From assembly GCF_000993805.1 (NCBI RefSeq), contig NZ_CP009961.1:676714-740713 (forward strand): a DNA stretch of 64,000 nt. The letters run 5' to 3'. Positions 1-64,000 of this stretch are shown piece after piece. The notes below the pieces were generated by a model. The model saw only the letters and a program-made list of their open reading frames with translations, searched no databases and was not told the DNA's origin. This stretch comes from Thermofilum uzonense. GTDB lineage: Archaea; Thermoproteota; Thermoprotei; Thermofilales; Thermofilaceae. Each line of letters starts with the position of its first letter. The stretch's first letter is position 1. The translations under genes were made by a program, and so were the position numbers.

Positions 1-471
1 CCAGAGGTCGTGCGCCTCTATGAGGACGGCGTCCGCGGGAACCTTGTCGCCTTCCTCTACAATTATGATGTCTCCTGGTACGACTTCGCTTACTGGTATT
101 ATAGCTGTCTTGCCTTCGCGTACCACCTTGGCGTATGATGGCATCCATGCTTTAAGCTTCTCGACGGCTTTCTCGGCACGCCACTCTTGCAGCGTGTTAA
201 GGGTAGCGTTAAGAATTGTCAGGACAAGTATTGCTATTCCTAGGTTATTGGACCCTATTGCGAAGGATAGAGTACTCGCTATGAGTAGTAGTAAAGAGAG
301 AGGATCTACTAGGTGCTTTAGAAACTTCTTAAGGTTTCTAAAACGTTCTTTCCTTATCGAGAAGACGTTAAACCCATATTTAGAGAGTCTACGCTTGGCT
401 TCCTCCCAGGTAAGTCCTTCGGGGGATGTGCCTAAAGTAGTGTAGAGCTGCTCTGGGAGCAATGGCCTCAT
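1..471 (-). CDS. Cation-transporting P-type ATPase, N-terminal part (runs off the window)
   Basis: The first 157 codons of a leftward gene, starting at ATG 469-471 and still open at position 1. The N-terminus is the cation-ATPase N domain (a segment reading GLTWEEAKRRLSKYG near residue 19). Two hydrophobic helices follow around residues 50-85 (DPLSLLLLIASTLSFA, then GIAILVLTILNATLNTLQEW). After them comes the start of the actuator domain, with the P-type signature VVPGDIIIVEEGDKVPADA near residues 132-150. This order is that of P2/P3 ATPases pumping Ca2+, H+ or similar ions across the cytoplasmic membrane. The catalytic DKTGT loop and the ion-site residues lie outside the window, so the ion cannot be named. 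The assignment to the superfamily is firm. Confidence 0.9.
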   Translation of the reverse strand, partial: MRPLLPEQLYTTLGTSPEGLTWEEAKRRLSKYGFNVFSIRKERFRNLKKFLKHLVDPLSLLLLIASTLSFAIGSNNLGIAILVLTILNATLNTLQEWRAEKAVEKLKAWMPSYAKVVREGKTAIIPVSEVVPGDIIIVEEGDKVPADAVLIEAHDLW

Positions 472-1050
472 ATCTTGCCACCATCACCGGATCACTTGCT
501 CCACGTTATTGACCTGGCTTAATTACCTTTGCTCTAAAGCGTGCATTGTTTGGTTGAACTTGATAAATAAATAAAGGTCAATACCGCAACATCTTTAAAA
601 AATATTGAGAATTATGACCTCCTCCTCGGATGGGTCTATGGCTAGTCGAAATTCTCACTAAGCCAAGCATTTGAATGGGAGAGATATAAGTGGTAATATC
701 CTATCTTAAACCGTCAGCGTAACCCGTACCCAAAATCATTTTTTCACGTGTACTATTTAATTCTCGCCCTTAATAGCCTGAAAGCAGAATCATCACCTTC
801 TACCTTGAAACCGTAAGGGATGATCTTCGCCGCGGTTAAAACCCACTTCTAGGGGACTCGCGTACATCATCGGTTGTAATGGTCGATGAAGAGCCCCACA
901 GGTATTCAACTAGTCTTAAATAGAGCCCTCTGAATCCCTCAGACAAGCGATCCGTCCTAAACCCGGGCTCTTGTTTAGTATCAGCTGAACGTGGTCGGTT
1001 TTAGAGGTCTAGGCGTTTTGTTTGTCTTATAAGGTCTAGGTAGTGGTAGA
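472..1050. other. Non-coding or decayed stretch
   Basis: No intact gene is visible. On the minus strand, 753-848 encodes 31 residues (KWVLTAAKIIPYGFKVEGDD, then SAFRLLRARIK and a stop). It reads like the C-terminal end of a real protein but is preceded directly by an in-frame TAG, so it may be a remnant. I could not identify the family. The stretch just upstream of the ATPase start is AT-rich (about 555-605) and probably carries its promoter. Confidence 0.4.
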
Positions 1051-1547
1051 GTGGGGGAAATGACCGCTACTCCAACGGTTATCGTTAAGAACATCGACCT
1101 TCGTGTTTTGGCGCCAAGCCTTATCGGCGGTACATTGTGGCTGAGCCTCGATGCTTCTAGGCTTCTAGTCTCGTCTATTGATGCTGGGCTGAGGGTCATG
1201 GGTGTTGCTGAGCAGCGGTTGATAGTATTGAGGGTGCTCTGCAGCCTCTAAGTCTGGGCCTCGACAGCCTGCCCCTAGCCTCAATACTCGAGTCTTTGAA
1301 GAGTATTGCTCGGCGAGTAGATCTAGAACTCGGTGACTCAGGGCTCTCAATGACAGTTTATTATTGGCGTGAAAAATTCATACGTCTCAGGCTGCCTGCT
1401 GATAGGGGTATCCCGCCAAGCGTTAAGCCCCGCTTTGAGGCATCCATACCTTGCCTTGAAATTTTAAAGGAAACATTAAAGCTTGTAAGGCTCAGGGGAA
1501 GCGGGACGCTACAGGTCAAGGTAAAGGCGATACGCACGTCTTTTTAA
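1051..1547 (+). pseudogene. Frameshifted hypothetical gene
   Basis: Two reading frames join into one plausible protein of about 160 residues. The first runs from GTG 1051 (or ATG 1060) and contains NIDLRVLAPSLIGGTLWLSL and DASRLLVSSIDAGLRVMGVA. It stops at 1251. A second frame opens after a stop at 1209 and reads AAVDSIEGALQPLSLGLDSL, then continues through LASILESLKSIARRVDLELG to a stop at 1547. The crossover lies at about 1209-1220. A TATA-like sequence (CTTATAAGG) near 1027-1035 is correctly placed for a leaderless start. The protein family is not recognised. Either the gene is inactivated or one base is wrong in the assembly; the good promoter and intact flanks make the second possible. 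Confidence 0.45.
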
Positions 1548-1776
1548 AGGATCTATCTCGGGGCTTCCGAGTATTTAATTTCTCAGGTATCATTCCCATG
1601 AAGATGCACGTGGGCAGGGAAGTACTAGGCCTCGAGACCGAGTAAGGAAAAAGACGCATATTAGCTTGTATTGCTGGGAGTCTACCCCTAGCAAACTGTG
1701 AATGGTTAAATCCTAAACTCATAGGGGATAGAATAAAGAATAGACTTTTTGGTGGGACTACAGGCGTAGTACTGAT
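1548..1776. other. Intergenic, convergent
   Basis: A spacer between the 3' end of the frameshifted gene and the 3' end of the winged-helix regulator. I see no gene, RNA or clear repeat in it. Confidence 0.4.
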
Positions 1777-2142
1777 CTATAAGGAATAATCAGTTAATAT
1801 GGGAGAATCTTTAAAAAATATTTTTTCCAGGAGTCCTTTGAGCTTCTCTCCTAGTTCCTCGTATTTTTTGCGCCCGAGCTCGGATAGATAGACTTTGACT
1901 TCGAGGCCCTTGTGTTTACCGGGCTCCCTCCAGAGCTCAATGTAGCCATTCTCGGCCAGGCGGCGGAGGTGCGTGTCCAGGTCGCCCCAATTTATTCCGA
2001 GGCTTTTTCTTAGTTCCCCCATCGTCATACCGCCTATTGTGTATAGCAGAGTTACTATCATGAAGCGTTTCGGGTTCATAAGGATCGGGTCTAGCTCCTG
2101 CAATAATTCAGCTAGATTAGCCTTCATAGTATCACTGGGCAA
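1777..2142 (-). CDS. Winged-helix transcriptional regulator
   Basis: A 121-residue protein that is almost entirely a winged helix-turn-helix domain of the ArsR/MarR-like type (PF13601-like). A helix before the HTH reads NPKRFMIVTLLYTIGGMT. The recognition region is MGELRKSLGINWGDLDTHLR, followed by the wing (GYIELWREPGKHKGLEVKVY) and a C-terminal dimerisation helix (YEELGEKLKGLLEKIF). Such proteins bind DNA as dimers. Its start overlaps the end of the upstream membrane protein by 11 bp, so the two are translated together. It probably represses its own two-gene operon; the repeated CAGTTTAAA sites near 2802 and 2864 are candidate operators. No ligand can be deduced. Confidence 0.75.
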   Translation of the reverse strand: MPSDTMKANLAELLQELDPILMNPKRFMIVTLLYTIGGMTMGELRKSLGINWGDLDTHLRRLAENGYIELWREPGKHKGLEVKVYLSELGRKKYEELGEKLKGLLEKIFFKDSPILTDYSL

Positions 2143-2758
2143 AAAAGATTTTCCTGGACGCCATAAGAGCTATTAGCGCTGAAACAGTATAGCTGAGCAG
2201 CATCAAGCCTAGCGATAGGAACCAGCCCGCCAGGTAATTATTGAGCGTGACGTAAACGATGAGAGGCGAGGTAACTATGAGAATTATGGACGAGACTAAA
2301 AGGGGTCTAGAAAGTATCTCTCCCCTCTTCCATGCGTCTCTCTCGTAAAGCAAGTGTAGACCTAGTAGTGAGACTGCTATCGATGGGTACCAGGCTATGC
2401 TAAACCAAATCCATCTCGGGGAGACGGGCAGTGTATAAAATACTGTGAAGGAGGCCCCGAATAGGGCTGCTTCCTTCAATGAGAACCTCTTTCTTGATTC
2501 AAGTTGAGGAATGCTTCTCAGCGCAGCAATTAAGCCCCCTACAAGTGGTATAAGTGAGGCCACGGCGGCGCCATTCCAGTAGAAGGCACTCGTGTTCCCT
2601 AAAGCAAACGCTAGAGAAACAACTAGTAGCCAGTATGCGGTCATAAAACTGCCAATAAAGAGGAATTGGTAAGCCGAGGCGACTGAGACAAAATACTTTC
2701 TGAGCTTTGAGGCTAGTTGGAAAATGTCAGAGGCCTCTTTAACAAAGTTTTCAGCCAT
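2132..2758 (-). CDS. Polytopic membrane protein of unknown function
   Basis: About 208 residues with roughly six hydrophobic segments: one near residues 30-52 (AYQFLFIGSFMTAYWLLVVS), a pair around 62-80, then 100-135, and two close to the C-terminus. The first 25 residues are cytosolic and helical. No catalytic or transport motif is visible. ATG 2758 is preferred to TTG 2770, but a TATA-like box at 2791-2800 would place transcription close to either, so the mRNA has little or no leader. It is the first gene of a two-gene unit with the winged-helix regulator. This layout resembles archaeal pairs in which a membrane protein is controlled by a co-encoded one-component regulator. Confidence 0.6.
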   Translation of the reverse strand: MAENFVKEASDIFQLASKLRKYFVSVASAYQFLFIGSFMTAYWLLVVSLAFALGNTSAFYWNGAAVASLIPLVGGLIAALRSIPQLESRKRFSLKEAALFGASFTVFYTLPVSPRWIWFSIAWYPSIAVSLLGLHLLYERDAWKRGEILSRPLLVSSIILIVTSPLIVYVTLNNYLAGWFLSLGLMLLSYTVSALIALMASRKIFFAQ

Positions 2759-2790
2759 TGTTACACCCAATATATGAAATCAAACTGCTG

Positions 2791-2872
2791 TAATTTATAA
2801 CCAGTTTAAACTCTTAAATTAAGAGAACGTGAATTGGACTGAATATACTGATAGAATGTAAAACAGTTTAAA
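2791..2872 (-). promoter_or_regulatory. Promoter and repeated CAGTTTAAA motif before the membrane protein/regulator pair
   Basis: A TATA-like box (TTATAAATT on the minus strand) lies at 2791-2800. Just upstream is CAGTTTAAA at 2802-2810, repeated exactly at 2864-2872. A related inverted CAAACTG lies at 2781-2787. Repeats flanking a core promoter beside a regulator gene are typical of autoregulation. The operator role is inferred. Confidence 0.4.
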
Positions 2873-2911
2873 AGATTTGGAGAGCTGAGCAAAATAACAC
2901 GCTTTTATCCG

Positions 2912-4264
2912 CTATGCGATTATCTCGAATTTTTCAGACCTTCCTATGACAATTATTGACCCCAGCGAGACTAGGAAGGCGAGAGCCGCTAATTGGGTTA
3001 TAGGTATGCCCTGGAAGCCGACCATGCTTGCAGCGGTGGAGACGAAGAAACTGTATGTCATGATGCCTCCCTTAGCGCATCTACCCGTTATGGGGTCGCA
3101 CTGGAGAACCTCTGTCTCCACTGTGCCTGAGCCTGAGTTTATGAGGCCAAACTTGTCGTAGCTTAGAGTCGCATTGATTACCACCTTTACCGGGATCCCT
3201 TGGACTCTACCCGTCGTGGCGAGCCTTACGTCGACAGTCCTGCCTATATATTGGTTGTTGTAGACTAGGTTTGCGGCGTTAAGCCTGTTGAAAACTACTC
3301 TAACCTCGCTGGTCGATATAGGTGTGTAGTCGAGTTTCCCGTTGTTAAGCTGTACGATTACGCTCTCGTTCACGTAGCCGGCTTGGCACCCTGAAGGCGT
3401 CGTGCAAGAGGCAGCACTTATGTCTAGGATCTTGTTTACACCACCCGTGGTTGCTCCGACGAGGGCCGAGTATAGTGCCCCAGCAGCAGTTAGGCCTATG
3501 AGGAGGACTAGTATTGCCTTTGATAGTGTCCCCAGGCCTGGCTTCACGAAGAAGACGTTGAAGAAGAACCTTTTCATCGACGCGTAGACTCGAAGCATTC
3601 CTAGTCTCTCAAGGTCTAGGACGATCGGCAGTAACGCTATGCCTCCTATGAAGCCACCGGCGTGGGCGAAAACCGCTACCCCGAGGCTTGCTCCAAGGTA
3701 GCCTTGAACTATCTGTGTCGCGAACCAGAAGAGAATGTAGGCCGCGGCACGCGTAGTGAAGCAGAAAGGTATGAAGAAGTAGAAGAAGCACATGGTCAGC
3801 CTCGTGCCTGGGAACAGTAGGAGATAGGCCCCTAGAACGCCGCTTATAGCACCGCTTGCCCCCAGGGCGGGAATAAACGCGGAGGAAGCGCCTTCGACCG
3901 GTATGAAGGCTGTATGAAATATTGTGGCTAGAATGCCGCTTAGGAAGTATAATGCTAGGAAGCGTCTGGCCCCTGTCGCGACTTCAACTTGCTTACCGAA
4001 CGTGTAGAGGTAGAGCATGTTGAAGAAGATGTGAGCTAGGTTTGCGTGCAAAAACATTGAGGTGAAGATGCGGTAGAAGGCTTCTGGCTTCATGATGAAG
4101 GCTGGGACAAACGCGAATGCCTGTACCCACACATCCTCCACGGCGAGGAAGCCGTTGTTAATCGACGTGAGAAGGTAAATCACGACGTTTGCGACTACAA
4201 GCCCGATTGTGGCGATGGGTCTAACGTGCTCGATTTCCTCGTAGTGTGGATAGGCTATACCCAT
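2912..4264 (-). CDS. Rhomboid-family intramembrane serine protease with a C-terminal extracytoplasmic domain
   Basis: About 450 residues. The rhomboid core has the conserved HIFFNMLYLY helix near residue 80, the nucleophile motif GASGAISG near residue 136, and the partner histidine in FAHAGGF near residue 200. Together these form the Ser-His dyad that cleaves transmembrane substrates. After six core helices comes an unusual region of about 150 residues with two short cysteine pairs (CTTPSGC and CDPITGRC), then a last helix near the C-terminus. That region should lie outside the membrane. ATG 4264 is chosen over an upstream in-frame start at 4390 because a TATA-like box (4291-4302) sits about 30 nt before it and the longer form would overlap the threonine synthase gene. 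Substrates are unknown. Confidence 0.85.
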   Translation of the reverse strand: MGIAYPHYEEIEHVRPIATIGLVVANVVIYLLTSINNGFLAVEDVWVQAFAFVPAFIMKPEAFYRIFTSMFLHANLAHIFFNMLYLYTFGKQVEVATGARRFLALYFLSGILATIFHTAFIPVEGASSAFIPALGASGAISGVLGAYLLLFPGTRLTMCFFYFFIPFCFTTRAAAYILFWFATQIVQGYLGASLGVAVFAHAGGFIGGIALLPIVLDLERLGMLRVYASMKRFFFNVFFVKPGLGTLSKAILVLLIGLTAAGALYSALVGATTGGVNKILDISAASCTTPSGCQAGYVNESVIVQLNNGKLDYTPISTSEVRVVFNRLNAANLVYNNQYIGRTVDVRLATTGRVQGIPVKVVINATLSYDKFGLINSGSGTVETEVLQCDPITGRCAKGGIMTYSFFVSTAASMVGFQGIPITQLAALAFLVSLGSIIVIGRSEKFEIIA

Positions 4265-4358
4265 GTGTCCCGATATAGAATCATGTAAGACATTATATAA
4301 ATGATAGCCCTTCAAGCGATAAAGTATTTTCTTGCTTGAATCGCTGTAATCTATTCTA

Positions 4359-5468
4359 CTAAAAAGGTAAAATCCTAGATATCTTCTCAATAGCCTTCAA
4401 GCCTGAACCTGTCAGGGGTACTAAGACACTATCACCTCTTGAAAGCTTACCTGTCTCGATCAGCCTTTTCAATGCAGGATACACTGTAGCACTTGTCGGC
4501 TCTACGAAGAGCCCCAGCTTGGCTAGGGATTTCACACCCACTACTATCTCATCGTTTCGTACCAGAAGTACATCGCCCCTTGAGAGCTTAATGCTCTCGA
4601 CTATTTCTCGGAGTCTCGGAGGACTTTTTACAGCCACGCCGTCAGCTAGAACCTCATCCTCTCTAAACTCGGGAGGCCTACCATGGAAAGCCTCGTAGAC
4701 GGGAGTATTTGAAGCGGCTTGAACCCCGTATAATCTCGGGAGAGAGTCTAGGAGCCCCTGGGCATAGAGCCTCTGGAATCCCCAGGCCAGGCCTAGTATA
4801 ATGCCTCCGCTGCCGACAGGTGCTATTACAGCGTCGGGTGCACCGTACTCCTCAAAGAACTCATATGCTATCGTGGTGTTCGCCTCCGGGAAGAAGGGGC
4901 TCCACAAATGACTAGCGTAATAACCCTTACCTAGTTCCCTGAGAGCCCGCCTGGTAGCCTCTTCTCGTCCACCCTCAACCTCGACAAGCTCAGCACCATA
5001 TGCCTTTATCTGCGTCTTCTTACCTATAGGCGCTCTGGCTGGAGTGTATACTCTACATTTGATGCCCGCCGCTGAGGCATACGCTGATAGAGATGCTCCC
5101 GCGTTCCCAGAGCTATCGATGACGATCTCCCGTACCCCCCAGGCTTTCAGATTGCTTATGGCTAGGCTTGAGCCTCTATCCTTGAAGGAGCCCGTGGGGT
5201 TCATGAACTCGAGTTTAAAGTGGACGTTCACCCCGTTGATTCGCGTTTTAACTACGGGTGTCCCGCCTTCACCTAGGCTAACGGGTTCAACGCCTTCAGG
5301 TAGGGGCAAGGATAACTTGTAACGCCACATCCCTTTAACTCCTTCGAGAGGTTTGAATGAAAAGTGTCCTTCGATGAGTAGGGGCGAGCCGCAAATGCAG
5401 GACCAGATTGGCTCGTTGAGAGGATATTCGCGTCCACAGGAGGGACATTTTAGGCGGAAGGACGCCAC
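4359..5468 (-). CDS. thrC: Threonine synthase
   Basis: A 369-residue PLP enzyme that converts O-phospho-L-homoserine to threonine. The N-terminus carries a zinc ribbon (C8, C11, C24, C26), typical of archaeal and bacterial class threonine synthases. The PLP lysine lies in NPTGSFKDRG near residue 94, the substrate-binding loop is SSGNAGASLSAYA, and the phosphate-binding glycine loop is PVGSGGIILG. The C-terminal PLTGSGLKA motif is also typical. The start is a GTG at 5466-5468, with an AT-rich TTTAAA-containing stretch directly upstream. The rhomboid gene follows on the same strand after 94 bp but has its own promoter. Length and motifs are normal. Confidence 0.93.
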   Translation of the reverse strand: MASFRLKCPSCGREYPLNEPIWSCICGSPLLIEGHFSFKPLEGVKGMWRYKLSLPLPEGVEPVSLGEGGTPVVKTRINGVNVHFKLEFMNPTGSFKDRGSSLAISNLKAWGVREIVIDSSGNAGASLSAYASAAGIKCRVYTPARAPIGKKTQIKAYGAELVEVEGGREEATRRALRELGKGYYASHLWSPFFPEANTTIAYEFFEEYGAPDAVIAPVGSGGIILGLAWGFQRLYAQGLLDSLPRLYGVQAASNTPVYEAFHGRPPEFREDEVLADGVAVKSPPRLREIVESIKLSRGDVLLVRNDEIVVGVKSLAKLGLFVEPTSATVYPALKRLIETGKLSRGDSVLVPLTGSGLKAIEKISRILPF

Positions 5469-5526
5469 GATTTAAACGTGTTTCGAGGATATATCACCTT
5501 ATCTCTTACCCTCTAATGAGAAGATA

Positions 5527-6060
5527 TTATCCTAGCATGTCGAAAAGTTCGCATAAGCTCATGAGGTCTCTCCCAAGGTTTAAGACCTTCAGTGATGGGA
5601 ATGCCTTGGAGACCCTCTCACATATCGCTGGGTTATCGTCGACGAAGACCGCTTCCTCAGGCTTCACATTGAGGACTCCGAGTATTTTACGGATCATCTT
5701 ATCCTTGAATGGGTGGGGCTCTATGACAATGACTTTGAAGTAATCGCTTAAGCCGAAAGCCTCCAGAGCCGACATTCCTTTTTCGGGGTAGTTCCAGCTC
5801 GCGACGGCTAAAAGTACACCTTTTACCCTTGCATCCTCCAACAATTTTCTTGCGCATGGGTTCAACTTTATGACTTCACCGTTCGAATCAACAAGCTCCT
5901 CATCGGAAACACGTCTGTAAGGGGGGCTAGTCGTCGAGATATCGGGGTGGCTCCACAGCGTCCTGTCTAGGTCAAGTATAAGTAGCCTCACGTTTTGTTC
6001 CAGGGTTAGAGGGTATTTATTTGTTATAGGAAAAGGCTTCAGCTTTGTAATCCTCATCAC
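5527..6060 (-). CDS. HAD-superfamily phosphatase, MDP-1-like
   Basis: A 177-residue protein of the HAD superfamily, closest in layout to magnesium-dependent phosphatase 1. Motif I is LILDLDRTLW (D-x-D-x-T/S) near residues 28-37, motif II is the serine in VASWNYPEKG, and motifs III/IV are the lysine region HPFKDKMIRKIL and VFVDDNPAIC. There is no large cap domain, as expected for MDP-1. Members dephosphorylate small phosphoesters or protein phosphotyrosine in vitro; the natural substrate is unknown. Two tandem ATG codons (6060 and 6057) are possible starts. Confidence 0.8.
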   Translation of the reverse strand: MMRITKLKPFPITNKYPLTLEQNVRLLILDLDRTLWSHPDISTTSPPYRRVSDEELVDSNGEVIKLNPCARKLLEDARVKGVLLAVASWNYPEKGMSALEAFGLSDYFKVIVIEPHPFKDKMIRKILGVLNVKPEEAVFVDDNPAICERVSKAFPSLKVLNLGRDLMSLCELFDMLG

Positions 6061-6122
6061 ATCTCAGTTCGTCTCTTCTTCATCCTTAAATCTAACAACT
6101 CTGTGGAAACCTATATTTCTTC

Positions 6123-6731
6123 CTACATGCCCGTGCCCCTCGCCCCGTAACACTGTAAGGGTTTAGCCAATACGACATAATTTCTGCCTGAGAAGAGCGC
6201 TACGCCTACTGGCCTGTATCCTCTCCTAGAATAGAACCTCAAGGCTCTGTTCTCGACATCAACGTCCAATAAAATCCAATCTTTACCCATTTTCTTACAG
6301 ATTACTTCGACGCCTCTGAGTGATGAGGAGCCGTACCCTTTACCGGGAATTAAGGAGGCTAGGAAAACCAGGTGGCATGAATTCTCAAATCTCTTCAGCA
6401 ATCCTCGATACCTTACACTCTCTCCAAGCCAGCCCATGACTTCTAGGAGAAGGCTTAGGGAAATGCTTCTCAGGAGGCTTGTAAGAGCTTCCCTGCTAAT
6501 GCCTGAGGCTGTATTAGAATTGTCGTGGAGGATGGCAACGGATAATACGCGCCCGGCTTTAACGACACATATGGCTCGAAAGAGTCTAGAACGAGTTAAC
6601 AATTCAATAGCGTAAAAGAACTCTAGGAGCTTTGCCTTGTCCCTGAATAACCTCTTAAATAGCGGATTGTTCTTAAACGCCCAGTAGAGAACACGGTGCG
6701 AGCCGGTGCAGGAGCTAGAGAGGCTTGCCAC
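6123..6731 (-). CDS. GNAT-family N-acetyltransferase-like protein
   Basis: A 202-residue protein. The C-terminal part has the GNAT acetyl-CoA loop (IPGKGYGSSSLRGVEVICKK, with the GxGxG/A-like turn). It is followed by the usual beta strand and ENRALRFYSRRGYRPVG, in which the asparagine and the F/Y-x-x-x-G-Y motif are typical. The N-terminal half is divergent and could bind the acceptor. The start is GTG 6731. A minus-strand TATA-like sequence at about 6753-6760 is placed for a leaderless mRNA. The gene is divergent from the nitrilase-type gene, with only 36 bp between the two starts. The acceptor substrate is unknown. Confidence 0.65.
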   Translation of the reverse strand: MASLSSSCTGSHRVLYWAFKNNPLFKRLFRDKAKLLEFFYAIELLTRSRLFRAICVVKAGRVLSVAILHDNSNTASGISREALTSLLRSISLSLLLEVMGWLGESVRYRGLLKRFENSCHLVFLASLIPGKGYGSSSLRGVEVICKKMGKDWILLDVDVENRALRFYSRRGYRPVGVALFSGRNYVVLAKPLQCYGARGTGM

Positions 6732-6767
6732 GCTATATTTTTTAAGGAAAACGCTATAAATACTTAC
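6732..6767. promoter_or_regulatory. Compact divergent promoter (two facing TATA-like boxes)
   Basis: Only 36 bp separate the GTG starts of two divergent genes. TATATTTTT at about 6734-6742 serves the rightward amidase. TTTATAG on the minus strand at about 6755-6760 serves the leftward acetyltransferase. Both give leaderless transcripts that start almost inside the other gene's promoter, so the two probably compete. Confidence 0.45.
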
Positions 6768-7568
6768 GTGAGAGTTGCTCTACACCAGTTTTCCGTCAAA
6801 GCCGGTAAGGAAGAGAACTTGAAGAGGACGCTAAGCCTTATAGAGTCATTTGATGCCGACCTACATGTATTCCCTGAGTACCTCATGGGCGTTGGAGAAA
6901 GAGGAGTTACACGTGACTATGTCCATGCAAATGCCGAGCCACTTGATGGCCCTTTTAACTCCAGGATACTGGAGAAGAGCAGGGAGTTAGGTGTCGCAGT
7001 TGTATTCACTTCTTTTACCCGTGAGGAAGGCGGGACCTATAACGCTGCAATCTTAGCCGAGCAGGGGGTAATCAGATCTATTTACAGGAAAATTCACTTG
7101 TTCGATGCTTTTGGGTATCGGGAGTCCGAGGTATTCTCGCACGGGAGTTCACTTGCCCTTGCACAGGTTGGACAATTCACTATAGGGCTCGCTGTTTGCT
7201 TCGACCTCAGGTTCCCTGAACTCTTCAGGGCACTCGCGCTTAAAGGGGCAAATCTGATAGTTGTTCCTTCGGCTTGGTATAGGGGCGCCTATAAGGTTGA
7301 GCAGTGGTGGACCCTAACTGCTTCACGCGCCCATGAGAACACTCTCTTTCTGGTAGCCGTGAACCAGACTGGTGAGCTCTTCACGGGCCACAGTACAGTT
7401 GTGAGCCCCATGGGCCATAGGCTTCTCGATCTGGGAGAGGAGGAGAGAAGCATCATCGTAGATATAGATCCATCCGAGGTTGAGGAGGCCCGGAAAGGAG
7501 TCCCCGTGCTAAGGCTTCTGAGACGAGATCTTTACGTCGAGTGGTATAGTAATCTAACAGGGGGCTAG
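6768..7568 (+). CDS. Carbon-nitrogen hydrolase (nitrilase superfamily amidase)
   Basis: A 266-residue enzyme with the complete catalytic triad of the superfamily: Glu37 in FPEYL, Lys108 in IYRKIHLFD and Cys144 in AVCFDLRFPE. The length and the DLRFPELFRALA segment resemble the Nit1/Nit2 and deaminated-glutathione/omega-amidase branch, which hydrolyses amides of small acids in the cytoplasm. The start is GTG 6768, about 30 nt after a TATA-like box at 6734-6742. An upstream in-frame start at 6696 would run through the promoter and into the divergent gene and was rejected. Its last four bases overlap the end of the convergent HAD gene. The exact substrate is not determinable from sequence. Confidence 0.85.
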   Translation: MRVALHQFSVKAGKEENLKRTLSLIESFDADLHVFPEYLMGVGERGVTRDYVHANAEPLDGPFNSRILEKSRELGVAVVFTSFTREEGGTYNAAILAEQGVIRSIYRKIHLFDAFGYRESEVFSHGSSLALAQVGQFTIGLAVCFDLRFPELFRALALKGANLIVVPSAWYRGAYKVEQWWTLTASRAHENTLFLVAVNQTGELFTGHSTVVSPMGHRLLDLGEEERSIIVDIDPSEVEEARKGVPVLRLLRRDLYVEWYSNLTGG

Positions 7569-8269
7569 CCGAGAAAACGCTTCACGACGCCAGGCACCTC
7601 CCTGAGCGAGCCGACGACCGCTATCCTGAGTTTCTCGTCTATAACTATTTCTCTCCTCCCCCAGTCTACTAGGATGGCTGCAAGCCCAGCGTTGAGTGCT
7701 CCTGCGAGGTCTTCCTGGGGGCTGTCTCCGACGTGAACGCAACTACCCGTCTCAACCCTTAGGGCCTGGAGCATTTCCCTGAAAGGCTTAGCGTCGGGTT
7801 TAAGGGATTTAGCCTCGTCCGCGTATACCTGTACCTTAAAGTATTTGCCGAGACCTGCTTTATCGAGGAGTATCCTCGTCACATAGCCTGGCCAGAATAT
7901 GACGTTGCTTGTAACGGCTAGCTGATAACCATTGCTGTCAAGCTCCTCAACGGTTTCGATAGCTCCATCAAGTAACAGTTGCTTAGGGTCGACCGTGTTT
8001 GCGGCCCTCGCGGTAGCCCAGTATAGTTCATACTTGGTGAGGCCGGGAAGTGACTCAAGGAATATGCTTGTTGAGCTCGAGATTACATCCTCCCCAATGA
8101 TTGCGCCACGCCGCCGGGCATTCTTCACAGCTGTATAAGCCCTCTTGATGGATGAAAACGCCTCGTTCTCTTGCCTACCGCTGAGCTCGGAGAGGGCCTT
8201 TGCTATCTCTTTGTAGAAAACATCCACGTTCAGGAGGGTCGACCAGACATCGAAGCTTACTCCCTTCAC
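7565..8269 (-). CDS. HAD-family hydrolase (type II, with a helical cap)
   Basis: A 234-residue haloacid-dehalogenase-like phosphatase. Motif I is VSFDVWSTLL (D-x-W, where the usual second aspartate of phosphatases is replaced by Trp). The cap is helical (about residues 15-95). Motif II is TSNVIFWPG, motif III is the lysine in KSLKPDAKPF, and motif IV is VHVGDSPQED. The DVWST form is common in archaeal HAD proteins of unknown substrate and in dehalogenase-like members. The 3' end overlaps the amidase 3' end by 4 bp (convergent). Confidence 0.8.
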   Translation of the reverse strand: MKGVSFDVWSTLLNVDVFYKEIAKALSELSGRQENEAFSSIKRAYTAVKNARRRGAIIGEDVISSSTSIFLESLPGLTKYELYWATARAANTVDPKQLLLDGAIETVEELDSNGYQLAVTSNVIFWPGYVTRILLDKAGLGKYFKVQVYADEAKSLKPDAKPFREMLQALRVETGSCVHVGDSPQEDLAGALNAGLAAILVDWGRREIVIDEKLRIAVVGSLREVPGVVKRFLG

Positions 8270-8375
8270 GATGCTTCATCATAGCTGGGGGTAAATTAAT
8301 ATTGCATAGATACGTCTAGCCGGTGCGTAATGCGAGTACGTTAACCATATAACGGGAAAGCCCGAGTGAAAGACC

Positions 8376-9281
8376 ATGAATCCAAGAGGAATTATCTTGT
8401 TTCTAGCTGGATTTTTCCTGGGTATTCTGGCATCGCTATTATTAGCACCATTCCTAAGCACACAACTCCAACAATCCGGTTCTAGGCTTTCTACTCCCAT
8501 AGTATACCCGACGCGAAGCACCGTCACTCCGGAGACACCGCTCGCTTCTCCGGCGCTGACCGTCTCAAAGGCCTCGTCCACGCTCCCAACATCAGCCCTT
8601 ATTGAGGGTCAGCGAAACATGAGCTATATTGTCTATATGAGCTTGAGTGTTCAGGACGTGAAGAGTACGGTGCAGAGTATCACTGTCATTGCGGCAAAAC
8701 TGGGAGGATACGTATCTTCAACTGACTTCAGCGAGGAGTCGGGTCAAAGGGCTAGCGTTACGATCAAGGTGCCCGCGCAAATCTATAAAGAGGCCGTCAA
8801 AGAGATATCTTCATTAGGAAGACTTGATAAGCTTCAGGAGAACGCAATTGATGTAACCGACCAATGGGTAGACCTCAACGCAAGGCTTAGGAATCTAAAG
8901 GCTGAGGAGGACAGACTCCTCTAATTATTGGAGAGGGCGACCACCATCTCAGACATGATTCAGATAGAGGATAGACTTTCAAGTTTGAGGTATCAGATAG
9001 AGTTCTACGAGGCACAGCTGAAAAATCTTGAAAGATCTATTACATACGCTACGATCAATATTTCTATATCTCCAAGTCAGAAGCCCCTAGAATGGCCCAG
9101 CATCAACCCGACTGCTTGGATACGGGACGGGGTGTCCTTAGCCCTAAACGTTATCTCAATGATCATTATTGCATTGATAGGCCTAACGCCCATTATAGCC
9201 CTTGTCGGCGCATCCTGGATTGTCTACACCCGCCTCCTGCGGAGAAAAATACCCCAGCTCAAAGTGAAATCCGGGGAGTAA
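8376..9281 (+). pseudogene. DUF4349 membrane protein interrupted by an in-frame TAA
   Basis: The frame runs from ATG 8376 to 9281 and is broken once, by TAA at 8922-8924. The first part has an N-terminal membrane anchor (IILFLAGFFLGILASLLLAP), a Ser/Thr/Pro-rich linker and a DUF4349-type domain (LSVQDVKSTVQSITVIAAKL, later VDLNARLRNLKAEEDRLL). Beyond the stop, without any frame change, come the rest of the coiled coil (LLERATTISDMIQIEDRLSS) and the C-terminal helix (ISMIIIALIGLTPIIALVGA). DUF4349 proteins normally run straight through this point, usually with Glu or Gln, so a single GAA or CAA to TAA change explains it. TTG 8928 could restart translation of the rest. Either a fresh inactivation or a sequencing error. 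Confidence 0.75.
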
Positions 9282-9288
9282 AATTCTC

Positions 9289-9891
9289 CTAATCCGAGAG
9301 CTCCTTCCTCCCTGCTACAATAAAATAGTCCTTGAAAATCCTCAGGTCAACGACCTTGTACAGTTGTGAAAATTCTTTTTTGAACTCGTCAATATGGCTT
9401 TCAAGAGAAAAACCCGGTTCAGGTCGTAATCTAGAAGAGGAAGTCCACTCTACGACAATTATATAGCCTCCCTCCCTTAAAACCCGTCTCGCCTCGGCCA
9501 ACACGGATTTCACTTCTGGTATACTTTCAATGATGAAGGCGTATAAGATCAACTTCAGCGACGACTCCCTGATAGGAAGAGCTGAGAGATCCCCGTTCAT
9601 GATGTCGACCGACAAGGACCCGGCTGGCTCGAAAAATGTCGTCTCGGGAAAAGCAGGCTGTATGTTCACGAGGCACCTCTCCGCGGTGGTGGATTCAAGT
9701 AGAGCTCTTGTAGCCTCCTTTAGCCCCGAACTCGAGAATACAACACATGAGGCGCCTGACCTTTCCACAATACTTGTGTATATATCACGGATCTGGTCCC
9801 TGAGTAGCTTAGTGGACACCACGTGCACCTGTTTGATGTCTTGAAGATTGAAAGAGAGATTATTTATAAGCTTTAATGAGGCCCTATTCAA
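9289..9891 (-). CDS. Class I methyltransferase-like protein
   Basis: A 200-residue protein whose C-terminal half matches the Methyltransf_11 pattern. It has a motif-II/III acidic turn (VDIMNGDLSALPIRESSLKL), a motif IV strand (LILYAFIIESIPE), then ARRVLREGGYIIVVEW. The N-terminal half lacks an obvious glycine-rich SAM loop (the expected E/DxGxGxG), so SAM binding may be lost or altered. The proposed start is TTG 9891, with a TATA-like GATATAAAA only about 10 nt upstream, so the real start may be downstream. It converges with the DUF4349 gene, 7 bp apart. Catalytic activity is uncertain. Confidence 0.5.
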   Translation of the reverse strand: MNRASLKLINNLSFNLQDIKQVHVVSTKLLRDQIRDIYTSIVERSGASCVVFSSSGLKEATRALLESTTAERCLVNIQPAFPETTFFEPAGSLSVDIMNGDLSALPIRESSLKLILYAFIIESIPEVKSVLAEARRVLREGGYIIVVEWTSSSRLRPEPGFSLESHIDEFKKEFSQLYKVVDLRIFKDYFIVAGRKELSD

Positions 9892-10013
9892 CTTTTTTAT
9901 ATCGTGTTATTACCAGATACCCCTATATCTAAAATTAATAGTTAAGAGAGACTTTTCCTATAAAGCTTCGGATTTCATAAAAACATATATCTGCCAGCCT
10001 CAATGACTATCAA

Positions 10014-11291
10014 ATGGCTTATCCGGAGGTTTTACAAATAGAGCCCACCAACGTGTGTAACCTCTCTTGCATCATGTGTGTGAGGAGAACCTGGGGTCAA
10101 CAAAGGTTTGGTCACATGGACCTTTCTCTGTATAAGAAAGTTATCGATGAATCCGTGGGGAAAGTGCGGAGAATTGCCCTTTACGGCTTTGGCGAGCCCC
10201 TAGCACACCCTCTCTTCCCAGACTTTGTGCGGTACGCTAGGACGCGGTTAGGCGACAACGTCTTCCTCCACTTTGTCACGAATGGAACGCTTTTTGACCC
10301 GGAGAGGGCTAGGAACATCTTCGAGGCGGGAGTTGATCAGGTGGCTTTCAGCATAGACGCCCCCGAGCTCGGAACGCTTTCAAGGATTCGGATAGGTTCA
10401 CAACAGTACAGCGTTCTGGATAACCTCGAGTCAGCGGCTAGGCTCAAGGGCGAGTATGGATCTAAGCTAGGAATAGCTACGGTGCTTATGAAGAGCAACT
10501 ATAGGCTTCTCCCAAGGCTAGTTGAGAAGGCTGTCCAGCTAGAGCTCGACTTCGTAGTGGTATCACACGTTGTGCCATATCACCCAATGCTAGTCGGCGA
10601 GGCTGTTTATACAACAGCTAGCCGTGAAGCCGTAGAGTTTTACAAGTCTACAGGAGGGAGGCTAGACGCGTTGGCCAAGGAAGCCATATATGATGCTATG
10701 CTTACCCACCACAAACTGGTCTCTTCTGGGAAGCAGCAGCTCTACATTCAGCTTGTCGAGAAGATATTCGAGAAGGGGTATAGTGTAAACGCGGATATAG
10801 CTAGAGATGCTGTGGCACGTGAGAGCATTTTGAGGGACGTTGAACTCTATTTAGAGGCTGCCAGGGAGATCGCTCGAAATGCAGGAATAGAGATCCGTCT
10901 GCCCAGCGTGTACGCTGATTCACTGCAACGGAGCTGCCCCTACATCGATGAAAAGGCCACAATGATCTTGCGGGACGGTAGTGTAACCCCGTGCATGGAT
11001 CTAGCATACGAACACCCTGCCTACACTAACCTTCACTCTAAAATTATAAAGGCGGTACGCTTCGGCAACGTCGCTGAGGAAAGCCTAGAGGAAATATGGA
11101 ACAAACCCGAATACGTCAAGTTTAGAAAAACCCGTGAGAACCTCTCGAAGGGTGTGCCTTGGTGCGGTGACTGCCCCTTCGCTACGAAGAGGTGCTGGTA
11201 TACTGAGAGCAACCAGTATGATTGTTATGGGAACGACGTGGGCTGCAATGAATGTATCTATAGTGCAGGGCTAGCCCACTGCATCCTCTAA
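10014..11291 (+). CDS. Radical SAM/SPASM protein, possibly a tungsten-oxidoreductase maturase
   Basis: A 425-residue protein. The N-terminal radical SAM cluster motif is CNLSCIMC (C-x3-C-x2-C) near residues 16-23, followed by the SAM-binding YGFGEPLAHP. A long helical insert fills about residues 190-290. The C-terminal SPASM-like region is rich in cysteine: VTPCMD, then PWCGDCPFATKRCW, DCYGNDVGCNEC and a final HCIL. That tail resembles, from memory, radical SAM maturases of tungsten (aldehyde:ferredoxin-type) oxidoreductases, though no such oxidoreductase is in this window. A TATA-like box at 9983-9990 lies about 27 nt before ATG 10014, so the mRNA is leaderless. The radical SAM/SPASM assignment is firm, the tungsten role is tentative. 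Confidence 0.75.
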   Translation: MAYPEVLQIEPTNVCNLSCIMCVRRTWGQQRFGHMDLSLYKKVIDESVGKVRRIALYGFGEPLAHPLFPDFVRYARTRLGDNVFLHFVTNGTLFDPERARNIFEAGVDQVAFSIDAPELGTLSRIRIGSQQYSVLDNLESAARLKGEYGSKLGIATVLMKSNYRLLPRLVEKAVQLELDFVVVSHVVPYHPMLVGEAVYTTASREAVEFYKSTGGRLDALAKEAIYDAMLTHHKLVSSGKQQLYIQLVEKIFEKGYSVNADIARDAVARESILRDVELYLEAAREIARNAGIEIRLPSVYADSLQRSCPYIDEKATMILRDGSVTPCMDLAYEHPAYTNLHSKIIKAVRFGNVAEESLEEIWNKPEYVKFRKTRENLSKGVPWCGDCPFATKRCWYTESNQYDCYGNDVGCNECIYSAGLAHCIL

Positions 11292-11677
11292 GGTACTACA
11301 AAACAAGTCTGTACAGTTATCACGCCGCTTACTTTTCGCAGGCGGGAGACAAGCTCCTTTATTCTTTTCCCCTCGCCCACAACTGTTGTTATTTCCACAC
11401 ATTTCTCCTCCGAAAGATGAATGTGTGTGGTCCCTCTAACAATATCATTGAAGTCGTGCTGGGCATCGGTAACCGCGTAAACCGTCTCCCCCTTCGAGTG
11501 ATCATATATTAACACCAGGCTGCCAGCATAGAACCTGTTGTCCTCGAGCTCCTGTCCTCGCAGCAGCATGACGGCATCAGCCATAATCCTCGACCTGTTT
11601 GATATGCCCGTCTTAGACACGAGCTCCTCTAGGGCCCTATATGCGTCATCAGGGAGAGTAATCGAGACCCGTCTCAG
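11288..11677 (-). CDS. nikR: Nickel-responsive regulator NikR-like, CTG start
   Basis: A 129-residue ribbon-helix-helix repressor with a C-terminal ACT-like nickel-binding domain. Residues 2-36 form the RHH DNA-binding unit (RRVSITLPDDAYRALEEL onward). The four high-affinity nickel ligands are all present: His74 (AQHDF), His85 and His87 (THIHL) and Cys93 (EKCVEI), matching His76, His87, His89 and Cys95 of the E. coli protein. No ATG, GTG or TTG lies between the in-frame TGA (11684-11686) and GTG 11620, which would delete most of the DNA-binding domain. CTG at 11675-11677 is exactly where the family starts and follows GGTGA by 6 nt, so I take CTG as the start. Target genes are not visible here. 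Confidence 0.85.
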   Translation of the reverse strand: MRRVSITLPDDAYRALEELVSKTGISNRSRIMADAVMLLRGQELEDNRFYAGSLVLIYDHSKGETVYAVTDAQHDFNDIVRGTTHIHLSEEKCVEITTVVGEGKRIKELVSRLRKVSGVITVQTCFVVP

Positions 11678-11688
11678 AGGAAATCACC
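11675..11688 (-). promoter_or_regulatory. GGTGA ribosome-binding site and CTG start of nikR
   Basis: GGTGA at 11684-11688 is followed by six bases and CTG at 11675-11677. The TGA inside GGTGA is itself an in-frame stop, so the reading frame cannot begin further upstream. Confidence 0.7.
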
Positions 11689-11721
11689 ATTGAGTATATT
11701 TAGCTTTGGCCTTGAAATAAT

Positions 11722-12189
11722 TTATTCTTTCTTGGGAACCTCGATTACAGCAACGTTTTTCAGCTTTGACGCCTCGCTAAAGTCGAGCAGCAGGAGATGT
11801 TTATCGTCACCCCCACCGCACCAGTATTCGCCAGTAGATACTTCTACATCAAGAAAAACAGGTATTTCTCTCAAATGGCCGATCGGAGGTACACCTCCAG
11901 GAGGGTAACCCGTATAGGCTAAAACCTCTTCGTCTCTTGCAAGCCTCAACTTCTTGTACCCTAGGATCTTCGCCAGTTTTGACTGGTCCACGCGTCGGTC
12001 AGACCTAAGGACAATCAATACAACATTGTTGTCTTCGGAAAGAAAAAGGACAGATTTCGCAATTTTATCCTTGGATATACCTAGACTCTTGGAGGCCATT
12101 TCAGAGGTAGCTGCAGCAGGAACCTCTACGATTTGGAATCTCAGCCCGTTACGCCTCAGGAACGCCTCGAGGTCGGCGGGGCCCAGCAG
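11722..12189 (-). CDS. YbaK/prolyl-tRNA deacylase-like editing protein, CTG start
   Basis: A 155-residue protein of the YbaK/ProX superfamily, free-standing domains that hydrolyse mischarged aminoacyl-tRNAs (for example Ala- or Cys-tRNA-Pro). It starts LGPADLEAFLRRNGLRFQIV and has the substrate-gating loop ARDEEVLAYTGYPPGGVPPI with the conserved GxxPGGVxPxG pattern. The later VFLDVEVSTGEYWCGGGDD strand-turn is also typical. Starting at ATG 12099 would remove the first third of the fold. The only codon at the family's N-terminus is CTG 12187-12189 (followed by a second CTG), 6 nt after GGTGA. An in-frame TAA at 12193-12195 excludes any earlier start. It lies 6 bp after tyrS, the two probably being one transcript concerned with tRNA charging. 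Confidence 0.82.
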   Translation of the reverse strand: MLGPADLEAFLRRNGLRFQIVEVPAAATSEMASKSLGISKDKIAKSVLFLSEDNNVVLIVLRSDRRVDQSKLAKILGYKKLRLARDEEVLAYTGYPPGGVPPIGHLREIPVFLDVEVSTGEYWCGGGDDKHLLLLDFSEASKLKNVAVIEVPKKE

Positions 12190-12200
12190 TTGTTATCACC
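12187..12200 (-). promoter_or_regulatory. GGTGA ribosome-binding site and CTG start of the YbaK-like gene
   Basis: GGTGA at 12196-12200 ends in the TGA stop of tyrS. Six bases later come two CTG codons (12187-12189 and 12184-12186). The geometry is the same as before nikR. Confidence 0.7.
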
Positions 12201-13338
12201 TGGTAATTGTGATTGACTCGAGGTCCTCCAGGTAGCTTCGACCCGGTCCCTCTGTGAAGTGTCTCCGTGCTGGCTCTAGAATCCGTGCAAGCTCGTCGGC
12301 TACAGCGTGTTTCAGATCCAACGGGTGGACCTTTCTTTGCTTGTAACTTTCCTCAAGCTCGAGATAACTTGAGAATATCAGCCTCGCCCCCGTCTTTTTA
12401 TTGACAACCTCAAGGGGCTCGCTTCTATCCCGGAATATTATATACCTTGCAATCTCCAGGACGGGGTTTAGCTCGGTCTCGCCCGCGGGACAAAAAGCCC
12501 CTAGAATCTTCTTCCTGACATCCTCCTCGCGGTCATGAATGAATATTGCTGTCTCGGGCTTTGACTTTGACATCTTGACATCCGCTATCGCATCCGAGAA
12601 CTCGTCTTTATCACCCCTTCTTTTAGCCTCGACAAGGCGCTCCCAAGTCACCTGGTCTAGCGCCAGTCCAGGGAGGAGGTGGTGGTGTAGCGCTACCGGC
12701 TTGTAGCTGAAGGCTCTCTCCCCCACCTCTATGGCTATGACGTGGGCTTTTCTCTGATCCATGCCTCCGTGTGCAATGTTGACTCCCATCGAGAATATAT
12801 CGGCCACCTGCATTGGGACGTACAGGAGTTGGGCGAAGCTCAACGACTCAGCCTCCCTCCTGCCTAGAATAGTTATAGACCTTCGTACGCGTGAAAGCGT
12901 GGTGTCCATTGAGACTTTGACGACATTCGTAAAGTATTCCAAGCCAAGCTTCTCGTACACCTCCGATCCCATAAGGAACTTCGTCTTCTCGGGGTCGCCG
13001 CCCGCTATCTTAATCGACACTTTGAGGGCCTCCTTAAAGTATCCTCCAGCCACGCGTCTTATCGTCGAGAGGTCTCCTCCAAGCTTCTTGTTTATCCAGC
13101 TGTGGTAGTCCGCTAGGAAGACGGTCGTCTCAATGCCCGCTTTCTGCAGGTCTACGACCTTCTGCATTGAGATGAGGCCTGTTCCAAGGTGGACGAGTCC
13201 TGAGACCTCAAAACCAATGTAGTGTTTAAGCCTGACCCCCTGCTCCACCATCTCTGTTAGGCGCTCAGGAGTGAGGAGCTCCTCAGCAGGCTCCCTCGTT
13301 GTGAGCCTTAGGATGTCTTGCACGTGCAAGGTTCGCAC
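12196..13338 (-). CDS. tyrS: Tyrosyl-tRNA synthetase (archaeal type)
   Basis: A 380-residue class Ic aminoacyl-tRNA synthetase. The HIGH-equivalent motif is in GFEVSGLVHLGTG near residues 43-55. The tyrosine-pocket/catalytic region reads YVPMQVADIFSMGVNIAHGG followed by MDQRKAHVIA, and the KMSKS loop is VKMSKSKPE near residue 260. Archaeal TyrRS is close in form to TrpRS, but the GFEVSG and GGMDQRK motifs favour tyrosine. The C-terminal anticodon-binding part is the short archaeal type. The start is GTG 13338, or TTG 13329, which has GGTG six bases before it. It heads a unit with the YbaK-like editing gene. Confidence 0.88.
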   Translation of the reverse strand: MRTLHVQDILRLTTREPAEELLTPERLTEMVEQGVRLKHYIGFEVSGLVHLGTGLISMQKVVDLQKAGIETTVFLADYHSWINKKLGGDLSTIRRVAGGYFKEALKVSIKIAGGDPEKTKFLMGSEVYEKLGLEYFTNVVKVSMDTTLSRVRRSITILGRREAESLSFAQLLYVPMQVADIFSMGVNIAHGGMDQRKAHVIAIEVGERAFSYKPVALHHHLLPGLALDQVTWERLVEAKRRGDKDEFSDAIADVKMSKSKPETAIFIHDREEDVRKKILGAFCPAGETELNPVLEIARYIIFRDRSEPLEVVNKKTGARLIFSSYLELEESYKQRKVHPLDLKHAVADELARILEPARRHFTEGPGRSYLEDLESITITR

Positions 13339-13430
13339 CTACGCGACACCAAATATTGATAGTGAACTTAAATTTTCCCGTTGAATATAAAGAAAAATGT
13401 TTCTGTTTCGCTGCCTGGTTTATACCTTTT

Positions 13431-13754
13431 TCATTGAGGTGGGGGAGGAGGAGGGAGAAGCTGTGCTGCAAGATCCCCTATTAACGGAAACTTGTAAAGC
13501 TCGCCTTGCAGGGACTTCACGATGCCAACGATCAAAACGACTAGCTCTAGCAGCCACCATAACATCGCAAAGAAGGGTAAGATTAAGTGGAGAACAGCTA
13601 AAGTCACGGAGGCTAGCGTGGACTGCATCGCGTGGAACCTCACGAAGTAGTTCTTGGTTTCAAGTAGTAAGAATATTATCCCGGTAATAAGTCCAAGAAC
13701 ATATGAAAGAGCAGCTTCAACCTTCGGGTCGATCCCTAGGCTTGTTTCACTCAT
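13431..13754 (-). CDS. Small DUF4870-like membrane protein
   Basis: 107 residues with the DUF4870/Tic20-like pattern: an N-terminal segment (LGIDPKVEAALSYVLGLITG), a helix with FVRFHAMQSTLASVTLAVLH, and a closing hydrophobic pair (FFAMLWWLLELVVLIVGIVK). The conserved VRFHA-Q motif is characteristic. The C-terminus is a run of prolines before a final glutamine (LLPPPPPPQ). It probably has three to four membrane helices and its function is unknown. It stands alone and starts at ATG 13754. Confidence 0.75.
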   Translation of the reverse strand: MSETSLGIDPKVEAALSYVLGLITGIIFLLLETKNYFVRFHAMQSTLASVTLAVLHLILPFFAMLWWLLELVVLIVGIVKSLQGELYKFPLIGDLAAQLLPPPPPPQ

Positions 13755-13933
13755 AATTTATTAAAGGCTTTTAGAACTTATATTAATTTCTATAAAGATT
13801 CGGTGTTTGCCTTTAACTTATTCGATAACCTTACGGGCCGTTTCGAGCACTGGTAAGCTCCCTTTCCGAGAAAACCGGACGTTCATCTAACAACTGAAAA
13901 CTATATTTAAATTAACGAGACCTTAAGAGGCTC

Positions 13934-14476
13934 GTGGCAAGTGAACCTATCAGTATTCGCGACGAGTTACTGTGTCAAGGGAGCCGCGTGAAGCTTTACA
14001 GGAGGCTTGTCGAATACGAGGGAAAACTCATCTCACGAGACGTTGTGGCTTTCGGCGAGGCGGCTGTAATCGTACCTGTAAAAAGTGAGAATCGACTTGT
14101 CTTTGTCAAGCAGTGGAGGGCCCCTTTAAGGAGGTGGATTATCGAGCTGCCAGCTGGGAGGGTGGAGCAGGGCGAGGAGCCGCTCATAGCTGCCAAGCGC
14201 GAGCTTGAGGAGGAGACGGGTTTCATCGCTGAGAAATGGGAGCTTCTCGGGAGCTTCAGTGTAGCTCCTGGTTATAGCGACGAGGTGTTAACCTTTTTCC
14301 TAGCGGAAAACCTTAGATATGTTGGCGAGCATCCCGAGATAGGGGAGCTCGTGGAGACGGTTGAGATGACTCCTGAAGAGTACATATCTCAAGCATCCAA
14401 GGGATTCGGAGATTTAAAAACAATGACAGGGGTCTTCCTTTACTTGAACATGAAAAAGGGGTACTTGAGGCTCTAG
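13934..14476 (+). CDS. Nudix hydrolase, ADP-ribose pyrophosphatase type
   Basis: A 180-residue Nudix protein. The Nudix box (G-x5-E-x7-R-E-U-x-E-E-x-G-U) is complete around residues 76-98: GRVEQGEEPLIAAKRELEEE followed by TGF. It is preceded by the substrate strand VKQWRAPLRRWIIELPAG, typical of ADP-ribose pyrophosphatases that split ADP-ribose into AMP and ribose 5-phosphate. The start is GTG 13934, 27 nt after a TATA-like box at 13903-13910, so the mRNA is leaderless. The flippase gene begins 42 bp downstream on the same strand. The ADP-ribose specificity is an inference. Confidence 0.85.
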   Translation: MASEPISIRDELLCQGSRVKLYRRLVEYEGKLISRDVVAFGEAAVIVPVKSENRLVFVKQWRAPLRRWIIELPAGRVEQGEEPLIAAKRELEEETGFIAEKWELLGSFSVAPGYSDEVLTFFLAENLRYVGEHPEIGELVETVEMTPEEYISQASKGFGDLKTMTGVFLYLNMKKGYLRL

Positions 14477-14518
14477 TCTATGAGTTGTAAAGTGTCACGG
14501 TTAAGGTGAATGTGCTAA

Positions 14519-15973
14519 ATGGGGTTGAAGAAGGCCGGAATTGTATTTTACCTTGAACGCGTCTATAGCGTTGTTACAGGAGCACTATTCGTACTCTTGA
14601 TTACAAGGAACTTGACCCCGAGCGAGTTTGGAGCTTGGAGTGTTGTCTCGTCCATCTTGTCGTATGCGAGTTTGGCGACTATTGTAAACTACTGGGTTAC
14701 AAGATTCAGGGCTCGTGGAGATGGCACGGCTACGAGCAGCGGACTCGTTCTAGCAGTGTTCTTCTCGAGTTTATCAATTATTATCCTCTTATCTCTCTCG
14801 CATGGAATCACGAATGCATTCAAAATTCCGTATGAGATAGTGTTGCTCTCGGCTTTATACATCCCATTTTACTACATAAACTCTGCCCTATACTCTTCAC
14901 TCTACGCTGTGAACCCCACCCTCTCAGCTATTACAGAGTTCGTCTTTGAAACAACCAAGCTCATCCTGGCAGTCGTCTTTGCAACAACACTTCACGTAAC
15001 CCTCTACACAGCCATGCTGGCAGTGCTTGGGGGCCACGCTGGTCAGACACTAATCCTTCTCTTATTCACGAGGGAAGATCTAAAACATAAACCCAGCCTC
15101 GAAACAGCTAAAAGAATAATACTTTACTCGTGGGTAAATCTCATTGGAGTCCCTGCCTCTCTCATCGCATTAGCGGATATCCCCATACTATCGCACCTTG
15201 CCTCTAACAGGATAGTGGCGTACTATACCGTCGTGCTGACGTACACGAACATGATAAGCTACTCTTACGTTCTAAGTAGAGGGCTATACCCTAGCCTTCT
15301 CTCAAACACCGAAAACGCAAAGGCGAAGCTAGACGATACACTTAGACTCACCTTCCTAATGGGAGTCCCCGCGATGTTTGGGGCTATAGCCCTGGCTCCA
15401 AACCTCCTCTATATACTCAACCCAGATTACATGAAAGCATCCTCAGTCCTAAGGGTCGCCTCTCTGACGGCCCTACTGGGAGTATTCAACGCCATACTCA
15501 GCGACACCGTCCAGGGCTTGGAGTCCAGAGACACAGTCGCAGTACATCCCAGGATGTTAGCTGAGACAGCAATATTTAAGACTACCCTACTTGGAGTCGC
15601 TAAGGCAGCCATAGGTATCGCGGGTGTTTTTATAGCAGTCTTGTATTTCGGGGACAGTTTAACAACTGCTGTTTACGCCAGGATTGCCTGGCTTTTTGCT
15701 GAAATCCTCGTAACACTTGGCTTGTATACGATGACAAGGGGCTTACTCGATCTAAAAAGCCTTGCTTCAGGTCTCTCGAGGTACGTGGCGTCTTCAATCC
15801 CCATGGTTTTAGTGGCTTTGGTCATTGACCCGTGGAGGATAAGGGAGGCTCTACTCGCAGTTCTACTGGGTGGAGCCATTTACTTTGCAACGCTATATCT
15901 GATCGACTCATGGTTCCGGGGATTAATGCAGAGTATAGCTAGGAGTCTAAAGACGGTGAGCGTCACTGGCTGA
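14519..15973 (+). CDS. Polysaccharide/oligosaccharide flippase (MOP superfamily, Wzx-like)
   Basis: A 484-residue membrane protein with about 12-14 hydrophobic helices. Its N-terminus is typical of RfbX/Wzx proteins: KKAGIVFYLERVYSVVTGAL followed by LITRNLTPSEFGAWSVVSSI. Such carriers flip lipid-linked sugars from the cytoplasmic to the outer face for glycoprotein or surface polysaccharide assembly. The C-terminal helices are weaker in similarity, as usual. No glycosyltransferase is next to it. It probably shares the Nudix transcript, although the two functions are unrelated. Confidence 0.82.
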   Translation: MGLKKAGIVFYLERVYSVVTGALFVLLITRNLTPSEFGAWSVVSSILSYASLATIVNYWVTRFRARGDGTATSSGLVLAVFFSSLSIIILLSLSHGITNAFKIPYEIVLLSALYIPFYYINSALYSSLYAVNPTLSAITEFVFETTKLILAVVFATTLHVTLYTAMLAVLGGHAGQTLILLLFTREDLKHKPSLETAKRIILYSWVNLIGVPASLIALADIPILSHLASNRIVAYYTVVLTYTNMISYSYVLSRGLYPSLLSNTENAKAKLDDTLRLTFLMGVPAMFGAIALAPNLLYILNPDYMKASSVLRVASLTALLGVFNAILSDTVQGLESRDTVAVHPRMLAETAIFKTTLLGVAKAAIGIAGVFIAVLYFGDSLTTAVYARIAWLFAEILVTLGLYTMTRGLLDLKSLASGLSRYVASSIPMVLVALVIDPWRIREALLAVLLGGAIYFATLYLIDSWFRGLMQSIARSLKTVSVTG

Positions 15974-16025
15974 GAGTTTTTCTGCTTGAAAAAATAGAGA
16001 AACCAATCATCTCATAAAATGGTTT

Positions 16026-16712
16026 TCATAAAAGGAACTTCTCGACTATCTCTATGAAGCCATCGCTGTAAGGTCTTGACGCCACGTAGTCTACGCTCTC
16101 CTTAACATAGTCCGGCGAGTGGGATGGACATGCTGAGAAGTCTGCCAGCTTGAACATCTCGATATCGACCTCGCTGTCACCTATGGCTATGATCTTCTTG
16201 GGCGACTCTGAGAGCAGCTCAAACAGCTTTCTAATTCCCTGGCCCTTGTTTATTCCTGGAGGATGCACGTGTAGAGCCACCCCGCTATACATGACCTCCA
16301 GATTCATAGGCTCGAAAACTCTCTTAGCTTCCCGTATCGCAACCTCGGGCACAATGTTTTCCCTAACTACGAAAGTGACGTCTACGAAGCGGAAAAGATT
16401 TTGCCAGCTGTTCCTCAAACAGCATGAGAGCTTTTCCTCGGCAACCCTTATTATCCTATCCTTGTCTACCCTGCCTAAAACCTCTAGCTCAGTTCTATAT
16501 CCTACTACACCTCCATTCTCTGCGACAATCATCTCCGATGTGGGGAGATACCTGGCCAAACCATAGACTATAGGGTAGGCTGTAGCGCTTGCAAGCGCCA
16601 CGACGTATCCTCTAGAGACCAACTTTTCCAGTACACCAACTACCCTGCTGCTTATCTTCCTCTCATGGTCTGTAAGAGTCCAGTCAACGTCAATGAAGAT
16701 CCAAGAGGACAT
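16026..16712 (-). CDS. HAD phosphatase, archaeal phosphoglycolate phosphatase/SPP-like
   Basis: A 228-residue type IIB HAD protein. Motif I is IFIDVDWTLT near residues 5-14, motif II is ALASATAYP, a C2-type cap occupies about residues 80-150, the motif III lysine is in GINKGQGIRKL, and motif IV is IIAIGDSEVDIEMF. The layout is that of archaeal phosphoglycolate phosphatases and sucrose-phosphate/mannosyl-phosphate phosphatases. Phosphoglycolate removal would fit an organism with RuBisCO, but the substrate is not proven. The start is ATG 16712. Confidence 0.8.
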   Translation of the reverse strand: MSSWIFIDVDWTLTDHERKISSRVVGVLEKLVSRGYVVALASATAYPIVYGLARYLPTSEMIVAENGGVVGYRTELEVLGRVDKDRIIRVAEEKLSCCLRNSWQNLFRFVDVTFVVRENIVPEVAIREAKRVFEPMNLEVMYSGVALHVHPPGINKGQGIRKLFELLSESPKKIIAIGDSEVDIEMFKLADFSACPSHSPDYVKESVDYVASRPYSDGFIEIVEKFLL

Positions 16713-16884
16713 TTGTCTCGTACGACTAAATCAGGAAACAATAAAAATCTTTTACAGTTTTTAACCTTCGTCACTGAGGATGATACATATCAGGAGTATG
16801 TTAAGCCTCATATACGAGTTCATCAAAGCATACTATCCCAATAATGATTTAAAAGTCTGAGAAATTATCTAACTTTGAGGATTA

Positions 16885-17556
16885 TTGTCGGGCTCAGCGC
16901 CAAACGAGAGTACGTTATCCGTCTACGATAATGTGGCTAATGTCTATGATAGGGGGAGAACCAAGTGGTATAAGGAGCTGTTAAAACTAGTAGCTTCCAG
17001 GGTTAATGAACCCGTACTCGACGCGGGTTGCGGAACAGGGTATATCGCTTGCAGTCTTGCTCAACTAGGGGCGACCCATGTGGTGTGTCTTGATATTAGC
17101 ACTGGAATGCTGTTTAGCGGTAAAAGGCGGGCACAGCGACTGCGCCTAACCGCCTTTATAGAGTTCATACAGGGTTCTATCGAGAGACTTCCTTTCCGCG
17201 ACAAAGTTTTCAGGACAACGCTAGCCACGGCTGTAATACACCACCTGGAGAAGAGAGAGGCCAGAGTTGATGCTCTGATTGAGTTGAAGAGAGTCTCAAG
17301 AGGGTTTGTTCTCGTAACCGTTTGGAGTGCCCTCAGCCCCTCCAACATTGCCAGGATCATCACCTCCTTATCCCGGGACGTGAAGGTTCGCTGGGGTGGA
17401 AAGGGTGAGAGATACTACCACTTATACACGCCCATGGAGTTTAGGGAAGATCTTCGCAGGGCTGGCTACAAGGGATTTAAACTCTACCTGTGGGACTATA
17501 AGCCTATACTATTTAAAAGGAATATCGTGGTCGAGTACTATGCCGGAGACTCCTAA
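16885..17556 (+). CDS. Trm9/ALKBH8-like tRNA methyltransferase
   Basis: A 223-residue class I SAM methyltransferase. The SAM loop is VLDAGCGTGYIA near residues 44-55, motif II is VVCLDISTGML and motif IV is LATAVIHHLEKREARVDAL. The AVIHH...R-R pattern and the late GERYYHLYTPMEFREDLRRA segment are shared with eukaryotic Trm9/ALKBH8, which methylates 5-carboxymethyluridine at tRNA position 34. Its 3' end overlaps the Elp3 gene by 17 bp, and Elp3 makes just that carboxymethyl group. The two therefore probably act in sequence on the wobble base. The start is TTG 16885, with TTTAAAA about 35 nt upstream. The substrate is inferred. Confidence 0.75.
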   Translation: MSGSAPNESTLSVYDNVANVYDRGRTKWYKELLKLVASRVNEPVLDAGCGTGYIACSLAQLGATHVVCLDISTGMLFSGKRRAQRLRLTAFIEFIQGSIERLPFRDKVFRTTLATAVIHHLEKREARVDALIELKRVSRGFVLVTVWSALSPSNIARIITSLSRDVKVRWGGKGERYYHLYTPMEFREDLRRAGYKGFKLYLWDYKPILFKRNIVVEYYAGDS

Positions 17557-18994
17557 AGGTCTAAGCCTCTTCAGCGGAGTAAAAAAGCCTACGAGACTGC
17601 TTTCAGGCGTAACTGTAGTAGCAGTGATGGCGAAGCCCTACCCTTGCCCCCACGGTCGATGCCTGTACTGCCCCGGTGGACCCGAGGCTGGGACGCCGCA
17701 AAGCTATGTTAAAACTTCTCCCGCGGTTGCCAGGGCTCTACATGTAGGCTACGACCCCTATGCCCAGGTGAGGCTGCGAATCAAACAGTACATTGCGATG
17801 GGCCACGAGCCGAGCAAAGTCGAGTTGATCGTGATGGGTGGGACGTTTCCGGCCATGCCGAGGGATTACCAGGAGTGGTTCGTGGCCCAGGCGCTTGAAG
17901 CTTTGAACAGGTTCCCAGGGGATCCTGAAGGGAGCCCTAGCCTAGATGAGGCGATGAAAAGGAATGAGACCGCCGGGATTAGATGCGTAGGTTTAACGTT
18001 AGAGACAAGGCCTGACTGGAGCATGGAGGAACACGTCGACTGGTTTTTACACCTGGGGGCTACGAGGATCGAGCTAGGCGTCCAGACAATCTATGACGAC
18101 GTGCTTGCACGCGTAAACAGGGGTCACGGCGTCAAGGAGAGCATCAAAGCAACCAGAATCTTGAAGGATGCCGGCTATAAAGTCACATACCATATGATGC
18201 TGGGCCTCCCAGGATCCGACCCTGACAGGGACTTCGAGGCTTTTAAGGAGATCTATACAAGCGAGGAGTTCATGCCTGACTCCGTTAAGATTTATCCCAC
18301 ACTCGTAATCCCTGGAAGCGGGCTTTACAATCTCTGGAAGAGGGGGGAGTACAAGCCCTACGATATGGACACCCTAGTCGAGCTGATAGCCCGTATAAAG
18401 TCGATCACCCCGCCCTGGGTACGGATAATAAGGATTCAGCGTGATGTCCCTTTACAGGAGGTTGCTGATGGACCACCAGTCAACAACCTACGCGAGATCG
18501 TATGGGATTACATGCGCAATAAGGGGTTAAAGTGTCGATGCATAAGGTGCAGGGAGGTAGGCCGGTTTGCCCTCTGGACTGGGGTGAAGCCCAGTATAAG
18601 TGAAGCCAAACTCACCAGAAGGAGGTACGAGGCGAACGGTGGCTTCGAGGAATTTATTTCTTTTGAGAGCAGCGACCAGGAGGTCCTCTTCGGTTTCCTG
18701 AGGTTGAGGATACCGAGCGAGCAGGCTCATAGATGGGAGGTCGACTCGAATACAGCTTTTATAAGGGAACTCCACGTTTACGGTCCTGAGACACCTGTCG
18801 GGCGAGAGAGTGAGTGGTGGCAACACCTAGGGCTCGGGAGGAGATTGATAAGGGAGGCTGAAACCATAGCGCATGACTATTATGGTGCTAGAAAGATGCT
18901 CGTGATCTCAGCTGTAGGTACAAGAGAGTATTACAGGAAGCTCGGCTATGAGGTCTTGCCGGGCTCCTTCTACATGTACAAACCGTTAGAGTAG
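17540..18994 (+). CDS. elp3: Elp3-like tRNA uridine-34 carboxymethyl transferase (short N-terminus)
   Basis: A 484-residue protein with an Elp3 radical SAM domain (Cys36, Cys41 and Cys44 in CPHGRCLYC, C-x4-C-x2-C), a zinc-binding patch (CRCIRCRE) and a C-terminal GNAT acetyltransferase domain (GLGRRLIREAE with the acetyl-CoA loop). Elp3 uses acetyl-CoA to install a carboxymethyl group on U34 of tRNA. ATG 17540 is chosen. The frame is open upstream but that stretch is the shadow of the methyltransferase gene. With this start the protein lacks the N-terminal helical tRNA-binding segment of 70-90 residues common in Elp3, so it begins almost at the catalytic core. Translation is coupled to the Trm9-like gene. 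Confidence 0.88.
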   Translation: MPETPKGLSLFSGVKKPTRLLSGVTVVAVMAKPYPCPHGRCLYCPGGPEAGTPQSYVKTSPAVARALHVGYDPYAQVRLRIKQYIAMGHEPSKVELIVMGGTFPAMPRDYQEWFVAQALEALNRFPGDPEGSPSLDEAMKRNETAGIRCVGLTLETRPDWSMEEHVDWFLHLGATRIELGVQTIYDDVLARVNRGHGVKESIKATRILKDAGYKVTYHMMLGLPGSDPDRDFEAFKEIYTSEEFMPDSVKIYPTLVIPGSGLYNLWKRGEYKPYDMDTLVELIARIKSITPPWVRIIRIQRDVPLQEVADGPPVNNLREIVWDYMRNKGLKCRCIRCREVGRFALWTGVKPSISEAKLTRRRYEANGGFEEFISFESSDQEVLFGFLRLRIPSEQAHRWEVDSNTAFIRELHVYGPETPVGRESEWWQHLGLGRRLIREAETIAHDYYGARKMLVISAVGTREYYRKLGYEVLPGSFYMYKPLE

Positions 18995-19050
18995 TGGATT
19001 CCCTACCAGTATAGATTAGAGAATTGGAAATACTATGCCTCTACGAGTTC

Positions 19051-19767
19051 TCATTTCCCAGTGAAGAAGAGTGATTCTACCTGTACGGCTTTGAACTCCT
19101 CCGCCGATCCCTCTTTGACGATCCTACCGCTGACGAGGACTGCAACCCTCTCAGCTATCTCGAGAGCCTTTGCAACGTTCTGCTCTACAAGTAGCACTGC
19201 CACACTCCTGGTCTCCTTTATCTCCTTGACTTTAGACATCAGAGTGGAAGCCGCCTTCGGCGAAAGGCCCGCGGTAGGCTCATCCAGTAGAAGTGCACTG
19301 GGCTTCGTCATCAAGGCCCTTGCGACAGCCAGCATTTGTCTTTCACCCCCGCTAAGGGTTTTGGCCTTTTGGTGTCTACGCCTCTTTATCTCTGGGAAAA
19401 GTTCAAGCACGTCCTCAATATCCGCCCTGACAGAGGGGTCCCTGCCCCTGATAAAGGATCCAACTAGAAGGTTTTCCTCGACTGTAAGGTTGGGGAACAC
19501 GTTGTCGAGCTGAGGAGAGTAGCTCAATCCCCTCTTCACTATCTCTGAGGGCTTCATCCCGGTTATCTTAGTACCGTTAAAGTAAACTTCTCCACGGTGT
19601 ATGGCGGCTAAGCCGAAGACGCTGTTGAGAAGTGTCGTCTTGCCCGCACCATTAGGACCCAGTATGGCAGCTATTTCCCCTTTCCCTAGCTCGAAGCTGA
19701 CTCCCTGGATAACCTTCATCTTACCGTAGCCCGAGTACAAGTCCACTATTCTAAGCACTCCCACCAC
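19051..19767 (-). CDS. livF: Branched-chain amino acid-type ABC transporter ATPase LivF
   Basis: A 238-residue ABC ATPase: Walker A GPNGAGKTT near residue 37, Q-loop YSPQLDNVF, signature LSGGERQML, Walker B ALLLDEPTAG, and a closing H-loop region in which VEQNVAKAL is typical of LivF, with Gln at the usual histidine position. It is the last gene of a five-gene unit (binding protein, two permeases, two ATPases) in the standard livK-H-M-G-F order. The start GTG 19767 overlaps livG by 17 bp; GTG 19758 is an alternative. It powers uptake of branched-chain amino acids or other amides; the substrate cannot be read from the ATPase. Confidence 0.92.
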   Translation of the reverse strand: MVGVLRIVDLYSGYGKMKVIQGVSFELGKGEIAAILGPNGAGKTTLLNSVFGLAAIHRGEVYFNGTKITGMKPSEIVKRGLSYSPQLDNVFPNLTVEENLLVGSFIRGRDPSVRADIEDVLELFPEIKRRRHQKAKTLSGGERQMLAVARALMTKPSALLLDEPTAGLSPKAASTLMSKVKEIKETRSVAVLLVEQNVAKALEIAERVAVLVSGRIVKEGSAEEFKAVQVESLFFTGK

Positions 19768-20527
19768 CTATGTATGCTTCTATGACCTTCTCGTTTGATA
19801 TTATCTCTTCAGGCTTACCCTCTGCTAGGAGCTTCCCGTTGTGCATGACGTAGACGTACTCCACGTACTGCATCAATATCTCTATCCTGTGCTCCACAAT
19901 AAAGAATGTGTAGCCATCTCCCTGCAAGCCCTTCACAAGCCTGAAGAGCTCGTGCGCTGCCCCCGCCTCGACTCCCGCTGCTGGTTCATCAAGCAAAAAG
20001 AGCCGGGCATCCGTCATTAAACCCCTCATGGTCTCAAGCAGCTTTATATGTGCTCCGCTGAGCTCAGATACCTTTACGTGGGCGTATTCGAGTAGGCCGA
20101 AGCGTTTCAGCAAGGATAGAGCCTTGCGTGCTAGCCTTCTCTCCTCTTCGCCCCATACTTCAGGGTTAAGGGCTTTAAGCGGGTTTTCACCTTTCTGTTG
20201 CAGGGGCGTTACGAGCAGGTTTTCCAGCACTGTGAGTGACTTGAAGAGACGTGGGATCTGGAAGGTTCTAACTATGCCCTTCGCGAAGACGTCGTTAGGG
20301 TTTAAGCCGTCTATCCTTTCCGATGATCCGTTGTTATTAAACCATACCTCTCCTGCGTCGGGAACGTAGAAACCTGTGACTACGTTGAAGAGAGTTGTCT
20401 TTCCGCTTCCGTTTGGTCCTATGAGGCCTACGACTGCTCCTTGAGGCACGCTTAGCGAGACCTTGTCTAGCGCGATTATTCCCCCGAATCTCTTGGAGAC
20501 GCTCTGAACCTCCAATATACTGCCCAT
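19751..20527 (-). CDS. livG: Branched-chain amino acid-type ABC transporter ATPase LivG
   Basis: A protein of about 258 residues with Walker A GPNGSGKTTLFN, the LivG-type insert GIVRTFQIPRLFKSLTVLEN (Q-loop), a signature read as LSGAHIKLLE (LSGG degenerated to LSGA, common in this subfamily), Walker B LFLLDEPAAG, and the H-loop FIVEHRIEILM. ATG 20527 is preferred to GTG 20536 because GGGGTGA, overlapping the livM stop, ends 5 nt before it. Confidence 0.92.
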   Translation of the reverse strand: MGSILEVQSVSKRFGGIIALDKVSLSVPQGAVVGLIGPNGSGKTTLFNVVTGFYVPDAGEVWFNNNGSSERIDGLNPNDVFAKGIVRTFQIPRLFKSLTVLENLLVTPLQQKGENPLKALNPEVWGEEERRLARKALSLLKRFGLLEYAHVKVSELSGAHIKLLETMRGLMTDARLFLLDEPAAGVEAGAAHELFRLVKGLQGDGYTFFIVEHRIEILMQYVEYVYVMHNGKLLAEGKPEEIISNEKVIEAYIGGGSA

Positions 20528-20532
20528 TGACC

Positions 20533-21567
20533 TCACCCCTTGTTGAAGCTAGCCTGTTCTTCCCATGCTGGGGTCTCTACACGTCCTTCAGGTAGTAAGC
20601 CTTGGGGCTTGTATAGGAGGACAGCTACTATTAGGAAGCCTACCATGAAGCCCCTCACATAGTCGGGCGATATGATCGTCACGCCCAGCTGCGGTGTTAT
20701 GAAGGAGAGTGCCCTGTCGAAGAAGGTAAAGATGGCTGAGCCAAGGAGGGCGCCTCGAAGGTTCCCCATACCCCCAAGTATTATCATAGCCCAGACGTTG
20801 AAGGTAACTGCAGGCACGAACATGTCGGGGTTAACGGAAGTCATATAGTATGCTAGGAGGGAGCCAGCTATACCGGTGAAGCCTGAGCCGATGAAGAGGA
20901 CGGTCGCCTTTAGTCGAGGCACGTCTTTTCCGAGGCATAGTGCTGCGACCTCGTCGTCTCGAACGGCTCTCAGAGTCCTACCGAGGGGGGAGTTTACGAG
21001 CCTGTGCATAGTGACGTATGTGAGAGTTAAAACGCCTAAAACTAGGAGTAGGAAGAGGAGCTCCCTGGTTCTAGCATCGGGAACCCATGCGAAGGGGTTG
21101 GGGATGCTCATAAGCCCTCTGCTCCCACCGGCTGGGTCATAGTGTTGTAGGAAAATCCTGAAGAGCTCCCCCGTGCTTAGGAGCGTAAAACCTACGAAGG
21201 CAGGGCCAACCCTCACTATTGGATAGCTTAACATGTATCCTGTTATACCTGCTATCATGAAAGCCAGCATGAAGGACAACAATAGTAGCGTCATGTTTAG
21301 TAGGGGGTTCTTGTTAGCTAATTCACCAAGATATATTATTCCCTTAATGTCATAGGGAGGCGTCTTTGAAACGTCAATACCGTTTAGAATTAAAAACAAA
21401 TACACTGTTAGCATGGCGGTGGTATAGGCTCCTAAGCCATAGAAGAAGACCTTGCCGAAGTTCGTGACACCACTTGTTCCCGACTCGAAGTTTAGAGTAA
21501 TGGCTAGTATAGAGTATATCCCGAATATTGTTAGCCAACTTATCATAAAGCCTATCGGGTCTATCAT
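20533..21567 (-). CDS. livM: Branched-chain amino acid-type ABC transporter permease LivM
   Basis: A 344-residue permease with about nine to ten membrane helices. Diagnostic segments are GVTNFGKVFFYGLGAYTTA near the N-terminus, SPLGRTLRAVRDDEVAALCL in the coupling loop, and FNVWAMIILGGMGNLRGALL near residue 260. It overlaps livH by 4 bp (ATGA), so the two permeases are translated in step and pair in the membrane. Confidence 0.92.
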   Translation of the reverse strand: MIDPIGFMISWLTIFGIYSILAITLNFESGTSGVTNFGKVFFYGLGAYTTAMLTVYLFLILNGIDVSKTPPYDIKGIIYLGELANKNPLLNMTLLLLSFMLAFMIAGITGYMLSYPIVRVGPAFVGFTLLSTGELFRIFLQHYDPAGGSRGLMSIPNPFAWVPDARTRELLFLLLVLGVLTLTYVTMHRLVNSPLGRTLRAVRDDEVAALCLGKDVPRLKATVLFIGSGFTGIAGSLLAYYMTSVNPDMFVPAVTFNVWAMIILGGMGNLRGALLGSAIFTFFDRALSFITPQLGVTIISPDYVRGFMVGFLIVAVLLYKPQGLLPEGRVETPAWEEQASFNKG

Positions 21568-22523
21568 TTTTCTTTCACCTTTTTACTCCTGAACCTGTAG
21601 GGCAGCCCTCCAGCTGCTCCTAGAGGCGGGGAAACTATCAGGATGGTTAAGAGGGTTAGGAAGGTGAGGAAAGGTCTGAAGCTTGTAGGAACGTTGAAGA
21701 GGGAGTTAAGGTACGCTATCCCTATGTTCTCGATGAAGGCTATTGCTACGGCACCAATGCCTGTCCTCAGTAGAGAAACCAGTCCTCCGATGAAGCTTAC
21801 CGTGAAGACCTGGAGTATCATTGCGTCGCCTGAGGTCGGGGTCACTGTTCCTGAGAAGCTTGTCCAGAGCGCGCCGCCAAGCCCTGCGATACCCCCACAG
21901 ATAAACCATGTTAGTAAAACAATGCTGTCTCGGGGAATCCCCGAGATCTCGGATAGAAGTGGGTTATCTGAGACAGCTCTAACCGCTTTTCCTAATATTG
22001 TCTTTTCGAGGAAGAGGTACAGGCCGAGTAGTATTGCCGATGTGTAGAGTAAGCCGGCTGTGAAAGTGGATGAAAGGCTAACACCGTTAACTACTAGCTC
22101 CGGCACATCCTTGTATGTTATTCTACCGTAGGATATAAAATTCATACCTATCATCGCATGTGCTATGTCTGCAATCATGTAGAGAACGTAGTTATACATG
22201 ATCCAAAGACCCATAGAAGCAATCATTATAAGGTTCATTGAAGCTCCACGCTTCTCGAGCGGCTTAAACACAAACACGTGGTTTGCCACAGCAATTATGC
22301 CAGCGACTAGGAAAGCCGATATAGTAGCTATAAAAAGGCTAGAGTTGCCTAGAATCCCGTTGAGAAATACAGCGGTGTAGATCCCGTAGGTGATGAAGTT
22401 GGCGTGTGCAAAGTTAATGACACGTGTCGTCCTGTAGCTGAGCGTTAAGGGGATGGAGAAGAGAAGATAGAAGAAAGTATATAAAAGAAAATTAATTACG
22501 GAGAAAGGATAACCGGGTAGCAT
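21564..22523 (-). CDS. livH: Branched-chain amino acid-type ABC transporter permease LivH
   Basis: A permease of about 319 residues with eight or so helices. LivH landmarks include TLSYRTTRVINFAHANFITY, TILGKAVRAVSDNPLLSEIS (coupling helix) and FTVSFIGGLVSLLRTGIG. The frame is open further upstream, but the extension overlaps livK and is charged and Cys-rich. ATG 22523, 17 bp after the livK stop, gives the expected N-terminus (MLPGYPFSVINFLLYTFFYL). Confidence 0.9.
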   Translation of the reverse strand: MLPGYPFSVINFLLYTFFYLLFSIPLTLSYRTTRVINFAHANFITYGIYTAVFLNGILGNSSLFIATISAFLVAGIIAVANHVFVFKPLEKRGASMNLIMIASMGLWIMYNYVLYMIADIAHAMIGMNFISYGRITYKDVPELVVNGVSLSSTFTAGLLYTSAILLGLYLFLEKTILGKAVRAVSDNPLLSEISGIPRDSIVLLTWFICGGIAGLGGALWTSFSGTVTPTSGDAMILQVFTVSFIGGLVSLLRTGIGAVAIAFIENIGIAYLNSLFNVPTSFRPFLTFLTLLTILIVSPPLGAAGGLPYRFRSKKVKEK

Positions 22524-22540
22524 TACCAAAAAACACCTTT

Positions 22541-23818
22541 TTATGGGTACGGTTTCTCGAGGAACACTATCGATCCACGCTCGTATACACCTACATCCTT
22601 GAACTCGTAGCCAGTCGCTCCTTTCACAATTGCCCATACACCGTAGTCTTGGTAGGCTTTATCTCCCGCATCATCGAAGATAGTCCACCCGCTAACCCCG
22701 TAGTAGTTTTTGGCTACTTCTACGAGTGCATTTCTGATAGCATTGCCGTCGTTGCTTCCAGCTCTAAGGATGGCCCATCCAGCGAGTTTCACAGCATCAT
22801 AGAGGTTGTCGCAGAACACGCTCGCCTCAACACCATACTTGCTTTTCAGTCTCTGCTTGAAATCCTCGTAGAGTGGATTCGCTATGAAGAGTGGCCTCGT
22901 ACCCAGCAGTTTTGTCTTGGCCGCAAAGGCGCCTACCGCGGGAGCGGTAAGCTCCGATGCACCGTGGGGGCCTTCTGAGATGAACCATCTAATGCTTGAG
23001 AGAACCTGCGACTCGGCTGCATGGGAGAGAATGTTACCTCCATCGGTGTCGAAGGATATGAGCACGACAGCGTCAGCTTTCTCGGATTGAACCTTGTTAG
23101 CGAGACTCGCAACTTCAGCGGCGTAGTCGGAGAGGTCAGACTGGTACGGCATGTCGAGAGCAGTGCCTCCCATTTCGCTGAAGTACCTCTTGAAAAAGTC
23201 AGCAAAAGCATTACCGTACTCGTCGTTCCTATGGAAGACTATAACCTTCCTCGCGCCTTCCTGGTATGCGAGGGTTGCGAGCACCTTAGCTTGACCAGCA
23301 TCACTGCCAACTGTCCTGAAGATGAAGTCATTGGGAATGGCTAAGGTTGGCGCGGTCGATGAGGGTGAAATGATTACTATTTGGTTGCTGTCGGCGAAGC
23401 TTTTCACAGCCTTGACTTGTGAGCTGGCCGCAGGACCAATAACTACTTTTATTCCCTGTTGAGCGAAAGTCTGAACGTTCTGCAGGGCCTTCTCAGGAGA
23501 AGTGCCATCATCCAGTATTACAGGCTTGAACTCAACGTTGAATCCATATGCTTGAACCTCTTGATTCAAGTCATCAATCGCCATGTAGGCTACTTTCTCC
23601 CATATTTTACCTATGGAGGAGAGCGAGCCCGTAAGGGGAAGCGTAAAACCTATCTGGATTACTTTTTTAGGCTGTTGCGCCGAAGATCCCCCTGCGCCTC
23701 CCGATAATGCGCTGGAGGCAGCGAAGCCTATGGCAACACCCACAAGGAGAGCAATGACTGCCACAGCAATTATCTTTACGTTCACTACCGAAGTCTTCGT
23801 AGCCGATGACTCACCCAT
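22541..23818 (-). CDS. livK: Branched-chain amino acid-type ABC transporter substrate-binding protein
   Basis: A 425-residue extracytoplasmic binding protein. The N-terminus has a short charged start, a hydrophobic anchor (IIAVAVIALLVGVAIGFAAS, about residues 16-35) and then a Gly/Ser linker, so it is anchored as usual in archaea. The mature part begins with IQIGFTLPLTGSLSSIGKIW, the hallmark of the Peripla_BP_6 (ANF receptor) family. VVIGPAASSQVKAVKSFADS follows. ATG 23818 is preferred over the in-frame 23845 because it has GGGGTGG just before it and places the charged residues correctly. It heads the liv operon. Confidence 0.9.
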   Translation of the reverse strand: MGESSATKTSVVNVKIIAVAVIALLVGVAIGFAASSALSGGAGGSSAQQPKKVIQIGFTLPLTGSLSSIGKIWEKVAYMAIDDLNQEVQAYGFNVEFKPVILDDGTSPEKALQNVQTFAQQGIKVVIGPAASSQVKAVKSFADSNQIVIISPSSTAPTLAIPNDFIFRTVGSDAGQAKVLATLAYQEGARKVIVFHRNDEYGNAFADFFKRYFSEMGGTALDMPYQSDLSDYAAEVASLANKVQSEKADAVVLISFDTDGGNILSHAAESQVLSSIRWFISEGPHGASELTAPAVGAFAAKTKLLGTRPLFIANPLYEDFKQRLKSKYGVEASVFCDNLYDAVKLAGWAILRAGSNDGNAIRNALVEVAKNYYGVSGWTIFDDAGDKAYQDYGVWAIVKGATGYEFKDVGVYERGSIVFLEKPYP

Positions 23819-23857
23819 GTTTCCACCCCTGAGGGGTTTAGGCATCCTCGTAGAAAT

Positions 23858-23868
23858 AATTTATATTT
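23858..23868 (-). promoter_or_regulatory. TATA-like box of the liv operon
   Basis: AAATATAAATTA on the minus strand is centred about 45 nt before ATG 23818. This gives a leader of about 15-20 nt that holds the GGGGTGG ribosome-binding site, unlike the leaderless genes around it. Confidence 0.45.
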
Positions 23869-24153
23869 TTTTCTACTCTATTCCTAAAAAGTTTTTAATT
23901 TAAACTTTATGAAAAATTAGAAAGAGTAGCTCTCTTCGATCTATTTGTCCCAGTCCAATGGAGCAAACCTTTACAGAATGGGAATCTCGATGTACAAGAA
24001 ATACCCTGGTTTTTACTTAAAGACCGACTCGTAATCACGTTTTCCCGGAGATAAAAGTTAAAAAACAGAAGAAAAATAAAGAAAAATATTCATGAGACTA
24101 AGAATTCACTAATCCATAAAGCTGGTACCTCCGCATCAAAACCTTCATTCTTC
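23869..24153. other. AT-rich intergenic region
   Basis: This lies between the liv promoter and the 3' end of the carotenoid gene. It is A/T-rich with A-tracts at 24055-24090. I see no gene or structured RNA. Confidence 0.4.
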
Positions 24154-24897
24154 CTATAGGTTCCGATTTAAGCCTTTTTTCGTGGATATTAGAGTCAAAG
24201 GAATGATGGAAACCAGGAAGCTCACCGTAACCGCCGGTAAAACCTCTAATTCTGCAAGATAGAAGAGTTGTGTGTAAGTGGAGAGATATGGTATATATGC
24301 TATTATGCTCACTTTTTCCGGTTCCCTTCCTGAAAACATTGCATAGACGAGGAGGGAGAGCAGTGAAACAATGAACCAACCGGCATAATTACTTAAGGGG
24401 ACTCCGAACCAGGGGCCTTGTTGACTCCAAGACCACAATCCAAGCTTAACCATGACAGGATCCACAGCAAGGTCGAGGTTAACCATAAGAAGGCTTGCAA
24501 CAAGTATTCGTTTCCACCGTTCTTTTACAAGCGTTGCGGAGGCGAGATAACAGGTGTATAGGTATATCCCCCATGCCAATATTATGGGAATGGGAACTCC
24601 TAGCACCCGTGCTGCTCTGAAAGCATTATAGGTGTAGGATCCAAAGGGAGCCCCGAGCCTTAGACCTATATATTCGGCTATAAAGCCTATTAGAGAGCCA
24701 GAAATGAGGATCAGCGGGGCTTTAACCCACTCTCTGGCAACTAGTACGCAAGACAAGCAGACAAAGATCAGTAATACGAGATCACCCAGTGTTCTTGATC
24801 CAAACACCGTAAGGAAGAATGAGAAAATGTATCCGAGTGACAGCACAAGAGAGCCTATTTGAATATTCCTAAGCATCTCCTGTTGATTCCCTCCCAT
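24154..24897 (-). CDS. Carotenoid biosynthesis protein, CruF-like (Caroten_synth family)
   Basis: A 247-residue membrane protein with about seven helices. Family motifs (PF04240) are clear: AEYIGLRLGAPFGSYTYN near residue 75, LGVPIPIILAWGIYLYTC, and LDLAVDPVMVKLGLWSW with GPWFGVPLSNYAGWF near residues 155-185. Members hydrate the ends of C50/C40 carotenoids (bisanhydrobacterioruberin hydratase, CruF) in membranes. No phytoene synthase or desaturase lies in this window, so it is either a lone late-pathway gene or has another lipid substrate. The start is ATG 24897. Confidence 0.8.
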   Translation of the reverse strand: MGGNQQEMLRNIQIGSLVLSLGYIFSFFLTVFGSRTLGDLVLLIFVCLSCVLVAREWVKAPLILISGSLIGFIAEYIGLRLGAPFGSYTYNAFRAARVLGVPIPIILAWGIYLYTCYLASATLVKERWKRILVASLLMVNLDLAVDPVMVKLGLWSWSQQGPWFGVPLSNYAGWFIVSLLSLLVYAMFSGREPEKVSIIAYIPYLSTYTQLFYLAELEVLPAVTVSFLVSIIPLTLISTKKGLNRNL

Positions 24898-25069
24898 GAA
24901 TTTAAACTTGTAGCCTATCCTTTAGTTATTCGGTGATTTTTATTTGTATGCATCTCCTTATAATCTATTTATGAATATTGAGTATCTTCATATAAAATAT
25001 TCAGCATTTTCTTTAAATTTGACAACAGATACCTTCTATTCCGTATCTAGATAAGATTCACCTCATGTA

Positions 25070-25704
25070 AGACGGCTGCACCCTCTAGCGGCAGAAAAGT
25101 TACAATCATCGGTTCTGATCCAGCTGTTCTCGCTGCGGCTGGAGCTCTCATCTATAAGGGGTATAGGGTGGATGTCCTCGACAGGCTTCTCGAGGACTAT
25201 GACGCCGCCCTTATAGCTACTTGAAACTGGAAAGGCAGAAGGCTAAAAATCCCCGGAGGAGATAAGGAGAACGCATACGCTGCACTGACCTGGATAACGC
25301 AGTTCGTGATGAATGGGCTAGGCTTCATGAAAGTTCCGACTCCGCTGCTCACTGGTAGAGTAAGTATAGTGGGAGTAGGCCTTACAGCCGTGGACATCGC
25401 TGAGCTCGCGGTAAGGGAGTACGGAGCCTCCGTCATCATGCCTAAAGGAGACCTATGAGCGTGGCCCCGCAAAGCACATGCTAAGATACTTGAAAAGCCT
25501 TGGTATAGAGTTCAACAAGGACGGAACCGTCAAGGTTGAAGGAAACTTTATGACAACTATTCTCGGCGGATTAGCGCTGGAGACGTAACACGCGGCCCCT
25601 CAAATATTGGCCTAGCCATGCGCGGCGGAAGACTAGCAGCTGGAAAAACCCATGAATACCTGATAAGGAAAAGGATTATTAGAGGAGGGGCTTTTCCTTG
25701 TTAA
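25070..25704 (+). pseudogene. Decayed gltD-like NAD(P)H oxidoreductase gene
   Basis: A trail of fragments of a glutamate synthase small-subunit-like flavoprotein. It begins with SGRKVTIIGSDPAVLAAAGA (the FAD loop GxGPAG degraded to GSDPA) and KGYRVDVLDRLLEDYDAALI, then a stop at about 25222. The middle of the FAD domain is missing. It resumes with IPGGDKENAYAALTWITQFV, RVSIVGVGLTAVDIAELAV (the NAD(P)H loop), a further stop near 25456, and ends with the family's usual tail (GPSNIGLAMRGGRLAAGKTH, EYLIRKR) and a stop at 25702-25704. Several stops, a frame change and internal deletions show an old inactivation. It once supplied reducing equivalents to a glutamate synthase or a similar enzyme. Confidence 0.8.
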
Positions 25705-25725
25705 AAAGCTATTTTTCGAGCAGTG

Positions 25726-26520
25726 TTAGACTCGGGCCTTATACGCGGTTACTGCGTGCATGCCCAATTCCCGGGCGCGTGTCTCCGCCCTTGGATGGAT
25801 GGCGAAACCGAAAAGTATCCCTATAATCTCTACGCCCATCTTTGCTGAGAGAGGGGCAACAACCTTCCGGTAAAAAGCGTTGACGTCGTCCTCATAGATC
25901 CTCGACTTTACCTCTCCCACCACCAGTACCTTCTTGTCCCCAAGCACTCCCCAAGCGTACAGATCGACCTCGACCTCCTCTCCTTCAAGCTCTATGATTT
26001 TCCTTTCCAAGCTTTCAACTTCTACACCAAGACGGCCGCGAAGCCAATAGGGTAGAAGATCCTTAGCTAAATCCTCCAAGGTGAAGCCTACAGTCTCTGA
26101 TAACCTTCCAACCTGAATCCGTAGCGCATCCACAGCTGCAGCGAGCTTTTCGACTTGTCTTTGCGTTGCAGCCTGTGCCGCAGCAAGCTCATCAACCCTC
26201 TTAGCAAGCTCCTCTAGCCTTCTCTCCGTTGCAGCCTGAGCAGCCGCAAGCTGATCAACCCTCTTAGCGAGTTCCTCTAATCTTCTCTCGGTTGCAGCTT
26301 GTGCGGCAGCGAGCTGATCAACCCTCTTGGCGAGCTCCTCTAGCCTTCTCTCCGTTGCAGCCTGTGCCGCAGCAAGCTCATCAACCCTCTTAGCAAGCTC
26401 AGCGAGGCCTTTCTCAACAGTTCTTCTTAACTGGTCGAATTCCTCTCGTGTGACCTTAATGTCCTTTACCTTTTCCTCGACCACTCTGACAATAAATTCA
26501 TAGAGCTCCGCGGTGATCAC
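25726..26520 (-). CDS. DUF3782-like protein: repeat coiled coil plus PD-(D/E)XK nuclease-like domain
   Basis: 264 residues. Residues 41-124 are four copies of a 21-residue unit (ELAKRVDQLAAAQAATERRL plus E), three heptads each, forming a long coiled coil. The C-terminal part has the PD-(D/E)XK pattern: an Asp in EEVEVDLYAWG, then LVVGEVKS (E-x-K) near residues 200-206. Proteins of this kind (DUF3782/DUF3783-like) are frequent and multi-copy in Thermoproteota, and their role is unknown. A nuclease or DNA-binding role is inferred from the fold only. A second protein of the same layout lies at 43599-44384. Confidence 0.75.
   Translation of the reverse strand: MITAELYEFIVRVVEEKVKDIKVTREEFDQLRRTVEKGLAELAKRVDELAAAQAATERRLEELAKRVDQLAAAQAATERRLEELAKRVDQLAAAQAATERRLEELAKRVDELAAAQAATQRQVEKLAAAVDALRIQVGRLSETVGFTLEDLAKDLLPYWLRGRLGVEVESLERKIIELEGEEVEVDLYAWGVLGDKKVLVVGEVKSRIYEDDVNAFYRKVVAPLSAKMGVEIIGILFGFAIHPRAETRARELGMHAVTAYKARV
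26149..26400 (-). repeat. Four tandem 63-bp repeats inside the coiled-coil gene
   Basis: Four in-frame 63-bp units, nearly identical at the DNA level, encode residues 41-124 of the DUF3782-like protein. Differences are mostly synonymous (alternating Glu/Gln at one codon). Such an array can expand or contract by slippage or recombination in steps of three heptads. Confidence 0.85.
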
Positions 26521-26857
26521 AATTTATCCTCTGAATCTACCAGTGTTGCCAGTTAAAAAAGTTATTTCAAATCGTACACGCATATATGAGATTTTTTACC
26601 CCTTTTAGAGTGCAACAGACTTGTTCCCCCACGTATTGCGACTTTCCCGGCGCATATTTAATCGAAATTCCTCGTAGGTAAGTTAAGCAGAGACATGTCT
26701 ACTAGCACGCGTGTAAATATATTTTAAGCTAGTGCCTTGAAAGAAGCATAGGCTCAAACTAATTTTTCGTTTATACTTGATATATTGTAAAATTTCATTA
26801 ATAGATTTCCAGAAAATGATAAAACAATTCAAAGTTAATGCTTGTTAGTTGTAAAAA
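26521..26857. other. AT-rich intergenic region
   Basis: About 340 bp without a credible gene. It includes the promoter side of the coiled-coil gene, and runs such as TTTAAT and ATATATTTTAAG near 26650-26735. I see no repeat or RNA. Confidence 0.4.
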
Positions 26858-27694
26858 TCATCCAAGAAAATCATCTATTTTCCTCTCAACAGGCTGGGCT
26901 TGGAACTCGGGTATACATTCAATACCCCTCTCATCACATAAAGCTCGGATAACTTCCTGGACTCTCTCACGCCAAATTCTAGGCGCACCTGTGGCCAGCG
27001 GGTTTTCAACGAGCAAGGGTTTCATACTCTCGGCCAGCTCTGGTCTATGATGGTAGAAGTCGTAGAATAGCTTCGAGCCTGTTTCGAAGGCAAGGTCGAT
27101 GACCTGCTCGAGAGAAGATCGAGTATCGTTTACCCCCCTGATTATCGGTCCTAGAAATACCCATGTATCAAGCCCCCTCGACGAGACTCTTTTAAGGGCT
27201 TCAGCCCGAGCAAGTGGAGAAGGCGAATTTGGCTCTATTAAAGATGCTATCTTGGGGTTTAGCGTGGTTATAGTGAAGCCCACGTTGACCTGTCCACGAT
27301 AACGCTCTAAAATGTCGAGATCCCGGGTCACTAGGGGTGACTTTGTCTGAATACTTACCTTGAATCCGCTACGCAGGAGTAGCTCGACTCCAAGCCTTGT
27401 AAGCTTTTCGACGGACTCGATTGGCTGGTATGGATCTGTTATAGTGGAGACTCCTACCACCCCTTTTTTTAAACTGACGATCTCGTCTCTTAAAACATCT
27501 ATTATGTTCTCCTTTATGTACACAATTCTACCCCAGTTCCTGGAGACTTCCTCGTAGCGGGTAAAAGCCCTAGCGTAGCAGTAGATACAGGCATGCGCAC
27601 ACCCAGCATAAGGATTAAAGGAGTAATCTAAATCCGGTAGCCCGGACTTAGATAAAGCGTGGGTAACGCGTATCCTCTTATAGGTGATGTTCAG
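26858..27694 (-). CDS. Radical SAM protein of the SplB/Rv2578c-like family, CTG start
   Basis: 278 residues. The N-terminus reads NITYKRIRVTHALSKSGLPD then LDYSFNPYAGCAHACIYCYA, with the radical SAM motif CAHACIYC (C-x3-C-x2-C) near residues 40-47. This is the pattern of spore-photoproduct-lyase-like proteins. Later TDPYQPIES and VGFTITTLN also fit. Restarting at GTG 27523 would delete the cluster motif. Between an in-frame TGA upstream and that GTG there is no ATG, GTG or TTG. CTG 27692-27694 gives the expected N-terminus and overlaps the TGA of the Nre gene as CTGA. It is translationally coupled to the DNA-repair protein Nre, so a DNA-lesion role is plausible but unproven. Confidence 0.82.
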   Translation of the reverse strand: MNITYKRIRVTHALSKSGLPDLDYSFNPYAGCAHACIYCYARAFTRYEEVSRNWGRIVYIKENIIDVLRDEIVSLKKGVVGVSTITDPYQPIESVEKLTRLGVELLLRSGFKVSIQTKSPLVTRDLDILERYRGQVNVGFTITTLNPKIASLIEPNSPSPLARAEALKRVSSRGLDTWVFLGPIIRGVNDTRSSLEQVIDLAFETGSKLFYDFYHHRPELAESMKPLLVENPLATGAPRIWRERVQEVIRALCDERGIECIPEFQAQPVERKIDDFLG

Positions 27695-28908
27695 GAGCTG
27701 CTCACCTCTAGCCTTGCCTGCTTTAAGAGATCCCTTAGAATTCGAGACTTCTCAAGCCATACTCTAACCGGGAGCCTTGTCGTCTTACCTAATCTCTCGA
27801 TCACGTCACGAAGATTATCATATTTTTCCGGCTTGCCTCTGAAGAGGGCCCGGACGTTCTCGCGTACAAACCAGACTCCTATGGGTAGGAAGAAGCCCTC
27901 ATAAATCTCCCTTATCAAAAGCACTGTAGCCTGCCTCCTCTCCCTTCTCAGGTACTCAGCACTGGCAAGCCTTGAGGCGTAGTAGCATCCTCCTAGAGAA
28001 GCGTACTCTGTACGCCCCTTAAAGCCCTCCCAGTCCGCCTCTACCTCCACGGCTGTGCCCGGATTCCAGGTGGTGTGCGGGAACCAGGCCTCTATCCACT
28101 CGAAGCTCCACGAATAGGGAGCTAGTATCCCGACAAACAGGTTATTAGAGTGCTTTCTCTCAAAGAATAGGAAGGAGTCGATTGTAGGGTATCCTTTGAC
28201 TTCCCGAATAATTCTCCGCGATACCATGTCATCCACAGCTGTTATGGACCATCTCGTAGGCACAAGCCTCCTAAGAGGAGTCTTACCAAGGAGCCCCACA
28301 GAGAAAACCCTCTGTATCGTAGAGACGGGCAACCCGGACTCGTATAAGGACCAAACAGCTTCCTCTGAACGCACACCGTCATCTCCAAGGAACTTCTCTA
28401 CGGGTCTAGGAATTTTAGGGTTATCCAGAACCCTGATTTTTTCGGCAACCCCTGAGGGTCCGAAGGGGGGTGCATGCGGGTCAAGCCTTAGGCCTCGTGG
28501 GGGCTTGACAAACCTGACCATGACGTCTAGAGGCTTAGAGGATGCGGAGAGGAGCGCTATTTCATTTACGAGGTCTGGACGCCTCACGTCGAAGTGGAGG
28601 TTACCCATGACTAGTCCAAACCGAAACTTGAGTATCTCGTCTAGGCTATAGTCCAGCCATCTCTCGGGTGAATCGTACACCGAGGGGTCGCCCTCCAGAG
28701 TTGCAACAGATGGAGCAACGCGGACCTTAGGGTAACCAACCCTCCCTACAAATACAGATGGAGGTGATGGTGCCTCCAGTTCGCTGCTAGTAGGTGGCCT
28801 TATCTGGCCTAGAGACTTCCAAATGGACATGAAGGGGCAGGTGGGAAGCCCGCAAAGGTTCTTGGCCCCCCTGCACTTTAAACACATGTTTGTTACGCGT
28901 GAAGACAT
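27691..28908 (-). CDS. nre: Nre-family DNA repair protein
   Basis: A 405-residue protein of the archaeal Nre family (COG1602, DUF650/DUF651), implicated in repair of DNA damage together with PCNA in some archaea. The N-terminal zinc-binding motif is C9-x2-C12-x6-C19-x4-C24 (CLKCRGAKNLCGLPTCP). Conserved blocks include VFVGRVGYPKVRVAP, MVRFVKPPRGLRLDPHAPPF and VGLLGKTPLRRLVPTRWSIT with AVDD. YASLGGCYYASRLASAEYL is in the C-terminal half. No clear C-terminal PCNA-binding motif is seen; the C-terminus ends in LEVSSS. The start is ATG 28908. It is co-transcribed with the SplB-like radical SAM gene. Confidence 0.88.
   Translation of the reverse strand: MSSRVTNMCLKCRGAKNLCGLPTCPFMSIWKSLGQIRPPTSSELEAPSPPSVFVGRVGYPKVRVAPSVATLEGDPSVYDSPERWLDYSLDEILKFRFGLVMGNLHFDVRRPDLVNEIALLSASSKPLDVMVRFVKPPRGLRLDPHAPPFGPSGVAEKIRVLDNPKIPRPVEKFLGDDGVRSEEAVWSLYESGLPVSTIQRVFSVGLLGKTPLRRLVPTRWSITAVDDMVSRRIIREVKGYPTIDSFLFFERKHSNNLFVGILAPYSWSFEWIEAWFPHTTWNPGTAVEVEADWEGFKGRTEYASLGGCYYASRLASAEYLRRERRQATVLLIREIYEGFFLPIGVWFVRENVRALFRGKPEKYDNLRDVIERLGKTTRLPVRVWLEKSRILRDLLKQARLEVSSS
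27692..27706 (-). promoter_or_regulatory. GGTGA ribosome-binding site and CTGA stop/start overlap
   Basis: GGTGA at 27702-27706, a 7-nt spacer, then CTG at 27692-27694 sharing two bases with the TGA stop (27691-27693) of the upstream Nre gene. It is the CTG counterpart of the common ATGA overlap. Confidence 0.7.
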
Positions 28909-29010
28909 CTGCTGCCTGTTGTTACATTATTGATGGATATATTGTTTCCGCAGAATAAGGTGAAAATGACCACTCGGAATATTTAATTATGAGAGCATTT
29001 TTACCTTCTT

Positions 29011-29415
29011 GTGTCGGGCAACAATACTAATTCTTTTACAAGACGATACACAGTTAGACCTGAGCATGCCGCAAGACACTTGGAAACCGAGGGCATAAGA
29101 GTGCTAGCAACCCCCGTAATGGTAGGCTTCATCGAGGAGACATGCAGGATCTTCTGGGATGAGCGGCTACCCCCTAACAAGACCACCGTGGGTGTTCGTG
29201 TAGACGTATCACACGTGAAGCCTGCCTTAGTGGGATCAGAGCTGGAGGTTAAGGCGAGTGTTCTCTACGCGGATGAGAAGCGTGTCAGATTCTGGGTTGA
29301 AGTCTGGAGCGGAAAACTGCTTATAGGATATGCCCTGCACGAGAGAGCGGTGATAGACAAGGAGGGCTTCGCCAATATGATAAAAACAATGATGAGTAGC
29401 AGTGCTGGCGGATGA
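29011..29415 (+). CDS. Hot-dog thioesterase, FlK-like
   Basis: A 134-residue hot-dog-fold protein. The catalytic pattern of fluoroacetyl-CoA thioesterase-like proteins is present: Thr and Glu in ATPVMVGFIEETC (near residues 33-45) and His in VDVSHVKPALVGSELEV. The end GYALHERAVID is also typical. Such proteins hydrolyse small acyl-CoA esters in the cytoplasm; the acyl group here is unknown. The start is GTG 29011, 27 nt after a TATA-like box at 28978-28989, so the mRNA is leaderless. Confidence 0.82.
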   Translation: MSGNNTNSFTRRYTVRPEHAARHLETEGIRVLATPVMVGFIEETCRIFWDERLPPNKTTVGVRVDVSHVKPALVGSELEVKASVLYADEKRVRFWVEVWSGKLLIGYALHERAVIDKEGFANMIKTMMSSSAGG

Positions 29416-29477
29416 TACCAACCTGGCCACGGTATTTTGCGCTTTGGAGGAGAACCATATTAATCATTCATAAACTG

Positions 29478-30446
29478 CTAGTAGCCTTTCTCTGGATTAA
29501 TAACGTTCAGCGGTTTTTCACCCCTAATAAATCGTGCCACGTTCTCAACCGCAAATCGTAAGCATGATTCCCTAGCCCTACGGGTCCATCCAGCCTTGTG
29601 AGTTGTAGCAATAACATTGGGCAACTTGTGTATGCCGAGCTTGGAGGGCCATCCTTCCTCAGGCGGGTAGCGCCACCACACGTCTATTCCGGCTCCCGAT
29701 ATCCAGCCCTCCGTGAGAGCCTTGTATAATGCTTCCTCATTCACGACATGGCCCCGGGCAACGTTTATTAGGAATGACGTCTTCTTCATAGCTCGCAGCT
29801 CCCTCTCGCCTATAAAGCCCACTGTCTCCTGTGTAAGTGGTAGAGCAACGACAACGAAGTCAGCCTGAGCTAGTATGCTAAGTGTTTCAGAGGGCCCCAC
29901 GACCAGGTCGGTGTACGGGTCTTTGACAGGGGTCTTTTTCACAGCCAGAACCCTCATCCCGAAAGCCCTTCCCAGCTTTGCAACCTCGCGGCCAATCTCT
30001 CCATAGCCTATAATCGCGAGTGTAGAGCCCTCGATATCGTAGAGGAAGTTCTCTTCGGTGTGACTCCTCCAACCACCCTTCTTCATCTCCGCGTCCTGCT
30101 CAACAACCCTTTTAGCCAGAGCTAGGAGGAGGGCGAACGCGTGTTCCGCGACTGCACGGGCATTACAGCCCTTGCTTGATGCCACGATTACACCTTGCCG
30201 GGCGAACAATTCTAGATCAATACCGTCGGCTCCTGCTGCTGGAACCTGAATGAACCTTAGCTTCTCTGCTTTAAGGGCGACCTCTTTGGGAATCCTGAAG
30301 GCTATTGCAACCTCAGCCTTCTCAATGTCCTCGAAGACGTCTCCTTTAGGGAAAACAACATCCGCAAGATTACGGAGTCCACTTTCCACTATGCTCTTCT
30401 CCCATTCGCTCAACCTGAGTGCTACGTGCACCCTTACCTTCGACAT
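29478..30446 (-). CDS. D-isomer-specific 2-hydroxyacid dehydrogenase
   Basis: A 322-residue NAD(P)-dependent oxidoreductase. The nucleotide-binding motif is AIIGYGEIGREVAKLGRAFG near residue 145. Catalytic residues are Arg in FLINVARGHVVNEEALYKAL and His in VIATTHKAGWTRR. The usual GxxLDVFxxEP is replaced by GAGIDVWWRYPPEEG, so the glutamate is displaced. This branch (distant from SerA, with THKAG) is common in archaea and reduces 2-keto acids such as glyoxylate or hydroxypyruvate. Substrate unassigned. It stands alone. Confidence 0.85.
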   Translation of the reverse strand: MSKVRVHVALRLSEWEKSIVESGLRNLADVVFPKGDVFEDIEKAEVAIAFRIPKEVALKAEKLRFIQVPAAGADGIDLELFARQGVIVASSKGCNARAVAEHAFALLLALAKRVVEQDAEMKKGGWRSHTEENFLYDIEGSTLAIIGYGEIGREVAKLGRAFGMRVLAVKKTPVKDPYTDLVVGPSETLSILAQADFVVVALPLTQETVGFIGERELRAMKKTSFLINVARGHVVNEEALYKALTEGWISGAGIDVWWRYPPEEGWPSKLGIHKLPNVIATTHKAGWTRRARESCLRFAVENVARFIRGEKPLNVINPEKGY

Positions 30447-30532
30447 TGGTTAGTTGCCTCGAAGGACTGTTAAGAGCTTTTCGATTCTTGAGTGTTCTCG
30501 TTAGAGGGGGGGTTAATACATAGAATATGTTG

Positions 30533-30544
30533 TGACATATGTCA
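30533..30544. promoter_or_regulatory. Palindrome over the start of the 30-residue gene
   Basis: A perfect 12-bp palindrome, TGACATATGTCA, contains the ATG start (30539-30541) of the small gene. A near copy lies over the next start, so it is a candidate operator for the HTH regulator. Confidence 0.5.
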
Positions 30545-30631
30545 ACCATAAATAAGGAGATCGTGGAGGACTTCACTGAAATCTTAATGAACTCAAGGGA
30601 GATCCTTGAGAAGAAGATAGTGGTGCTTTGA
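30539..30631 (+). CDS. Possible 30-residue protein upstream of the HTH regulator
   Basis: A short frame (MSTINKEIVEDFTEILMNSR then EILEKKIVVL) with balanced amphipathic helix character and normal codon use. It ends one base before the ATG of the HTH gene. It could be a small partner protein or a leader peptide; without homologues this is undecided. Confidence 0.35.
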   Translation: MSTINKEIVEDFTEILMNSREILEKKIVVL

Positions 30632-30639
30632 CATGTCAA
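30628..30639. promoter_or_regulatory. Palindrome over the start of the HTH regulator
   Basis: A perfect 12-bp palindrome, TTGACATGTCAA, includes the stop of the 30-residue gene and the ATG (30633-30635) of the regulator. With 30533-30544 it defines a TTGACA/TGTCAA consensus. Confidence 0.5.
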
Positions 30640-31030
30640 CAGTGTTTGGCCTCTTCGACAAGTACGTGGGGCCAGCTATGAGGCGCGCGTTAGCTGTGGA
30701 GCTTTACAATAGGGGTTTTAAAATAGGTGAAATAGCAGAGATCCTTGGAGTCTCCAGGAGCCTTGTATCGCGGTATCTAAACGGTAGCAGAGGGTCGAGA
30801 GCTGGAGATATTCCAGAAGATGTTTTTAATACGTCAAAAGCATTGCTGATGAAATTGAAGGCACGAGTATTGGGCCATACGATGTAGAGTACAGGTTGTG
30901 GCAAGAGACTCTGAAACTCGCCTCAGAGAAAAAGTTTTGTAGGCTTCACGCTAGGGTTAACAAGAGAATAAAGCCAGAGCTGTGCCAGGTATGCGTGAGG
31001 CTTTTCTTGCCTAGTGCGACAAAAGTATAA
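30633..31030 (+). pseudogene. HTH transcriptional regulator with one frameshift
   Basis: The first frame has an XRE/CopG-like helix-turn-helix (ELYNRGFKIGEIAEILGVSR then SLVSRYLNGSRG) and stops at about 30887. A second frame, open from about 30830, continues YVKSIADEIEGTSIGPYDVE, YRLWQETLKLASEKKFCRLH and CQVCVRLF to TAA 31028-31030. Joined near 30825-30832, where a run TTTTTAA seems to have lost one A, they make a regulator of about 132 residues with C-terminal cysteines (FC, CQVC). That layout is common in crenarchaeal one-component regulators whose N-terminal part resembles ThiN-linked HTH proteins. Recently broken, or a homopolymer error. The 3' end overlaps the convergent gene by 20 bp. 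Confidence 0.7.
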
Positions 31031-31523
31031 TCATCAGAGAAGCCAAAAGTATGGTTGTCGCCAGCGCTATGAGAGGCCTTATACGGGAAAATTCATAGGC
31101 TATTTGAACCCTGTGGAACTCTTGTGCCCCCCTACGCGAGAACTCATCCTCCTTTATTATCCTGGGAAGCGAGGGCCTTTCCATCTGCTGAACATTGGGA
31201 AAGATACGCGTTACGACTTCCACGACGTCATCCCGTGTACCGTGCAGCTCTCCCTTAGAGACAAGCAGCGTATCTACTCCTAGAGAGGCTAGCCTCTGTG
31301 ACAAGAAGTTTGCCACGAATGTCTTTACCTCTTTCTCGTGGCCCGGAAAGGCTGCGTAACCCTCGTCAAGCATAATCCTTGCGACCCAGGCAACCCTTAC
31401 CACGAGCTTCGACTCTTCGTAGGTAAGAATGTACTCGCCATATCTTTTAAACCACTCCTCGAAGTCCTCCAGTTCCTTCTCAACCCTGGGCTTACGTAAT
31501 ATCACAGAGTAATCCTCCTGCAT
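31011..31523 (-). CDS. Tail-anchored protein of unknown function
   Basis: 170 residues. A soluble, acidic N-terminal region (about 1-145), rich in charged helices (VEKELEDFEEWFKRYGEYIL), precedes one C-terminal membrane helix (IALATTILLASLMIILLSH). The protein is therefore held to the membrane by its tail, with its body in the cytoplasm. No catalytic motif is seen. The segment MLDEGYAAFPGHEKEVKTFV may mark a conserved family, but I do not recognise it. Confidence 0.6.
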   Translation of the reverse strand: MQEDYSVILRKPRVEKELEDFEEWFKRYGEYILTYEESKLVVRVAWVARIMLDEGYAAFPGHEKEVKTFVANFLSQRLASLGVDTLLVSKGELHGTRDDVVEVVTRIFPNVQQMERPSLPRIIKEDEFSRRGAQEFHRVQIAYEFSRIRPLIALATTILLASLMIILLSH

Positions 31524-31570
31524 AAGGTTATCAGAGACTTGGAGTTTGATAAAGCTTTACGCTAGCAGTA

Positions 31571-32356
31571 TTACAAGACAGAGTCTAGGAAGAGCATGAG
31601 GTAAAAGCCTGCTAGGAAGCCCAGCGTGATCTTTAGAGGGGGTTCCTCCTCACGGTATATCTCGGGTATCGCTTCCTTTAAAGTAACGTATATCATCGCG
31701 CCCCCCGCAAAGCTTAGCCCGACTGGTAGAAGCCAGCTTGCCGCTGTAAACATGAGAGTTCCCAAAAGCGCTGTTATTGTTTCGCTAACTCCACTTAAAA
31801 CTCCAATTAAGAAGCCGTATCGCTTCCCCCTGGAGGCAGAAACTGGTAAGGCTACAGCCAAACCCTCAGGGATGTCTTGCAAGCCTATAGCAATCGCCGT
31901 AGCTAGACCCACAGGGATAGAGTAAGCGATCGACGTGCCGACAGCCAGCCCCTCGGGCAGGTTGTGTATTATCACGGCCAGAGCTATGAGCCAGGCCTTC
32001 TTTAGGATCTTTTTCCCAGCTGGAGGCCCCTCATAGCCTTTAACCAGGTGCTCGTGAGGGACCAGTCGGTCGGTTAGGTGGATCGCTATTACGCCAAGAG
32101 CAATTCCCAGTGCCACGGTTGGAAACCCGGAGAGACTTATCGCCGGCAATATTAGGCTGGTAAAGCTTGCGACCAGCATGACGCCAGCTGCAAAGGCAAG
32201 GGAGAGAGACATGTCTAGGTCTTTCCCGCGAAAGAAAAATACCCCTAGAGAGCCTAGACTTGTAGTGAAAGCCACGAACAGGCCGGCTAGCAGGCTTCCC
32301 ATTATCAAGTTTCCTCCGATAATGCTCTCGAAAAGCGATACAAGCCAATCAACCAC
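31571..32356 (-). CDS. ZIP-family metal transporter
   Basis: A 261-residue permease with about eight helices. The ZIP metal-binding motifs are intact: HNLPEGLAVGTSI in helix 4 and QDIPEGLAVALP in helix 5. A histidine-poor loop (HLTDRLVPHEHLVKGYEGPP) lies between helices 3 and 4. It resembles ZupT/GufA-type importers of Zn2+, Fe2+ or Mn2+. The start is GTG 32356, with TTTAAAA about 25 nt upstream (leaderless). Confidence 0.9.
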   Translation of the reverse strand: MVDWLVSLFESIIGGNLIMGSLLAGLFVAFTTSLGSLGVFFFRGKDLDMSLSLAFAAGVMLVASFTSLILPAISLSGFPTVALGIALGVIAIHLTDRLVPHEHLVKGYEGPPAGKKILKKAWLIALAVIIHNLPEGLAVGTSIAYSIPVGLATAIAIGLQDIPEGLAVALPVSASRGKRYGFLIGVLSGVSETITALLGTLMFTAASWLLPVGLSFAGGAMIYVTLKEAIPEIYREEEPPLKITLGFLAGFYLMLFLDSVL

Positions 32357-32400
32357 GCGTCCAAAACCCCCTTTTAAAGAAAAATGTTTCTATAAGACCC

Positions 32401-33699
32401 TTAACTGACCACTTCCTGTTTAAAGGGGTCTATATTAACCCTCCTCAGCACCATTACGGCAAGCGCCGTGAAGACAGCAGCTATAGGGCCCCAGACCACA
32501 AGACCTGTCGTGTACTCGTATCCATCGAATGGTGGGAGAGATGCCAGGTATCCTATGAAGAGATACGTTAGGGATTGAGAGATATTGATTGGTATACCCT
32601 CAAAACCCGTGAAAAGACCTGCCCTGTTCAAGCCCGTCTTAATCTCGTTCAAGTGGACGAGATCCGCCATAACCGCGTAAGGGAAGAGCTCATAGGCTGA
32701 AATCCCTATAGCGCCTAGGATGATGGCGAGCATTCCCATGGTTATCCTGATGGCCTCACTCGTTACGAGGGCTGGTAGGGGTGCCATGAGAAGCCCTGCC
32801 ATTAAAATTATAGCTGCCCTCGTCAGAGCTTGGCCCTTACCCATCCTTCGGGCGAGGCGGGCCCAGAACGGAAACGCACCCATTACAAATACGACCATAA
32901 CAATACCGAAAACCACTGAAGCTAGGTTTTGGCCTAGTCCAATCACGGCACTCACGTATTTAACTATGAGGGCTACGACCATTGTCTCTGCGGCCGACAT
33001 CAGCATACGGACAGTTTCCCATCCTATATACTCCTTGAATCTAAAAATGTCAAGTATATCTCTAGTTATCTTGGGTGTTAGAGCTGTCTTCTGCTCAACC
33101 GGGATGAGGAATACGCTGGGCATATAGAGGGCTATCTCGAGCACTGCGAAAGCCGCCATGACCGGTAAGAGTAGACCCCCCTTGTAGAGTGTAGGGACAA
33201 GGAAGCTGAAAACTACACCCACAGTATTGCCCAGCATATTAGAAATGTTTTGCAGAGTTGTTATGGTTATTCTCTCGCCAGGCTCAGTTATCTCGGGCAT
33301 CCAGGCCTGGAAGGGTGTAAGCAGGTAGCCGTAGAAGAAGTTGAAGGCCGCGTTCCAGAAGGCACCCCAATAGAAGAGCGCCGTCTTGTCGTCGATGGAT
33401 ATAAAGTAGAATGGAGTAAAGTATAGGAGGGCTGACAAGGCCAGCATCGGGGCTCCTGTGATGATGAAGGGCTTCCTTTTCCCGAGCCTCGTCCTGGTTA
33501 TGTCGCTAAGGTAACCCATCACTATAGAGTTCACAAGGATTGCGATTTTACCGATGGCGTTGACTACACCGCTCAGTGCGGGGTCGAGCTTGAAAACATC
33601 CCAGTAGACGTAGAATCCCGCGAAACTGAAAGCACTTAAGAGGGTTGTGGAGCCTAGCCTGGCAATACCGTATGAAAACTTCTGGAGCTTTGTGAGCAC
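32401..33699 (-). CDS. GPH-family (melibiose carrier-like) sugar transporter
   Basis: A 432-residue major-facilitator protein with 12 helices. The GPH/MFS loop signature is VMGYLSDITRTRLGKRKPFI after helix 2. Members co-transport glycosides, pentosides or hexuronides with cations. It sits beside a PHP-domain hydrolase and a few genes from a GH4 glycosidase, which fits carbohydrate uptake and breakdown. The start is GTG 33699. The PHP gene ends 25 bp upstream, so they are probably one transcript. Confidence 0.85.
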   Translation of the reverse strand: MLTKLQKFSYGIARLGSTTLLSAFSFAGFYVYWDVFKLDPALSGVVNAIGKIAILVNSIVMGYLSDITRTRLGKRKPFIITGAPMLALSALLYFTPFYFISIDDKTALFYWGAFWNAAFNFFYGYLLTPFQAWMPEITEPGERITITTLQNISNMLGNTVGVVFSFLVPTLYKGGLLLPVMAAFAVLEIALYMPSVFLIPVEQKTALTPKITRDILDIFRFKEYIGWETVRMLMSAAETMVVALIVKYVSAVIGLGQNLASVVFGIVMVVFVMGAFPFWARLARRMGKGQALTRAAIILMAGLLMAPLPALVTSEAIRITMGMLAIILGAIGISAYELFPYAVMADLVHLNEIKTGLNRAGLFTGFEGIPINISQSLTYLFIGYLASLPPFDGYEYTTGLVVWGPIAAVFTALAVMVLRRVNIDPFKQEVVS

Positions 33700-33724
33700 A
33701 TGAAGAATACTGAGGTATATTAAT

Positions 33725-35134
33725 TTATACCTTTAGGTAAATAGGAGCTGTTAAAGCGGATATTATGTTCTCCATATGGTATGGGTCGTCGATGGCCTGG
33801 GCCTCCCTCACCAGCTCGGCCCTGACATAAGGCGAGGAGAGGTGGATCTGGAAAACCTTCTCGAATACATCACTGTCCAACACTCCGCTTGCGACGACTT
33901 CTCCGCCGCTTATTACCCTGTAGCTCTGGCCTCTCCCACCCTCAGCTCGTAGACGTAGCTTTACTTCCTTTGAATTAACAATCCCACCTAGAGGGTAGTG
34001 CTTCCCATCAGCGTAAGCCTCCAAAGTGATGCGGGGGCCTGAAGGAGACTCTGATACGAATACCCTCTGCTTCCTTAAACCGTCGAGGAGCCCCTCCTCG
34101 CTGAGCTTGTCCACGTAAACCCACGTGGTGGGAGTACCAGGTAGTAGAATACTCGTCTTACCCCTCATCTCGTGGGCATCGCTCCCACCGACCAAGCCTA
34201 TCCTAAAACCATTATTCAGGAGCTGATCCCACTTGCGGAGCGAGACATAATTGTTAAACTCCCAGACTGAGTGGAAGACCTCTAAGCTGTCCGCGAAAGA
34301 GAGATTCCCGAACTCCCAATCGGGACCCAGGGGCTTAGGATGATTTATTGATAAGAAGGCGCCACGGCTCCTGAGATAGGCTACAACCTCCTTGAGTTCC
34401 TCATCCAATCGTATCCGGAACTCTGGAATCTCCGAGACCCCGTAAACGTTCATGTGACCTCTATATGTTGTAAGCTCTACACCCCTCAAGAAGAAGACTT
34501 TCCCCAAGAACCTGCTACGAAAGCCGAGCTCTGCTATATGGGAAACAACGTTGTGATCGGTCACGGAGACGAAGTCAAGGCCTAGCGAGCCCGCAACTTC
34601 TGCTATCTGGTCAAGCGTCGAGTCACCGTCACTGTGGACGGAGTGCATGTGTAGATCGCCTTTAACCCAGCCTCTAGGACTGTCTCCCTGTACTAATTCA
34701 CTTGTTTCAGGAAGGCTTTGGCTTGAAGTTTTCAGGCAGCCCTCGTAGACCCTTACCTTGACCCTGTACCTTAAACCTTGGTCTGGGATCTTGTATAAGC
34801 CTAGTATGACTTTCCATTCTCCTGGAGGGATATCCCCGGGGAGATAGCTCGGCGTAGCCGCCTCTCTTGAAACGGTGAAAGACTTCTTATTGGACCCGCT
34901 CCACCCTCTTAGGTTCTTCATCCCTGTGATGAGGTCCACGGTGCCCGGCTGGAACAAGCCGATGTCCACCGTGGTCTCTCCAGGACCTTTTCCCTGATAC
35001 TCGTACTCAACCTCTATCGTGCACGCTTTCTCAGGAACGGTGAAGAGGAGATAAAGGAAGCCGAGACGCTTCTCGGGACCAGCGTCACCGGTGAACTCAT
35101 AGTCTGCCAAAATCCCGCTTTTTCCCGACATCAC
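33725..35134 (-). CDS. PHP-domain metallohydrolase, CehA/McbA-like
   Basis: 469 residues. The N-terminal ~160 residues are beta-rich and do not match a family I know; the middle is a PHP domain. Metal ligands are in DLHMHSVHSDGDST (near residue 180), SVTDHNVVSH, FLRGVELTTY, SINHPKP and LVGGSDAHE. CehA/McbA-type enzymes hydrolyse phosphoesters or carbamates. The C-terminal ~100 residues again look beta-rich, as in exported carbohydrate-active proteins, but there is no signal peptide. The start is ATG 35134 or 35131. It lies directly upstream of the sugar transporter. Confidence 0.8.
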   Translation of the reverse strand: MMSGKSGILADYEFTGDAGPEKRLGFLYLLFTVPEKACTIEVEYEYQGKGPGETTVDIGLFQPGTVDLITGMKNLRGWSGSNKKSFTVSREAATPSYLPGDIPPGEWKVILGLYKIPDQGLRYRVKVRVYEGCLKTSSQSLPETSELVQGDSPRGWVKGDLHMHSVHSDGDSTLDQIAEVAGSLGLDFVSVTDHNVVSHIAELGFRSRFLGKVFFLRGVELTTYRGHMNVYGVSEIPEFRIRLDEELKEVVAYLRSRGAFLSINHPKPLGPDWEFGNLSFADSLEVFHSVWEFNNYVSLRKWDQLLNNGFRIGLVGGSDAHEMRGKTSILLPGTPTTWVYVDKLSEEGLLDGLRKQRVFVSESPSGPRITLEAYADGKHYPLGGIVNSKEVKLRLRAEGGRGQSYRVISGGEVVASGVLDSDVFEKVFQIHLSSPYVRAELVREAQAIDDPYHMENIISALTAPIYLKV

Positions 35135-35213
35135 CTTTTACTACCCTAAAACCATATATTTACTATTACATTAGCCTTTTAAATCAAAGGTGGCTTTAGG
35201 TCTCGGTGCCCCT

Positions 35214-35504
35214 ATGAAGCTGGTAACGCTACGTGTCTCGGGGATAGGATGCGCCAGCTGTGTTGCCCCAGTCAAAGAGCACTTCCTGAGGATTCCTAGC
35301 GTGCAGGCCGTACACGTGTTAGGGAGTAGGGTTTACCTCATTTTGGGCGATAACGATAACGTCCAGAGGCTGATACTGGATAGTGGTGCCGCCGAGTACT
35401 ACAGCATCAAAATAGAGGGGATAGAGGAAGTCTCGAGCATCCAAGAGGGATTGGAAAGGATTAGGAGAAGCGATAGGCTCGTTTTATCACTGCCCGGAAG
35501 CTAA
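35214..35504 (+). CDS. Small heavy-metal-associated (HMA) domain protein
   Basis: About 96 residues, with a GIGCASC metal-binding loop (C-x2-C) near residue 12 and the usual ferredoxin-like order (LVTLRVSGIGCASCVAPVKE). Copper chaperones or sensors carry this domain; here no transporter lies beside it. ATG 35214 with GGTG five bases before it is preferred. GTG 35190, 24 bp upstream and placed for a leaderless mRNA from a TATA-like box at 35152-35162, is a real alternative. The 3' end overlaps the convergent DHH gene by 4 bp. Confidence 0.75.
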   Translation: MKLVTLRVSGIGCASCVAPVKEHFLRIPSVQAVHVLGSRVYLILGDNDNVQRLILDSGAAEYYSIKIEGIEEVSSIQEGLERIRRSDRLVLSLPGS

Positions 35505-36448
35505 ACGGTCAATCTCAGGGCTTTATCTAAATCTTCTAGAAACTGTTTTAAATCGTCAAGCGGTATCCTAGCACCTGCTGCAGCCGCGTGCCCGCCCCCG
35601 TGCCCACCATACTTGGGTGCAAGAATCCTGAGAGCCTTGTTCAAGTCTACCCTTTCATCGCGAGCCCTGAGACTCATGATTGCCCAGTTTCCTCTAACCT
35701 CAACGGCAACTCCAACCTTCTTCCCTCTTAACACCGCGGCATAAAAAGCTGTGACTCCGAGGCTGGCTCCCGGGTCGATAACGTAGGCGATGTTTTCAAG
35801 GCTCTGGACAATCTCGGGTAGCCTCTCACGAGCCTCTTCGAGTATGCGGGCTTGTTTTCGGGCAGCCTCAACCAGGAAGTCCAACTGGGATGGCAATTTG
35901 TTCAATGCAAGTTCTTCTACAACAAGCCTCTTCTTTTCGTGATCCCTCCTTATGGCTTCGAGGCCTAGCGTCAGAGTACCGGCCTCGAGGAAAAGGGATC
36001 TGATGTCCCAGTCCCTGATTTTCTCCTTGAAGAACGGGGTCGTTATGGCATAGTCGCCTATGGCCCCGTAGAGTGCAACCCTACTCATCTCGCTGGGAGG
36101 ATTGAAGAACCTGTAAGCTAGCTCTGCCGTGCAGGGGCCCTCCTCATGGAAGACCTTGACGCCTGAGGCCCTTAGCAGGTCGAGTGCGCCTTCGGGCGGC
36201 GGATGATGGTCTATATAAATGGCTTCTTTAAATTCGTGGAGCCTTAAGGCTAGTTCTCTCCACAGTCTCTCGTCAAGGGATATGTCAAGTATTATGACGC
36301 TTTCAGCCTCCCCCCTGAACTCGTCCAGGTCACCCAGGATGCCTACGGGGTGCGTAAAAACAACTCGACCATGTACGACGGAGCGTGCAATAGCAGCCGA
36401 GGTGACGCCGTCAGTGTCTCCGTGAGCTAGTATGAGAAAATCCGACAT
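35501..36448 (-). CDS. DHH-family phosphoesterase
   Basis: A 315-residue DHH/DHHA1 protein. The N-terminal metal motif is AHGDTDGVTSA (His9, Asp11, Asp13), then IILDIS, and the signature YIDHHPPPEG, with AIGDYA further on. The C-terminal DHHA1 substrate motif is GGHGGGHAAAAG. Related enzymes act as nanoRNases, RecJ-like exonucleases or pAp/pApA phosphatases, releasing 5'-nucleotides. ATG 36448 is chosen, five bases after the RuBisCO stop, with GGGG just before it. Coupling to RuBisCO suggests a role in nucleotide salvage that yields AMP, the precursor of RuBisCO's substrate in archaea. That is inference. Confidence 0.82.
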   Translation of the reverse strand: MSDFLILAHGDTDGVTSAAIARSVVHGRVVFTHPVGILGDLDEFRGEAESVIILDISLDERLWRELALRLHEFKEAIYIDHHPPPEGALDLLRASGVKVFHEEGPCTAELAYRFFNPPSEMSRVALYGAIGDYAITTPFFKEKIRDWDIRSLFLEAGTLTLGLEAIRRDHEKKRLVVEELALNKLPSQLDFLVEAARKQARILEEARERLPEIVQSLENIAYVIDPGASLGVTAFYAAVLRGKKVGVAVEVRGNWAIMSLRARDERVDLNKALRILAPKYGGHGGGHAAAAGARIPLDDLKQFLEDLDKALRLTV

Positions 36449-36453
36449 TTCCC

Positions 36454-37785
36454 CTAGGCCGGCTTCACGAACCCCCACTTCTCGATAGCTCGCGCGAGCT
36501 CTCTATGGGTCTTCGCGTACTCTGCGAGGTCTGTGCCCTCAATCGCTGCCTCGACGGCTTGTCTAGCAGCTGCAGCGCCAGCTCTCGGTCCATCTGGGTG
36601 CCCGACGACGCCTCCCCCAACCTGTATGACTAGATCCAAACCCATACTCCTTATGACTTCTGGGAGCGTGCCGGGGTGTAGTCCTCCACTCGATACGGGG
36701 AAGGAGGGCTTGAACTCGTTTAGGGGCTGCTCAAGGTGGAAGACGTCGTCACTGTCGGGCGTGTAAACGGGATCTCTTAGAACCCTTGCATTCCTAACAA
36801 CGTCCACCGTCTTCGCCTCCAGCTTCCCGACCTCGGGGGTTCCGACGTGTAGCTGGTCTATACCTATAATCCTGTAGAGCTTGGCGAGGGTGAACATGGA
36901 GATGCCGTGGTAGGGGTTCCTCGTGAAAGCTGCATGCATCGCCCTGTGGCCGTGGATAGCGAGGCCATACTCCTCTGCCAGGTCCCGGATATATGTGAGC
37001 GCCGACCACCCCGTTATAACCACGTCCACCATTATATACGGGTTCCCGTAGTCTGCTACCAGCTTCAGTCTCCGCTCCATCTCTCTGACGTCAGCCGTGA
37101 TGTTTGCAAACCAAGCCTTCCTTTCACCCGTCTCCTTTTCAGCCCTGTCAATGGACTTCATGATAGCCTTGGCCCTCTCCTCAAACCTACAGAAGCTGGG
37201 GCTAGCGATGTTCTCGTCATCCTTGACGTAGTCCATACCCCCTATAAGCAGATCGTATGCAAGCTTCTCCACCTCGTCGGGCGAATACCCGACCTTGGGT
37301 TTAGGAACGGTTCCGATAATCGGCCTCTTGCTAATCCTCATGACTTCCCTTATCCCATTTATCCCCTTTGAGGGCCCCTTGAACCCCTTTAGGAAAACGG
37401 GCGGGAGATATATGTCCTCAACTCTTAGGCCCTTCACTCGCCTCATGCCGAAAATATTCCCGGCAACAGACGCTAGAAAGGCGGGCATGTTCGCCTCTTC
37501 AAAAAGCTCGACAGGGTAAGCTATCCTCACAAGGTATGAGCCATCCCCTAGATCCTTGTACTCATAGGCCTTACCCTTCAAACGGTCTAGTCTAGACTGG
37601 TCGTACCACTGGTAGAGAGTCGTCCAGGTCCCGACGCTGCTCTCTGCAGCCACACCGCCAGCTGCGTCGTCAACGGTAAAGCCCTCGCTCGGGGTTAGAC
37701 GGAAAGTAACTATAACCTCGTTCTTTGGGTCTGGAGTGTACCCCCACTTCACGAATTCAGGATAAGGCTCAAATTCTTCCGGCAT
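36454..37785 (-). CDS. rbcL: Form III ribulose-bisphosphate carboxylase large subunit
   Basis: A 443-residue archaeal RuBisCO. The active site is complete: Lys162 and Lys164 in TVPKPKVGYSP, the carbamylated Lys188 with Asp190 and Glu191 in GGMDYVKDDE, His in AIHGHRAMHAAF, the loop-6 lysine in HVGTPEVGKLEAKT, and the phosphate sites SSGGLHPG and QVGGGVVGHPDGP. Form III enzymes fix CO2 onto ribulose 1,5-bisphosphate produced from AMP by AMP phosphorylase and ribose-1,5-bisphosphate isomerase, rather than in a full Calvin cycle. Those two partners are not in the window. ATG at 37785. It is followed by the DHH gene after 5 bp. Confidence 0.95.
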   Translation of the reverse strand: MPEEFEPYPEFVKWGYTPDPKNEVIVTFRLTPSEGFTVDDAAGGVAAESSVGTWTTLYQWYDQSRLDRLKGKAYEYKDLGDGSYLVRIAYPVELFEEANMPAFLASVAGNIFGMRRVKGLRVEDIYLPPVFLKGFKGPSKGINGIREVMRISKRPIIGTVPKPKVGYSPDEVEKLAYDLLIGGMDYVKDDENIASPSFCRFEERAKAIMKSIDRAEKETGERKAWFANITADVREMERRLKLVADYGNPYIMVDVVITGWSALTYIRDLAEEYGLAIHGHRAMHAAFTRNPYHGISMFTLAKLYRIIGIDQLHVGTPEVGKLEAKTVDVVRNARVLRDPVYTPDSDDVFHLEQPLNEFKPSFPVSSGGLHPGTLPEVIRSMGLDLVIQVGGGVVGHPDGPRAGAAAARQAVEAAIEGTDLAEYAKTHRELARAIEKWGFVKPA

Positions 37786-37897
37786 CTGATATCAAATATA
37801 TCTTTACGGAAAGGGCGAATAAATACCCTTTGGTTATAGTTGAGGCAAAACACCTTGAAGCAAAGACCATATTTATCTGGATCAACATATCTAGCAC

Positions 37898-38839
37898 ATG
37901 ACGCACGAGATCCAGGAAAAAATAATAGAGGTTTACAACAAGATCATTGAGAGCGTCGTAGGCGTGTCTACTCTACGCGTCATAGACCTCATATTTACCC
38001 AAGCCCCCATCACGGGTTTCGGGTCGGGAGTCGTAGTGGACTCCGACGGGCTCATAGCCACTAACTCACACGTAGTCGAGGGTTTTGAGAAAATAGTAGT
38101 TACCGACCCGCATGGCGATACCTTCCCAGCAGAGATAGTTGCGGAGGACCCTCAATGGGACATAGCTTTCCTGAAAGCCGAGGGAGGAGACTTTAAGCCG
38201 GCGAAGCTCGGCGACAGTGACAACGTGAAAATAGGCCAGATAGTCCTAGCCATTGGAAATCCATTCGGCCAGATACTCGGCGGACCCTCGCTAACCTTTG
38301 GCGTCATCAGCGGCCTCAAGAGAACTCTTCGGGTAGAAGGGAAGGTTTACGAGAATATGATTCAGACAGATGCCGCGATAAACCCCGGGAACAGCGGTGG
38401 CCCGCTTGTAAACCTCGATGAAGAGGTTATCGGGATAACGACAGCGATGATACCCTTTGCCCAAGGAATCGGCTTCGCGATTCCCGTCAACGAGGTCAAA
38501 TGGGCCCTCGAGCAGGTGAGACAGTATGGTAGAATTGTGAGGCCCTGGATCGGCATATTCGGAATCGACGTCACACAAATGGTTGCCAGGCAGCTCAATC
38601 TCCCCGAACCTGGAGGAGTCTTGATAGTCCGAGTAGTACCCGGTGCTCCAGCACACCGTGCAGGAATAAGGGCCGGGGATCTGATAATCGAGGCCAACGG
38701 GAAGAAGCTCGAGGGTGTTGCTCATCTCGCCCGGGTTCTGCGAGAGATAGGCATAGGAGGAGTTGTAGAGCTTAAAATCCTACGACACGGCGTATACAGG
38801 ATTATAAATGTCCGCGTGGAAGGAATTTCAACCCAATAA
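37898..38839 (+). CDS. HtrA/DegP-like serine protease with one PDZ domain, no signal peptide
   Basis: A 313-residue S1C protease. The catalytic triad is His58 (ATNSHVV), Asp88 (QWDIAFL) and Ser166 (NPGNSGGPL). A PDZ domain fills about residues 220-310 (GGVLIVRVVPGAPAHRAGIR). Unlike bacterial DegP there is no N-terminal signal or membrane helix, so it probably works in the cytoplasm on misfolded proteins. A TATA-like box at 37869-37876 lies 26 nt before ATG 37898 (leaderless). Its promoter region is shared, back to back, with RuBisCO. Confidence 0.9.
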   Translation: MTHEIQEKIIEVYNKIIESVVGVSTLRVIDLIFTQAPITGFGSGVVVDSDGLIATNSHVVEGFEKIVVTDPHGDTFPAEIVAEDPQWDIAFLKAEGGDFKPAKLGDSDNVKIGQIVLAIGNPFGQILGGPSLTFGVISGLKRTLRVEGKVYENMIQTDAAINPGNSGGPLVNLDEEVIGITTAMIPFAQGIGFAIPVNEVKWALEQVRQYGRIVRPWIGIFGIDVTQMVARQLNLPEPGGVLIVRVVPGAPAHRAGIRAGDLIIEANGKKLEGVAHLARVLREIGIGGVVELKILRHGVYRIINVRVEGISTQ

Positions 38840-38913
38840 TCCTGATTAAACTAGGAAAAACAAAAATCCTATCTCCTGTTTAGTTGGAGCCTCCACTTGT
38901 ACGCTAGGATTTT

Positions 38914-40290
38914 TCAGCCCCTATAGTGTTTTGCCATTTCCTCGTTTCCAGGCATAGCGAGGATTGCATCCCACACCTCTTCGGCCTGCTTCTCGGACTT
39001 CGTTCTGGGATCCAGCATGAGCCAGTCTATGAGGATCTGCCTCCCGCCCTCAAGGAAGGCTGTCAGGGTCATTTCCATTCTTAGCATGCGCGGCCAGAGA
39101 ACAGACTTGAGGATCTTCCCGGGAACCCTTAACCCTTGAGGCCTCCTAACTCCTTTCGCGGATACCTCTGCGGGGATCTCGACCGCGACATCGTTGGGTA
39201 TGCCGTCAATCGCCCCATCGTTGGGGACATTGACCTGATAGGTCGCAGGCTCGTCGTTCGCTATAGAGCTTATGATTGGGATGAGGGACTCATCTGTCCT
39301 CGAGGCTGGGAAGAAGGGAGCTATAGGCATGCGTGGATCCTCGGCTAGCCTCTCAAGGTAGCTCGAGTACCACTCGTGGTGGGCAAGGTATAGCATCCAG
39401 CCTATCTCGCTGTCAGGGCCTCCCGTGGGACCGAACCAATACTGCTTGGTCTTTAGGTCCCAGTGATACGCCCATGTTCCACCTCTAACCGTGTCGCCGA
39501 TTGGGAATAAGCCGTAACGCTTGTACATGTCGACTGCGGCTGGGCTCAAGTGTATGTCGAAGGGGTTGCGTTGGCTGAGCCTCCACTTCCTCCAGTATTC
39601 TTGGGCTTTTTTCTCGATCCACTCGTCCAGGAGTGGATAGAGGTTCCTCCCCTTGGAGGTAAACTTTGTCAACCATATGACGTGGTTGAAGCCTATCATC
39701 TCTGCCTCCACGTCCTCCGGTTTAAAGCCAAGTATGCCGGCTATCTCCTTATAGGCGAGGTGCCCGTGACACAGCCCAATGACGTTGACCTTCACCTCTC
39801 GTGATATCAGCGTAGTGAGCTCGAAGACGGGGTTAGCCAGTTGCAGGAGCCATGCTCCGGGGGCGTACTGTTCGACGTCCCTTGCTATGTCTAGTGCCAG
39901 CTTGAATTGGTAGTAGCCCCATATGGTGTGGTAGTCCGAGACCATGTTCCACTCCGTGCTGTTCACACCCCGGTAGTAGCCGTGCTTCTCGGAGATCTCC
40001 CGCATCGCCTCGTAGTATCCGTGCCCACCATACATGGCCGTGTTTACGACGAAGTCAGCGTCCTTGATTGCCTCCTTCCTGTTAGTAGTCAGATGGAACT
40101 TGTAGTCTACGCCAAGCTCTGAGGAGTATTTCCTTGCGAATGCGCCTACTCTCTTAAGACGGGTCTCGTCTATGTCCATAAGGTAGACTTCGCTCCCTAG
40201 GAGGGTGGGGGTATGGAGAAGATCGTGGACCACGGTTGAACTCCAAGCTATGCTTCCCGCGCCTATAACGGCGATCTTGACTTTTGTCAC
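38914..40290 (-). CDS. Glycoside hydrolase family 4 (alpha-glycosidase-like)
   Basis: A 458-residue NAD-dependent glycosidase. The dinucleotide motif is IAVIGAGSIAWSSTVVHDLL at the N-terminus. The metal/substrate residues are in LQLANPVFELTTL (Asn-Pro), VIGLCHGH (metal-binding Cys and His) and GFNHVIWL. GH4 enzymes cleave alpha- or beta-glycosides, galacturonides or glucosides by an oxidation-elimination mechanism that needs Mn2+ and NAD. The sugar specificity is not readable; the nearby GPH transporter suggests imported glycosides. The start is ATG 40290. Confidence 0.9.
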   Translation of the reverse strand: MTKVKIAVIGAGSIAWSSTVVHDLLHTPTLLGSEVYLMDIDETRLKRVGAFARKYSSELGVDYKFHLTTNRKEAIKDADFVVNTAMYGGHGYYEAMREISEKHGYYRGVNSTEWNMVSDYHTIWGYYQFKLALDIARDVEQYAPGAWLLQLANPVFELTTLISREVKVNVIGLCHGHLAYKEIAGILGFKPEDVEAEMIGFNHVIWLTKFTSKGRNLYPLLDEWIEKKAQEYWRKWRLSQRNPFDIHLSPAAVDMYKRYGLFPIGDTVRGGTWAYHWDLKTKQYWFGPTGGPDSEIGWMLYLAHHEWYSSYLERLAEDPRMPIAPFFPASRTDESLIPIISSIANDEPATYQVNVPNDGAIDGIPNDVAVEIPAEVSAKGVRRPQGLRVPGKILKSVLWPRMLRMEMTLTAFLEGGRQILIDWLMLDPRTKSEKQAEEVWDAILAMPGNEEMAKHYRG

Positions 40291-40391
40291 AACTTCATAA
40301 ATTGTATTAAGAAATAACTTTTTCTTATTAAGAACTAGTCTTTAAGAGGCGTCTTTAAGAGGCGGAACGTTAACTCTACACCGTCTCATTA

Positions 40392-41195
40392 TCAAGGCTG
40401 AACAGCCTCGACGCTCAGCACCTTGAGGGTTGCTTTTCTCAACAACAGGAGCGTTGTAAGTCTAATAGCGGGGAACAGCAGCAAAAATAAGATTATAGCA
40501 ACGGGATTAGCATATGGGGGACGAACACGTATATTAACAAAGGAAAGACCCGATGATAAAACATCTAATATCGCAACGGCCTTGAAGAGACCCTCCTTCG
40601 TCAGCGAGCCCAGTTCTAAGAGGAACATTATCATCCCCACCCATCCGAGCAGCATCCCTAAACCCATCACGAGTAGCGTTGCTACTAGCCCGAGTATGAT
40701 AATTACCAGCAATCCCTGGTATCCCTCTCGTGCACTAGGATGCTTCACAATCATCCCTGGCAAAGGCGTCGTCCCGTTGGAGGTTATAACAGCTAGGATG
40801 ATTAGCGTAGCAGAGATCGCTCCAAAAATGAAGCCGGCATAGTAACCATACTTCAGAAGCTTTGAGGGAGTTGAAAGGGTGCTGCTCCACTTGGCCAGCC
40901 TACCCGCTGAGGGTATAAGGTAGAAGAGGATAGCGATAAGCCCTAGAACAAATCCGACGAGGGCTAAAACGCCCCCGATAACCGACAATACTAGATATCT
41001 TTGCAGAGAAGCCATAATCTCTTCGAGAATATGCTGGGAGGTCGCGTACGCGGTCAGGGAGTAAAGCAACATAGTATATGGAGCTAAAAAGATCGAAGAT
41101 ATCACTTCTAGAACATAAGATATGATGCTTATCTCAGAATATTTTTTGAGAAGATTCAATCCATACCTGTAGTCGTCGGCCTGGAGAACCTGCAT
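40392..41195 (-). CDS. Polytopic membrane protein of unknown function
   Basis: 267 residues with about five to six helices: around residues 22-48, 70-97, 113-138, 165-195 and 230-252. The first 20 residues are cytosolic. A DUF973-like identity is possible but not demonstrable by eye. The PadR-like regulator 90 bp upstream on the same strand suggests a regulator/membrane-protein unit similar to the one at 1777-2758. Confidence 0.5.
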   Translation of the reverse strand: MQVLQADDYRYGLNLLKKYSEISIISYVLEVISSIFLAPYTMLLYSLTAYATSQHILEEIMASLQRYLVLSVIGGVLALVGFVLGLIAILFYLIPSAGRLAKWSSTLSTPSKLLKYGYYAGFIFGAISATLIILAVITSNGTTPLPGMIVKHPSAREGYQGLLVIIILGLVATLLVMGLGMLLGWVGMIMFLLELGSLTKEGLFKAVAILDVLSSGLSFVNIRVRPPYANPVAIILFLLLFPAIRLTTLLLLRKATLKVLSVEAVQP

Positions 41196-41285
41196 AACTC
41201 AACCCCGATTCAATTTTGATATCAACTAATAAAACGCTGACGCCGAACACGCCTATAGGAAAACATATTTAGAAGCTTTAGAGGG

Positions 41286-41615
41286 TCACTCAGCGAGAAG
41301 CTTTACTATCCTATTCAGGTATTCCAGGCCCTTCAAGTACGTTTGCTTACCTACCTCCTCTAGGCAATACATGCTCTTACCCTCCTCGCTTGTCTTACGC
41401 CTGACTAGCCCTTCTCTCTCCATCCTGTATAGAACAGTGTAAAGGTAAACAGTGTTAACCTTTATGGAGAACTTTTCCTTAAGTCTCTTCTTTAATTCTG
41501 TAACACTCAATCCATCTTCGTGTAGCAGGATATTAGCCACATATATCCATAGAACCTCGTTTTCAAGCTTCCTCTTAAGCCTCTTGAAAGCCTTCAAAGA
41601 CACTTCTGAAGCCAC
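41286..41615 (-). CDS. PadR-like winged-helix regulator
   Basis: A 109-residue winged-helix protein of the PadR type: a first helix (NEVLWIYVANILLHEDGLSV), TELKKRLKEKFSIKVNTVYL as recognition element, and the wing LVRRKTSEEGKSMYCLEEVG followed by a dimerisation helix. The TVYLYTVLYRMEREGLV segment is characteristic of PadR. It is divergent from ino1, with the two start codons about 77 bp apart. It probably controls itself and the membrane protein downstream; an effect on ino1 is possible. Confidence 0.78.
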   Translation of the reverse strand: MASEVSLKAFKRLKRKLENEVLWIYVANILLHEDGLSVTELKKRLKEKFSIKVNTVYLYTVLYRMEREGLVRRKTSEEGKSMYCLEEVGKQTYLKGLEYLNRIVKLLAE

Positions 41616-41664
41616 GATCAGAGAAAAGCCAAAAGCTTATTAATAACTCTTCTAGAAGGTTTTC

Positions 41665-41675
41665 TGTATAAAAAA
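41665..41675 (+). promoter_or_regulatory. TATA-like box of ino1
   Basis: TGTATAAAAAA centred about 23 nt before ATG 41693, so the ino1 mRNA is leaderless or nearly so. This supports ATG 41693 over GTG 41684. Confidence 0.5.
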
Positions 41676-41692
41676 ATTCATACGTGATTCGT

Positions 41693-42790
41693 ATGGGAAA
41701 GATAAGGGTGGGACTTGTAGGGATAGGGAACTGTGCCTCAGCCATAGTTCAAAGCGTTTTCCTCGCGAAGAAAAGGCCTTTAAGGGGTATCCTTTTCGAA
41801 GAGATAGGAGGCTACAGGGTACAGGACATTGACTTTGTTTTCGCTGCCGACGTGGATACAAGGAAGATAGGTAAAGATCTTGGCCAGGCAATATTCGAGG
41901 GCTCCAACCTCTTCCCCCGGTTGGTGGAAGATATAGAGACGGGAGTAAAGGTCACAGCGGGGCCTGTCCTTGATGGAGTTGCAGAGCACATGAGGCCTTT
42001 CTTCGCGCCGCACTCGCGAGACGTCTCAATGGACGAAATTGTTAAGGCCATGAGAGACGCTGGGGTCGAGGTCGTAGTGAATATGCTGCCGGTGGGCTCT
42101 GAGCTTGCTACACGCTTCTATGCCGAGGCTACGCTCAGAGCTGGCGCGGCCTTCATAAACGGCATCCCTGTCTTCATAGCAAGTGACCCTACGGGTGAAT
42201 GGCAGGAGAAGTACAGGCGAGCCGGGCTACCTCTACTTGGAGACGACGTGAAAGGACAGTTTGGGGCCACGATTCTCCACTCAGCTCTCACAGCTTTGAT
42301 GCGTGAGAGAGGCCTTCTCGTAGAGGAGACCTACCAGCTGAACATAGGGGGTAATACGGACTTCCTCAACATGAAGGAGGAAGAAAGGCTCCGGAGCAAG
42401 AGGGAGAGCAAGACTAGCGCTGTCGCATACACGCTTTTCAACGCAGAGGAGATTATCCGGTCACAGAGAATAAGGATTGGTCCAAGCGACTGGGTACCAT
42501 TCCTAGGGAATACCAAGGTGGCCTACATATACATCAAGGCGACATCATTCCTCGGATTACCCGTGGAGCTCGACGTCAAGCTCAAGGTAGACGATAAGAG
42601 CATGTTTGCCGCTTCAATGGTAGACGCTATAAGGCTGGCGAAGCTGGCACTTGACAACGGACTATCCGGGCCCATACACGAGGCCAGTGCATACTACTTT
42701 AAACACCCGCCGAGACCTGTCTCGTCGCCTTACGAGGCTAAGAGAATGCTGGAAGAGTTTATAGCAAGGTACGGGGCAGCACAGGCCTAG
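41693..42790 (+). CDS. ino1: Myo-inositol-1-phosphate synthase
   Basis: A 365-residue NAD-dependent isomerase that turns glucose 6-phosphate into inositol 1-phosphate, used in archaea for archaetidylinositol lipids and compatible solutes. The NAD motif is GLVGIGNCASAIVQ at the N-terminus. Family signatures are FVFAADVDTRKIGKDL, VVVNMLPVGS, INGIPVFIASDP and LPLLGDDVKGQFGATILH with NIGGNTDFLNM near residue 220. Catalytic lysines are in KTSAVAY and DVKLKVDDK. The length and order match the archaeal type. The next gene has its own TATA-like box. Confidence 0.92.
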   Translation: MGKIRVGLVGIGNCASAIVQSVFLAKKRPLRGILFEEIGGYRVQDIDFVFAADVDTRKIGKDLGQAIFEGSNLFPRLVEDIETGVKVTAGPVLDGVAEHMRPFFAPHSRDVSMDEIVKAMRDAGVEVVVNMLPVGSELATRFYAEATLRAGAAFINGIPVFIASDPTGEWQEKYRRAGLPLLGDDVKGQFGATILHSALTALMRERGLLVEETYQLNIGGNTDFLNMKEEERLRSKRESKTSAVAYTLFNAEEIIRSQRIRIGPSDWVPFLGNTKVAYIYIKATSFLGLPVELDVKLKVDDKSMFAASMVDAIRLAKLALDNGLSGPIHEASAYYFKHPPRPVSSPYEAKRMLEEFIARYGAAQA

Positions 42791-42850
42791 ATCCCACACT
42801 GATACAAGATACAACTATATACGTATAAAACAAGTGATCTTCGAGACAAA

Positions 42851-43504
42851 ATGTTTGATGATGCACTGAGCGATGAGAGGTTTAAGAAAGTCATCGAGAA
42901 AGCCATAGGCTACTATAGGCACTCACACCACGATATCTCCCACGTTGAACGCGTCTATAATTTAGCCCTCAGGATAGCACGCGAGATCGGAGAGCCGGTC
43001 GACCTAGACGTTCTGAGAGCTGCTGTGATACTACACGACATAGCGAGGTCGATGGAGGACGAGGGTGTTATAGATGACCATGCAGCTAAAGGCGCTGAGC
43101 TCGCCAGAGAGATTCTCCGCGAGGCTGGCTTCGAGGAGGAGAAGATCGAGAAGGTTGCCTACAGCATCGCCTCCCACAGGTTCAGGAACGGTGTAAAGCC
43201 AGACCTAATCGAGGCCCAGATATTACAGGACGCTGACAGGCTCGACATGATAGGGGCTATAGGCATAGCCAGGGCCTTCGCGAGGGGCGGTTGGTCCAAC
43301 ACGCCCTTCTATGATCCAGCAAAGCCGCCGAAGAACAACTATGACGGCCGCTCTGAAACCGTTATAAACCACTTCTACGAGAAGCTTTTGAAGATAAAGG
43401 ACACCCTGAACACCGAGCCCGCTAAGAAAATAGCAGAGGAGAGGCATAGGTTCATGCTCCTATTCCTTGAGAGATTCATGAAGGAGTGGCGTGGAGAACT
43501 ATAA
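42851..43504 (+). CDS. HD-domain phosphohydrolase
   Basis: A 217-residue metal-dependent hydrolase. The HD ligands are in HDISHVERVYNLAL (His and Asp near residue 30), AAVILHDIARS and ILQDADRLDMIGAIG near residue 130. The last is typical of the YedJ/YpgQ subgroup, which acts on nucleotides (NTP or dNTP pyrophosphatases). A TATA-like box at 42823-42834 gives it its own short-leader mRNA. Nucleotide substrate likely, not proven. Confidence 0.85.
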   Translation: MFDDALSDERFKKVIEKAIGYYRHSHHDISHVERVYNLALRIAREIGEPVDLDVLRAAVILHDIARSMEDEGVIDDHAAKGAELAREILREAGFEEEKIEKVAYSIASHRFRNGVKPDLIEAQILQDADRLDMIGAIGIARAFARGGWSNTPFYDPAKPPKNNYDGRSETVINHFYEKLLKIKDTLNTEPAKKIAEERHRFMLLFLERFMKEWRGEL

Positions 43505-43598
43505 GGTGTTCTTGCGAGAAACTATTCGTTAAACAAGCAGCCCTGGATCTTGCTTTTAGTGCGTTCGGCTTTTAAATATCATTATAATACATTATTGT

Positions 43599-44384
43599 AT
43601 GGTAGGCGTGCTTTCAGAGGAGGAGAAAAAGAAAATTCTAAGAACCTTGAGAGAGGATGAAGAGTTTAGGTACGCTGTAGCAGGCTTACTAGGGCTCGAC
43701 ACAATCCTTAACGAGCTAAGAATGCTTAGAGCGGACTTCCAGCGCCACCTCGAGCTTGAGGAGATGAGGTGGAGGGAAAATGACAAGAGGTGGGAAGAAA
43801 ACAATAAGCGGTGGGAAGAAAATAATCGCAGGTGGGAAGAAAACAACAAAAGATGGGAGGAAAACAACAGGAGATGGGAGGAGGCTTATAAGAGGTTCGA
43901 AGCTATTGAGGCAGAGTTAAAAAAGCTGCGGGAAGACCACAACAAGCTTCGGGAGGACTTCAACAGGCAGTTCGAGCTTTTCAGCAAGAGGCTCGACTCA
44001 TTCGAGAGGCGTCTCATAGCCATGGGGGCTAGGTGGGGAGTTGAAAGCGAGGAGACTTTCAGGGAGGCTATGAAGAATATAGTTGAGGAGATACTTGGCG
44101 CTGGCAAGGTGGAAAAGTGGAGAGTCCTCGATGAGGAGGGGGTAGTCCTCGGCTACAAGGCTGAAGTGGAGGTAGACGTGCTCATCAAGGATAAAGTGCA
44201 CATCCTGATAGAGGTAAAGTCCAGCGCGTCAGAGAGCGACGTGTTTAAGCTATGGAGAATTGGAAAACTTTACGAGAAAAAGACCGGTGTAAAGCCTAGA
44301 CTTGTCATGGTGACGCCTTTCCCAACGGATAAGGCTCTGGAGGCCGCGAAAAATCTCGGAGTAGAGATCTACACGAGAACATAG
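43599..44384 (+). CDS. DUF3782-like protein with tryptophan heptads and a PD-(D/E)XK nuclease-like domain
   Basis: 261 residues. Residues 57-98 are six heptads of the form RWEENNK/RWEENNR, giving a coiled coil with Trp at every seventh position. A second helical stretch follows (AELKKLREDHNKLREDFNRQ). The C-terminal domain has EVEVDVLIKDK (Asp) and ILIEVKSSA (E-x-K), the PD-(D/E)XK core. Its layout parallels the protein at 25726-26520 although the repeat sequence is different. ATG 43599 is about 24 nt after TTTAAAT, so leaderless. Function unknown; a nuclease-like role is inferred. Confidence 0.75.
   Translation: MVGVLSEEEKKKILRTLREDEEFRYAVAGLLGLDTILNELRMLRADFQRHLELEEMRWRENDKRWEENNKRWEENNRRWEENNKRWEENNRRWEEAYKRFEAIEAELKKLREDHNKLREDFNRQFELFSKRLDSFERRLIAMGARWGVESEETFREAMKNIVEEILGAGKVEKWRVLDEEGVVLGYKAEVEVDVLIKDKVHILIEVKSSASESDVFKLWRIGKLYEKKTGVKPRLVMVTPFPTDKALEAAKNLGVEIYTRT
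43767..43892 (+). repeat. Six tandem 21-bp repeats (heptads)
   Basis: Six 21-bp units code for residues 57-98 of the DUF3782-like protein. Each encodes one heptad beginning Arg-Trp, with small differences in the last codon. Confidence 0.85.
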
Positions 44385-44629
44385 GCATAGACGCCCTCAA
44401 GCGAGGGACTCGTTCATTACGGTTTTCTCGTTTTAATCTATTTATCAATGTATTATTAGTGTACAATCCTAGGTGTGACCCAACGCCTCCCCAGTGAGGA
44501 GAAGGCCCCTTCAACAACCCTACAAGTCCGAAAAATCCACAATTTGTGCCGGCCAACCGGGATTCACTCACCAGCCATGTCTGCTTCAATGCAAGACATT
44601 TTTTATTCAGGTACCATACTCGATTACAT
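44385..44629. other. Intergenic region before the LEA14-like gene
   Basis: No gene supported. An AT-rich stretch at 44430-44465 is followed by a purine/pyrimidine-mixed part. A TTTTTTATT box at about 44598-44608 fits the GTG start of the next gene. Confidence 0.4.
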
Positions 44630-45079
44630 GTGGCATGGAAGGCAATAACCATAATAGCAGTGGTACTCATAGCCTCCGCATTGTACTTGAACGACCTCGT
44701 CTCGTCGGCTGAGCGTATAAGCGTTGACGTGGAGAAAATAAGCGTCGTGAGCGTTGGGCTTCAAGCCGCCAACGTTAACCTCACACTGGCTTTCAACAAC
44801 CCCTCAAACCACAAATACACTGCGGAAGTCGTCAATTATGACGTCTACATTGAGGGCGTGAAGGTCGGGAACGGCACCATTACAAACCTAGAAATACCGC
44901 CTGGAACCACACGTCAAAGCTCTACACTAACCCTGTACTACGCTAAGCTCGGGAAAGCCCTCATGAGCCTTTTAACCCAGGGCAAGATCGACATAACCGT
45001 TAACGGGACAGCAACAATTAAAGTCCTCTTCTTCCCCGTCCAGGTAAAGTTCTCCAAAACAAAGACCGTTAAGCCCTAG
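44630..45079 (+). CDS. Membrane-anchored LEA14/WHy-domain protein
   Basis: About 149 residues: an N-terminal signal anchor (AITIIAVVLIASALYLNDLV) and one water-stress/LEA type 2 domain (SVVSVGLQAANVNLTLAFNN then VNYDVYIEGVKVGNGTI, and IPPGTTRQSSTLTLYYAKLG). It should face the outside of the cell. LEA14-like domains are common in archaeal secreted proteins, with a presumed protective or structural role. GTG 44630 is chosen: it follows a TATA-like box by about 27 nt and begins just before the anchor. An in-frame upstream start at 44546 adds an uncharacteristic segment. Confidence 0.75.
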   Translation: MAWKAITIIAVVLIASALYLNDLVSSAERISVDVEKISVVSVGLQAANVNLTLAFNNPSNHKYTAEVVNYDVYIEGVKVGNGTITNLEIPPGTTRQSSTLTLYYAKLGKALMSLLTQGKIDITVNGTATIKVLFFPVQVKFSKTKTVKP

Positions 45080-45436
45080 AGTCGCTACTGGGCTAAGGCA
45101 GTTGATCAACGTTTAAAAGTGGTTGGAGATAAAGCCCTTCATCGTAAGGGGCTTCCACGTGGCCGGAGCATCCTCTGAGAAAGTCTCAAGAGTACTCGAG
45201 GAGTTAACTTCACCATGCGTTTCGAAGATATACCCCTTACATTGCAGCAGCGACAACACTAGGAGCTATCTGTCCAGATTCCACTCTTAAGCCCATGGAG
45301 GCGGCGGAGATGGACTTGAGGTATCACTCGACGTGTAGTCGAGAAAGTGGCAGAGGCTTCGATTATCTTTGCTCACGTCCATGCCATTAAATCTTGGTTG
45401 GATAAAATTATAAGGTAGGTCCCACTAACAGCCTTT
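45080..45436. other. Non-coding, probably decayed
   Basis: About 357 bp broken in all frames. Fragments such as KPMEAAEMDLRYH and EASIIFAHVHAI look protein-like but do not align with anything I recognise. It is the left end of a graveyard that continues to 46915. Confidence 0.35.
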
Positions 45437-45673
45437 GTGGAAAGAGTTAGAATTGATGGTAAGGGGAGAGTCACAATCCCAAAGAGGCTGAGAGAAATAC
45501 TTAACCTCAGGGAGGGCGAGGAAGTGCTCCTTGTGCCCGAGAAGGATGGACTCCTAATTAAGAGGGCCAGCGATCCCGAAGAAATCCTGGAGAGGCTTCT
45601 AGGAGACCTGACGTTTAGTAGGGAGCTGAGAAAAGTAGCGGAACAAGAGGCGCTAAGGGAAACTTCAATATGA
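45437..45673 (+). CDS. AbrB/VapB-like antitoxin (SpoVT-AbrB fold)
   Basis: 78 residues. The swapped-hairpin AbrB domain is clear: VRIDGKGRVTIPKRLREILN then EGEEVLLVPEKDGLLIKRAS. The C-terminal helix (EILERLLGDLTFSRELRKVA) would bind the toxin. The gene ends in an ATGA overlap, where a VapC toxin would normally begin. But the frame opening there (MIKALLRRVQSRRRG...) lacks VapC's PIN-domain acidic residues and stops within about 40 codons. The antitoxin is therefore an orphan and its toxin has been lost or decayed. The start is GTG 45437. Confidence 0.75.
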   Translation: MERVRIDGKGRVTIPKRLREILNLREGEEVLLVPEKDGLLIKRASDPEEILERLLGDLTFSRELRKVAEQEALRETSI

Positions 45674-46419
45674 TCAAGGCGCTTCTCCGCCGGGTACAAA
45701 GTCGTCGCCGAGGGCCTCGAAGCCGTCAGAAAAGCCAGCCAGCAACTCCTCTAAGGACCCTTCTCTTTTCTGTATCACAATCAGTTTTTGATTAGGGGCG
45801 GTGTAGCGGGGAGACAAACCCCCCGGCTGTGGTGGCTTTTCAGCTTCACCATTGCTTGGCATCCAAGTATGCGAGAACCGCAAGGAGGAGCAGTTAGATG
45901 GCTGCGAAGGCAGAGGGTAGGCGTGCTTGGGAACGCCCTAGCCTTCCCTGACGTGTACCTGAGCCTTCGCTAGCCCCCCTTAAACAATACTAGGAGGATC
46001 CTCGCGCTTGTGGCTCCGAGACACAGCATGCAGTTTTGCGGAGGCTAAACAGTACATGTCTAGGAGGCTAGTATGAGCCTGGTTAGCGTCGAGGAGGAGC
46101 TGCTGGGGCTTGGAACCGTGTGAAGCAGGCTTGACCAGGCTCTCAGCCCGAATAGCAGTTTTAGGGGGCACGCGAGCTCTACCGTGTCTGCCGCTGGTAC
46201 GTGGGTAGCGCTGGAAAGAAGGAGAATTAAAAAGTGGCTAACCACCAGTCGGACGGTGAACCTACTCAGCTTGATGGCAGGCGTGTTGAGCGGTGAGCAA
46301 GGCTCTCATTGTCGCTGTGCCGCTCAAACAAGAAGGTGCCGGTGTGTCACGATTTATTGCGTCCACCATAACCCAGTTTAGGCTGTCGTCTACACGACGG
46401 GGCTGGGAAGCAGCTAAGG
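45674..46419. other. Decayed region (remnants)
   Basis: About 750 bp with stops in all frames on both strands and no gene of normal character. Short protein-like runs occur (AGYKVVAEGLEAVRKASQQL at about 45690-45755; VLGNALAFPDVYLSLR ending near 45973) but cannot be assigned. No terminal inverted repeats of an insertion sequence were seen. Confidence 0.4.
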
Positions 46420-46890
46420 AATGTATTCATCACTTAGCCCGCCTGGTAGAGATACCTAAGTTGTAGGGAATGGAGCGTAAGTCTTTATTTCTCCTTGGTG
46501 GCCATGCATGCTTCTGGAGTGTGACCCCTGGCTTCAGTACTGTTTAGGCCTCCGCCAGCTAAGTCTCGCCCCGATAGCCGTCTCGCTGCCACCCGTCCTC
46601 CTTTCAACAGCCGCTCTCATGGGCAAGCACCTCAGAGACATCTGCCACAATCCAGGCTAGGAGGGATCGACGCTTGAAGCAATCCTTGGAGAGAAAACGC
46701 CGTCAGCTACACTACACAGCCAGCACTAGCACTAACACTCGCGCCGCACCCCTACTCCCGCCCACACCTAAAATACTTCAAAACAAACCCGTACCGGATA
46801 CCCTCTCAAGAGCAGCAATTCGCGTTGCCCTCTTCATCCTATTAGACGCGACCCCGATCCTCTGGAGGCAACCATAGATACTACCCAGAA
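46420..46890 (+). pseudogene. Remnant of a second UbiA prenyltransferase gene
   Basis: Frame-shifted remains align with the C-terminal two-thirds of the intact UbiA gene just downstream. PKL-stop-GMERKSLFLLG matches FKLKYRGLGHLNLLLG, and LRQLSLAPIAVSLPPVLLST matches GELSLQPLLVSLPPILLTIA. HLRDICHNPG matches NIRDIDTDRA, and PALALTLAP matches SALSLSLGP. The second Asp-rich motif has lost its aspartates and a TAG interrupts it. The N-terminal third is absent or unrecognisable. It is a duplicate or an independently acquired paralogue that has decayed beside the working copy. Confidence 0.7.
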
Positions 46891-46915
46891 GGATGCATCC
46901 CTTAGGGCTTGACCC

Positions 46916-47830
46916 GTGAGAGGCTTATCCACAAGAGATATAATGAGAGGGCTCCTTAACCATAACGACACCAGTATGCTGCTAGACGCGATCAGGATTT
47001 GGGCCGTGATAATGTACATCATCTACAGCCTCCCAGTCCTAGCCCTAGCCGCCCCCCATCCCGGATTCAACCCCCTTTGGGCGATATACGGTCTCCTCGG
47101 CGGCTCCATTATTGAGATCTTCTCCCACATGGTCAACGACTACTACGACTACGTCTACGGTGTAGACAGGCCCGGGGTCGGCACAGCCACCTACAGGAAG
47201 CACCCACTCGTCGAGGGTGTCTCGCTGAGAAGACACGCGGCCCAATGGTTAGCCCTCGCGGCTGGAGCCATTACAATGTCGCTCGCAGCATCATTCCTCG
47301 GGAGACCCTACACGCCCCTCTTCGCCTCCCTTGGCGTCCTACTCGCCTACGCGTATACAGGCCCGCCCTTTAAGCTGAAGTACCGCGGATTGGGGCACCT
47401 CAACCTTCTCCTCGGCTGGTGGCTCACAAGCTCTCCAGGCGTCTACTACATGGCCTGCGGCGAGCTATCCCTCCAACCCCTCCTAGTCTCACTCCCGCCC
47501 ATCCTCCTCACGATAGCGGTGCTCATGGCCAACAACATCCGGGACATAGACACCGACCGTGCGGCGGGCGTCAAGACGCTCGAGACGATAATCGGCAAGA
47601 AAGCCTCCCGAGCCCTGTTCCTCCTCTACATAGCCGCCGCCTACATCATCCAGTCAGCCCTATCCCTATCGCTCGGCCCCACCCTGCTCCTCCCCCTCCT
47701 CTCGGCCCCCATGCTTGCCGGCGCCCTAAAGGTACTCCGTGAGCCGCCACCCACAGACGCCGACCCCCTTGTAGCCAGGCACACAATCCTCTTCAGCCTG
47801 CTTAGCGCCGTAGGGGTTGCACTGAGATGA
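46916..47830 (+). CDS. UbiA-family prenyltransferase
   Basis: A 304-residue membrane enzyme with about nine helices. The two prenyl-diphosphate/Mg2+ sites are NDYYDYVYGVDRPG near residue 68 (first Asp motif) and NNIRDIDTDRAAGV near residue 205 (second). Relatives transfer a polyprenyl chain to an aromatic or tetrapyrrole acceptor or to glycerol phosphate (MenA, CyoE, DGGGP synthase). The short loop with PGVGTATYRKHPLVEG suggests MenA-like quinone synthesis, not settled. Codons end in C and A far more than in neighbours, which hints at transfer. It overlaps the radical SAM gene by ATGA (47827-47830), so the two act in one pathway. Start GTG 46916 or ATG 46943. Confidence 0.85.
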   Translation: MRGLSTRDIMRGLLNHNDTSMLLDAIRIWAVIMYIIYSLPVLALAAPHPGFNPLWAIYGLLGGSIIEIFSHMVNDYYDYVYGVDRPGVGTATYRKHPLVEGVSLRRHAAQWLALAAGAITMSLAASFLGRPYTPLFASLGVLLAYAYTGPPFKLKYRGLGHLNLLLGWWLTSSPGVYYMACGELSLQPLLVSLPPILLTIAVLMANNIRDIDTDRAAGVKTLETIIGKKASRALFLLYIAAAYIIQSALSLSLGPTLLLPLLSAPMLAGALKVLREPPPTDADPLVARHTILFSLLSAVGVALR

Positions 47831-49038
47831 CACGCCACGTGCTACCCTGGTACGTGCCCCCAACCCTCCTGGCGAAGCAGCTCCTCTCAGCGGCCACGGT
47901 GGCAAAGGCGACCGGCTGGAGACTCAACGCCCGCTGGATAAGGGACGCGAAGCCCCTAGTCGAGACGGCCAACGGCGCCACAGGGATAGGCTGCTTCGGC
48001 TACCCGCCACACCCAGTCTACGAGGTTACAACGATGTGCAACCTCAGGTGCGCGCACTGTCACGCCGCGGCCGGCAGGCGGAGCCCCGGCGAGCTCGACA
48101 CCCCGCAGGCCATGAAGGTCATCGAAAGCTTAACCACAGTAAGGGAATTCAGAACCCTCGTGTTCACGGGCGGAGAACCATTACTCAGGAAAGACATCTG
48201 GGAGCTCACCCATTACGCGAGGCAGCTAGGCTTCGGGGTAGTCTACGCGACGAACGCCACCCTCATAGACGAGGAGACAGCCGCGAGGATGGCCAAGCTC
48301 GACGTCCTGGGAGCCGCGGTAAGCCTCGACTCCACCAGGCCCGAAATCCACGACAAGATCAGGGGCGTCCCGGGCGCCTGGAGGAAAGCCGTCAAGGGGA
48401 TAATAAACCTCAAAAAACAAGGACTCTACGTCCAGATAAACATAACAGCCAACAAGCTCAACCTCGACGAAATCCCCCAACTACTCAAGCTCTCAGACAA
48501 GCTGGGAGCACACGTCGTATTCCTTTACACGTTCGTCTCCTCAGGCCGAGGCACCGAAAACAAGTGGCTCTCCCTGACGCCAAGACAATTCTACACCCTA
48601 GCATTAACAGCAGCTAAGACACAGGAAGAAGTCCAGAGCCTCATAATACCCGTAGCAATGCCCTGGTACTACGCACTCCTAGCCGACAAGGCGAAACTCA
48701 ACCCACAAATAGCCAAGAAATGGGTCTCAGGCTGCATAGCCGCGCGAGGAATGTTCTACATAAAACCCAACGGTGACGTATGGCCATGCGCGTTCCTACC
48801 ACTAAAAGCCGGCAACCTGCTGGAGAAGCCCGCGGCCGCCATATGGCACGGACAACTATTCAACCAGATCAAAAACCGCGAAAACCTGGAAGAACCATGC
48901 CGGTCCTGCCCATACCGAGACATATGCGGGGGCTGCAGAGCAAGAGCATACATATCCACAGGAAGACTAACGGCACCCGACCCATTGTGCCCGCTCGTAT
49001 CAAACAGGTCAGTACAGGAACAAACGAGAGCAAAATAA
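47827..49038 (+). CDS. Radical SAM/SPASM enzyme coupled to UbiA
   Basis: 403 residues. After an N-terminal region of about 60 residues containing LLSAATVAKATG, the radical SAM motif is CNLRCAHC near residues 72-79. GGEPLLRKDIWEL (SAM binding) and a SPASM tail follow (GCIAARGMFYIKPNGDVWPC, CRSCPYRDICGGCRARAY). SPASM tails carry extra Fe-S clusters and occur in enzymes that modify peptides (PqqE, sactionine synthases) or tetrapyrroles (AhbC/AhbD, NirJ). No short precursor peptide is visible nearby. Its coupling to UbiA suggests a step in a prenylated cofactor or lipid instead. The codon bias is C/A-ending, as in UbiA. Confidence 0.82.
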   Translation: MTRHVLPWYVPPTLLAKQLLSAATVAKATGWRLNARWIRDAKPLVETANGATGIGCFGYPPHPVYEVTTMCNLRCAHCHAAAGRRSPGELDTPQAMKVIESLTTVREFRTLVFTGGEPLLRKDIWELTHYARQLGFGVVYATNATLIDEETAARMAKLDVLGAAVSLDSTRPEIHDKIRGVPGAWRKAVKGIINLKKQGLYVQINITANKLNLDEIPQLLKLSDKLGAHVVFLYTFVSSGRGTENKWLSLTPRQFYTLALTAAKTQEEVQSLIIPVAMPWYYALLADKAKLNPQIAKKWVSGCIAARGMFYIKPNGDVWPCAFLPLKAGNLLEKPAAAIWHGQLFNQIKNRENLEEPCRSCPYRDICGGCRARAYISTGRLTAPDPLCPLVSNRSVQEQTRAK

Positions 49039-49175
49039 TTATAACGAAGCTATAAGGTAAGATATTCATCTTATATTAGAATATATCATTGTTATATTGT
49101 AGTATAACTATCTTCTAAATGAATAAAACTCCATTATAATCCTGAATTCCCAGCATATTGAGAGACATCGGGGGA

Positions 49176-50423
49176 CTACTTTAAAGACTTCCATAAATCA
49201 ATGAGGAGCTCGGGAGCCTCCGTATGAACCGGGATCACCTCTCTAGGTTTGACCAGCTTAAACAGCTTCACCAGCTCATGCGGGTAATAATGGCCTGAGA
49301 CCCTTAACCTATACGTCTGGACGCCCAGCCTGCCAAGCCACCTGAGCGCCGCAGCCTCCTCTGTCGCTTCCTCCGACTCGTGCTCAGAAAGCATAAGCAG
49401 TGCAAAGCCGCCCTTCAGACTCAACTCGCTTGGAATGGCCCTCGCGAAGTCGACAAGATCGAGGAGATCAGCTATCACTACGAACTTTGAGAGATCCCGA
49501 ATCTCATCAGGGCTTATGAGGTGAATCCTTGACACCTTATCGGCTAGGCTGAGAGGCCTGGAAACGTTATCCATGGGGATGCCTAGCCCGGGAGCCCATG
49601 CCTCTAAGACATCTAAAAGCTTTGATGAAGCTAGAATAGCGTGCCTCCCAAAAGCCTTTACCTCATCTAGGATGAACGCTAGGAGATCTAGTTCAAGCCT
49701 ATGAAGAGCAATTAGAAGTGGAGCGTTTAGCGAAAACACTCTCCGCAATATGTTTATAAGCTCATCCTTGCCCAGTGGAGTTACAGGCTTACCTATATTC
49801 GTTCCTTCAATTATCAGTTTATCGACACGCATGTCGCTTTCCCGTTCAAAGAACTCGAAGAAGCCACGGCCTTCCTCTCCCACACGTGAGAAAGACTCAA
49901 AGCGAAAGTCCCCTGTGTACAGGACTGTCTCATCACTCCCGAGGTAAAGGTAGGATGAGGCCGGGTACGCGCTGTGGCTGATCGGGAGAGCAATAACATC
50001 GTTCACGTCATGTACAAGTGGCTCTGCCTCATGGACTTGTAGATCATATCTTGGAGGAATATAGGCTAACCAGTCCGGGGAGTCTCTATACCACTCTTCC
50101 AGCAATGTAAGCCCTAAGCGTGAGGGAACCCTGACCTCGAGGCCTGAGGGGAGGTCGCCCAGGAGGCCAAGGTGATCCAGATGGTAGTGTGTCACGTAGA
50201 GTGCATCAACATCCTCCAGTTCACCGTAGGGTGGAAGCACCCCAATCTCCCTAAACTCCATGGGGCCTGAAGGCCTCAGGCGTGCCCCGTAGAACTTTTT
50301 AAAGAGGGAGAAACGCAGGCCCTGGTCGAACAACAGCTTCTTGTCCCCGTCGCGTATCTTGACGCAATTCCCACCTATCTCCCTTTGACCCTGTAAAACC
50401 TCTACCTCAACCACTAGCTTCAC
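49176..50423 (-). CDS. Beta-CASP metallo-beta-lactamase-fold nuclease (RNase J-like) in the defence unit
   Basis: 415 residues. The N-terminus (LQGQREIGGNCVKIRDG) is that of MBL-fold RNA/DNA nucleases. The metal motif is THYHLDHLG near residue 78, with later ligands His (ALPISHSAYPASSYL) and Asp (YTGDFRFES). The beta-CASP end has VSGHYYPHEL and VIPVHTEAPE (motifs B and C). Such enzymes degrade RNA or DNA ends, with either 5'-exonuclease or endonuclease action. It is the last gene of the five-gene leftward run, starting at GTG 50423 inside the 3' end of the helicase gene (17-bp overlap). This strongly suggests a role as an effector or processing nuclease. The activity is not proven. Confidence 0.8.
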   Translation of the reverse strand: MKLVVEVEVLQGQREIGGNCVKIRDGDKKLLFDQGLRFSLFKKFYGARLRPSGPMEFREIGVLPPYGELEDVDALYVTHYHLDHLGLLGDLPSGLEVRVPSRLGLTLLEEWYRDSPDWLAYIPPRYDLQVHEAEPLVHDVNDVIALPISHSAYPASSYLYLGSDETVLYTGDFRFESFSRVGEEGRGFFEFFERESDMRVDKLIIEGTNIGKPVTPLGKDELINILRRVFSLNAPLLIALHRLELDLLAFILDEVKAFGRHAILASSKLLDVLEAWAPGLGIPMDNVSRPLSLADKVSRIHLISPDEIRDLSKFVVIADLLDLVDFARAIPSELSLKGGFALLMLSEHESEEATEEAAALRWLGRLGVQTYRLRVSGHYYPHELVKLFKLVKPREVIPVHTEAPELLIDLWKSLK

Positions 50424-53346
50424 CCGGGAGCAGAAGGTATTTTATAACGCCTTTCTGCTGTACACGCATCTTCGAGAGGGGATCCTGGATCGCCACTAGC
50501 TGGGGCCTCCCGCTTCCAATGTTTGTCACGATGTAAAGCCAGTACTTCTCTCTCTGCGACTCGGCCATCCTATACTCCTCCTCCGTCAGCTCCGCGAGAA
50601 GCGAGGGGCCCTTGTGACCCTTCACCTCTATGAACCGCTCCTCGCCAGTCCCCGGGTCCCTGCTGTAGATGTCGTAGTGCTCGTGCTGGCTCACGTCCAC
50701 AGGCTCCCGCCCCCGGTTCCTCTCGTACTCCATCGCCACCCTCATCGCCTCCTGCTCGACCTGCCTGCGCTCCTCCATACTCATCTCCGCTTCAACGGCG
50801 AGAGCGCCGGGGCTAGTGAATCGTATCACACCGATAAGCCTAGGGTCACCCAGAGTATACTTATTGAAGGGATCAGTATCCTTACCCACCCTTAGCCCCC
50901 TTTTGACGAGGCTTTCCCGATACCTCCTGTAGTCGCTTAGAAGGGTCTCAAGGACGTCTCGAGCCGTTCTCCTTAATTTCACATCATCGCTATGTTCTGA
51001 TGATTGGAATTCCTGGGCCTCCAAGACAAGTTCACGCAATGTCAAAGACAGGAGTTTTAACAGCTCAGCACCCCTGATCACAGACCCAGCATCATCAACA
51101 GCAACTGGTTCACTGTAAACAACCCTCCCCTCTACATCCTTAAACGATAACTCGTAAACCCGTATTTCGCGCTCCGCCTCCCCTTTTGCAACGAGAAAAA
51201 CCGGCTTTTGCAGGGAGACTTCCCCCAGAGCCCTCATGAGAGCGGACAATGCCCTCCACGTCTCGGATAATGGGATTGGAGTCCCGCCAATCGATTTAAC
51301 AGCATAATCGCCTCCATACTCGTGGACAAGGTCGGGTCTAAGTCGCGAGAGAGACCTTATAAGATCTCCTGCGGCTTCCTTCGCCTCTTGCACAGTGGCA
51401 AAGCCCGTGCCCTTATACATAAATTCTGCTATTAGATCCCTGTCTGGCCTCTCTAAGCCTCCAACCTTCTTGAGATCCTCTTGGAGCTGAACTATAGTAT
51501 TGTAGATCTGCTCGACAAGCCTCTCTAAAGCCTTTTCACCACCCTTTAGGTACTCGCTCCTGAGACGATACTCGGTAACCCTTGAAACCCGTTGACCACG
51601 CCTAACCACTGGTGGGGGAAGCTGTGCGCGCTGCTCAAGATCTATCACAAGCGCCTCTTCCCCTACGGGGGGCTTGTCAAGCTTGCCTAAAGCTCTCCCC
51701 ATCGCTATGAGCTTGCTGTACAAAACTTTCAAAACGTCCATGTCACTATCCACTGCAAGAAAAACAGTGTACACTTTCACCTCTCTCCTCTGACCTAGCC
51801 TCCACACTCTGCCGATTCTCTGCTCTAACTTAACGGGAGACCAGGGTGGCTCGTAGTTAATGAGGATGTTGGCTACCTGGAGGTTTAGGCCCTCAGAGGC
51901 GACATCCGTTGCAACCAAGACCCTCCCACCGGGCTTCTCAAGCCATTTTTTCACGTTTGATAGTCTGTCCTCCTTCCGAGCGTCGTCACCCGTAAGAAGC
52001 CCGACTTTCTCCTGTCCTAATCTTTTAGCTAAGATCCTTGAAACATGCATTGCGGTGTCACGGAACTCAGTGAACACTATAACCTTCTCTCCTGAACCCA
52101 CGTGCTGCTCTACAAGGTCAATCACGGCACTAAGCCTACTGTCATTCTCTAGAATATTCTTCGCAAGGTTTACCAGCGATTTCATCTCTTTGACATCATT
52201 CTCGGAAAAGTATGCTGAACAAGACTCCGCGAAATCCTCCACTATCTTGTCGGGGTCAGTATCACTCTCAAGCTCCTCAAAACCCAGACCCAAGACTGCC
52301 CTAGCCAGTCTCAACTGCTTCATGTTAAGTTTTCCAGGCCGGAGGAAGTCGTGACGCCCCAAATTGATTAAGGCCGCCCTCTTCGCTAGGATCTTCTCCA
52401 TAGTGCTAATCGCGGCATAAGGGCTAGATGAAGCCCTCTTGAATATCAAGGCGTTCAGTAGGCCCAAGGCCCTCTGATCGGTTCCTGTAAGCTTGTGATA
52501 GTCAAGTATCTTTGTCCTGAGGAACTTGATAAGCCTCGAGTGAAACTCGACCTCGTCCCCTGTGGCCTGCACAACGACAGCCACAACCTTACACGGGGGA
52601 AAAACCTCCCTCCCCTCATACACATTGTTGACGTCAATCTTCGTCCGCCTAAAGATCAATACGTTGCGGGCACTCGCATGGAACTCTGGTCTATCTAGGG
52701 CCTTAAAGTCTTTTACAAGGTAAGGATCTAGGAGACGGAGCCTATTCAAGTAGTCCCTCGGATCCCCTCTATGGGGCGTCGCAGATAGAAAAAGCATATT
52801 CCTCTTAACGTCTGACGATATACTGGATACAAACCTTAACCTAAGCGTCTCACGACCAGTAGAGGGTAAGCTGAGCCTATGCGCCTCGTCGACTATAACG
52901 AGATCCCAATTCACCCTCTGTACTTCATCCCGATACCTTGACCTCTTAACTAGGTCGAGGGATGCGACATAAACTCCTCTAGAGAAGCTCCCCTCATTAA
53001 GACCCCTGAAGTTAGACCTCTCGATCCTCCTAGGTATTAAATTAAACCTCTCAAGCTCTAGGATCCACTGCCTAACAAGCACTCTTGGAACAAGAACAAG
53101 AACCCTTTCAGCGTATCCGAGCTCCATGAGCCTTTCCATTGCCAGGATAGCAGTAATCGTCTTACCTAGACCTATCTCGTCGGCTACAAACACCCTCAGC
53201 GGCTGCCGGAATAAAACCCTGGCGAGAAACTCCGCCTGATGAAGATACGGCGTTACCGGAGGATTCGCCTTAACCAGTGCCGAGAAGAATACAGGGTTAT
53301 AATGCGAGTAAACCCTGAAAACCTCCCTGACCAGATCTACAGCCAT
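50407..53346 (-). CDS. SNF2-family helicase with a C-terminal DUF3883 nuclease-like domain
   Basis: 979 residues. SF2/SNF2 motifs: FVADEIGLGKTITAI (I) near residue 55, VIVDEAHRL (II, DEAH) near residue 152, LFLSATPHRGDP (III), VLVATDVASEGLNLQVANI (V) and QRIGRVWRLGQRR (VI) near residue 515. This is the RapA/HepA-like branch that translocates on double-stranded DNA. A helical middle part follows. The last ~100 residues are DUF3883-like: YDIYSRDPGTGEERFIEVKG, with Asp and E-x-K forming a PD-(D/E)XK-like core. It is analogous to the DISARM DrmD helicase and to the helicase of Hma systems. The gene begins 1 bp after the small 140-residue gene. Confidence 0.88.
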   Translation of the reverse strand: MAVDLVREVFRVYSHYNPVFFSALVKANPPVTPYLHQAEFLARVLFRQPLRVFVADEIGLGKTITAILAMERLMELGYAERVLVLVPRVLVRQWILELERFNLIPRRIERSNFRGLNEGSFSRGVYVASLDLVKRSRYRDEVQRVNWDLVIVDEAHRLSLPSTGRETLRLRFVSSISSDVKRNMLFLSATPHRGDPRDYLNRLRLLDPYLVKDFKALDRPEFHASARNVLIFRRTKIDVNNVYEGREVFPPCKVVAVVVQATGDEVEFHSRLIKFLRTKILDYHKLTGTDQRALGLLNALIFKRASSSPYAAISTMEKILAKRAALINLGRHDFLRPGKLNMKQLRLARAVLGLGFEELESDTDPDKIVEDFAESCSAYFSENDVKEMKSLVNLAKNILENDSRLSAVIDLVEQHVGSGEKVIVFTEFRDTAMHVSRILAKRLGQEKVGLLTGDDARKEDRLSNVKKWLEKPGGRVLVATDVASEGLNLQVANILINYEPPWSPVKLEQRIGRVWRLGQRREVKVYTVFLAVDSDMDVLKVLYSKLIAMGRALGKLDKPPVGEEALVIDLEQRAQLPPPVVRRGQRVSRVTEYRLRSEYLKGGEKALERLVEQIYNTIVQLQEDLKKVGGLERPDRDLIAEFMYKGTGFATVQEAKEAAGDLIRSLSRLRPDLVHEYGGDYAVKSIGGTPIPLSETWRALSALMRALGEVSLQKPVFLVAKGEAEREIRVYELSFKDVEGRVVYSEPVAVDDAGSVIRGAELLKLLSLTLRELVLEAQEFQSSEHSDDVKLRRTARDVLETLLSDYRRYRESLVKRGLRVGKDTDPFNKYTLGDPRLIGVIRFTSPGALAVEAEMSMEERRQVEQEAMRVAMEYERNRGREPVDVSQHEHYDIYSRDPGTGEERFIEVKGHKGPSLLAELTEEEYRMAESQREKYWLYIVTNIGSGRPQLVAIQDPLSKMRVQQKGVIKYLLLPGEASG

Positions 53347-53347
53347 C

Positions 53348-53770
53348 CTAGTCCAACCCGTGCAGTACCTTGAACGCCCGAGCCGGCCTCCGAAGCGCTA
53401 CCCTGCCCCTCTCGAAGGCCGCTAAGAACCTCGTGAACCAGAAGAACAGCTCGTACTCGTCCAGGCCCCTCACCACCTCCTCCAGCTCCCTCACCTTCGC
53501 CTCGCTCCTCAGCGTCTCGCGGACGGCCGCGTAGACCGCGAGCCTCTTGTAGGTACCCTCCCCCACCCTCAACGAGCGCTTCTTAGGCCGCACGAGCCCC
53601 CCAAGCCGCTCAGCCAGCAGCACCAGCTCGCTCCACGGGCACGCAGCGGCGAGCTCCGGCTTCCCGAGGTAGACGTTCGGGTAGAAGCGGCACACCTGCA
53701 CAGTGTCGACACTATTGCGGCGCTTGACCCGCTTCTCCGCGTACACAATAAGCCTCTCCGCCTCGCTCAT
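53348..53770 (-). CDS. Small protein of unknown function linking DUF499 and the helicase
   Basis: 140 residues, basic (many Arg), with RLIVYAEKRVKRRNSVDTVQ then VCRFYPNVYLGKPELAAACP at the start. A helical second half follows (RELEEVVRGLDEYELFFWFT). Two cysteines are close together. It overlaps the DUF499 stop by ATGA (53767-53770), and the helicase starts 1 bp after its own stop, so it is clearly part of the unit. It is shorter than DUF3780, the usual small partner in this position, and I do not recognise it. It may be an adaptor between ATPase and helicase or bind DNA. Confidence 0.65.
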   Translation of the reverse strand: MSEAERLIVYAEKRVKRRNSVDTVQVCRFYPNVYLGKPELAAACPWSELVLLAERLGGLVRPKKRSLRVGEGTYKRLAVYAAVRETLRSEAKVRELEEVVRGLDEYELFFWFTRFLAAFERGRVALRRPARAFKVLHGLD

Positions 53771-56700
53771 AGCGAACTCACACCCCTGTACTTCGATAAC
53801 TTCCTCTCCGTCTCATCCGTGTACTCGACGGGCTTCCCCAGCTTGAGCAGCGCCCTGAGCTCGCTCGGCGCGAAGATTCCCGTGCTCCTCATCAGCTCCC
53901 TCACGAGCGCGGGGAAGACCGCCGGGTCGACGCGCCTCACGGTAAGCTCGACAGACAGATCGCCACGCTCCAGGCGGACATGCCCCTCCTCCAGCTCCAG
54001 GGGCCCGAACTCGCCGCTCCTCAGCAGATCCTCGAGCCCCTCGAGCTCCTTGGCGACGAGCCTCCTGATCAGGGGAACCCTTTCGGCCTTCACGAACACG
54101 GCGAGCGCGCCAAGAGCCGGGCGCTCGAGCTCCGGCGAGGTGGCGGTGACCTCAAAGCGATACTCTCCCTCCGCCTCGGGGGCCCTGAGCCTCCACGTGG
54201 CCTTGAAGGGCGGTACCCCGCTGCTCGGCTCCACGGAGCCCTCGCTAACACGCAGCGACACAGGCTGCTTGAGGGGCTCCACGGGCTCCACGAAGACCTC
54301 GACGGCCACCTCCTCGCCTGGAGCCGCCTCGACCGCGCTCCTCGCCACGGTGACCAAGACCCTGTCCCCGATCTCCTCCTCTATCCTTACCAACGGGGAA
54401 GTCAGGAGCACGTCCACAACCTTATCGGGGGGCAGCTGGTCCAGCGGCGTTTCGCGCCCCTTGACCAGCACGGCGTAGCTGACCCTCACCTTCCTACCCT
54501 GGCTCTCGGCCACGCCCGGCTTCAAGCTCTCCAGCAGTCTGGACGCGGCCAGCCTCCGGGGGAGGACGATGTCGGTCTCCAGCACGCTCTCGGGTACCTC
54601 GCCTGACGGGTATTCTGGGGCCTCCTCGCGCCTGTACACGCGGGCCCAGAAGAGCCTACCGTCCTTCTGGAGCCCGATCCTCAGCGTGCTGACTCCCTCC
54701 ATCAGGGCTTGGAACACGAGCTCCCTCCTGACGAAGGGGAGCCTCGGGTTCGTGAAGAAGTAGCTGAGGATGTTCCCAACCGTCAGCTCCTTCTCGCCCT
54801 CGGACAGCGCAACCCCTGTGCTCTTCAGCAGGTGGTCGAGCTCGTCGAAGCTCAGCGCGTCGATTTTCGCCTTGCCCACGTCGGGGCTCGCCAAGGTGTC
54901 CTCGGCTACGACAGCGAGCGACGTGGCGCGGGGGCTGGCCCTGGCCTTGACCACTTCCTCGCCGCTCGGGAACGCCACCGTGTCGAAGGCTGAGATTATC
55001 TCGCTGTACAGCTGCTCCTCAAGCTTCTTGCTTAGCTCCCTGAGCTTCTTGCCCTGCAGCTCTCTAGAGTCTTTGTCCAGGTAAATTTCCTTCAGCTGCT
55101 TCTCCACGCTATTGCAGGCCACAAGCTTAGCGCAGAGCCCCAGCAGGTGCTCAACCCTCCTCTCGTCGCTCGGGTAGAGCACGGCGACCGTGTTCCTGTA
55201 GACCTTGACGCCGCCCTCCTTCCGCTCGAAGATTATCCTCCTCACCTCGTCGTCGCTTAGCCTCCTGGGGGAGATTACAAGGTAGTGTGCTGGCTCGTCG
55301 AGGGGCAGCGGCTCGTCCCTCACCTGCGCGTCGAAGAGGCGGGGCGCCCCCTCCCTCGGCGCACCAGGTGGGGGCTCGCGGGCGAGCTTTCTCAGGGCGT
55401 CGACCAGCCTCTCCCGGGCTGTGACAGGGCTCACGCGCTTGGCCTCGTCCTCGACAATCTCGATGACCGAGCGCATCGGGTTGTACCAATACCGCCCATC
55501 CCTCTCCTGCAGGTAGAGCAGCTCGCTCGCCGCGATGTTCAGCTGGTTCTGCACGTCCACGGGCTTACGCCCGGTGCCCCTGGCGAGGGACTCCTCGTAG
55601 ACCATGAACGCCACGTCCTCCTTCGTCGGGAACACCCTCTCCGGGGTCAGCGCCGTCCCGTACACGTACGTCCTCAAGAAGATCGAGAGCGCGACCCTGT
55701 ACAAGAGGCCCGTCGGATCCAGCTGCCTCGCCCTGCCGAGGAGGTCCTTGTCGACTACAGGGGCGAAGGAAGCGAAGGACTGGGTGAGCAGGAAGCCCCT
55801 GATCTTGTCGTCCGCCACGTCGATGTGCCACGGCATTACGAAGTCAGGGTCCTCGCCGCTCTGCAGGATCCTTCTCACGACGAGCCTGGAGATCCTTAGC
55901 GCGTCCCGCGTCCGCTGCAACTCGGGATTCCTCGTCACGATGTCGTAGAGTGTCTCCAGGTAGCTCGGGTGGAACGGCGCCGTGGCGTCGAGCTTGGACG
56001 CCGCGTCGACCGCGCTCCTCCCGAAGACGTCCTGCTCCCTGCTGTAGAGGTCCAAGTACCTGCTGCGGAGCTCCTGCACACTCCTCTCGTCAATGCTCTC
56101 AAAGATCCTCCTCTTCAAGACGTGCATGATCTCCTCGGGCCGCAGCGGGACGTCGTAGGCCGCCGTGACCCTGCCTATGCCCCTCCGGATCATCCCGACG
56201 GCCTCCCTGTACGCGTCCACGTACCTCTCCTCGCCCTCCCTCACCTCGAGTGGGAGCGTCACAACCAGCGCGGCCCTCGTCCCCTCTACCGCCTTGGCGA
56301 GGCTCTCGACGAAGGCGATGACGTTCTTCCCGTAGCCCCTCAGCCCCTCGTCTCCTGACTCGAGGAACCTGGTCGCGTACTTCGCGATCTCGTCGACCAG
56401 GATGACCGCGGGCTCCTCGCCCAGGAGCCTGTGCAGGGCCTCGGCGGTGGGGGCGTAGGCCTTCTCGTCCTCCTCCCTGAGCTGGGCGTAGCGGCCCAGC
56501 TGGTGCGCCAGCGAGCCCCAGATCGTCCTCACCTGGTAGGGGGCGAGGCTAAGCGGCTTCGAGGGGTTCGGGCACAGCTCGTCGGACTCCCCGTCCAGCA
56601 CGACGACCCTTGGCCGGGCCTTGGCGTACAGCGCTCCCAGCTCGGGGTCCAGCCTCCCGAGCGCCTCGTGCCTCCTTGCCGCGTGTACGATCGCGAGCAG

Positions 56701-56961
56701 CAGGTGTGTCTTGCCGCCGCCGTACAGCGAGAACAGCGGGAAGATCCGGCGCGCCCCCCTCCCCAGCGCCGCCTCGGCTACTTCGCGCAGGATCCCCTTC
56801 ATCGAGTCGGAGAGGTACGTTGCCGCGAAGAACTGCTCCGGATCCCTGTAGAGCTCGTGGCCCCGGCCCAGGTAAGCGTCAGCGAGCGAGGGCGCCAGCT
56901 GCGCGTCCAGCGCCTCGTCGAAGAGATCGCTCCGGGCCCTCGCGTACTCCTTAAGCCCCAT
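53767..56961 (-). CDS. DUF499-type defence ATPase
   Basis: 1064 residues. The N-terminal AAA-like module has EQFFAATYLSDSMKGILREV then Walker A LYGGGKTHLLLA (residues 79-90), Walker B AVILVDEIAKYATRF near residue 190, and an arginine-rich sensor region. The long middle part is helical. The C-terminal ~250 residues include an immunoglobulin-like segment (PLKQPVSLRVSEGSVEPSSG) and an all-beta/alpha end. DUF499 proteins co-occur with DUF1156 methylases and helicases in defence islands. The ATPase is thought to power or gate the response, by mechanism unknown. It overlaps DUF1156 by 11 bp. GC content is much higher than in the surrounding genes. Confidence 0.88.
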   Translation of the reverse strand: MGLKEYARARSDLFDEALDAQLAPSLADAYLGRGHELYRDPEQFFAATYLSDSMKGILREVAEAALGRGARRIFPLFSLYGGGKTHLLLAIVHAARRHEALGRLDPELGALYAKARPRVVVLDGESDELCPNPSKPLSLAPYQVRTIWGSLAHQLGRYAQLREEDEKAYAPTAEALHRLLGEEPAVILVDEIAKYATRFLESGDEGLRGYGKNVIAFVESLAKAVEGTRAALVVTLPLEVREGEERYVDAYREAVGMIRRGIGRVTAAYDVPLRPEEIMHVLKRRIFESIDERSVQELRSRYLDLYSREQDVFGRSAVDAASKLDATAPFHPSYLETLYDIVTRNPELQRTRDALRISRLVVRRILQSGEDPDFVMPWHIDVADDKIRGFLLTQSFASFAPVVDKDLLGRARQLDPTGLLYRVALSIFLRTYVYGTALTPERVFPTKEDVAFMVYEESLARGTGRKPVDVQNQLNIAASELLYLQERDGRYWYNPMRSVIEIVEDEAKRVSPVTARERLVDALRKLAREPPPGAPREGAPRLFDAQVRDEPLPLDEPAHYLVISPRRLSDDEVRRIIFERKEGGVKVYRNTVAVLYPSDERRVEHLLGLCAKLVACNSVEKQLKEIYLDKDSRELQGKKLRELSKKLEEQLYSEIISAFDTVAFPSGEEVVKARASPRATSLAVVAEDTLASPDVGKAKIDALSFDELDHLLKSTGVALSEGEKELTVGNILSYFFTNPRLPFVRRELVFQALMEGVSTLRIGLQKDGRLFWARVYRREEAPEYPSGEVPESVLETDIVLPRRLAASRLLESLKPGVAESQGRKVRVSYAVLVKGRETPLDQLPPDKVVDVLLTSPLVRIEEEIGDRVLVTVARSAVEAAPGEEVAVEVFVEPVEPLKQPVSLRVSEGSVEPSSGVPPFKATWRLRAPEAEGEYRFEVTATSPELERPALGALAVFVKAERVPLIRRLVAKELEGLEDLLRSGEFGPLELEEGHVRLERGDLSVELTVRRVDPAVFPALVRELMRSTGIFAPSELRALLKLGKPVEYTDETERKLSKYRGVSSL

Positions 56962-59900
56962 GCAACCACCCCTCGAGCGTGCCAGTGCCCGTCTGGTAGG
57001 AGAGCACGCGGCCGCATAGCTCTTTCTCGGGGTCCGTCGGGGGGAGCAGCCTGTGGAGAACCTTGGCGAGCCTCACGGCCTCGCCGACGTGGTGGGCCCC
57101 CAGGGCCCTCAGCCGCTCGTAGCGCTTCTTAAACTCCTCGACGCCGTAGCTCACGGCGTAGTACTCGAGCATGTGCAGCGCGTCGACAGGGCTCCTCAGC
57201 GAGGGCTCCGCCGGGTCGAGGCCCCGCTTGCGGAAGAGCTCCACCAGGTCGTCCCTCCCGCCCCCCCTCGGCTCCAGCAGGAGGAAGTCCTCGCCGCCCC
57301 TCTCAACGATCGCCAACGCAGCAAGCCGCTTGTCGTCGACGCCCGTCCCGAGTCCGAGAATGTGCGCCGCGCTCCGATCCATCACCCTCCTCCCGGCCCT
57401 GGCGCTGCGCGGCAACAGGAGCTTCGCTAGCATATAGTACAGCGCCTCGCCGCTCCTCACCTCCTCCACCCCGCCCTCCTCGCCCGCGGCTCTGGCTAGG
57501 GCCCTGGCCAGGCCCCTCGCGGCCGCAGGGTAGGCCTTCTCGGCCACCAGCCTGCCGATGTCCTCTGCGCCTACCACCTTCTTCCTCGAGGTGAAGGGGG
57601 CCAGTGTGGCCGCAAGCGTGCCCACGAACAGGTCGACGCCCCACCAGCCAGCCTTGAGCAGCTCCTCGGCTCGCCGCTCCGCCGACGCGACGGCCTCCCT
57701 GTACACCTCGTCCGCGAGCGCCTCGCCGGCGCGGCCTGGCCTCCACACCACCACGATCGAGGTGTCGAGCGCCGCCTTGCCCCTGGCCGTCACGCGCTGC
57801 GCCGACTCCGTCGCCACCGGAAACGCTGCACTGACACGGAAGCCGGCGCGCCAGCCGGCGGAGATCAGCTCCTCCCAGGCCTCGGGGTTCGTGTGCGCGT
57901 AGTACGTCACCAGCAGCCCGTCGTCCGCGAGCAGCTCGCGCATCCTGGAGAACGAGCGGCGGAGCAGCTCGATGAAGTGCTCACGAGCCGCCTCCTTACT
58001 TGCTCTGCCGCCTTCGAAGAAGCTGAGCCTGCCCGGGCTCAGGCCAACCTCCCTCATCGCGAACTCCTCCCACTGCGTCCTCACCTCCCTATAGCCCCCG
58101 CCCACCTCCCTGAAGAACGCCTCGCCAAGGAAGCGGGGCGCGAGCCTCCCATCCACCACGTCGCACAGCGCCCTCTTCAGCCACACGTAGTAGAAGTCGC
58201 TCAGCTCAGAATAGGGTACATCATCACGGTAAGGCGGGTCGGTTACCACGATGTCGATCTTCTCGTCCTTAAGCCCGCTGAGTACAGCAGCGTCATCGAG
58301 CAAAACCCTAATCTTACCCGGACTGCGAGAAACGGCGGTAATAAGGTAAGCTAAGGCTCGTGTTTCTGACCTGACAGCATTAGCGAATGAAACGGGTGTC
58401 TTAAGAACACCTGACAGTCTCTTCTCAGCAAAGGGCTGTATTTCGCACCAATTCCATTGCATGGCAATTCCTCTATCAGCCAGAGAAGGTGATACATCTA
58501 CACCCCAAGGATTGCTTGAGTGTAACCAGGTCATCATGGTATTGTACACTGTGTGCTTCAATACCGCCGTTGCTAGATACACTGTCACCGCTTCGGAGTA
58601 CTCGAACGCTTCCTCCTTGCTCCAGCCCTCTGCCAGCTTCTCCTCCTCGACCCTCTTCCCAGCCTCCCTGACCAGCTTGACGAGCTTGACCAGGGTCAGG
58701 AGCTGGCGCGGGTTGAAGAGCTTGTAAAACTTGTCAAAACCCCAAAGAGTGATTCCAAAGGTACCTGCAGTGCCCATTTGGTATGGTGCAAATAGCTCCG
58801 TTGGTATATCTGGGTCTCCCCACATACTCCTCAGCTTCTCGAGCGCCCTCCACAACTTCTCTGTGTCCGCGGGCTTGCAGGGCTCGAAGCTCAGGTCGCC
58901 CCCCTCGACCCTGACCTTGACGAGGAGGATGGGCCTCGCGGGCGCCGCCCTGACCTCCTCGAGGCTCGCCCTGCCCTCCAGGTAGCGCTCGAGCAGGGTG
59001 TTCCACTGTTTGAGGGCCCACTTGACGTACCACTCGTAGTCCTGGCCCTTGGGCCTCTCGACGGTGTGCCTGCCGGCCGGTGTGATGAAGCGGATCTGGT
59101 TCCCGCAGTGGAGGCACGTCGCAACCTCGCGCTTCGCGTCGACGTTGGGCTTCCTGACCGTGTAGCGCCTCCCGCCGACCTCCACGTAGCCCTGCTTCGC
59201 GTTGACCTTTGCCTTCAGGGCCTTCGCCCCTAGCTCTCTGTTCAGGTCGACAACTTTGATCGAGTGGTCCCAGTCCATCCAGGCGAGCCTGGTGAAGAGG
59301 CCTTTCCTAGCACCCTCCTCTTCCCCCTCGGGCCCGGCCTCTTGCTCGGCGGCCTTGCGGACTCTGGCGAGCCACCAGTTGCCGACCAGGGGGGTGTACT
59401 TGCCGCAGTGGGGGCACTTTACCTCCCAGGTGCCGATGTAGACGGCGACGTCTGGCTCGTAAAGCTCCTTTATGTCAGGGTCTTCTTTGAGGTGCTCGGC
59501 AACCCGTTTGCCCCACTCTTCGACGTCCTTTACAAGCTTGTCGCCTAGTTTTTCCTCGACGGCCCATCTTGGGTACTCGAGGACCGCCTTAAGGAGCACA
59601 TAGGCTGTGGGTAGGAGCTCGACGGCTACGACCTCGCCGAAGCCAAGCCTTAGTGCTTCTAGGGGGATTGAGCCGTAGCCCGCGAAGGGGTCTAGCACCC
59701 TCATCTTGGATATCTTGTCCTTTATCTCCTCGGGGAGTTGAGGGTTCTCGCGGTGTGGGACATTCCCGACATTCTTGTCTCTGAGATCCACCTTGACGCG
59801 TAGTATATACCTGGTGAAGGATTGCTCGTCGAAGTCAGCTGGGAGGGCTGCTGCGGCTAGAACGGCCCTGGCGCTTGCGAGGGGTTTGCGTGTCCACCAG

Positions 59901-60016
59901 AAGACCATTTCCCAGTGTGGGGGCCTGCCTCCTCCTTGCTTCTCCTTGGCGGAGGCCTCGTTTATAATACTGACGGGGAGCCTTGGCGACTCGATAAATC
60001 TTTCTGGCTTAGACAT
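56951..60016 (-). CDS. DUF1156-family DNA methyltransferase (putative N6-adenine or N4-cytosine)
   Basis: 1021 residues. The N-terminal DUF1156 signature is FIESPRLPVSIINEASAKEK then PPHWEMVFWWTRKPLASARA (residues 7-52). The SAM motif is LDPFAGYGSIPLEALRLG near residue 109, two zinc ribbons follow (CPHCG at 201-205 and CLHCG near 297), and the catalytic motif is VVTDPPYRDDVPYSELSDFY near residue 590. DPPY marks amino-methylation of DNA. About 480 residues lie between the SAM and catalytic motifs and may hold target recognition. It is the first gene of the unit, with a TATA-like box at 60041-60053. Its modification could mark self DNA. Composition varies sharply within the gene. Confidence 0.9.
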   Translation of the reverse strand: MSKPERFIESPRLPVSIINEASAKEKQGGGRPPHWEMVFWWTRKPLASARAVLAAAALPADFDEQSFTRYILRVKVDLRDKNVGNVPHRENPQLPEEIKDKISKMRVLDPFAGYGSIPLEALRLGFGEVVAVELLPTAYVLLKAVLEYPRWAVEEKLGDKLVKDVEEWGKRVAEHLKEDPDIKELYEPDVAVYIGTWEVKCPHCGKYTPLVGNWWLARVRKAAEQEAGPEGEEEGARKGLFTRLAWMDWDHSIKVVDLNRELGAKALKAKVNAKQGYVEVGGRRYTVRKPNVDAKREVATCLHCGNQIRFITPAGRHTVERPKGQDYEWYVKWALKQWNTLLERYLEGRASLEEVRAAPARPILLVKVRVEGGDLSFEPCKPADTEKLWRALEKLRSMWGDPDIPTELFAPYQMGTAGTFGITLWGFDKFYKLFNPRQLLTLVKLVKLVREAGKRVEEEKLAEGWSKEEAFEYSEAVTVYLATAVLKHTVYNTMMTWLHSSNPWGVDVSPSLADRGIAMQWNWCEIQPFAEKRLSGVLKTPVSFANAVRSETRALAYLITAVSRSPGKIRVLLDDAAVLSGLKDEKIDIVVTDPPYRDDVPYSELSDFYYVWLKRALCDVVDGRLAPRFLGEAFFREVGGGYREVRTQWEEFAMREVGLSPGRLSFFEGGRASKEAAREHFIELLRRSFSRMRELLADDGLLVTYYAHTNPEAWEELISAGWRAGFRVSAAFPVATESAQRVTARGKAALDTSIVVVWRPGRAGEALADEVYREAVASAERRAEELLKAGWWGVDLFVGTLAATLAPFTSRKKVVGAEDIGRLVAEKAYPAAARGLARALARAAGEEGGVEEVRSGEALYYMLAKLLLPRSARAGRRVMDRSAAHILGLGTGVDDKRLAALAIVERGGEDFLLLEPRGGGRDDLVELFRKRGLDPAEPSLRSPVDALHMLEYYAVSYGVEEFKKRYERLRALGAHHVGEAVRLAKVLHRLLPPTDPEKELCGRVLSYQTGTGTLEGWLHGA

Positions 60017-60040
60017 TGGTAATTTAAAGGTTTCGAGTCA

Positions 60041-60053
60041 TTTATTTTTTATG
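60041..60053 (-). promoter_or_regulatory. TATA-like box of the defence unit
   Basis: CATAAAAAATAAA on the minus strand is centred 30 nt before ATG 60016 and gives a leader of only a few bases. It is the only strong promoter before the five leftward genes, which have no gap large enough for another. Confidence 0.5.
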
Positions 60054-60722
60054 TAAACTTAAGGGTTGATTAGACTCTTAAATTAAACAGTATAGGATTG
60101 CTGGGTATGCATGCCAGCGACAGTGGTCTTGCTCTTCGAGGAGGGGAGGGTTGCGCATCTATGTTGATCTATGCATGGCTTTGAAGAATAGAGCCGCGCG
60201 ATTCAAACTAGGTTTCCCACTTATTGCAGCTCAAAGCGATATGATGTGTTAACCGCTTGTGAGCTACGATGAGGGAGCGGTAGCTTTAGTCTGGCTTAAG
60301 GGTTCGGGGGCATTTAAGCTGTCTATGTCTTTTGCTTGGAGGCTTCAAGTTCTATTTTCTCGTAGATTAGGTGGTAAGAGTACACGGTAAGCGTGAGCAT
60401 GGCTGAACTCGCTATGAGTCATAGCTTCAAGTCGTCCGTAACTAGGGCTGGGTTGATCCTGGCAAATGTCAAGGTGGGCTTTGTGGTAGGCGATAGTAAT
60501 TAACTCTAGGGACTTTTTAATTACCTCGCTGATGATGGTTTTCACAGTGGCTTTATGCCGGGCTAGTAGTTCGCTGGTGATTTTCTCCTCTTCTACTTGT
60601 TCGCTAATGAACAACTGTGGTCTCTAGTAATGTAATATTCTTGTAGATTTATCAATTATCATATCCATCTTTTAACTTAGCGAAAAAAAACTTATAATGA
60701 CCTATAAATAAAAAATATTGCT
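60054..60722. other. Intergenic region between the DUF1156 gene and the EVE-like gene
   Basis: About 670 bp. The minus strand at 60345-60614 has an open frame of 89 codons from a TTG (MFISEQVEEEKITSELLARH and so on). Its first two-thirds look like a charged helical protein but its tail is not protein-like, and it has no clear ribosome site. I treat it as a remnant or a doubtful gene. The rest holds the two divergent promoters; TATA-like sequences for the EVE gene are at 60689-60711. No repeats. Confidence 0.4.
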
Positions 60723-61301
60723 ATGGTATTCGTTAATTCTACGAAACCATCTAGGCTATTAAGGCATTGGTTACAGAATATCGATGAAACTGTCGACGAG
60801 GCTGAATTATGGGTTTCATCAGGTAAACCTGAACACTGGCAGTGGAGTCTCAAATATTCAGAGTATGTCGAGAATGGCTATACGTATTGGGGTACACGTC
60901 TTAATATCAGTAGTTTAAGGGATTTCTGCGGAGAGATAAAAAATGTTCATGCTGCTTCCCTAAATAAAATGCTTGAAGAACTAATGCATGGGAAAAAACC
61001 TCAAATTGTCCTATTTTATGTTAGCGAAACTGGTATAGTTGGGGCTGGACTTGTAACGAGTTTCGAGTTCGACTTTTCGAATCTATTTTGGCCGGAGGAA
61101 AAAAGTTCAGGAGATGTTGAGTTCCCATTCAGGTTTAAAATGAAGATTCTTTGGCTCTCCCCCTTTGATGAAAAAGGCGGTGATGAAGAACTCACAAGGC
61201 TTTTAAAAAACTACGTTAGGAGCAGTTTACAGCACGTGAAGGATGAAAAAGTTGTTAAGAAGGTAAAGAGACTTCTTAAAGAGAGGATCAAAGAGGTCTA
61301 A
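60723..61301 (+). CDS. EVE/PUA-like putative modified-base reader
   Basis: A 192-residue protein on the strand opposite the defence genes. It follows the EVE (PUA-superfamily) pattern: an opening strand (SGKPEHWQWSLKYSEYVENG), YWGTRLNISSLRDFCGEIKN, the central IVLFYVSETGIVGAGLVTSF, and FPFRFKMKILWLSPF. The W and KxxQIVLFYV-x-GIVG elements form the base-binding cage in this fold. EVE and related domains in bacteria recognise modified cytosines or adenines and are often fused to nucleases. Here the domain is almost the whole protein. The GC content is low (about 40%), unlike the methyltransferase. ATG 60723, AT-rich promoter. The ligand is inferred. Confidence 0.7.
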   Translation: MVFVNSTKPSRLLRHWLQNIDETVDEAELWVSSGKPEHWQWSLKYSEYVENGYTYWGTRLNISSLRDFCGEIKNVHAASLNKMLEELMHGKKPQIVLFYVSETGIVGAGLVTSFEFDFSNLFWPEEKSSGDVEFPFRFKMKILWLSPFDEKGGDEELTRLLKNYVRSSLQHVKDEKVVKKVKRLLKERIKEV

Positions 61302-61576
61302 CGATCATAGAATCTTATCGTTATACGTGATTATGCTGGAGAATTTATTAGGCTGAGGCTACGCGCTAAGTGATGCGCGACTCAAGCTCGCCTGGCTCAC
61401 TATCTACGTCGTGCGAGCTCGCAGTATCTCCTCCCGTGCTTGATGGTATTCAGGTTGACGGCTGGTGCGCCACGTCGCCCCGCAGAATGTGTCAGTGGAG
61501 TAGCCACTTAGACCTTGACGCAACACAAGGGGTCTTCAAATCGCGGTCTTGTTTTTGTGAAGCGCGGCTCCCGCCG
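61302..61576. other. Convergent intergenic region with a GC-rich hairpin
   Basis: About 275 bp between the EVE-like gene and the end of the PLD gene. A GC-rich inverted repeat (GCGCGGCTCCCGCCGC and complement) near 61560-61577 may form a hairpin at the 3' end of the PLD message. No gene is visible. Confidence 0.35.
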
Positions 61577-64000
61577 CTAGCTGCCAATGAGTTCCTTCTT
61601 GAGAGCGGCAGCGTCAGCCCTATTAGCCTTAAGCTCGAACCAGTTGATGGAGTCGAGGCCGGTGAAGTTCTGGGTGGTGTACACCACCAAGCTCTCGTCT
61701 ATGATGATGCACTTGTCATGCCTTGGCTGATCTAGCTGGCGAACCTCGATTAACCCCTTGTAGCGGTCGCCCAGCATCTGAATAGTATCTGCGCGCGTGA
61801 CGAGTCTCACTTTAACCCCTCTACGGGCCGCCTCCTCCAGGATCCTCGCCCCGTCATCATCAACGTACGGGGACAGCACTACAAGCTCCCTCTCGGCGAG
61901 GCTGAGAAGGGGCTCAAGCAGGGATCTCCCTCTTCCGTACAACTTCTCCTTTCCCGTTAGTACGCTCAGAAGCCACCTCGTCAAGTTCCTGGAAAGCAGG
62001 AGGTTCTGGATTAGCGGCTCGGTGCAGCCCCTGTCAAGCATCACGCACATTGTGCAACCATCAATGCACTGAACAAATCCCATGTCTTCGTATACTATGT
62101 TCTCCAGGAACCTCTCCAGGAGTTCCTGAACCTCATCCTGGCTAAGTCCTATTTCATTTGCGATCTTCTCGCTCTGAGATTCATCGTTTAGCTGCAGGTG
62201 ATATGCAAAGGTGGGTAGATCCATTACAACGCCGTGCTGTATGAGCTGGGAATACCGCACCCTTATAGCCTTCGCCACCTTGCGTAGATCCTGCTTATCG
62301 GGGTACTTGGCTGATGCTGCTCCTCCCTTGAACGCATTCATCAGGTCTTTCTCGTGTCCATCTAGATGCCATAACGCCTTCTCGAGGAACTCTTGAACCA
62401 GCTTCTCCACGGAACCGAAACGAGCTTCCACGTGGCCTGGTAGGTCTATCGCGCCGTGGGGGCTGTTCTCGGCCACAAGAACCACTATGTAGTCATCCTG
62501 AACGCCGTACACGTAGATCAAGTCCTGCGACTCAATTTCGAGCTCGCTGGACACAAATGCATACAGAAGGTGAGCAAGGGTATGCGCGAAGACATTGGTG
62601 AGGTACTTTATTAGCTCTTTTTTCAACTTTTCATTTGATCGAAGCTCGTTATAGAACTTTTCAAATGTCTTAATTATTGACTCTGTTTTCATTTCTAAGA
62701 GGCTTAACTGGCGACGACCCCCATCTGTAAGCCTATAAAATGCGAATTTCGAGATGAGAAGCTTGTCCAAACCTATCTCCTTTATCTTGTCGCCCGTTAC
62801 TGAAAGCCTCACGCTCGGCTTTGGCTTTACCTCCTCGCTTATCAGCTCTGACAAGGCCGCCTCGACAAGTCCGCGAGGTAGCTTAAAGCCCACGACGTTC
62901 GTCCTAGTAAGCTTCCTAATAATGGGCTTCTCGAACTCTACCTCGACCAGGGCTCCGTAGGCCACCGGGCTAGGCATGAACCACTGCGCGCTGGTGAAGC
63001 GCTCGACTATCGTTGCCTCTCGAACGCTAACCGGTATGAAAGGTGTCGCAGCGTCCTGGTGCTCCGATGAGCTCCTGGGCAGCCTAGGGAGGCTCCTTTC
63101 TGCCTTAACGTAAACTTTTGGGAAGAGCCTTCTGCTGTAGTGCCAGTTGGGACACCTATCCCCCTTACTGCGTAACGTTCTACCTATGTGGCAGTCATTC
63201 TCGAAGGGACAATTTCGGAAATCATAGGGATCTGTCGAAAGCGCTAGCCCAAGCTTACAGTACCAGACGTAGCCGAGGTCGTTAACCCTGTAAGCTTTGT
63301 CCCCTGCTTTGCTTTTTGTAATCAACTTTCTGTAATCTTCCTGGACGACATCAATACTCTTCTTCTCGAGCTCTCTGAACAGCCTTCCCGAACCATACTT
63401 AACGAATACCCTCTTGGTAGTCTTTCCAATGGGAACTCTTATCTCAATAAAGATATTATTATCATGGACCCTTCTCAGATTCACTGGCCTGATTTTCGTG
63501 AGTCTAAGCCATCCTCCCCCCTCCTGCACTTTACCATATAGGACTTTTTCTTCACTTATTATTCTATTCAGCTTATGATCACGGAAGGTTACATTCTTAG
63601 CCTTTATGAACCACACATTACTGCCAAATACTCCGTCTACCTCGACGTGTATGGGCTCAAAGGGTGGATACCTTGCAAGAAAGTCGTCAAGCGGGAGCCT
63701 CGATTCTCCTCCCTCCTCACTCCCTCTGGTGTAGCCTTCAATTTCGAAGTCTACTTCCTCGGCTGATGAGATGCCAGCTAGACTTCTCAAGCCAGTGAGC
63801 TTTGAAATCATGTCGTGAACCCATAACCCCTTTGCTCTGAGAATCTCACGAAGAATTCTTGCTATCTCGAGAGCTACAGAGTGCCCACCACCGCGGTACT
63901 GCCCAGCATCGGTCAGCTGATCAACCAATATTCGATTTACTTTTAGTAGATCACGGATGAGGCCCTCTAGGTTTTCTAGCTTATCGATCAAGCTGCGAAG
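61577..64000 (-). CDS. DUF1998 (DrmB-like) and phospholipase D (DrmC-like) fusion, 5' end possibly outside the window
   Basis: At least 804 residues from TTG 63991; the frame stays open to 64000, so the real start may lie further right. A cysteine cluster (NCPFENDCHIG...GDRCPNW) lies near residues 262-290. The DUF1998 region (about 465-665) has FAHTLAHLLYAFVSSEL, AENSPHGAIDLPG and the four-Cys signature CIDGCTMCVMLDRGC followed by LLLSRNLTRWLL. The last ~130 residues are a PLD domain with RHDKCIIIDESLVV (HxK-x4-D), one catalytic half-site, so a dimer is needed. In DISARM the DrmB and DrmC functions are separate genes; here they are one chain. The helicase DrmA would be expected upstream (beyond 64000) if this is DISARM-like. 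Confidence 0.83.
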   Translation of the reverse strand, partial: LRSLIDKLENLEGLIRDLLKVNRILVDQLTDAGQYRGGGHSVALEIARILREILRAKGLWVHDMISKLTGLRSLAGISSAEEVDFEIEGYTRGSEEGGESRLPLDDFLARYPPFEPIHVEVDGVFGSNVWFIKAKNVTFRDHKLNRIISEEKVLYGKVQEGGGWLRLTKIRPVNLRRVHDNNIFIEIRVPIGKTTKRVFVKYGSGRLFRELEKKSIDVVQEDYRKLITKSKAGDKAYRVNDLGYVWYCKLGLALSTDPYDFRNCPFENDCHIGRTLRSKGDRCPNWHYSRRLFPKVYVKAERSLPRLPRSSSEHQDAATPFIPVSVREATIVERFTSAQWFMPSPVAYGALVEVEFEKPIIRKLTRTNVVGFKLPRGLVEAALSELISEEVKPKPSVRLSVTGDKIKEIGLDKLLISKFAFYRLTDGGRRQLSLLEMKTESIIKTFEKFYNELRSNEKLKKELIKYLTNVFAHTLAHLLYAFVSSELEIESQDLIYVYGVQDDYIVVLVAENSPHGAIDLPGHVEARFGSVEKLVQEFLEKALWHLDGHEKDLMNAFKGGAASAKYPDKQDLRKVAKAIRVRYSQLIQHGVVMDLPTFAYHLQLNDESQSEKIANEIGLSQDEVQELLERFLENIVYEDMGFVQCIDGCTMCVMLDRGCTEPLIQNLLLSRNLTRWLLSVLTGKEKLYGRGRSLLEPLLSLAERELVVLSPYVDDDGARILEEAARRGVKVRLVTRADTIQMLGDRYKGLIEVRQLDQPRHDKCIIIDESLVVYTTQNFTGLDSINWFELKANRADAAALKKELIGS

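What the first reader, a model, noticed from the sequence alone, without database searches (positions are those of the whole stretch)
61577..64000. DrmB-like DUF1998 region and a DrmC-like PLD nuclease fused in one polypeptide
The DUF1998 signature (HTLAHLL, a SPxGA loop, four Cys, LSRxL) and the PLD HxK-x4-D half-site sit in a single chain of at least 804 residues. In the DISARM systems I know they are separate neighbouring genes. A fusion is strong evidence that the two act on the same DNA end or complex.
Basis: partly seen in the sequence, partly recalled or inferred. Interest (0 to 1): 0.7.

Follow-up and report, generated by a model that had tools for sequence, protein, structure and literature searches.

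The report
Zinc-domain helicase partner fused to nuclease
A heat-loving archaeon carries an antiviral-type helicase whose partner subunit has a DNA-cutting domain built in, and related systems across this archaeal phylum keep that domain or replace it with a different nuclease gene, which points to it as the cutting part of the machine.

Summary
The gene runs past the window end: the whole protein is 971 aa, in a genome matching Thermofilum uzonense. It carries a DUF1998/MZB zinc module (HTLAH, Cys4) followed by one intact PLD half-site (HDKCIIID). The DUF1998 call, weak alone, is secured by homologues: one passes Pfam's MZB cut-off and matches PLDc_2 strongly in a single chain. The PLD part is nearest to nucleases (Zucchini/Nuc/NucT, DrmC, DpdK).

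"DISARM" is only partly right. The upstream gene is a YprA-type helicase, but the DrmB model finds nothing in this genome and the helicase does not group with DrmA. Thirteen of 398 sampled genomes of the phylum carry the DUF1998-PLD link; their 12 recoverable helicases form one supported clade. Two members fuse helicase, DUF1998 and PLD in one chain. A methyltransferase gene is adjacent in 12 of 13. A sub-branch lacks PLD and has a Cas4-like PD-(D/E)xK gene instead.

Best reading: a YprA-helicase, restriction-like defence with the nuclease wired into its DUF1998 subunit. New variant of a known kind; Druantia III already joins these domains differently. Function is untested.

The parts
61577..64000 (-). 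C-terminal 807 residues of the 971-aa DUF1998(MZB)-PLD fusion protein; the gene continues beyond the window to C1:741205 (164 more residues, mostly coiled-coil-like)
63191..63259 (-). CKLGLALSTDPYDFRNCPFENDC: extra Cys motif N-terminal to DUF1998 (C412, C428, C434 nearly invariant in the family); probable zinc module
62003..62611 (-). DUF1998/MZB region (residues 628-830): HTLAH helix, ENSPHGA loop, Cys4 cluster
62024..62068 (-). CIDGCTMCVMLDRGC, four-cysteine cluster of DUF1998
61577..61936 (-). PLD (HKD) nuclease domain, residues 853-971; PLDc_2 match at 862-944
61697..61720 (-). HDKCIIID catalytic HxK(x4)D half-site; H, K, D and the following N are invariant in 11 homologues
60723..61301 (+). 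192-aa EVE-like gene between the fusion gene and the DUF1156/DUF499/SNF2 cluster; no Pfam hit, but 40% identical over 47 aa to the clearer EVE-type gene L002:13300-13659
60561..60617 (+). 57-bp direct repeat (53/57), in a ferritin 3'-end remnant; the partner copy is in the intact ferritin gene at C1:747636-747692; the pair brackets the cassette
56951..60016 (-). DUF1156 DNA methyltransferase (HmaB / BR-type) of the neighbouring system
53767..56961 (-). DUF499 AAA+ ATPase (HmaC / BR-type)
53348..53770 (-). 140-aa protein, homologous to L063:15980-16432 in another such locus
50407..53346 (-). SNF2 helicase with NOV_C domain (HmaA / DrmD-like)

Best explanation
This is the accessory-and-nuclease subunit of a YprA-family helicase defence complex that, as far as sampled, is peculiar to Thermoproteota. 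The gene upstream (C1:741202-743421, 739 aa) supplies the RecA1-RecA2 motor. The 971-aa protein supplies a helical arm, a cysteine-bearing region, the DUF1998 canopy that closes over the motor, and a C-terminal PLD half-site that must pair with a second copy to cut DNA. Proposed mechanism: the motor loads on single-stranded or unmodified parts of invading DNA, DUF1998 closes, and two complexes bring their PLD domains together and cut; the adjacent DNA methyltransferase marks self DNA. Shown by sequence: the fusion, the intact motifs, the operon, the clade, conserved neighbours and nuclease exchange. Inferred: complex formation, DNA cutting, self-marking, antiviral role.
For: Fusion conserved: 13 of 398 genomes in the phylum hold it, in divergent form (17-43% identity to the window protein), with H925, K927, D932, N942 invariant and C412/C428/C434, H637/H641, C816 nearly so. 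One functional unit: the genes overlap by 4 bp here, and two homologues carry helicase, DUF1998 and PLD in one chain of 1593 and 1677 aa, in different sub-branches. YprA type: closest solved relative by sequence is MrfA/YprA 6znp (1e-9); profile match to DrmA 3.7e-19. One clade: 12 helicases together at 98/97. Nuclease role: two members of the enlarged clade (99/98) have a DUF1998 protein that ends where PLD would begin and carry, just upstream of the helicase, a small PD-(D/E)xK gene with a Cas4-like four-cysteine pattern. Profile match of PLD to DrmC 6.6e-14. Defence context: a DUF1156-like methyltransferase in 12 of 13 loci; DUF499 in 9 of 13 carriers versus 57 of 384 others (Fisher p 2e-5) and within about 10 kb in 5. 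Patchy distribution: 2 of 7 genomes of the genus, sharing only about 25% identity.
Against: No experiment. The window protein alone has no significant MZB match, and the DrmB profile match covers 81 columns at 87.5% probability. Some homologues have eroded motifs: L063/L064 lost part of Cys4, L059/L060 lost the HKD aspartate in register, so cutting may not be universal. No structure support for DUF1998: only four rows could be used and models were poor (pLDDT 38 and 50). The helicase tree has long branches and only a few reference systems.
Confidence: 0.65

Rival explanations
1. It is an ordinary archaeal DISARM in which drmB and drmC happen to have fused.
For: Same kit in the neighbourhood: SNF2 helicase scoring on DISARM_DrmD (247 bits, below its 610 cut-off), methyltransferase, YprA-type helicase, DUF1998, PLD; tree puts the clade on the DISARM/Dpd side (93/97, not resolved).
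Against: DrmB_fam finds no match in this genome while finding 8 canonical DrmB in the phylum; DrmA forms its own clade at 100/100 on a very long branch; the window helicase scores DpdJ 83.7 versus DrmA 37.5 bits.
Confidence: 0.15
2. It is a deep-branching Dpd-like system: Bell et al. (PMC12458937) mention Dpd-like helicases that kept the four cysteines.
For: Best PADLOC helicase profile is DpdJ (1.7e-24, extending N-terminal to the motor); PLD part of homologues matches DpdK as well as DrmC.
Against: No 7-deazaguanine/DpdA-type gene was recognised among the neighbours examined; canonical Dpd helicases form a separate group (81/69; 95/97 with one more row).
Confidence: 0.12
3. A DNA-repair complex of MrfA type, not a defence system.
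For: MrfA/YprA is the nearest solved helicase, and MrfA is a repair helicase.
Against: Patchy distribution (13 of 398 genomes), a methyltransferase in 12 of 13 loci, and DUF499/DUF1156/SNF2 neighbours; MrfA-like helicases fall outside the clade (98/91).
Confidence: 0.08

Closest known systems
DISARM DrmA-DrmB-DrmC (PMC9142583)
   Same: Helicase and DUF1998 subunit in separate adjacent genes; PLD nuclease and methyltransferase in the operon
   Different: [quoted passage not shown] here PLD is part of the DUF1998 chain; DrmB model not matched; helicase outside the DrmA clade
Druantia III DruE (PMC13192584)
   Same: Helicase, MZB/DUF1998 and C-terminal PLD linked in that order; dimeric enzyme that cuts DNA
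   Different: DruE is one ~2000-aa chain with an inactive and an active PLD and partner DruH; here a single PLD on a separate subunit, with a methyltransferase and no DruH seen
Dpd DpdJ/DpdK (split example L086, Deinococcus taeanensis plasmid)
   Same: Helicase, DUF1998-like protein and PLD encoded in a row
   Different: PLD is a separate gene; Dpd carries base-modification genes; helicase in another group
ARMADA / BRIGADE (PMC12458937)
   Same: YprA helicases with nuclease partners; BRIGADE alternates PLD and PD-(D/E)xK nucleases, as this clade does
   Different: ARMADA carries a Vsr-type nuclease at the helicase C-terminus; BRIGADE is reported only from halophilic archaea with deazaguanine genes
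DUF499-centred BR systems / Hma (PMC12839542; archaeal EVE-linked form in PMC7641849)
   Same: The neighbouring DUF1156-DUF499-SNF2 genes are this system
   Different: It is the neighbour, not the thing itself; I found no mention of a YprA/DUF1998/PLD cassette beside it in the passages read

Membership tests
DUF1998 / MZB (Pfam PF09369) | Profile match and Cys4 zinc cluster | tested here: met
   Homologue L058 passes the cut-off (27.4 vs 24.2); Cys4 and HTLAH conserved in the window protein. The window protein alone is below threshold
PLD-superfamily nuclease (Nuc/NucT/DrmC type) | HxK(x4)D and N in one half-site per chain; nuclease rather than lipid relatives | tested here: met
   PLDc_2 3.9e-8; closest solved: Zucchini/MitoPLD 7e-11, Nuc 6e-9, NucT 6e-6; DrmC profile 6.6e-14
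DISARM | DrmB family protein (NF038324) | tested here: not met
   No match in the genome; 8 of 397 phylum genomes pass
DISARM | Helicase of the DrmA clade | tested here: not met
   Separate clades, 98/97 and 100/100
DISARM | DNA methyltransferase in the operon | tested here: met
   612-aa DUF1156-like methyltransferase divergent from the operon; such a gene is present in 12 of 13 loci
DISARM | Separate PLD protein DrmC | tested here: not met
   PLD is within the 971-aa chain
Dpd | 7-deazaguanine insertion genes (DpdA and preQ0 genes) nearby | tested here: inconclusive
   None recognised among profile-scanned neighbours; no dedicated search was run
Druantia III | DruE clade helicase with DruH | tested here: not met
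   DruE falls outside the clade; no DruH hit in scanned genes
ARMADA | C-terminal Vsr nuclease | tested here: not met
   C-terminal domain is PLD
YprA-family helicase system | YprA-like helicase with DUF1998 module in cis or in the next gene | tested here: met
   MrfA/YprA best solved match; DrmA profile match; DUF1998 in next gene

The most novel reading that the evidence does not exclude
A separate archaeal class of YprA-helicase defence, on a level with DISARM and Dpd, defined by an exchangeable nuclease slot (PLD fused to the DUF1998 subunit, or a Cas4-like gene) and working together with the neighbouring DUF499 system.
Probability: 0.35. Interest if true: 0.65.

Novelty: new variant of a known kind. 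Interest (0 to 1): 0.5.

Why it matters
[quoted passage not shown] Here a PLD nuclease is tied to the DUF1998 subunit, in two cases to the helicase as well, and in a sub-branch another nuclease takes its place. That makes the question 'which nuclease cuts, and how does DUF1998 switch it on' directly testable, in proteins from a hyperthermophile that should suit structure work.

Tried and rejected
Structure route: two AlphaFold jobs, restricted to four permitted rows, gave pLDDT 38 and 50; the fold search returned Zucchini-like PLD hits over the PLD part, with E-values of 2e-3 or weaker, and a top match to TrmBL2 at rmsd 14.5, which I disregard. My earlier working claim that the DUF1998-PLD link never breaks in the clade was wrong: an independent helicase search found two members without PLD. 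A conserved fourth gene: the 470-aa upstream gene has one detectable relative (L012, 25%), and other 420-470-aa neighbours are unrelated or only pairwise related. No homologues of the fusion in plasmid or phage collections. The genome-contig scan found only three related loci, with one narrow peptide pattern, so restriction to Thermoproteota is not proven.

Full report
The window lies at C1:676714-740713 of a one-contig genome of 1,611,988 bases. That is exactly the published size of the Thermofilum uzonense 1807-2 chromosome (PMC4673724), and Thermofilum sp. NZ13 falls in the same genus of the relatives search, so I take it as that organism; the identification rests on size and kinship.

The reported frame is cut by the window end. 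Extending it gives a 971-aa protein, L002:3291-6206:-, which starts 4 bp inside the end of an upstream helicase gene. Transcription order on the minus strand: 470-aa protein of unknown family (C1:743436-744848), helicase of 739 aa (C1:741202-743421), DUF1998-PLD protein (C1:738290-741205). A 612-aa methyltransferase (C1:745028-746866, plus strand) reads away from them. Downstream in the window lie an EVE-like gene, then DUF1156 methyltransferase, DUF499 ATPase, a 140-aa protein and an SNF2 helicase with NOV_C: a Hma/BR-type system (PMC12839542).

Domains. The N-terminal ~190 residues give only coiled-coil-like matches (Apolipoprotein, Mis12, SMC). PLDc_2 matches residues 862-944 at 3.9e-8. DUF1998 is not called by Pfam on this sequence, but it is in relatives: L058, a 784-aa homologue, passes the MZB cut-off and has PLDc_2 at 8e-20 in the same chain, and L063 shows weak MZB and DrmB_fam matches. 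In an 11-sequence alignment the catalytic H925, K927, D932 and N942 are invariant, and C412, C428, C434, H637, H641, E675, C816 and E951 nearly so. Profile comparison gives 87.5% probability, E 3.6e-6, to canonical DrmB over the HTLAH region, and 98.1%, 6.6e-14, to DrmC over the PLD domain. The PLD part's nearest solved relatives are Zucchini, Nuc and NucT, which are single-half-site enzymes; from established knowledge of that group, two chains must pair to form one active site.

Distribution. A profile of the family finds it in 13 of 398 sampled genomes of the phylum and 5 of 81 in the class. Only G000 and G006 of seven genomes of the genus have it, with about 25% identity between them, which suggests transfer rather than descent. 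Canonical DrmB is found separately in 8 of 397 genomes of the phylum, with DrmA upstream and mostly a DrmC gene next door, and not in this genome.

The helicase. Its best solved match is MrfA/YprA. In a 28-row maximum-likelihood tree the 12 helicases that neighbour or carry the DUF1998-PLD module form one clade (98/97), apart from DrmA (100/100), Dpd (81/69), Druantia III and a Thermus helicase-methyltransferase system, a BRIGADE-like helicase and MrfA types. Those 12 were selected through the fusion, so I searched again with the helicase profile alone. All strong matches were the same loci; five weaker ones were fetched. In the enlarged tree three of them join the clade (99/98): a truncated contig (L100) and two loci, L103 (same genus) and L104.

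Nuclease exchange. In L103 and L104 the DUF1998 protein stops just after the Cys4/SR segment, where PLD begins in the others. Just upstream of the helicase each has a ~185-aa gene. L104's matches PDDEXK_1 at 2e-9, L103's is its homologue (4e-14), and both keep a D...ExK...Q...Y series and four cysteines, one early and three late, the pattern I know from Cas4. L104 also has an N6/N4 methyltransferase. So within one clade the PLD domain is absent where another nuclease is present. With two loci this is suggestive rather than a proof, but it supports PLD as the cutting part. Two further members, L059 and L060, join helicase, DUF1998 and PLD in one chain, in different sub-branches; their HKD motifs are partly eroded.

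Neighbours. A DUF1156-like methyltransferase lies beside the module in 12 of 13 loci. The DUF499 family occurs in 66 of 397 genomes, but in 9 of the 13 carriers (Fisher p 2.4e-5) and within about 10 kb in five: T. uzonense, G052, G223, G377, G262. The adjacency estimate (p about 2e-7) uses rough assumed gene numbers and genome sizes, and both tests ignore kinship between genomes. In G262 the SNF2, 140-aa, DUF499 and MBL genes all have counterparts. The G223 copies of DUF499 are in pieces in the sequence held.

Boundary. A 57-bp direct repeat (53/57) brackets about 10.4 kb that hold the EVE-like gene, the fusion gene, helicase, 470-aa gene and methyltransferase: one copy is in a ferritin 3'-end remnant at 60561-60617, the other in an intact ferritin gene; there are just two copies in the genome. 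A sister genome has ferritin without the cassette, in unrelated surroundings. This looks like a unit inserted at, or duplicated with, the ferritin end. No tRNA gene lies in the region; no integrase was noticed among its genes, though none was searched for specifically.

Comparison with what is known. Bell et al. (PMC12458937) describe YprA helicases with OB-CON-DUF1998 modules, the separate genes of DISARM, the separate PLD of Dpd, and C-terminal nucleases in ARMADA, TALON and Druantia. The sections I read do not describe a split helicase with PLD on the DUF1998 chain. They do mention Dpd-like helicases that kept the cysteines, and splitting in other lineages, so the clade may be in their tree unlabelled; their supplements could not be read here. 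Mechanistic steps are borrowed from DrmAB (DUF1998 relays DNA binding, PMC9142583) and DruE (PLD domains repositioned on assembly, PMC13192584), and are inference for this protein.

Noticed in passing
window 60561-60617 and C1:747636-747692: 57-bp direct repeat inside a ferritin remnant and the intact ferritin gene brackets the cassette: possible insertion footprint or partial duplication.
   Followed up: partly
L103:8738-9295 and L104:9956-10516: Small Cas4-like PD-(D/E)xK genes just upstream of YprA-type helicases whose DUF1998 partner lacks the PLD domain.
   Followed up: partly
L082:3218-9802: A 2194-aa DrmA-DrmB fusion with a separate 181-aa DrmC gene, in G337.
   Followed up: no
L062:3453-6190: A second DUF1156 methyltransferase broken into four frames beside an intact copy.
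   Followed up: no
L002:13300-13659: A second EVE-type gene just beyond the intact ferritin, so EVE genes lie on both sides of the cassette.
   Followed up: partly
window 49176-50423: Metallo-beta-lactamase-type gene at the end of the DUF499 cluster; it has a counterpart at the same place in G262 (L063:11604-12914).
   Followed up: no
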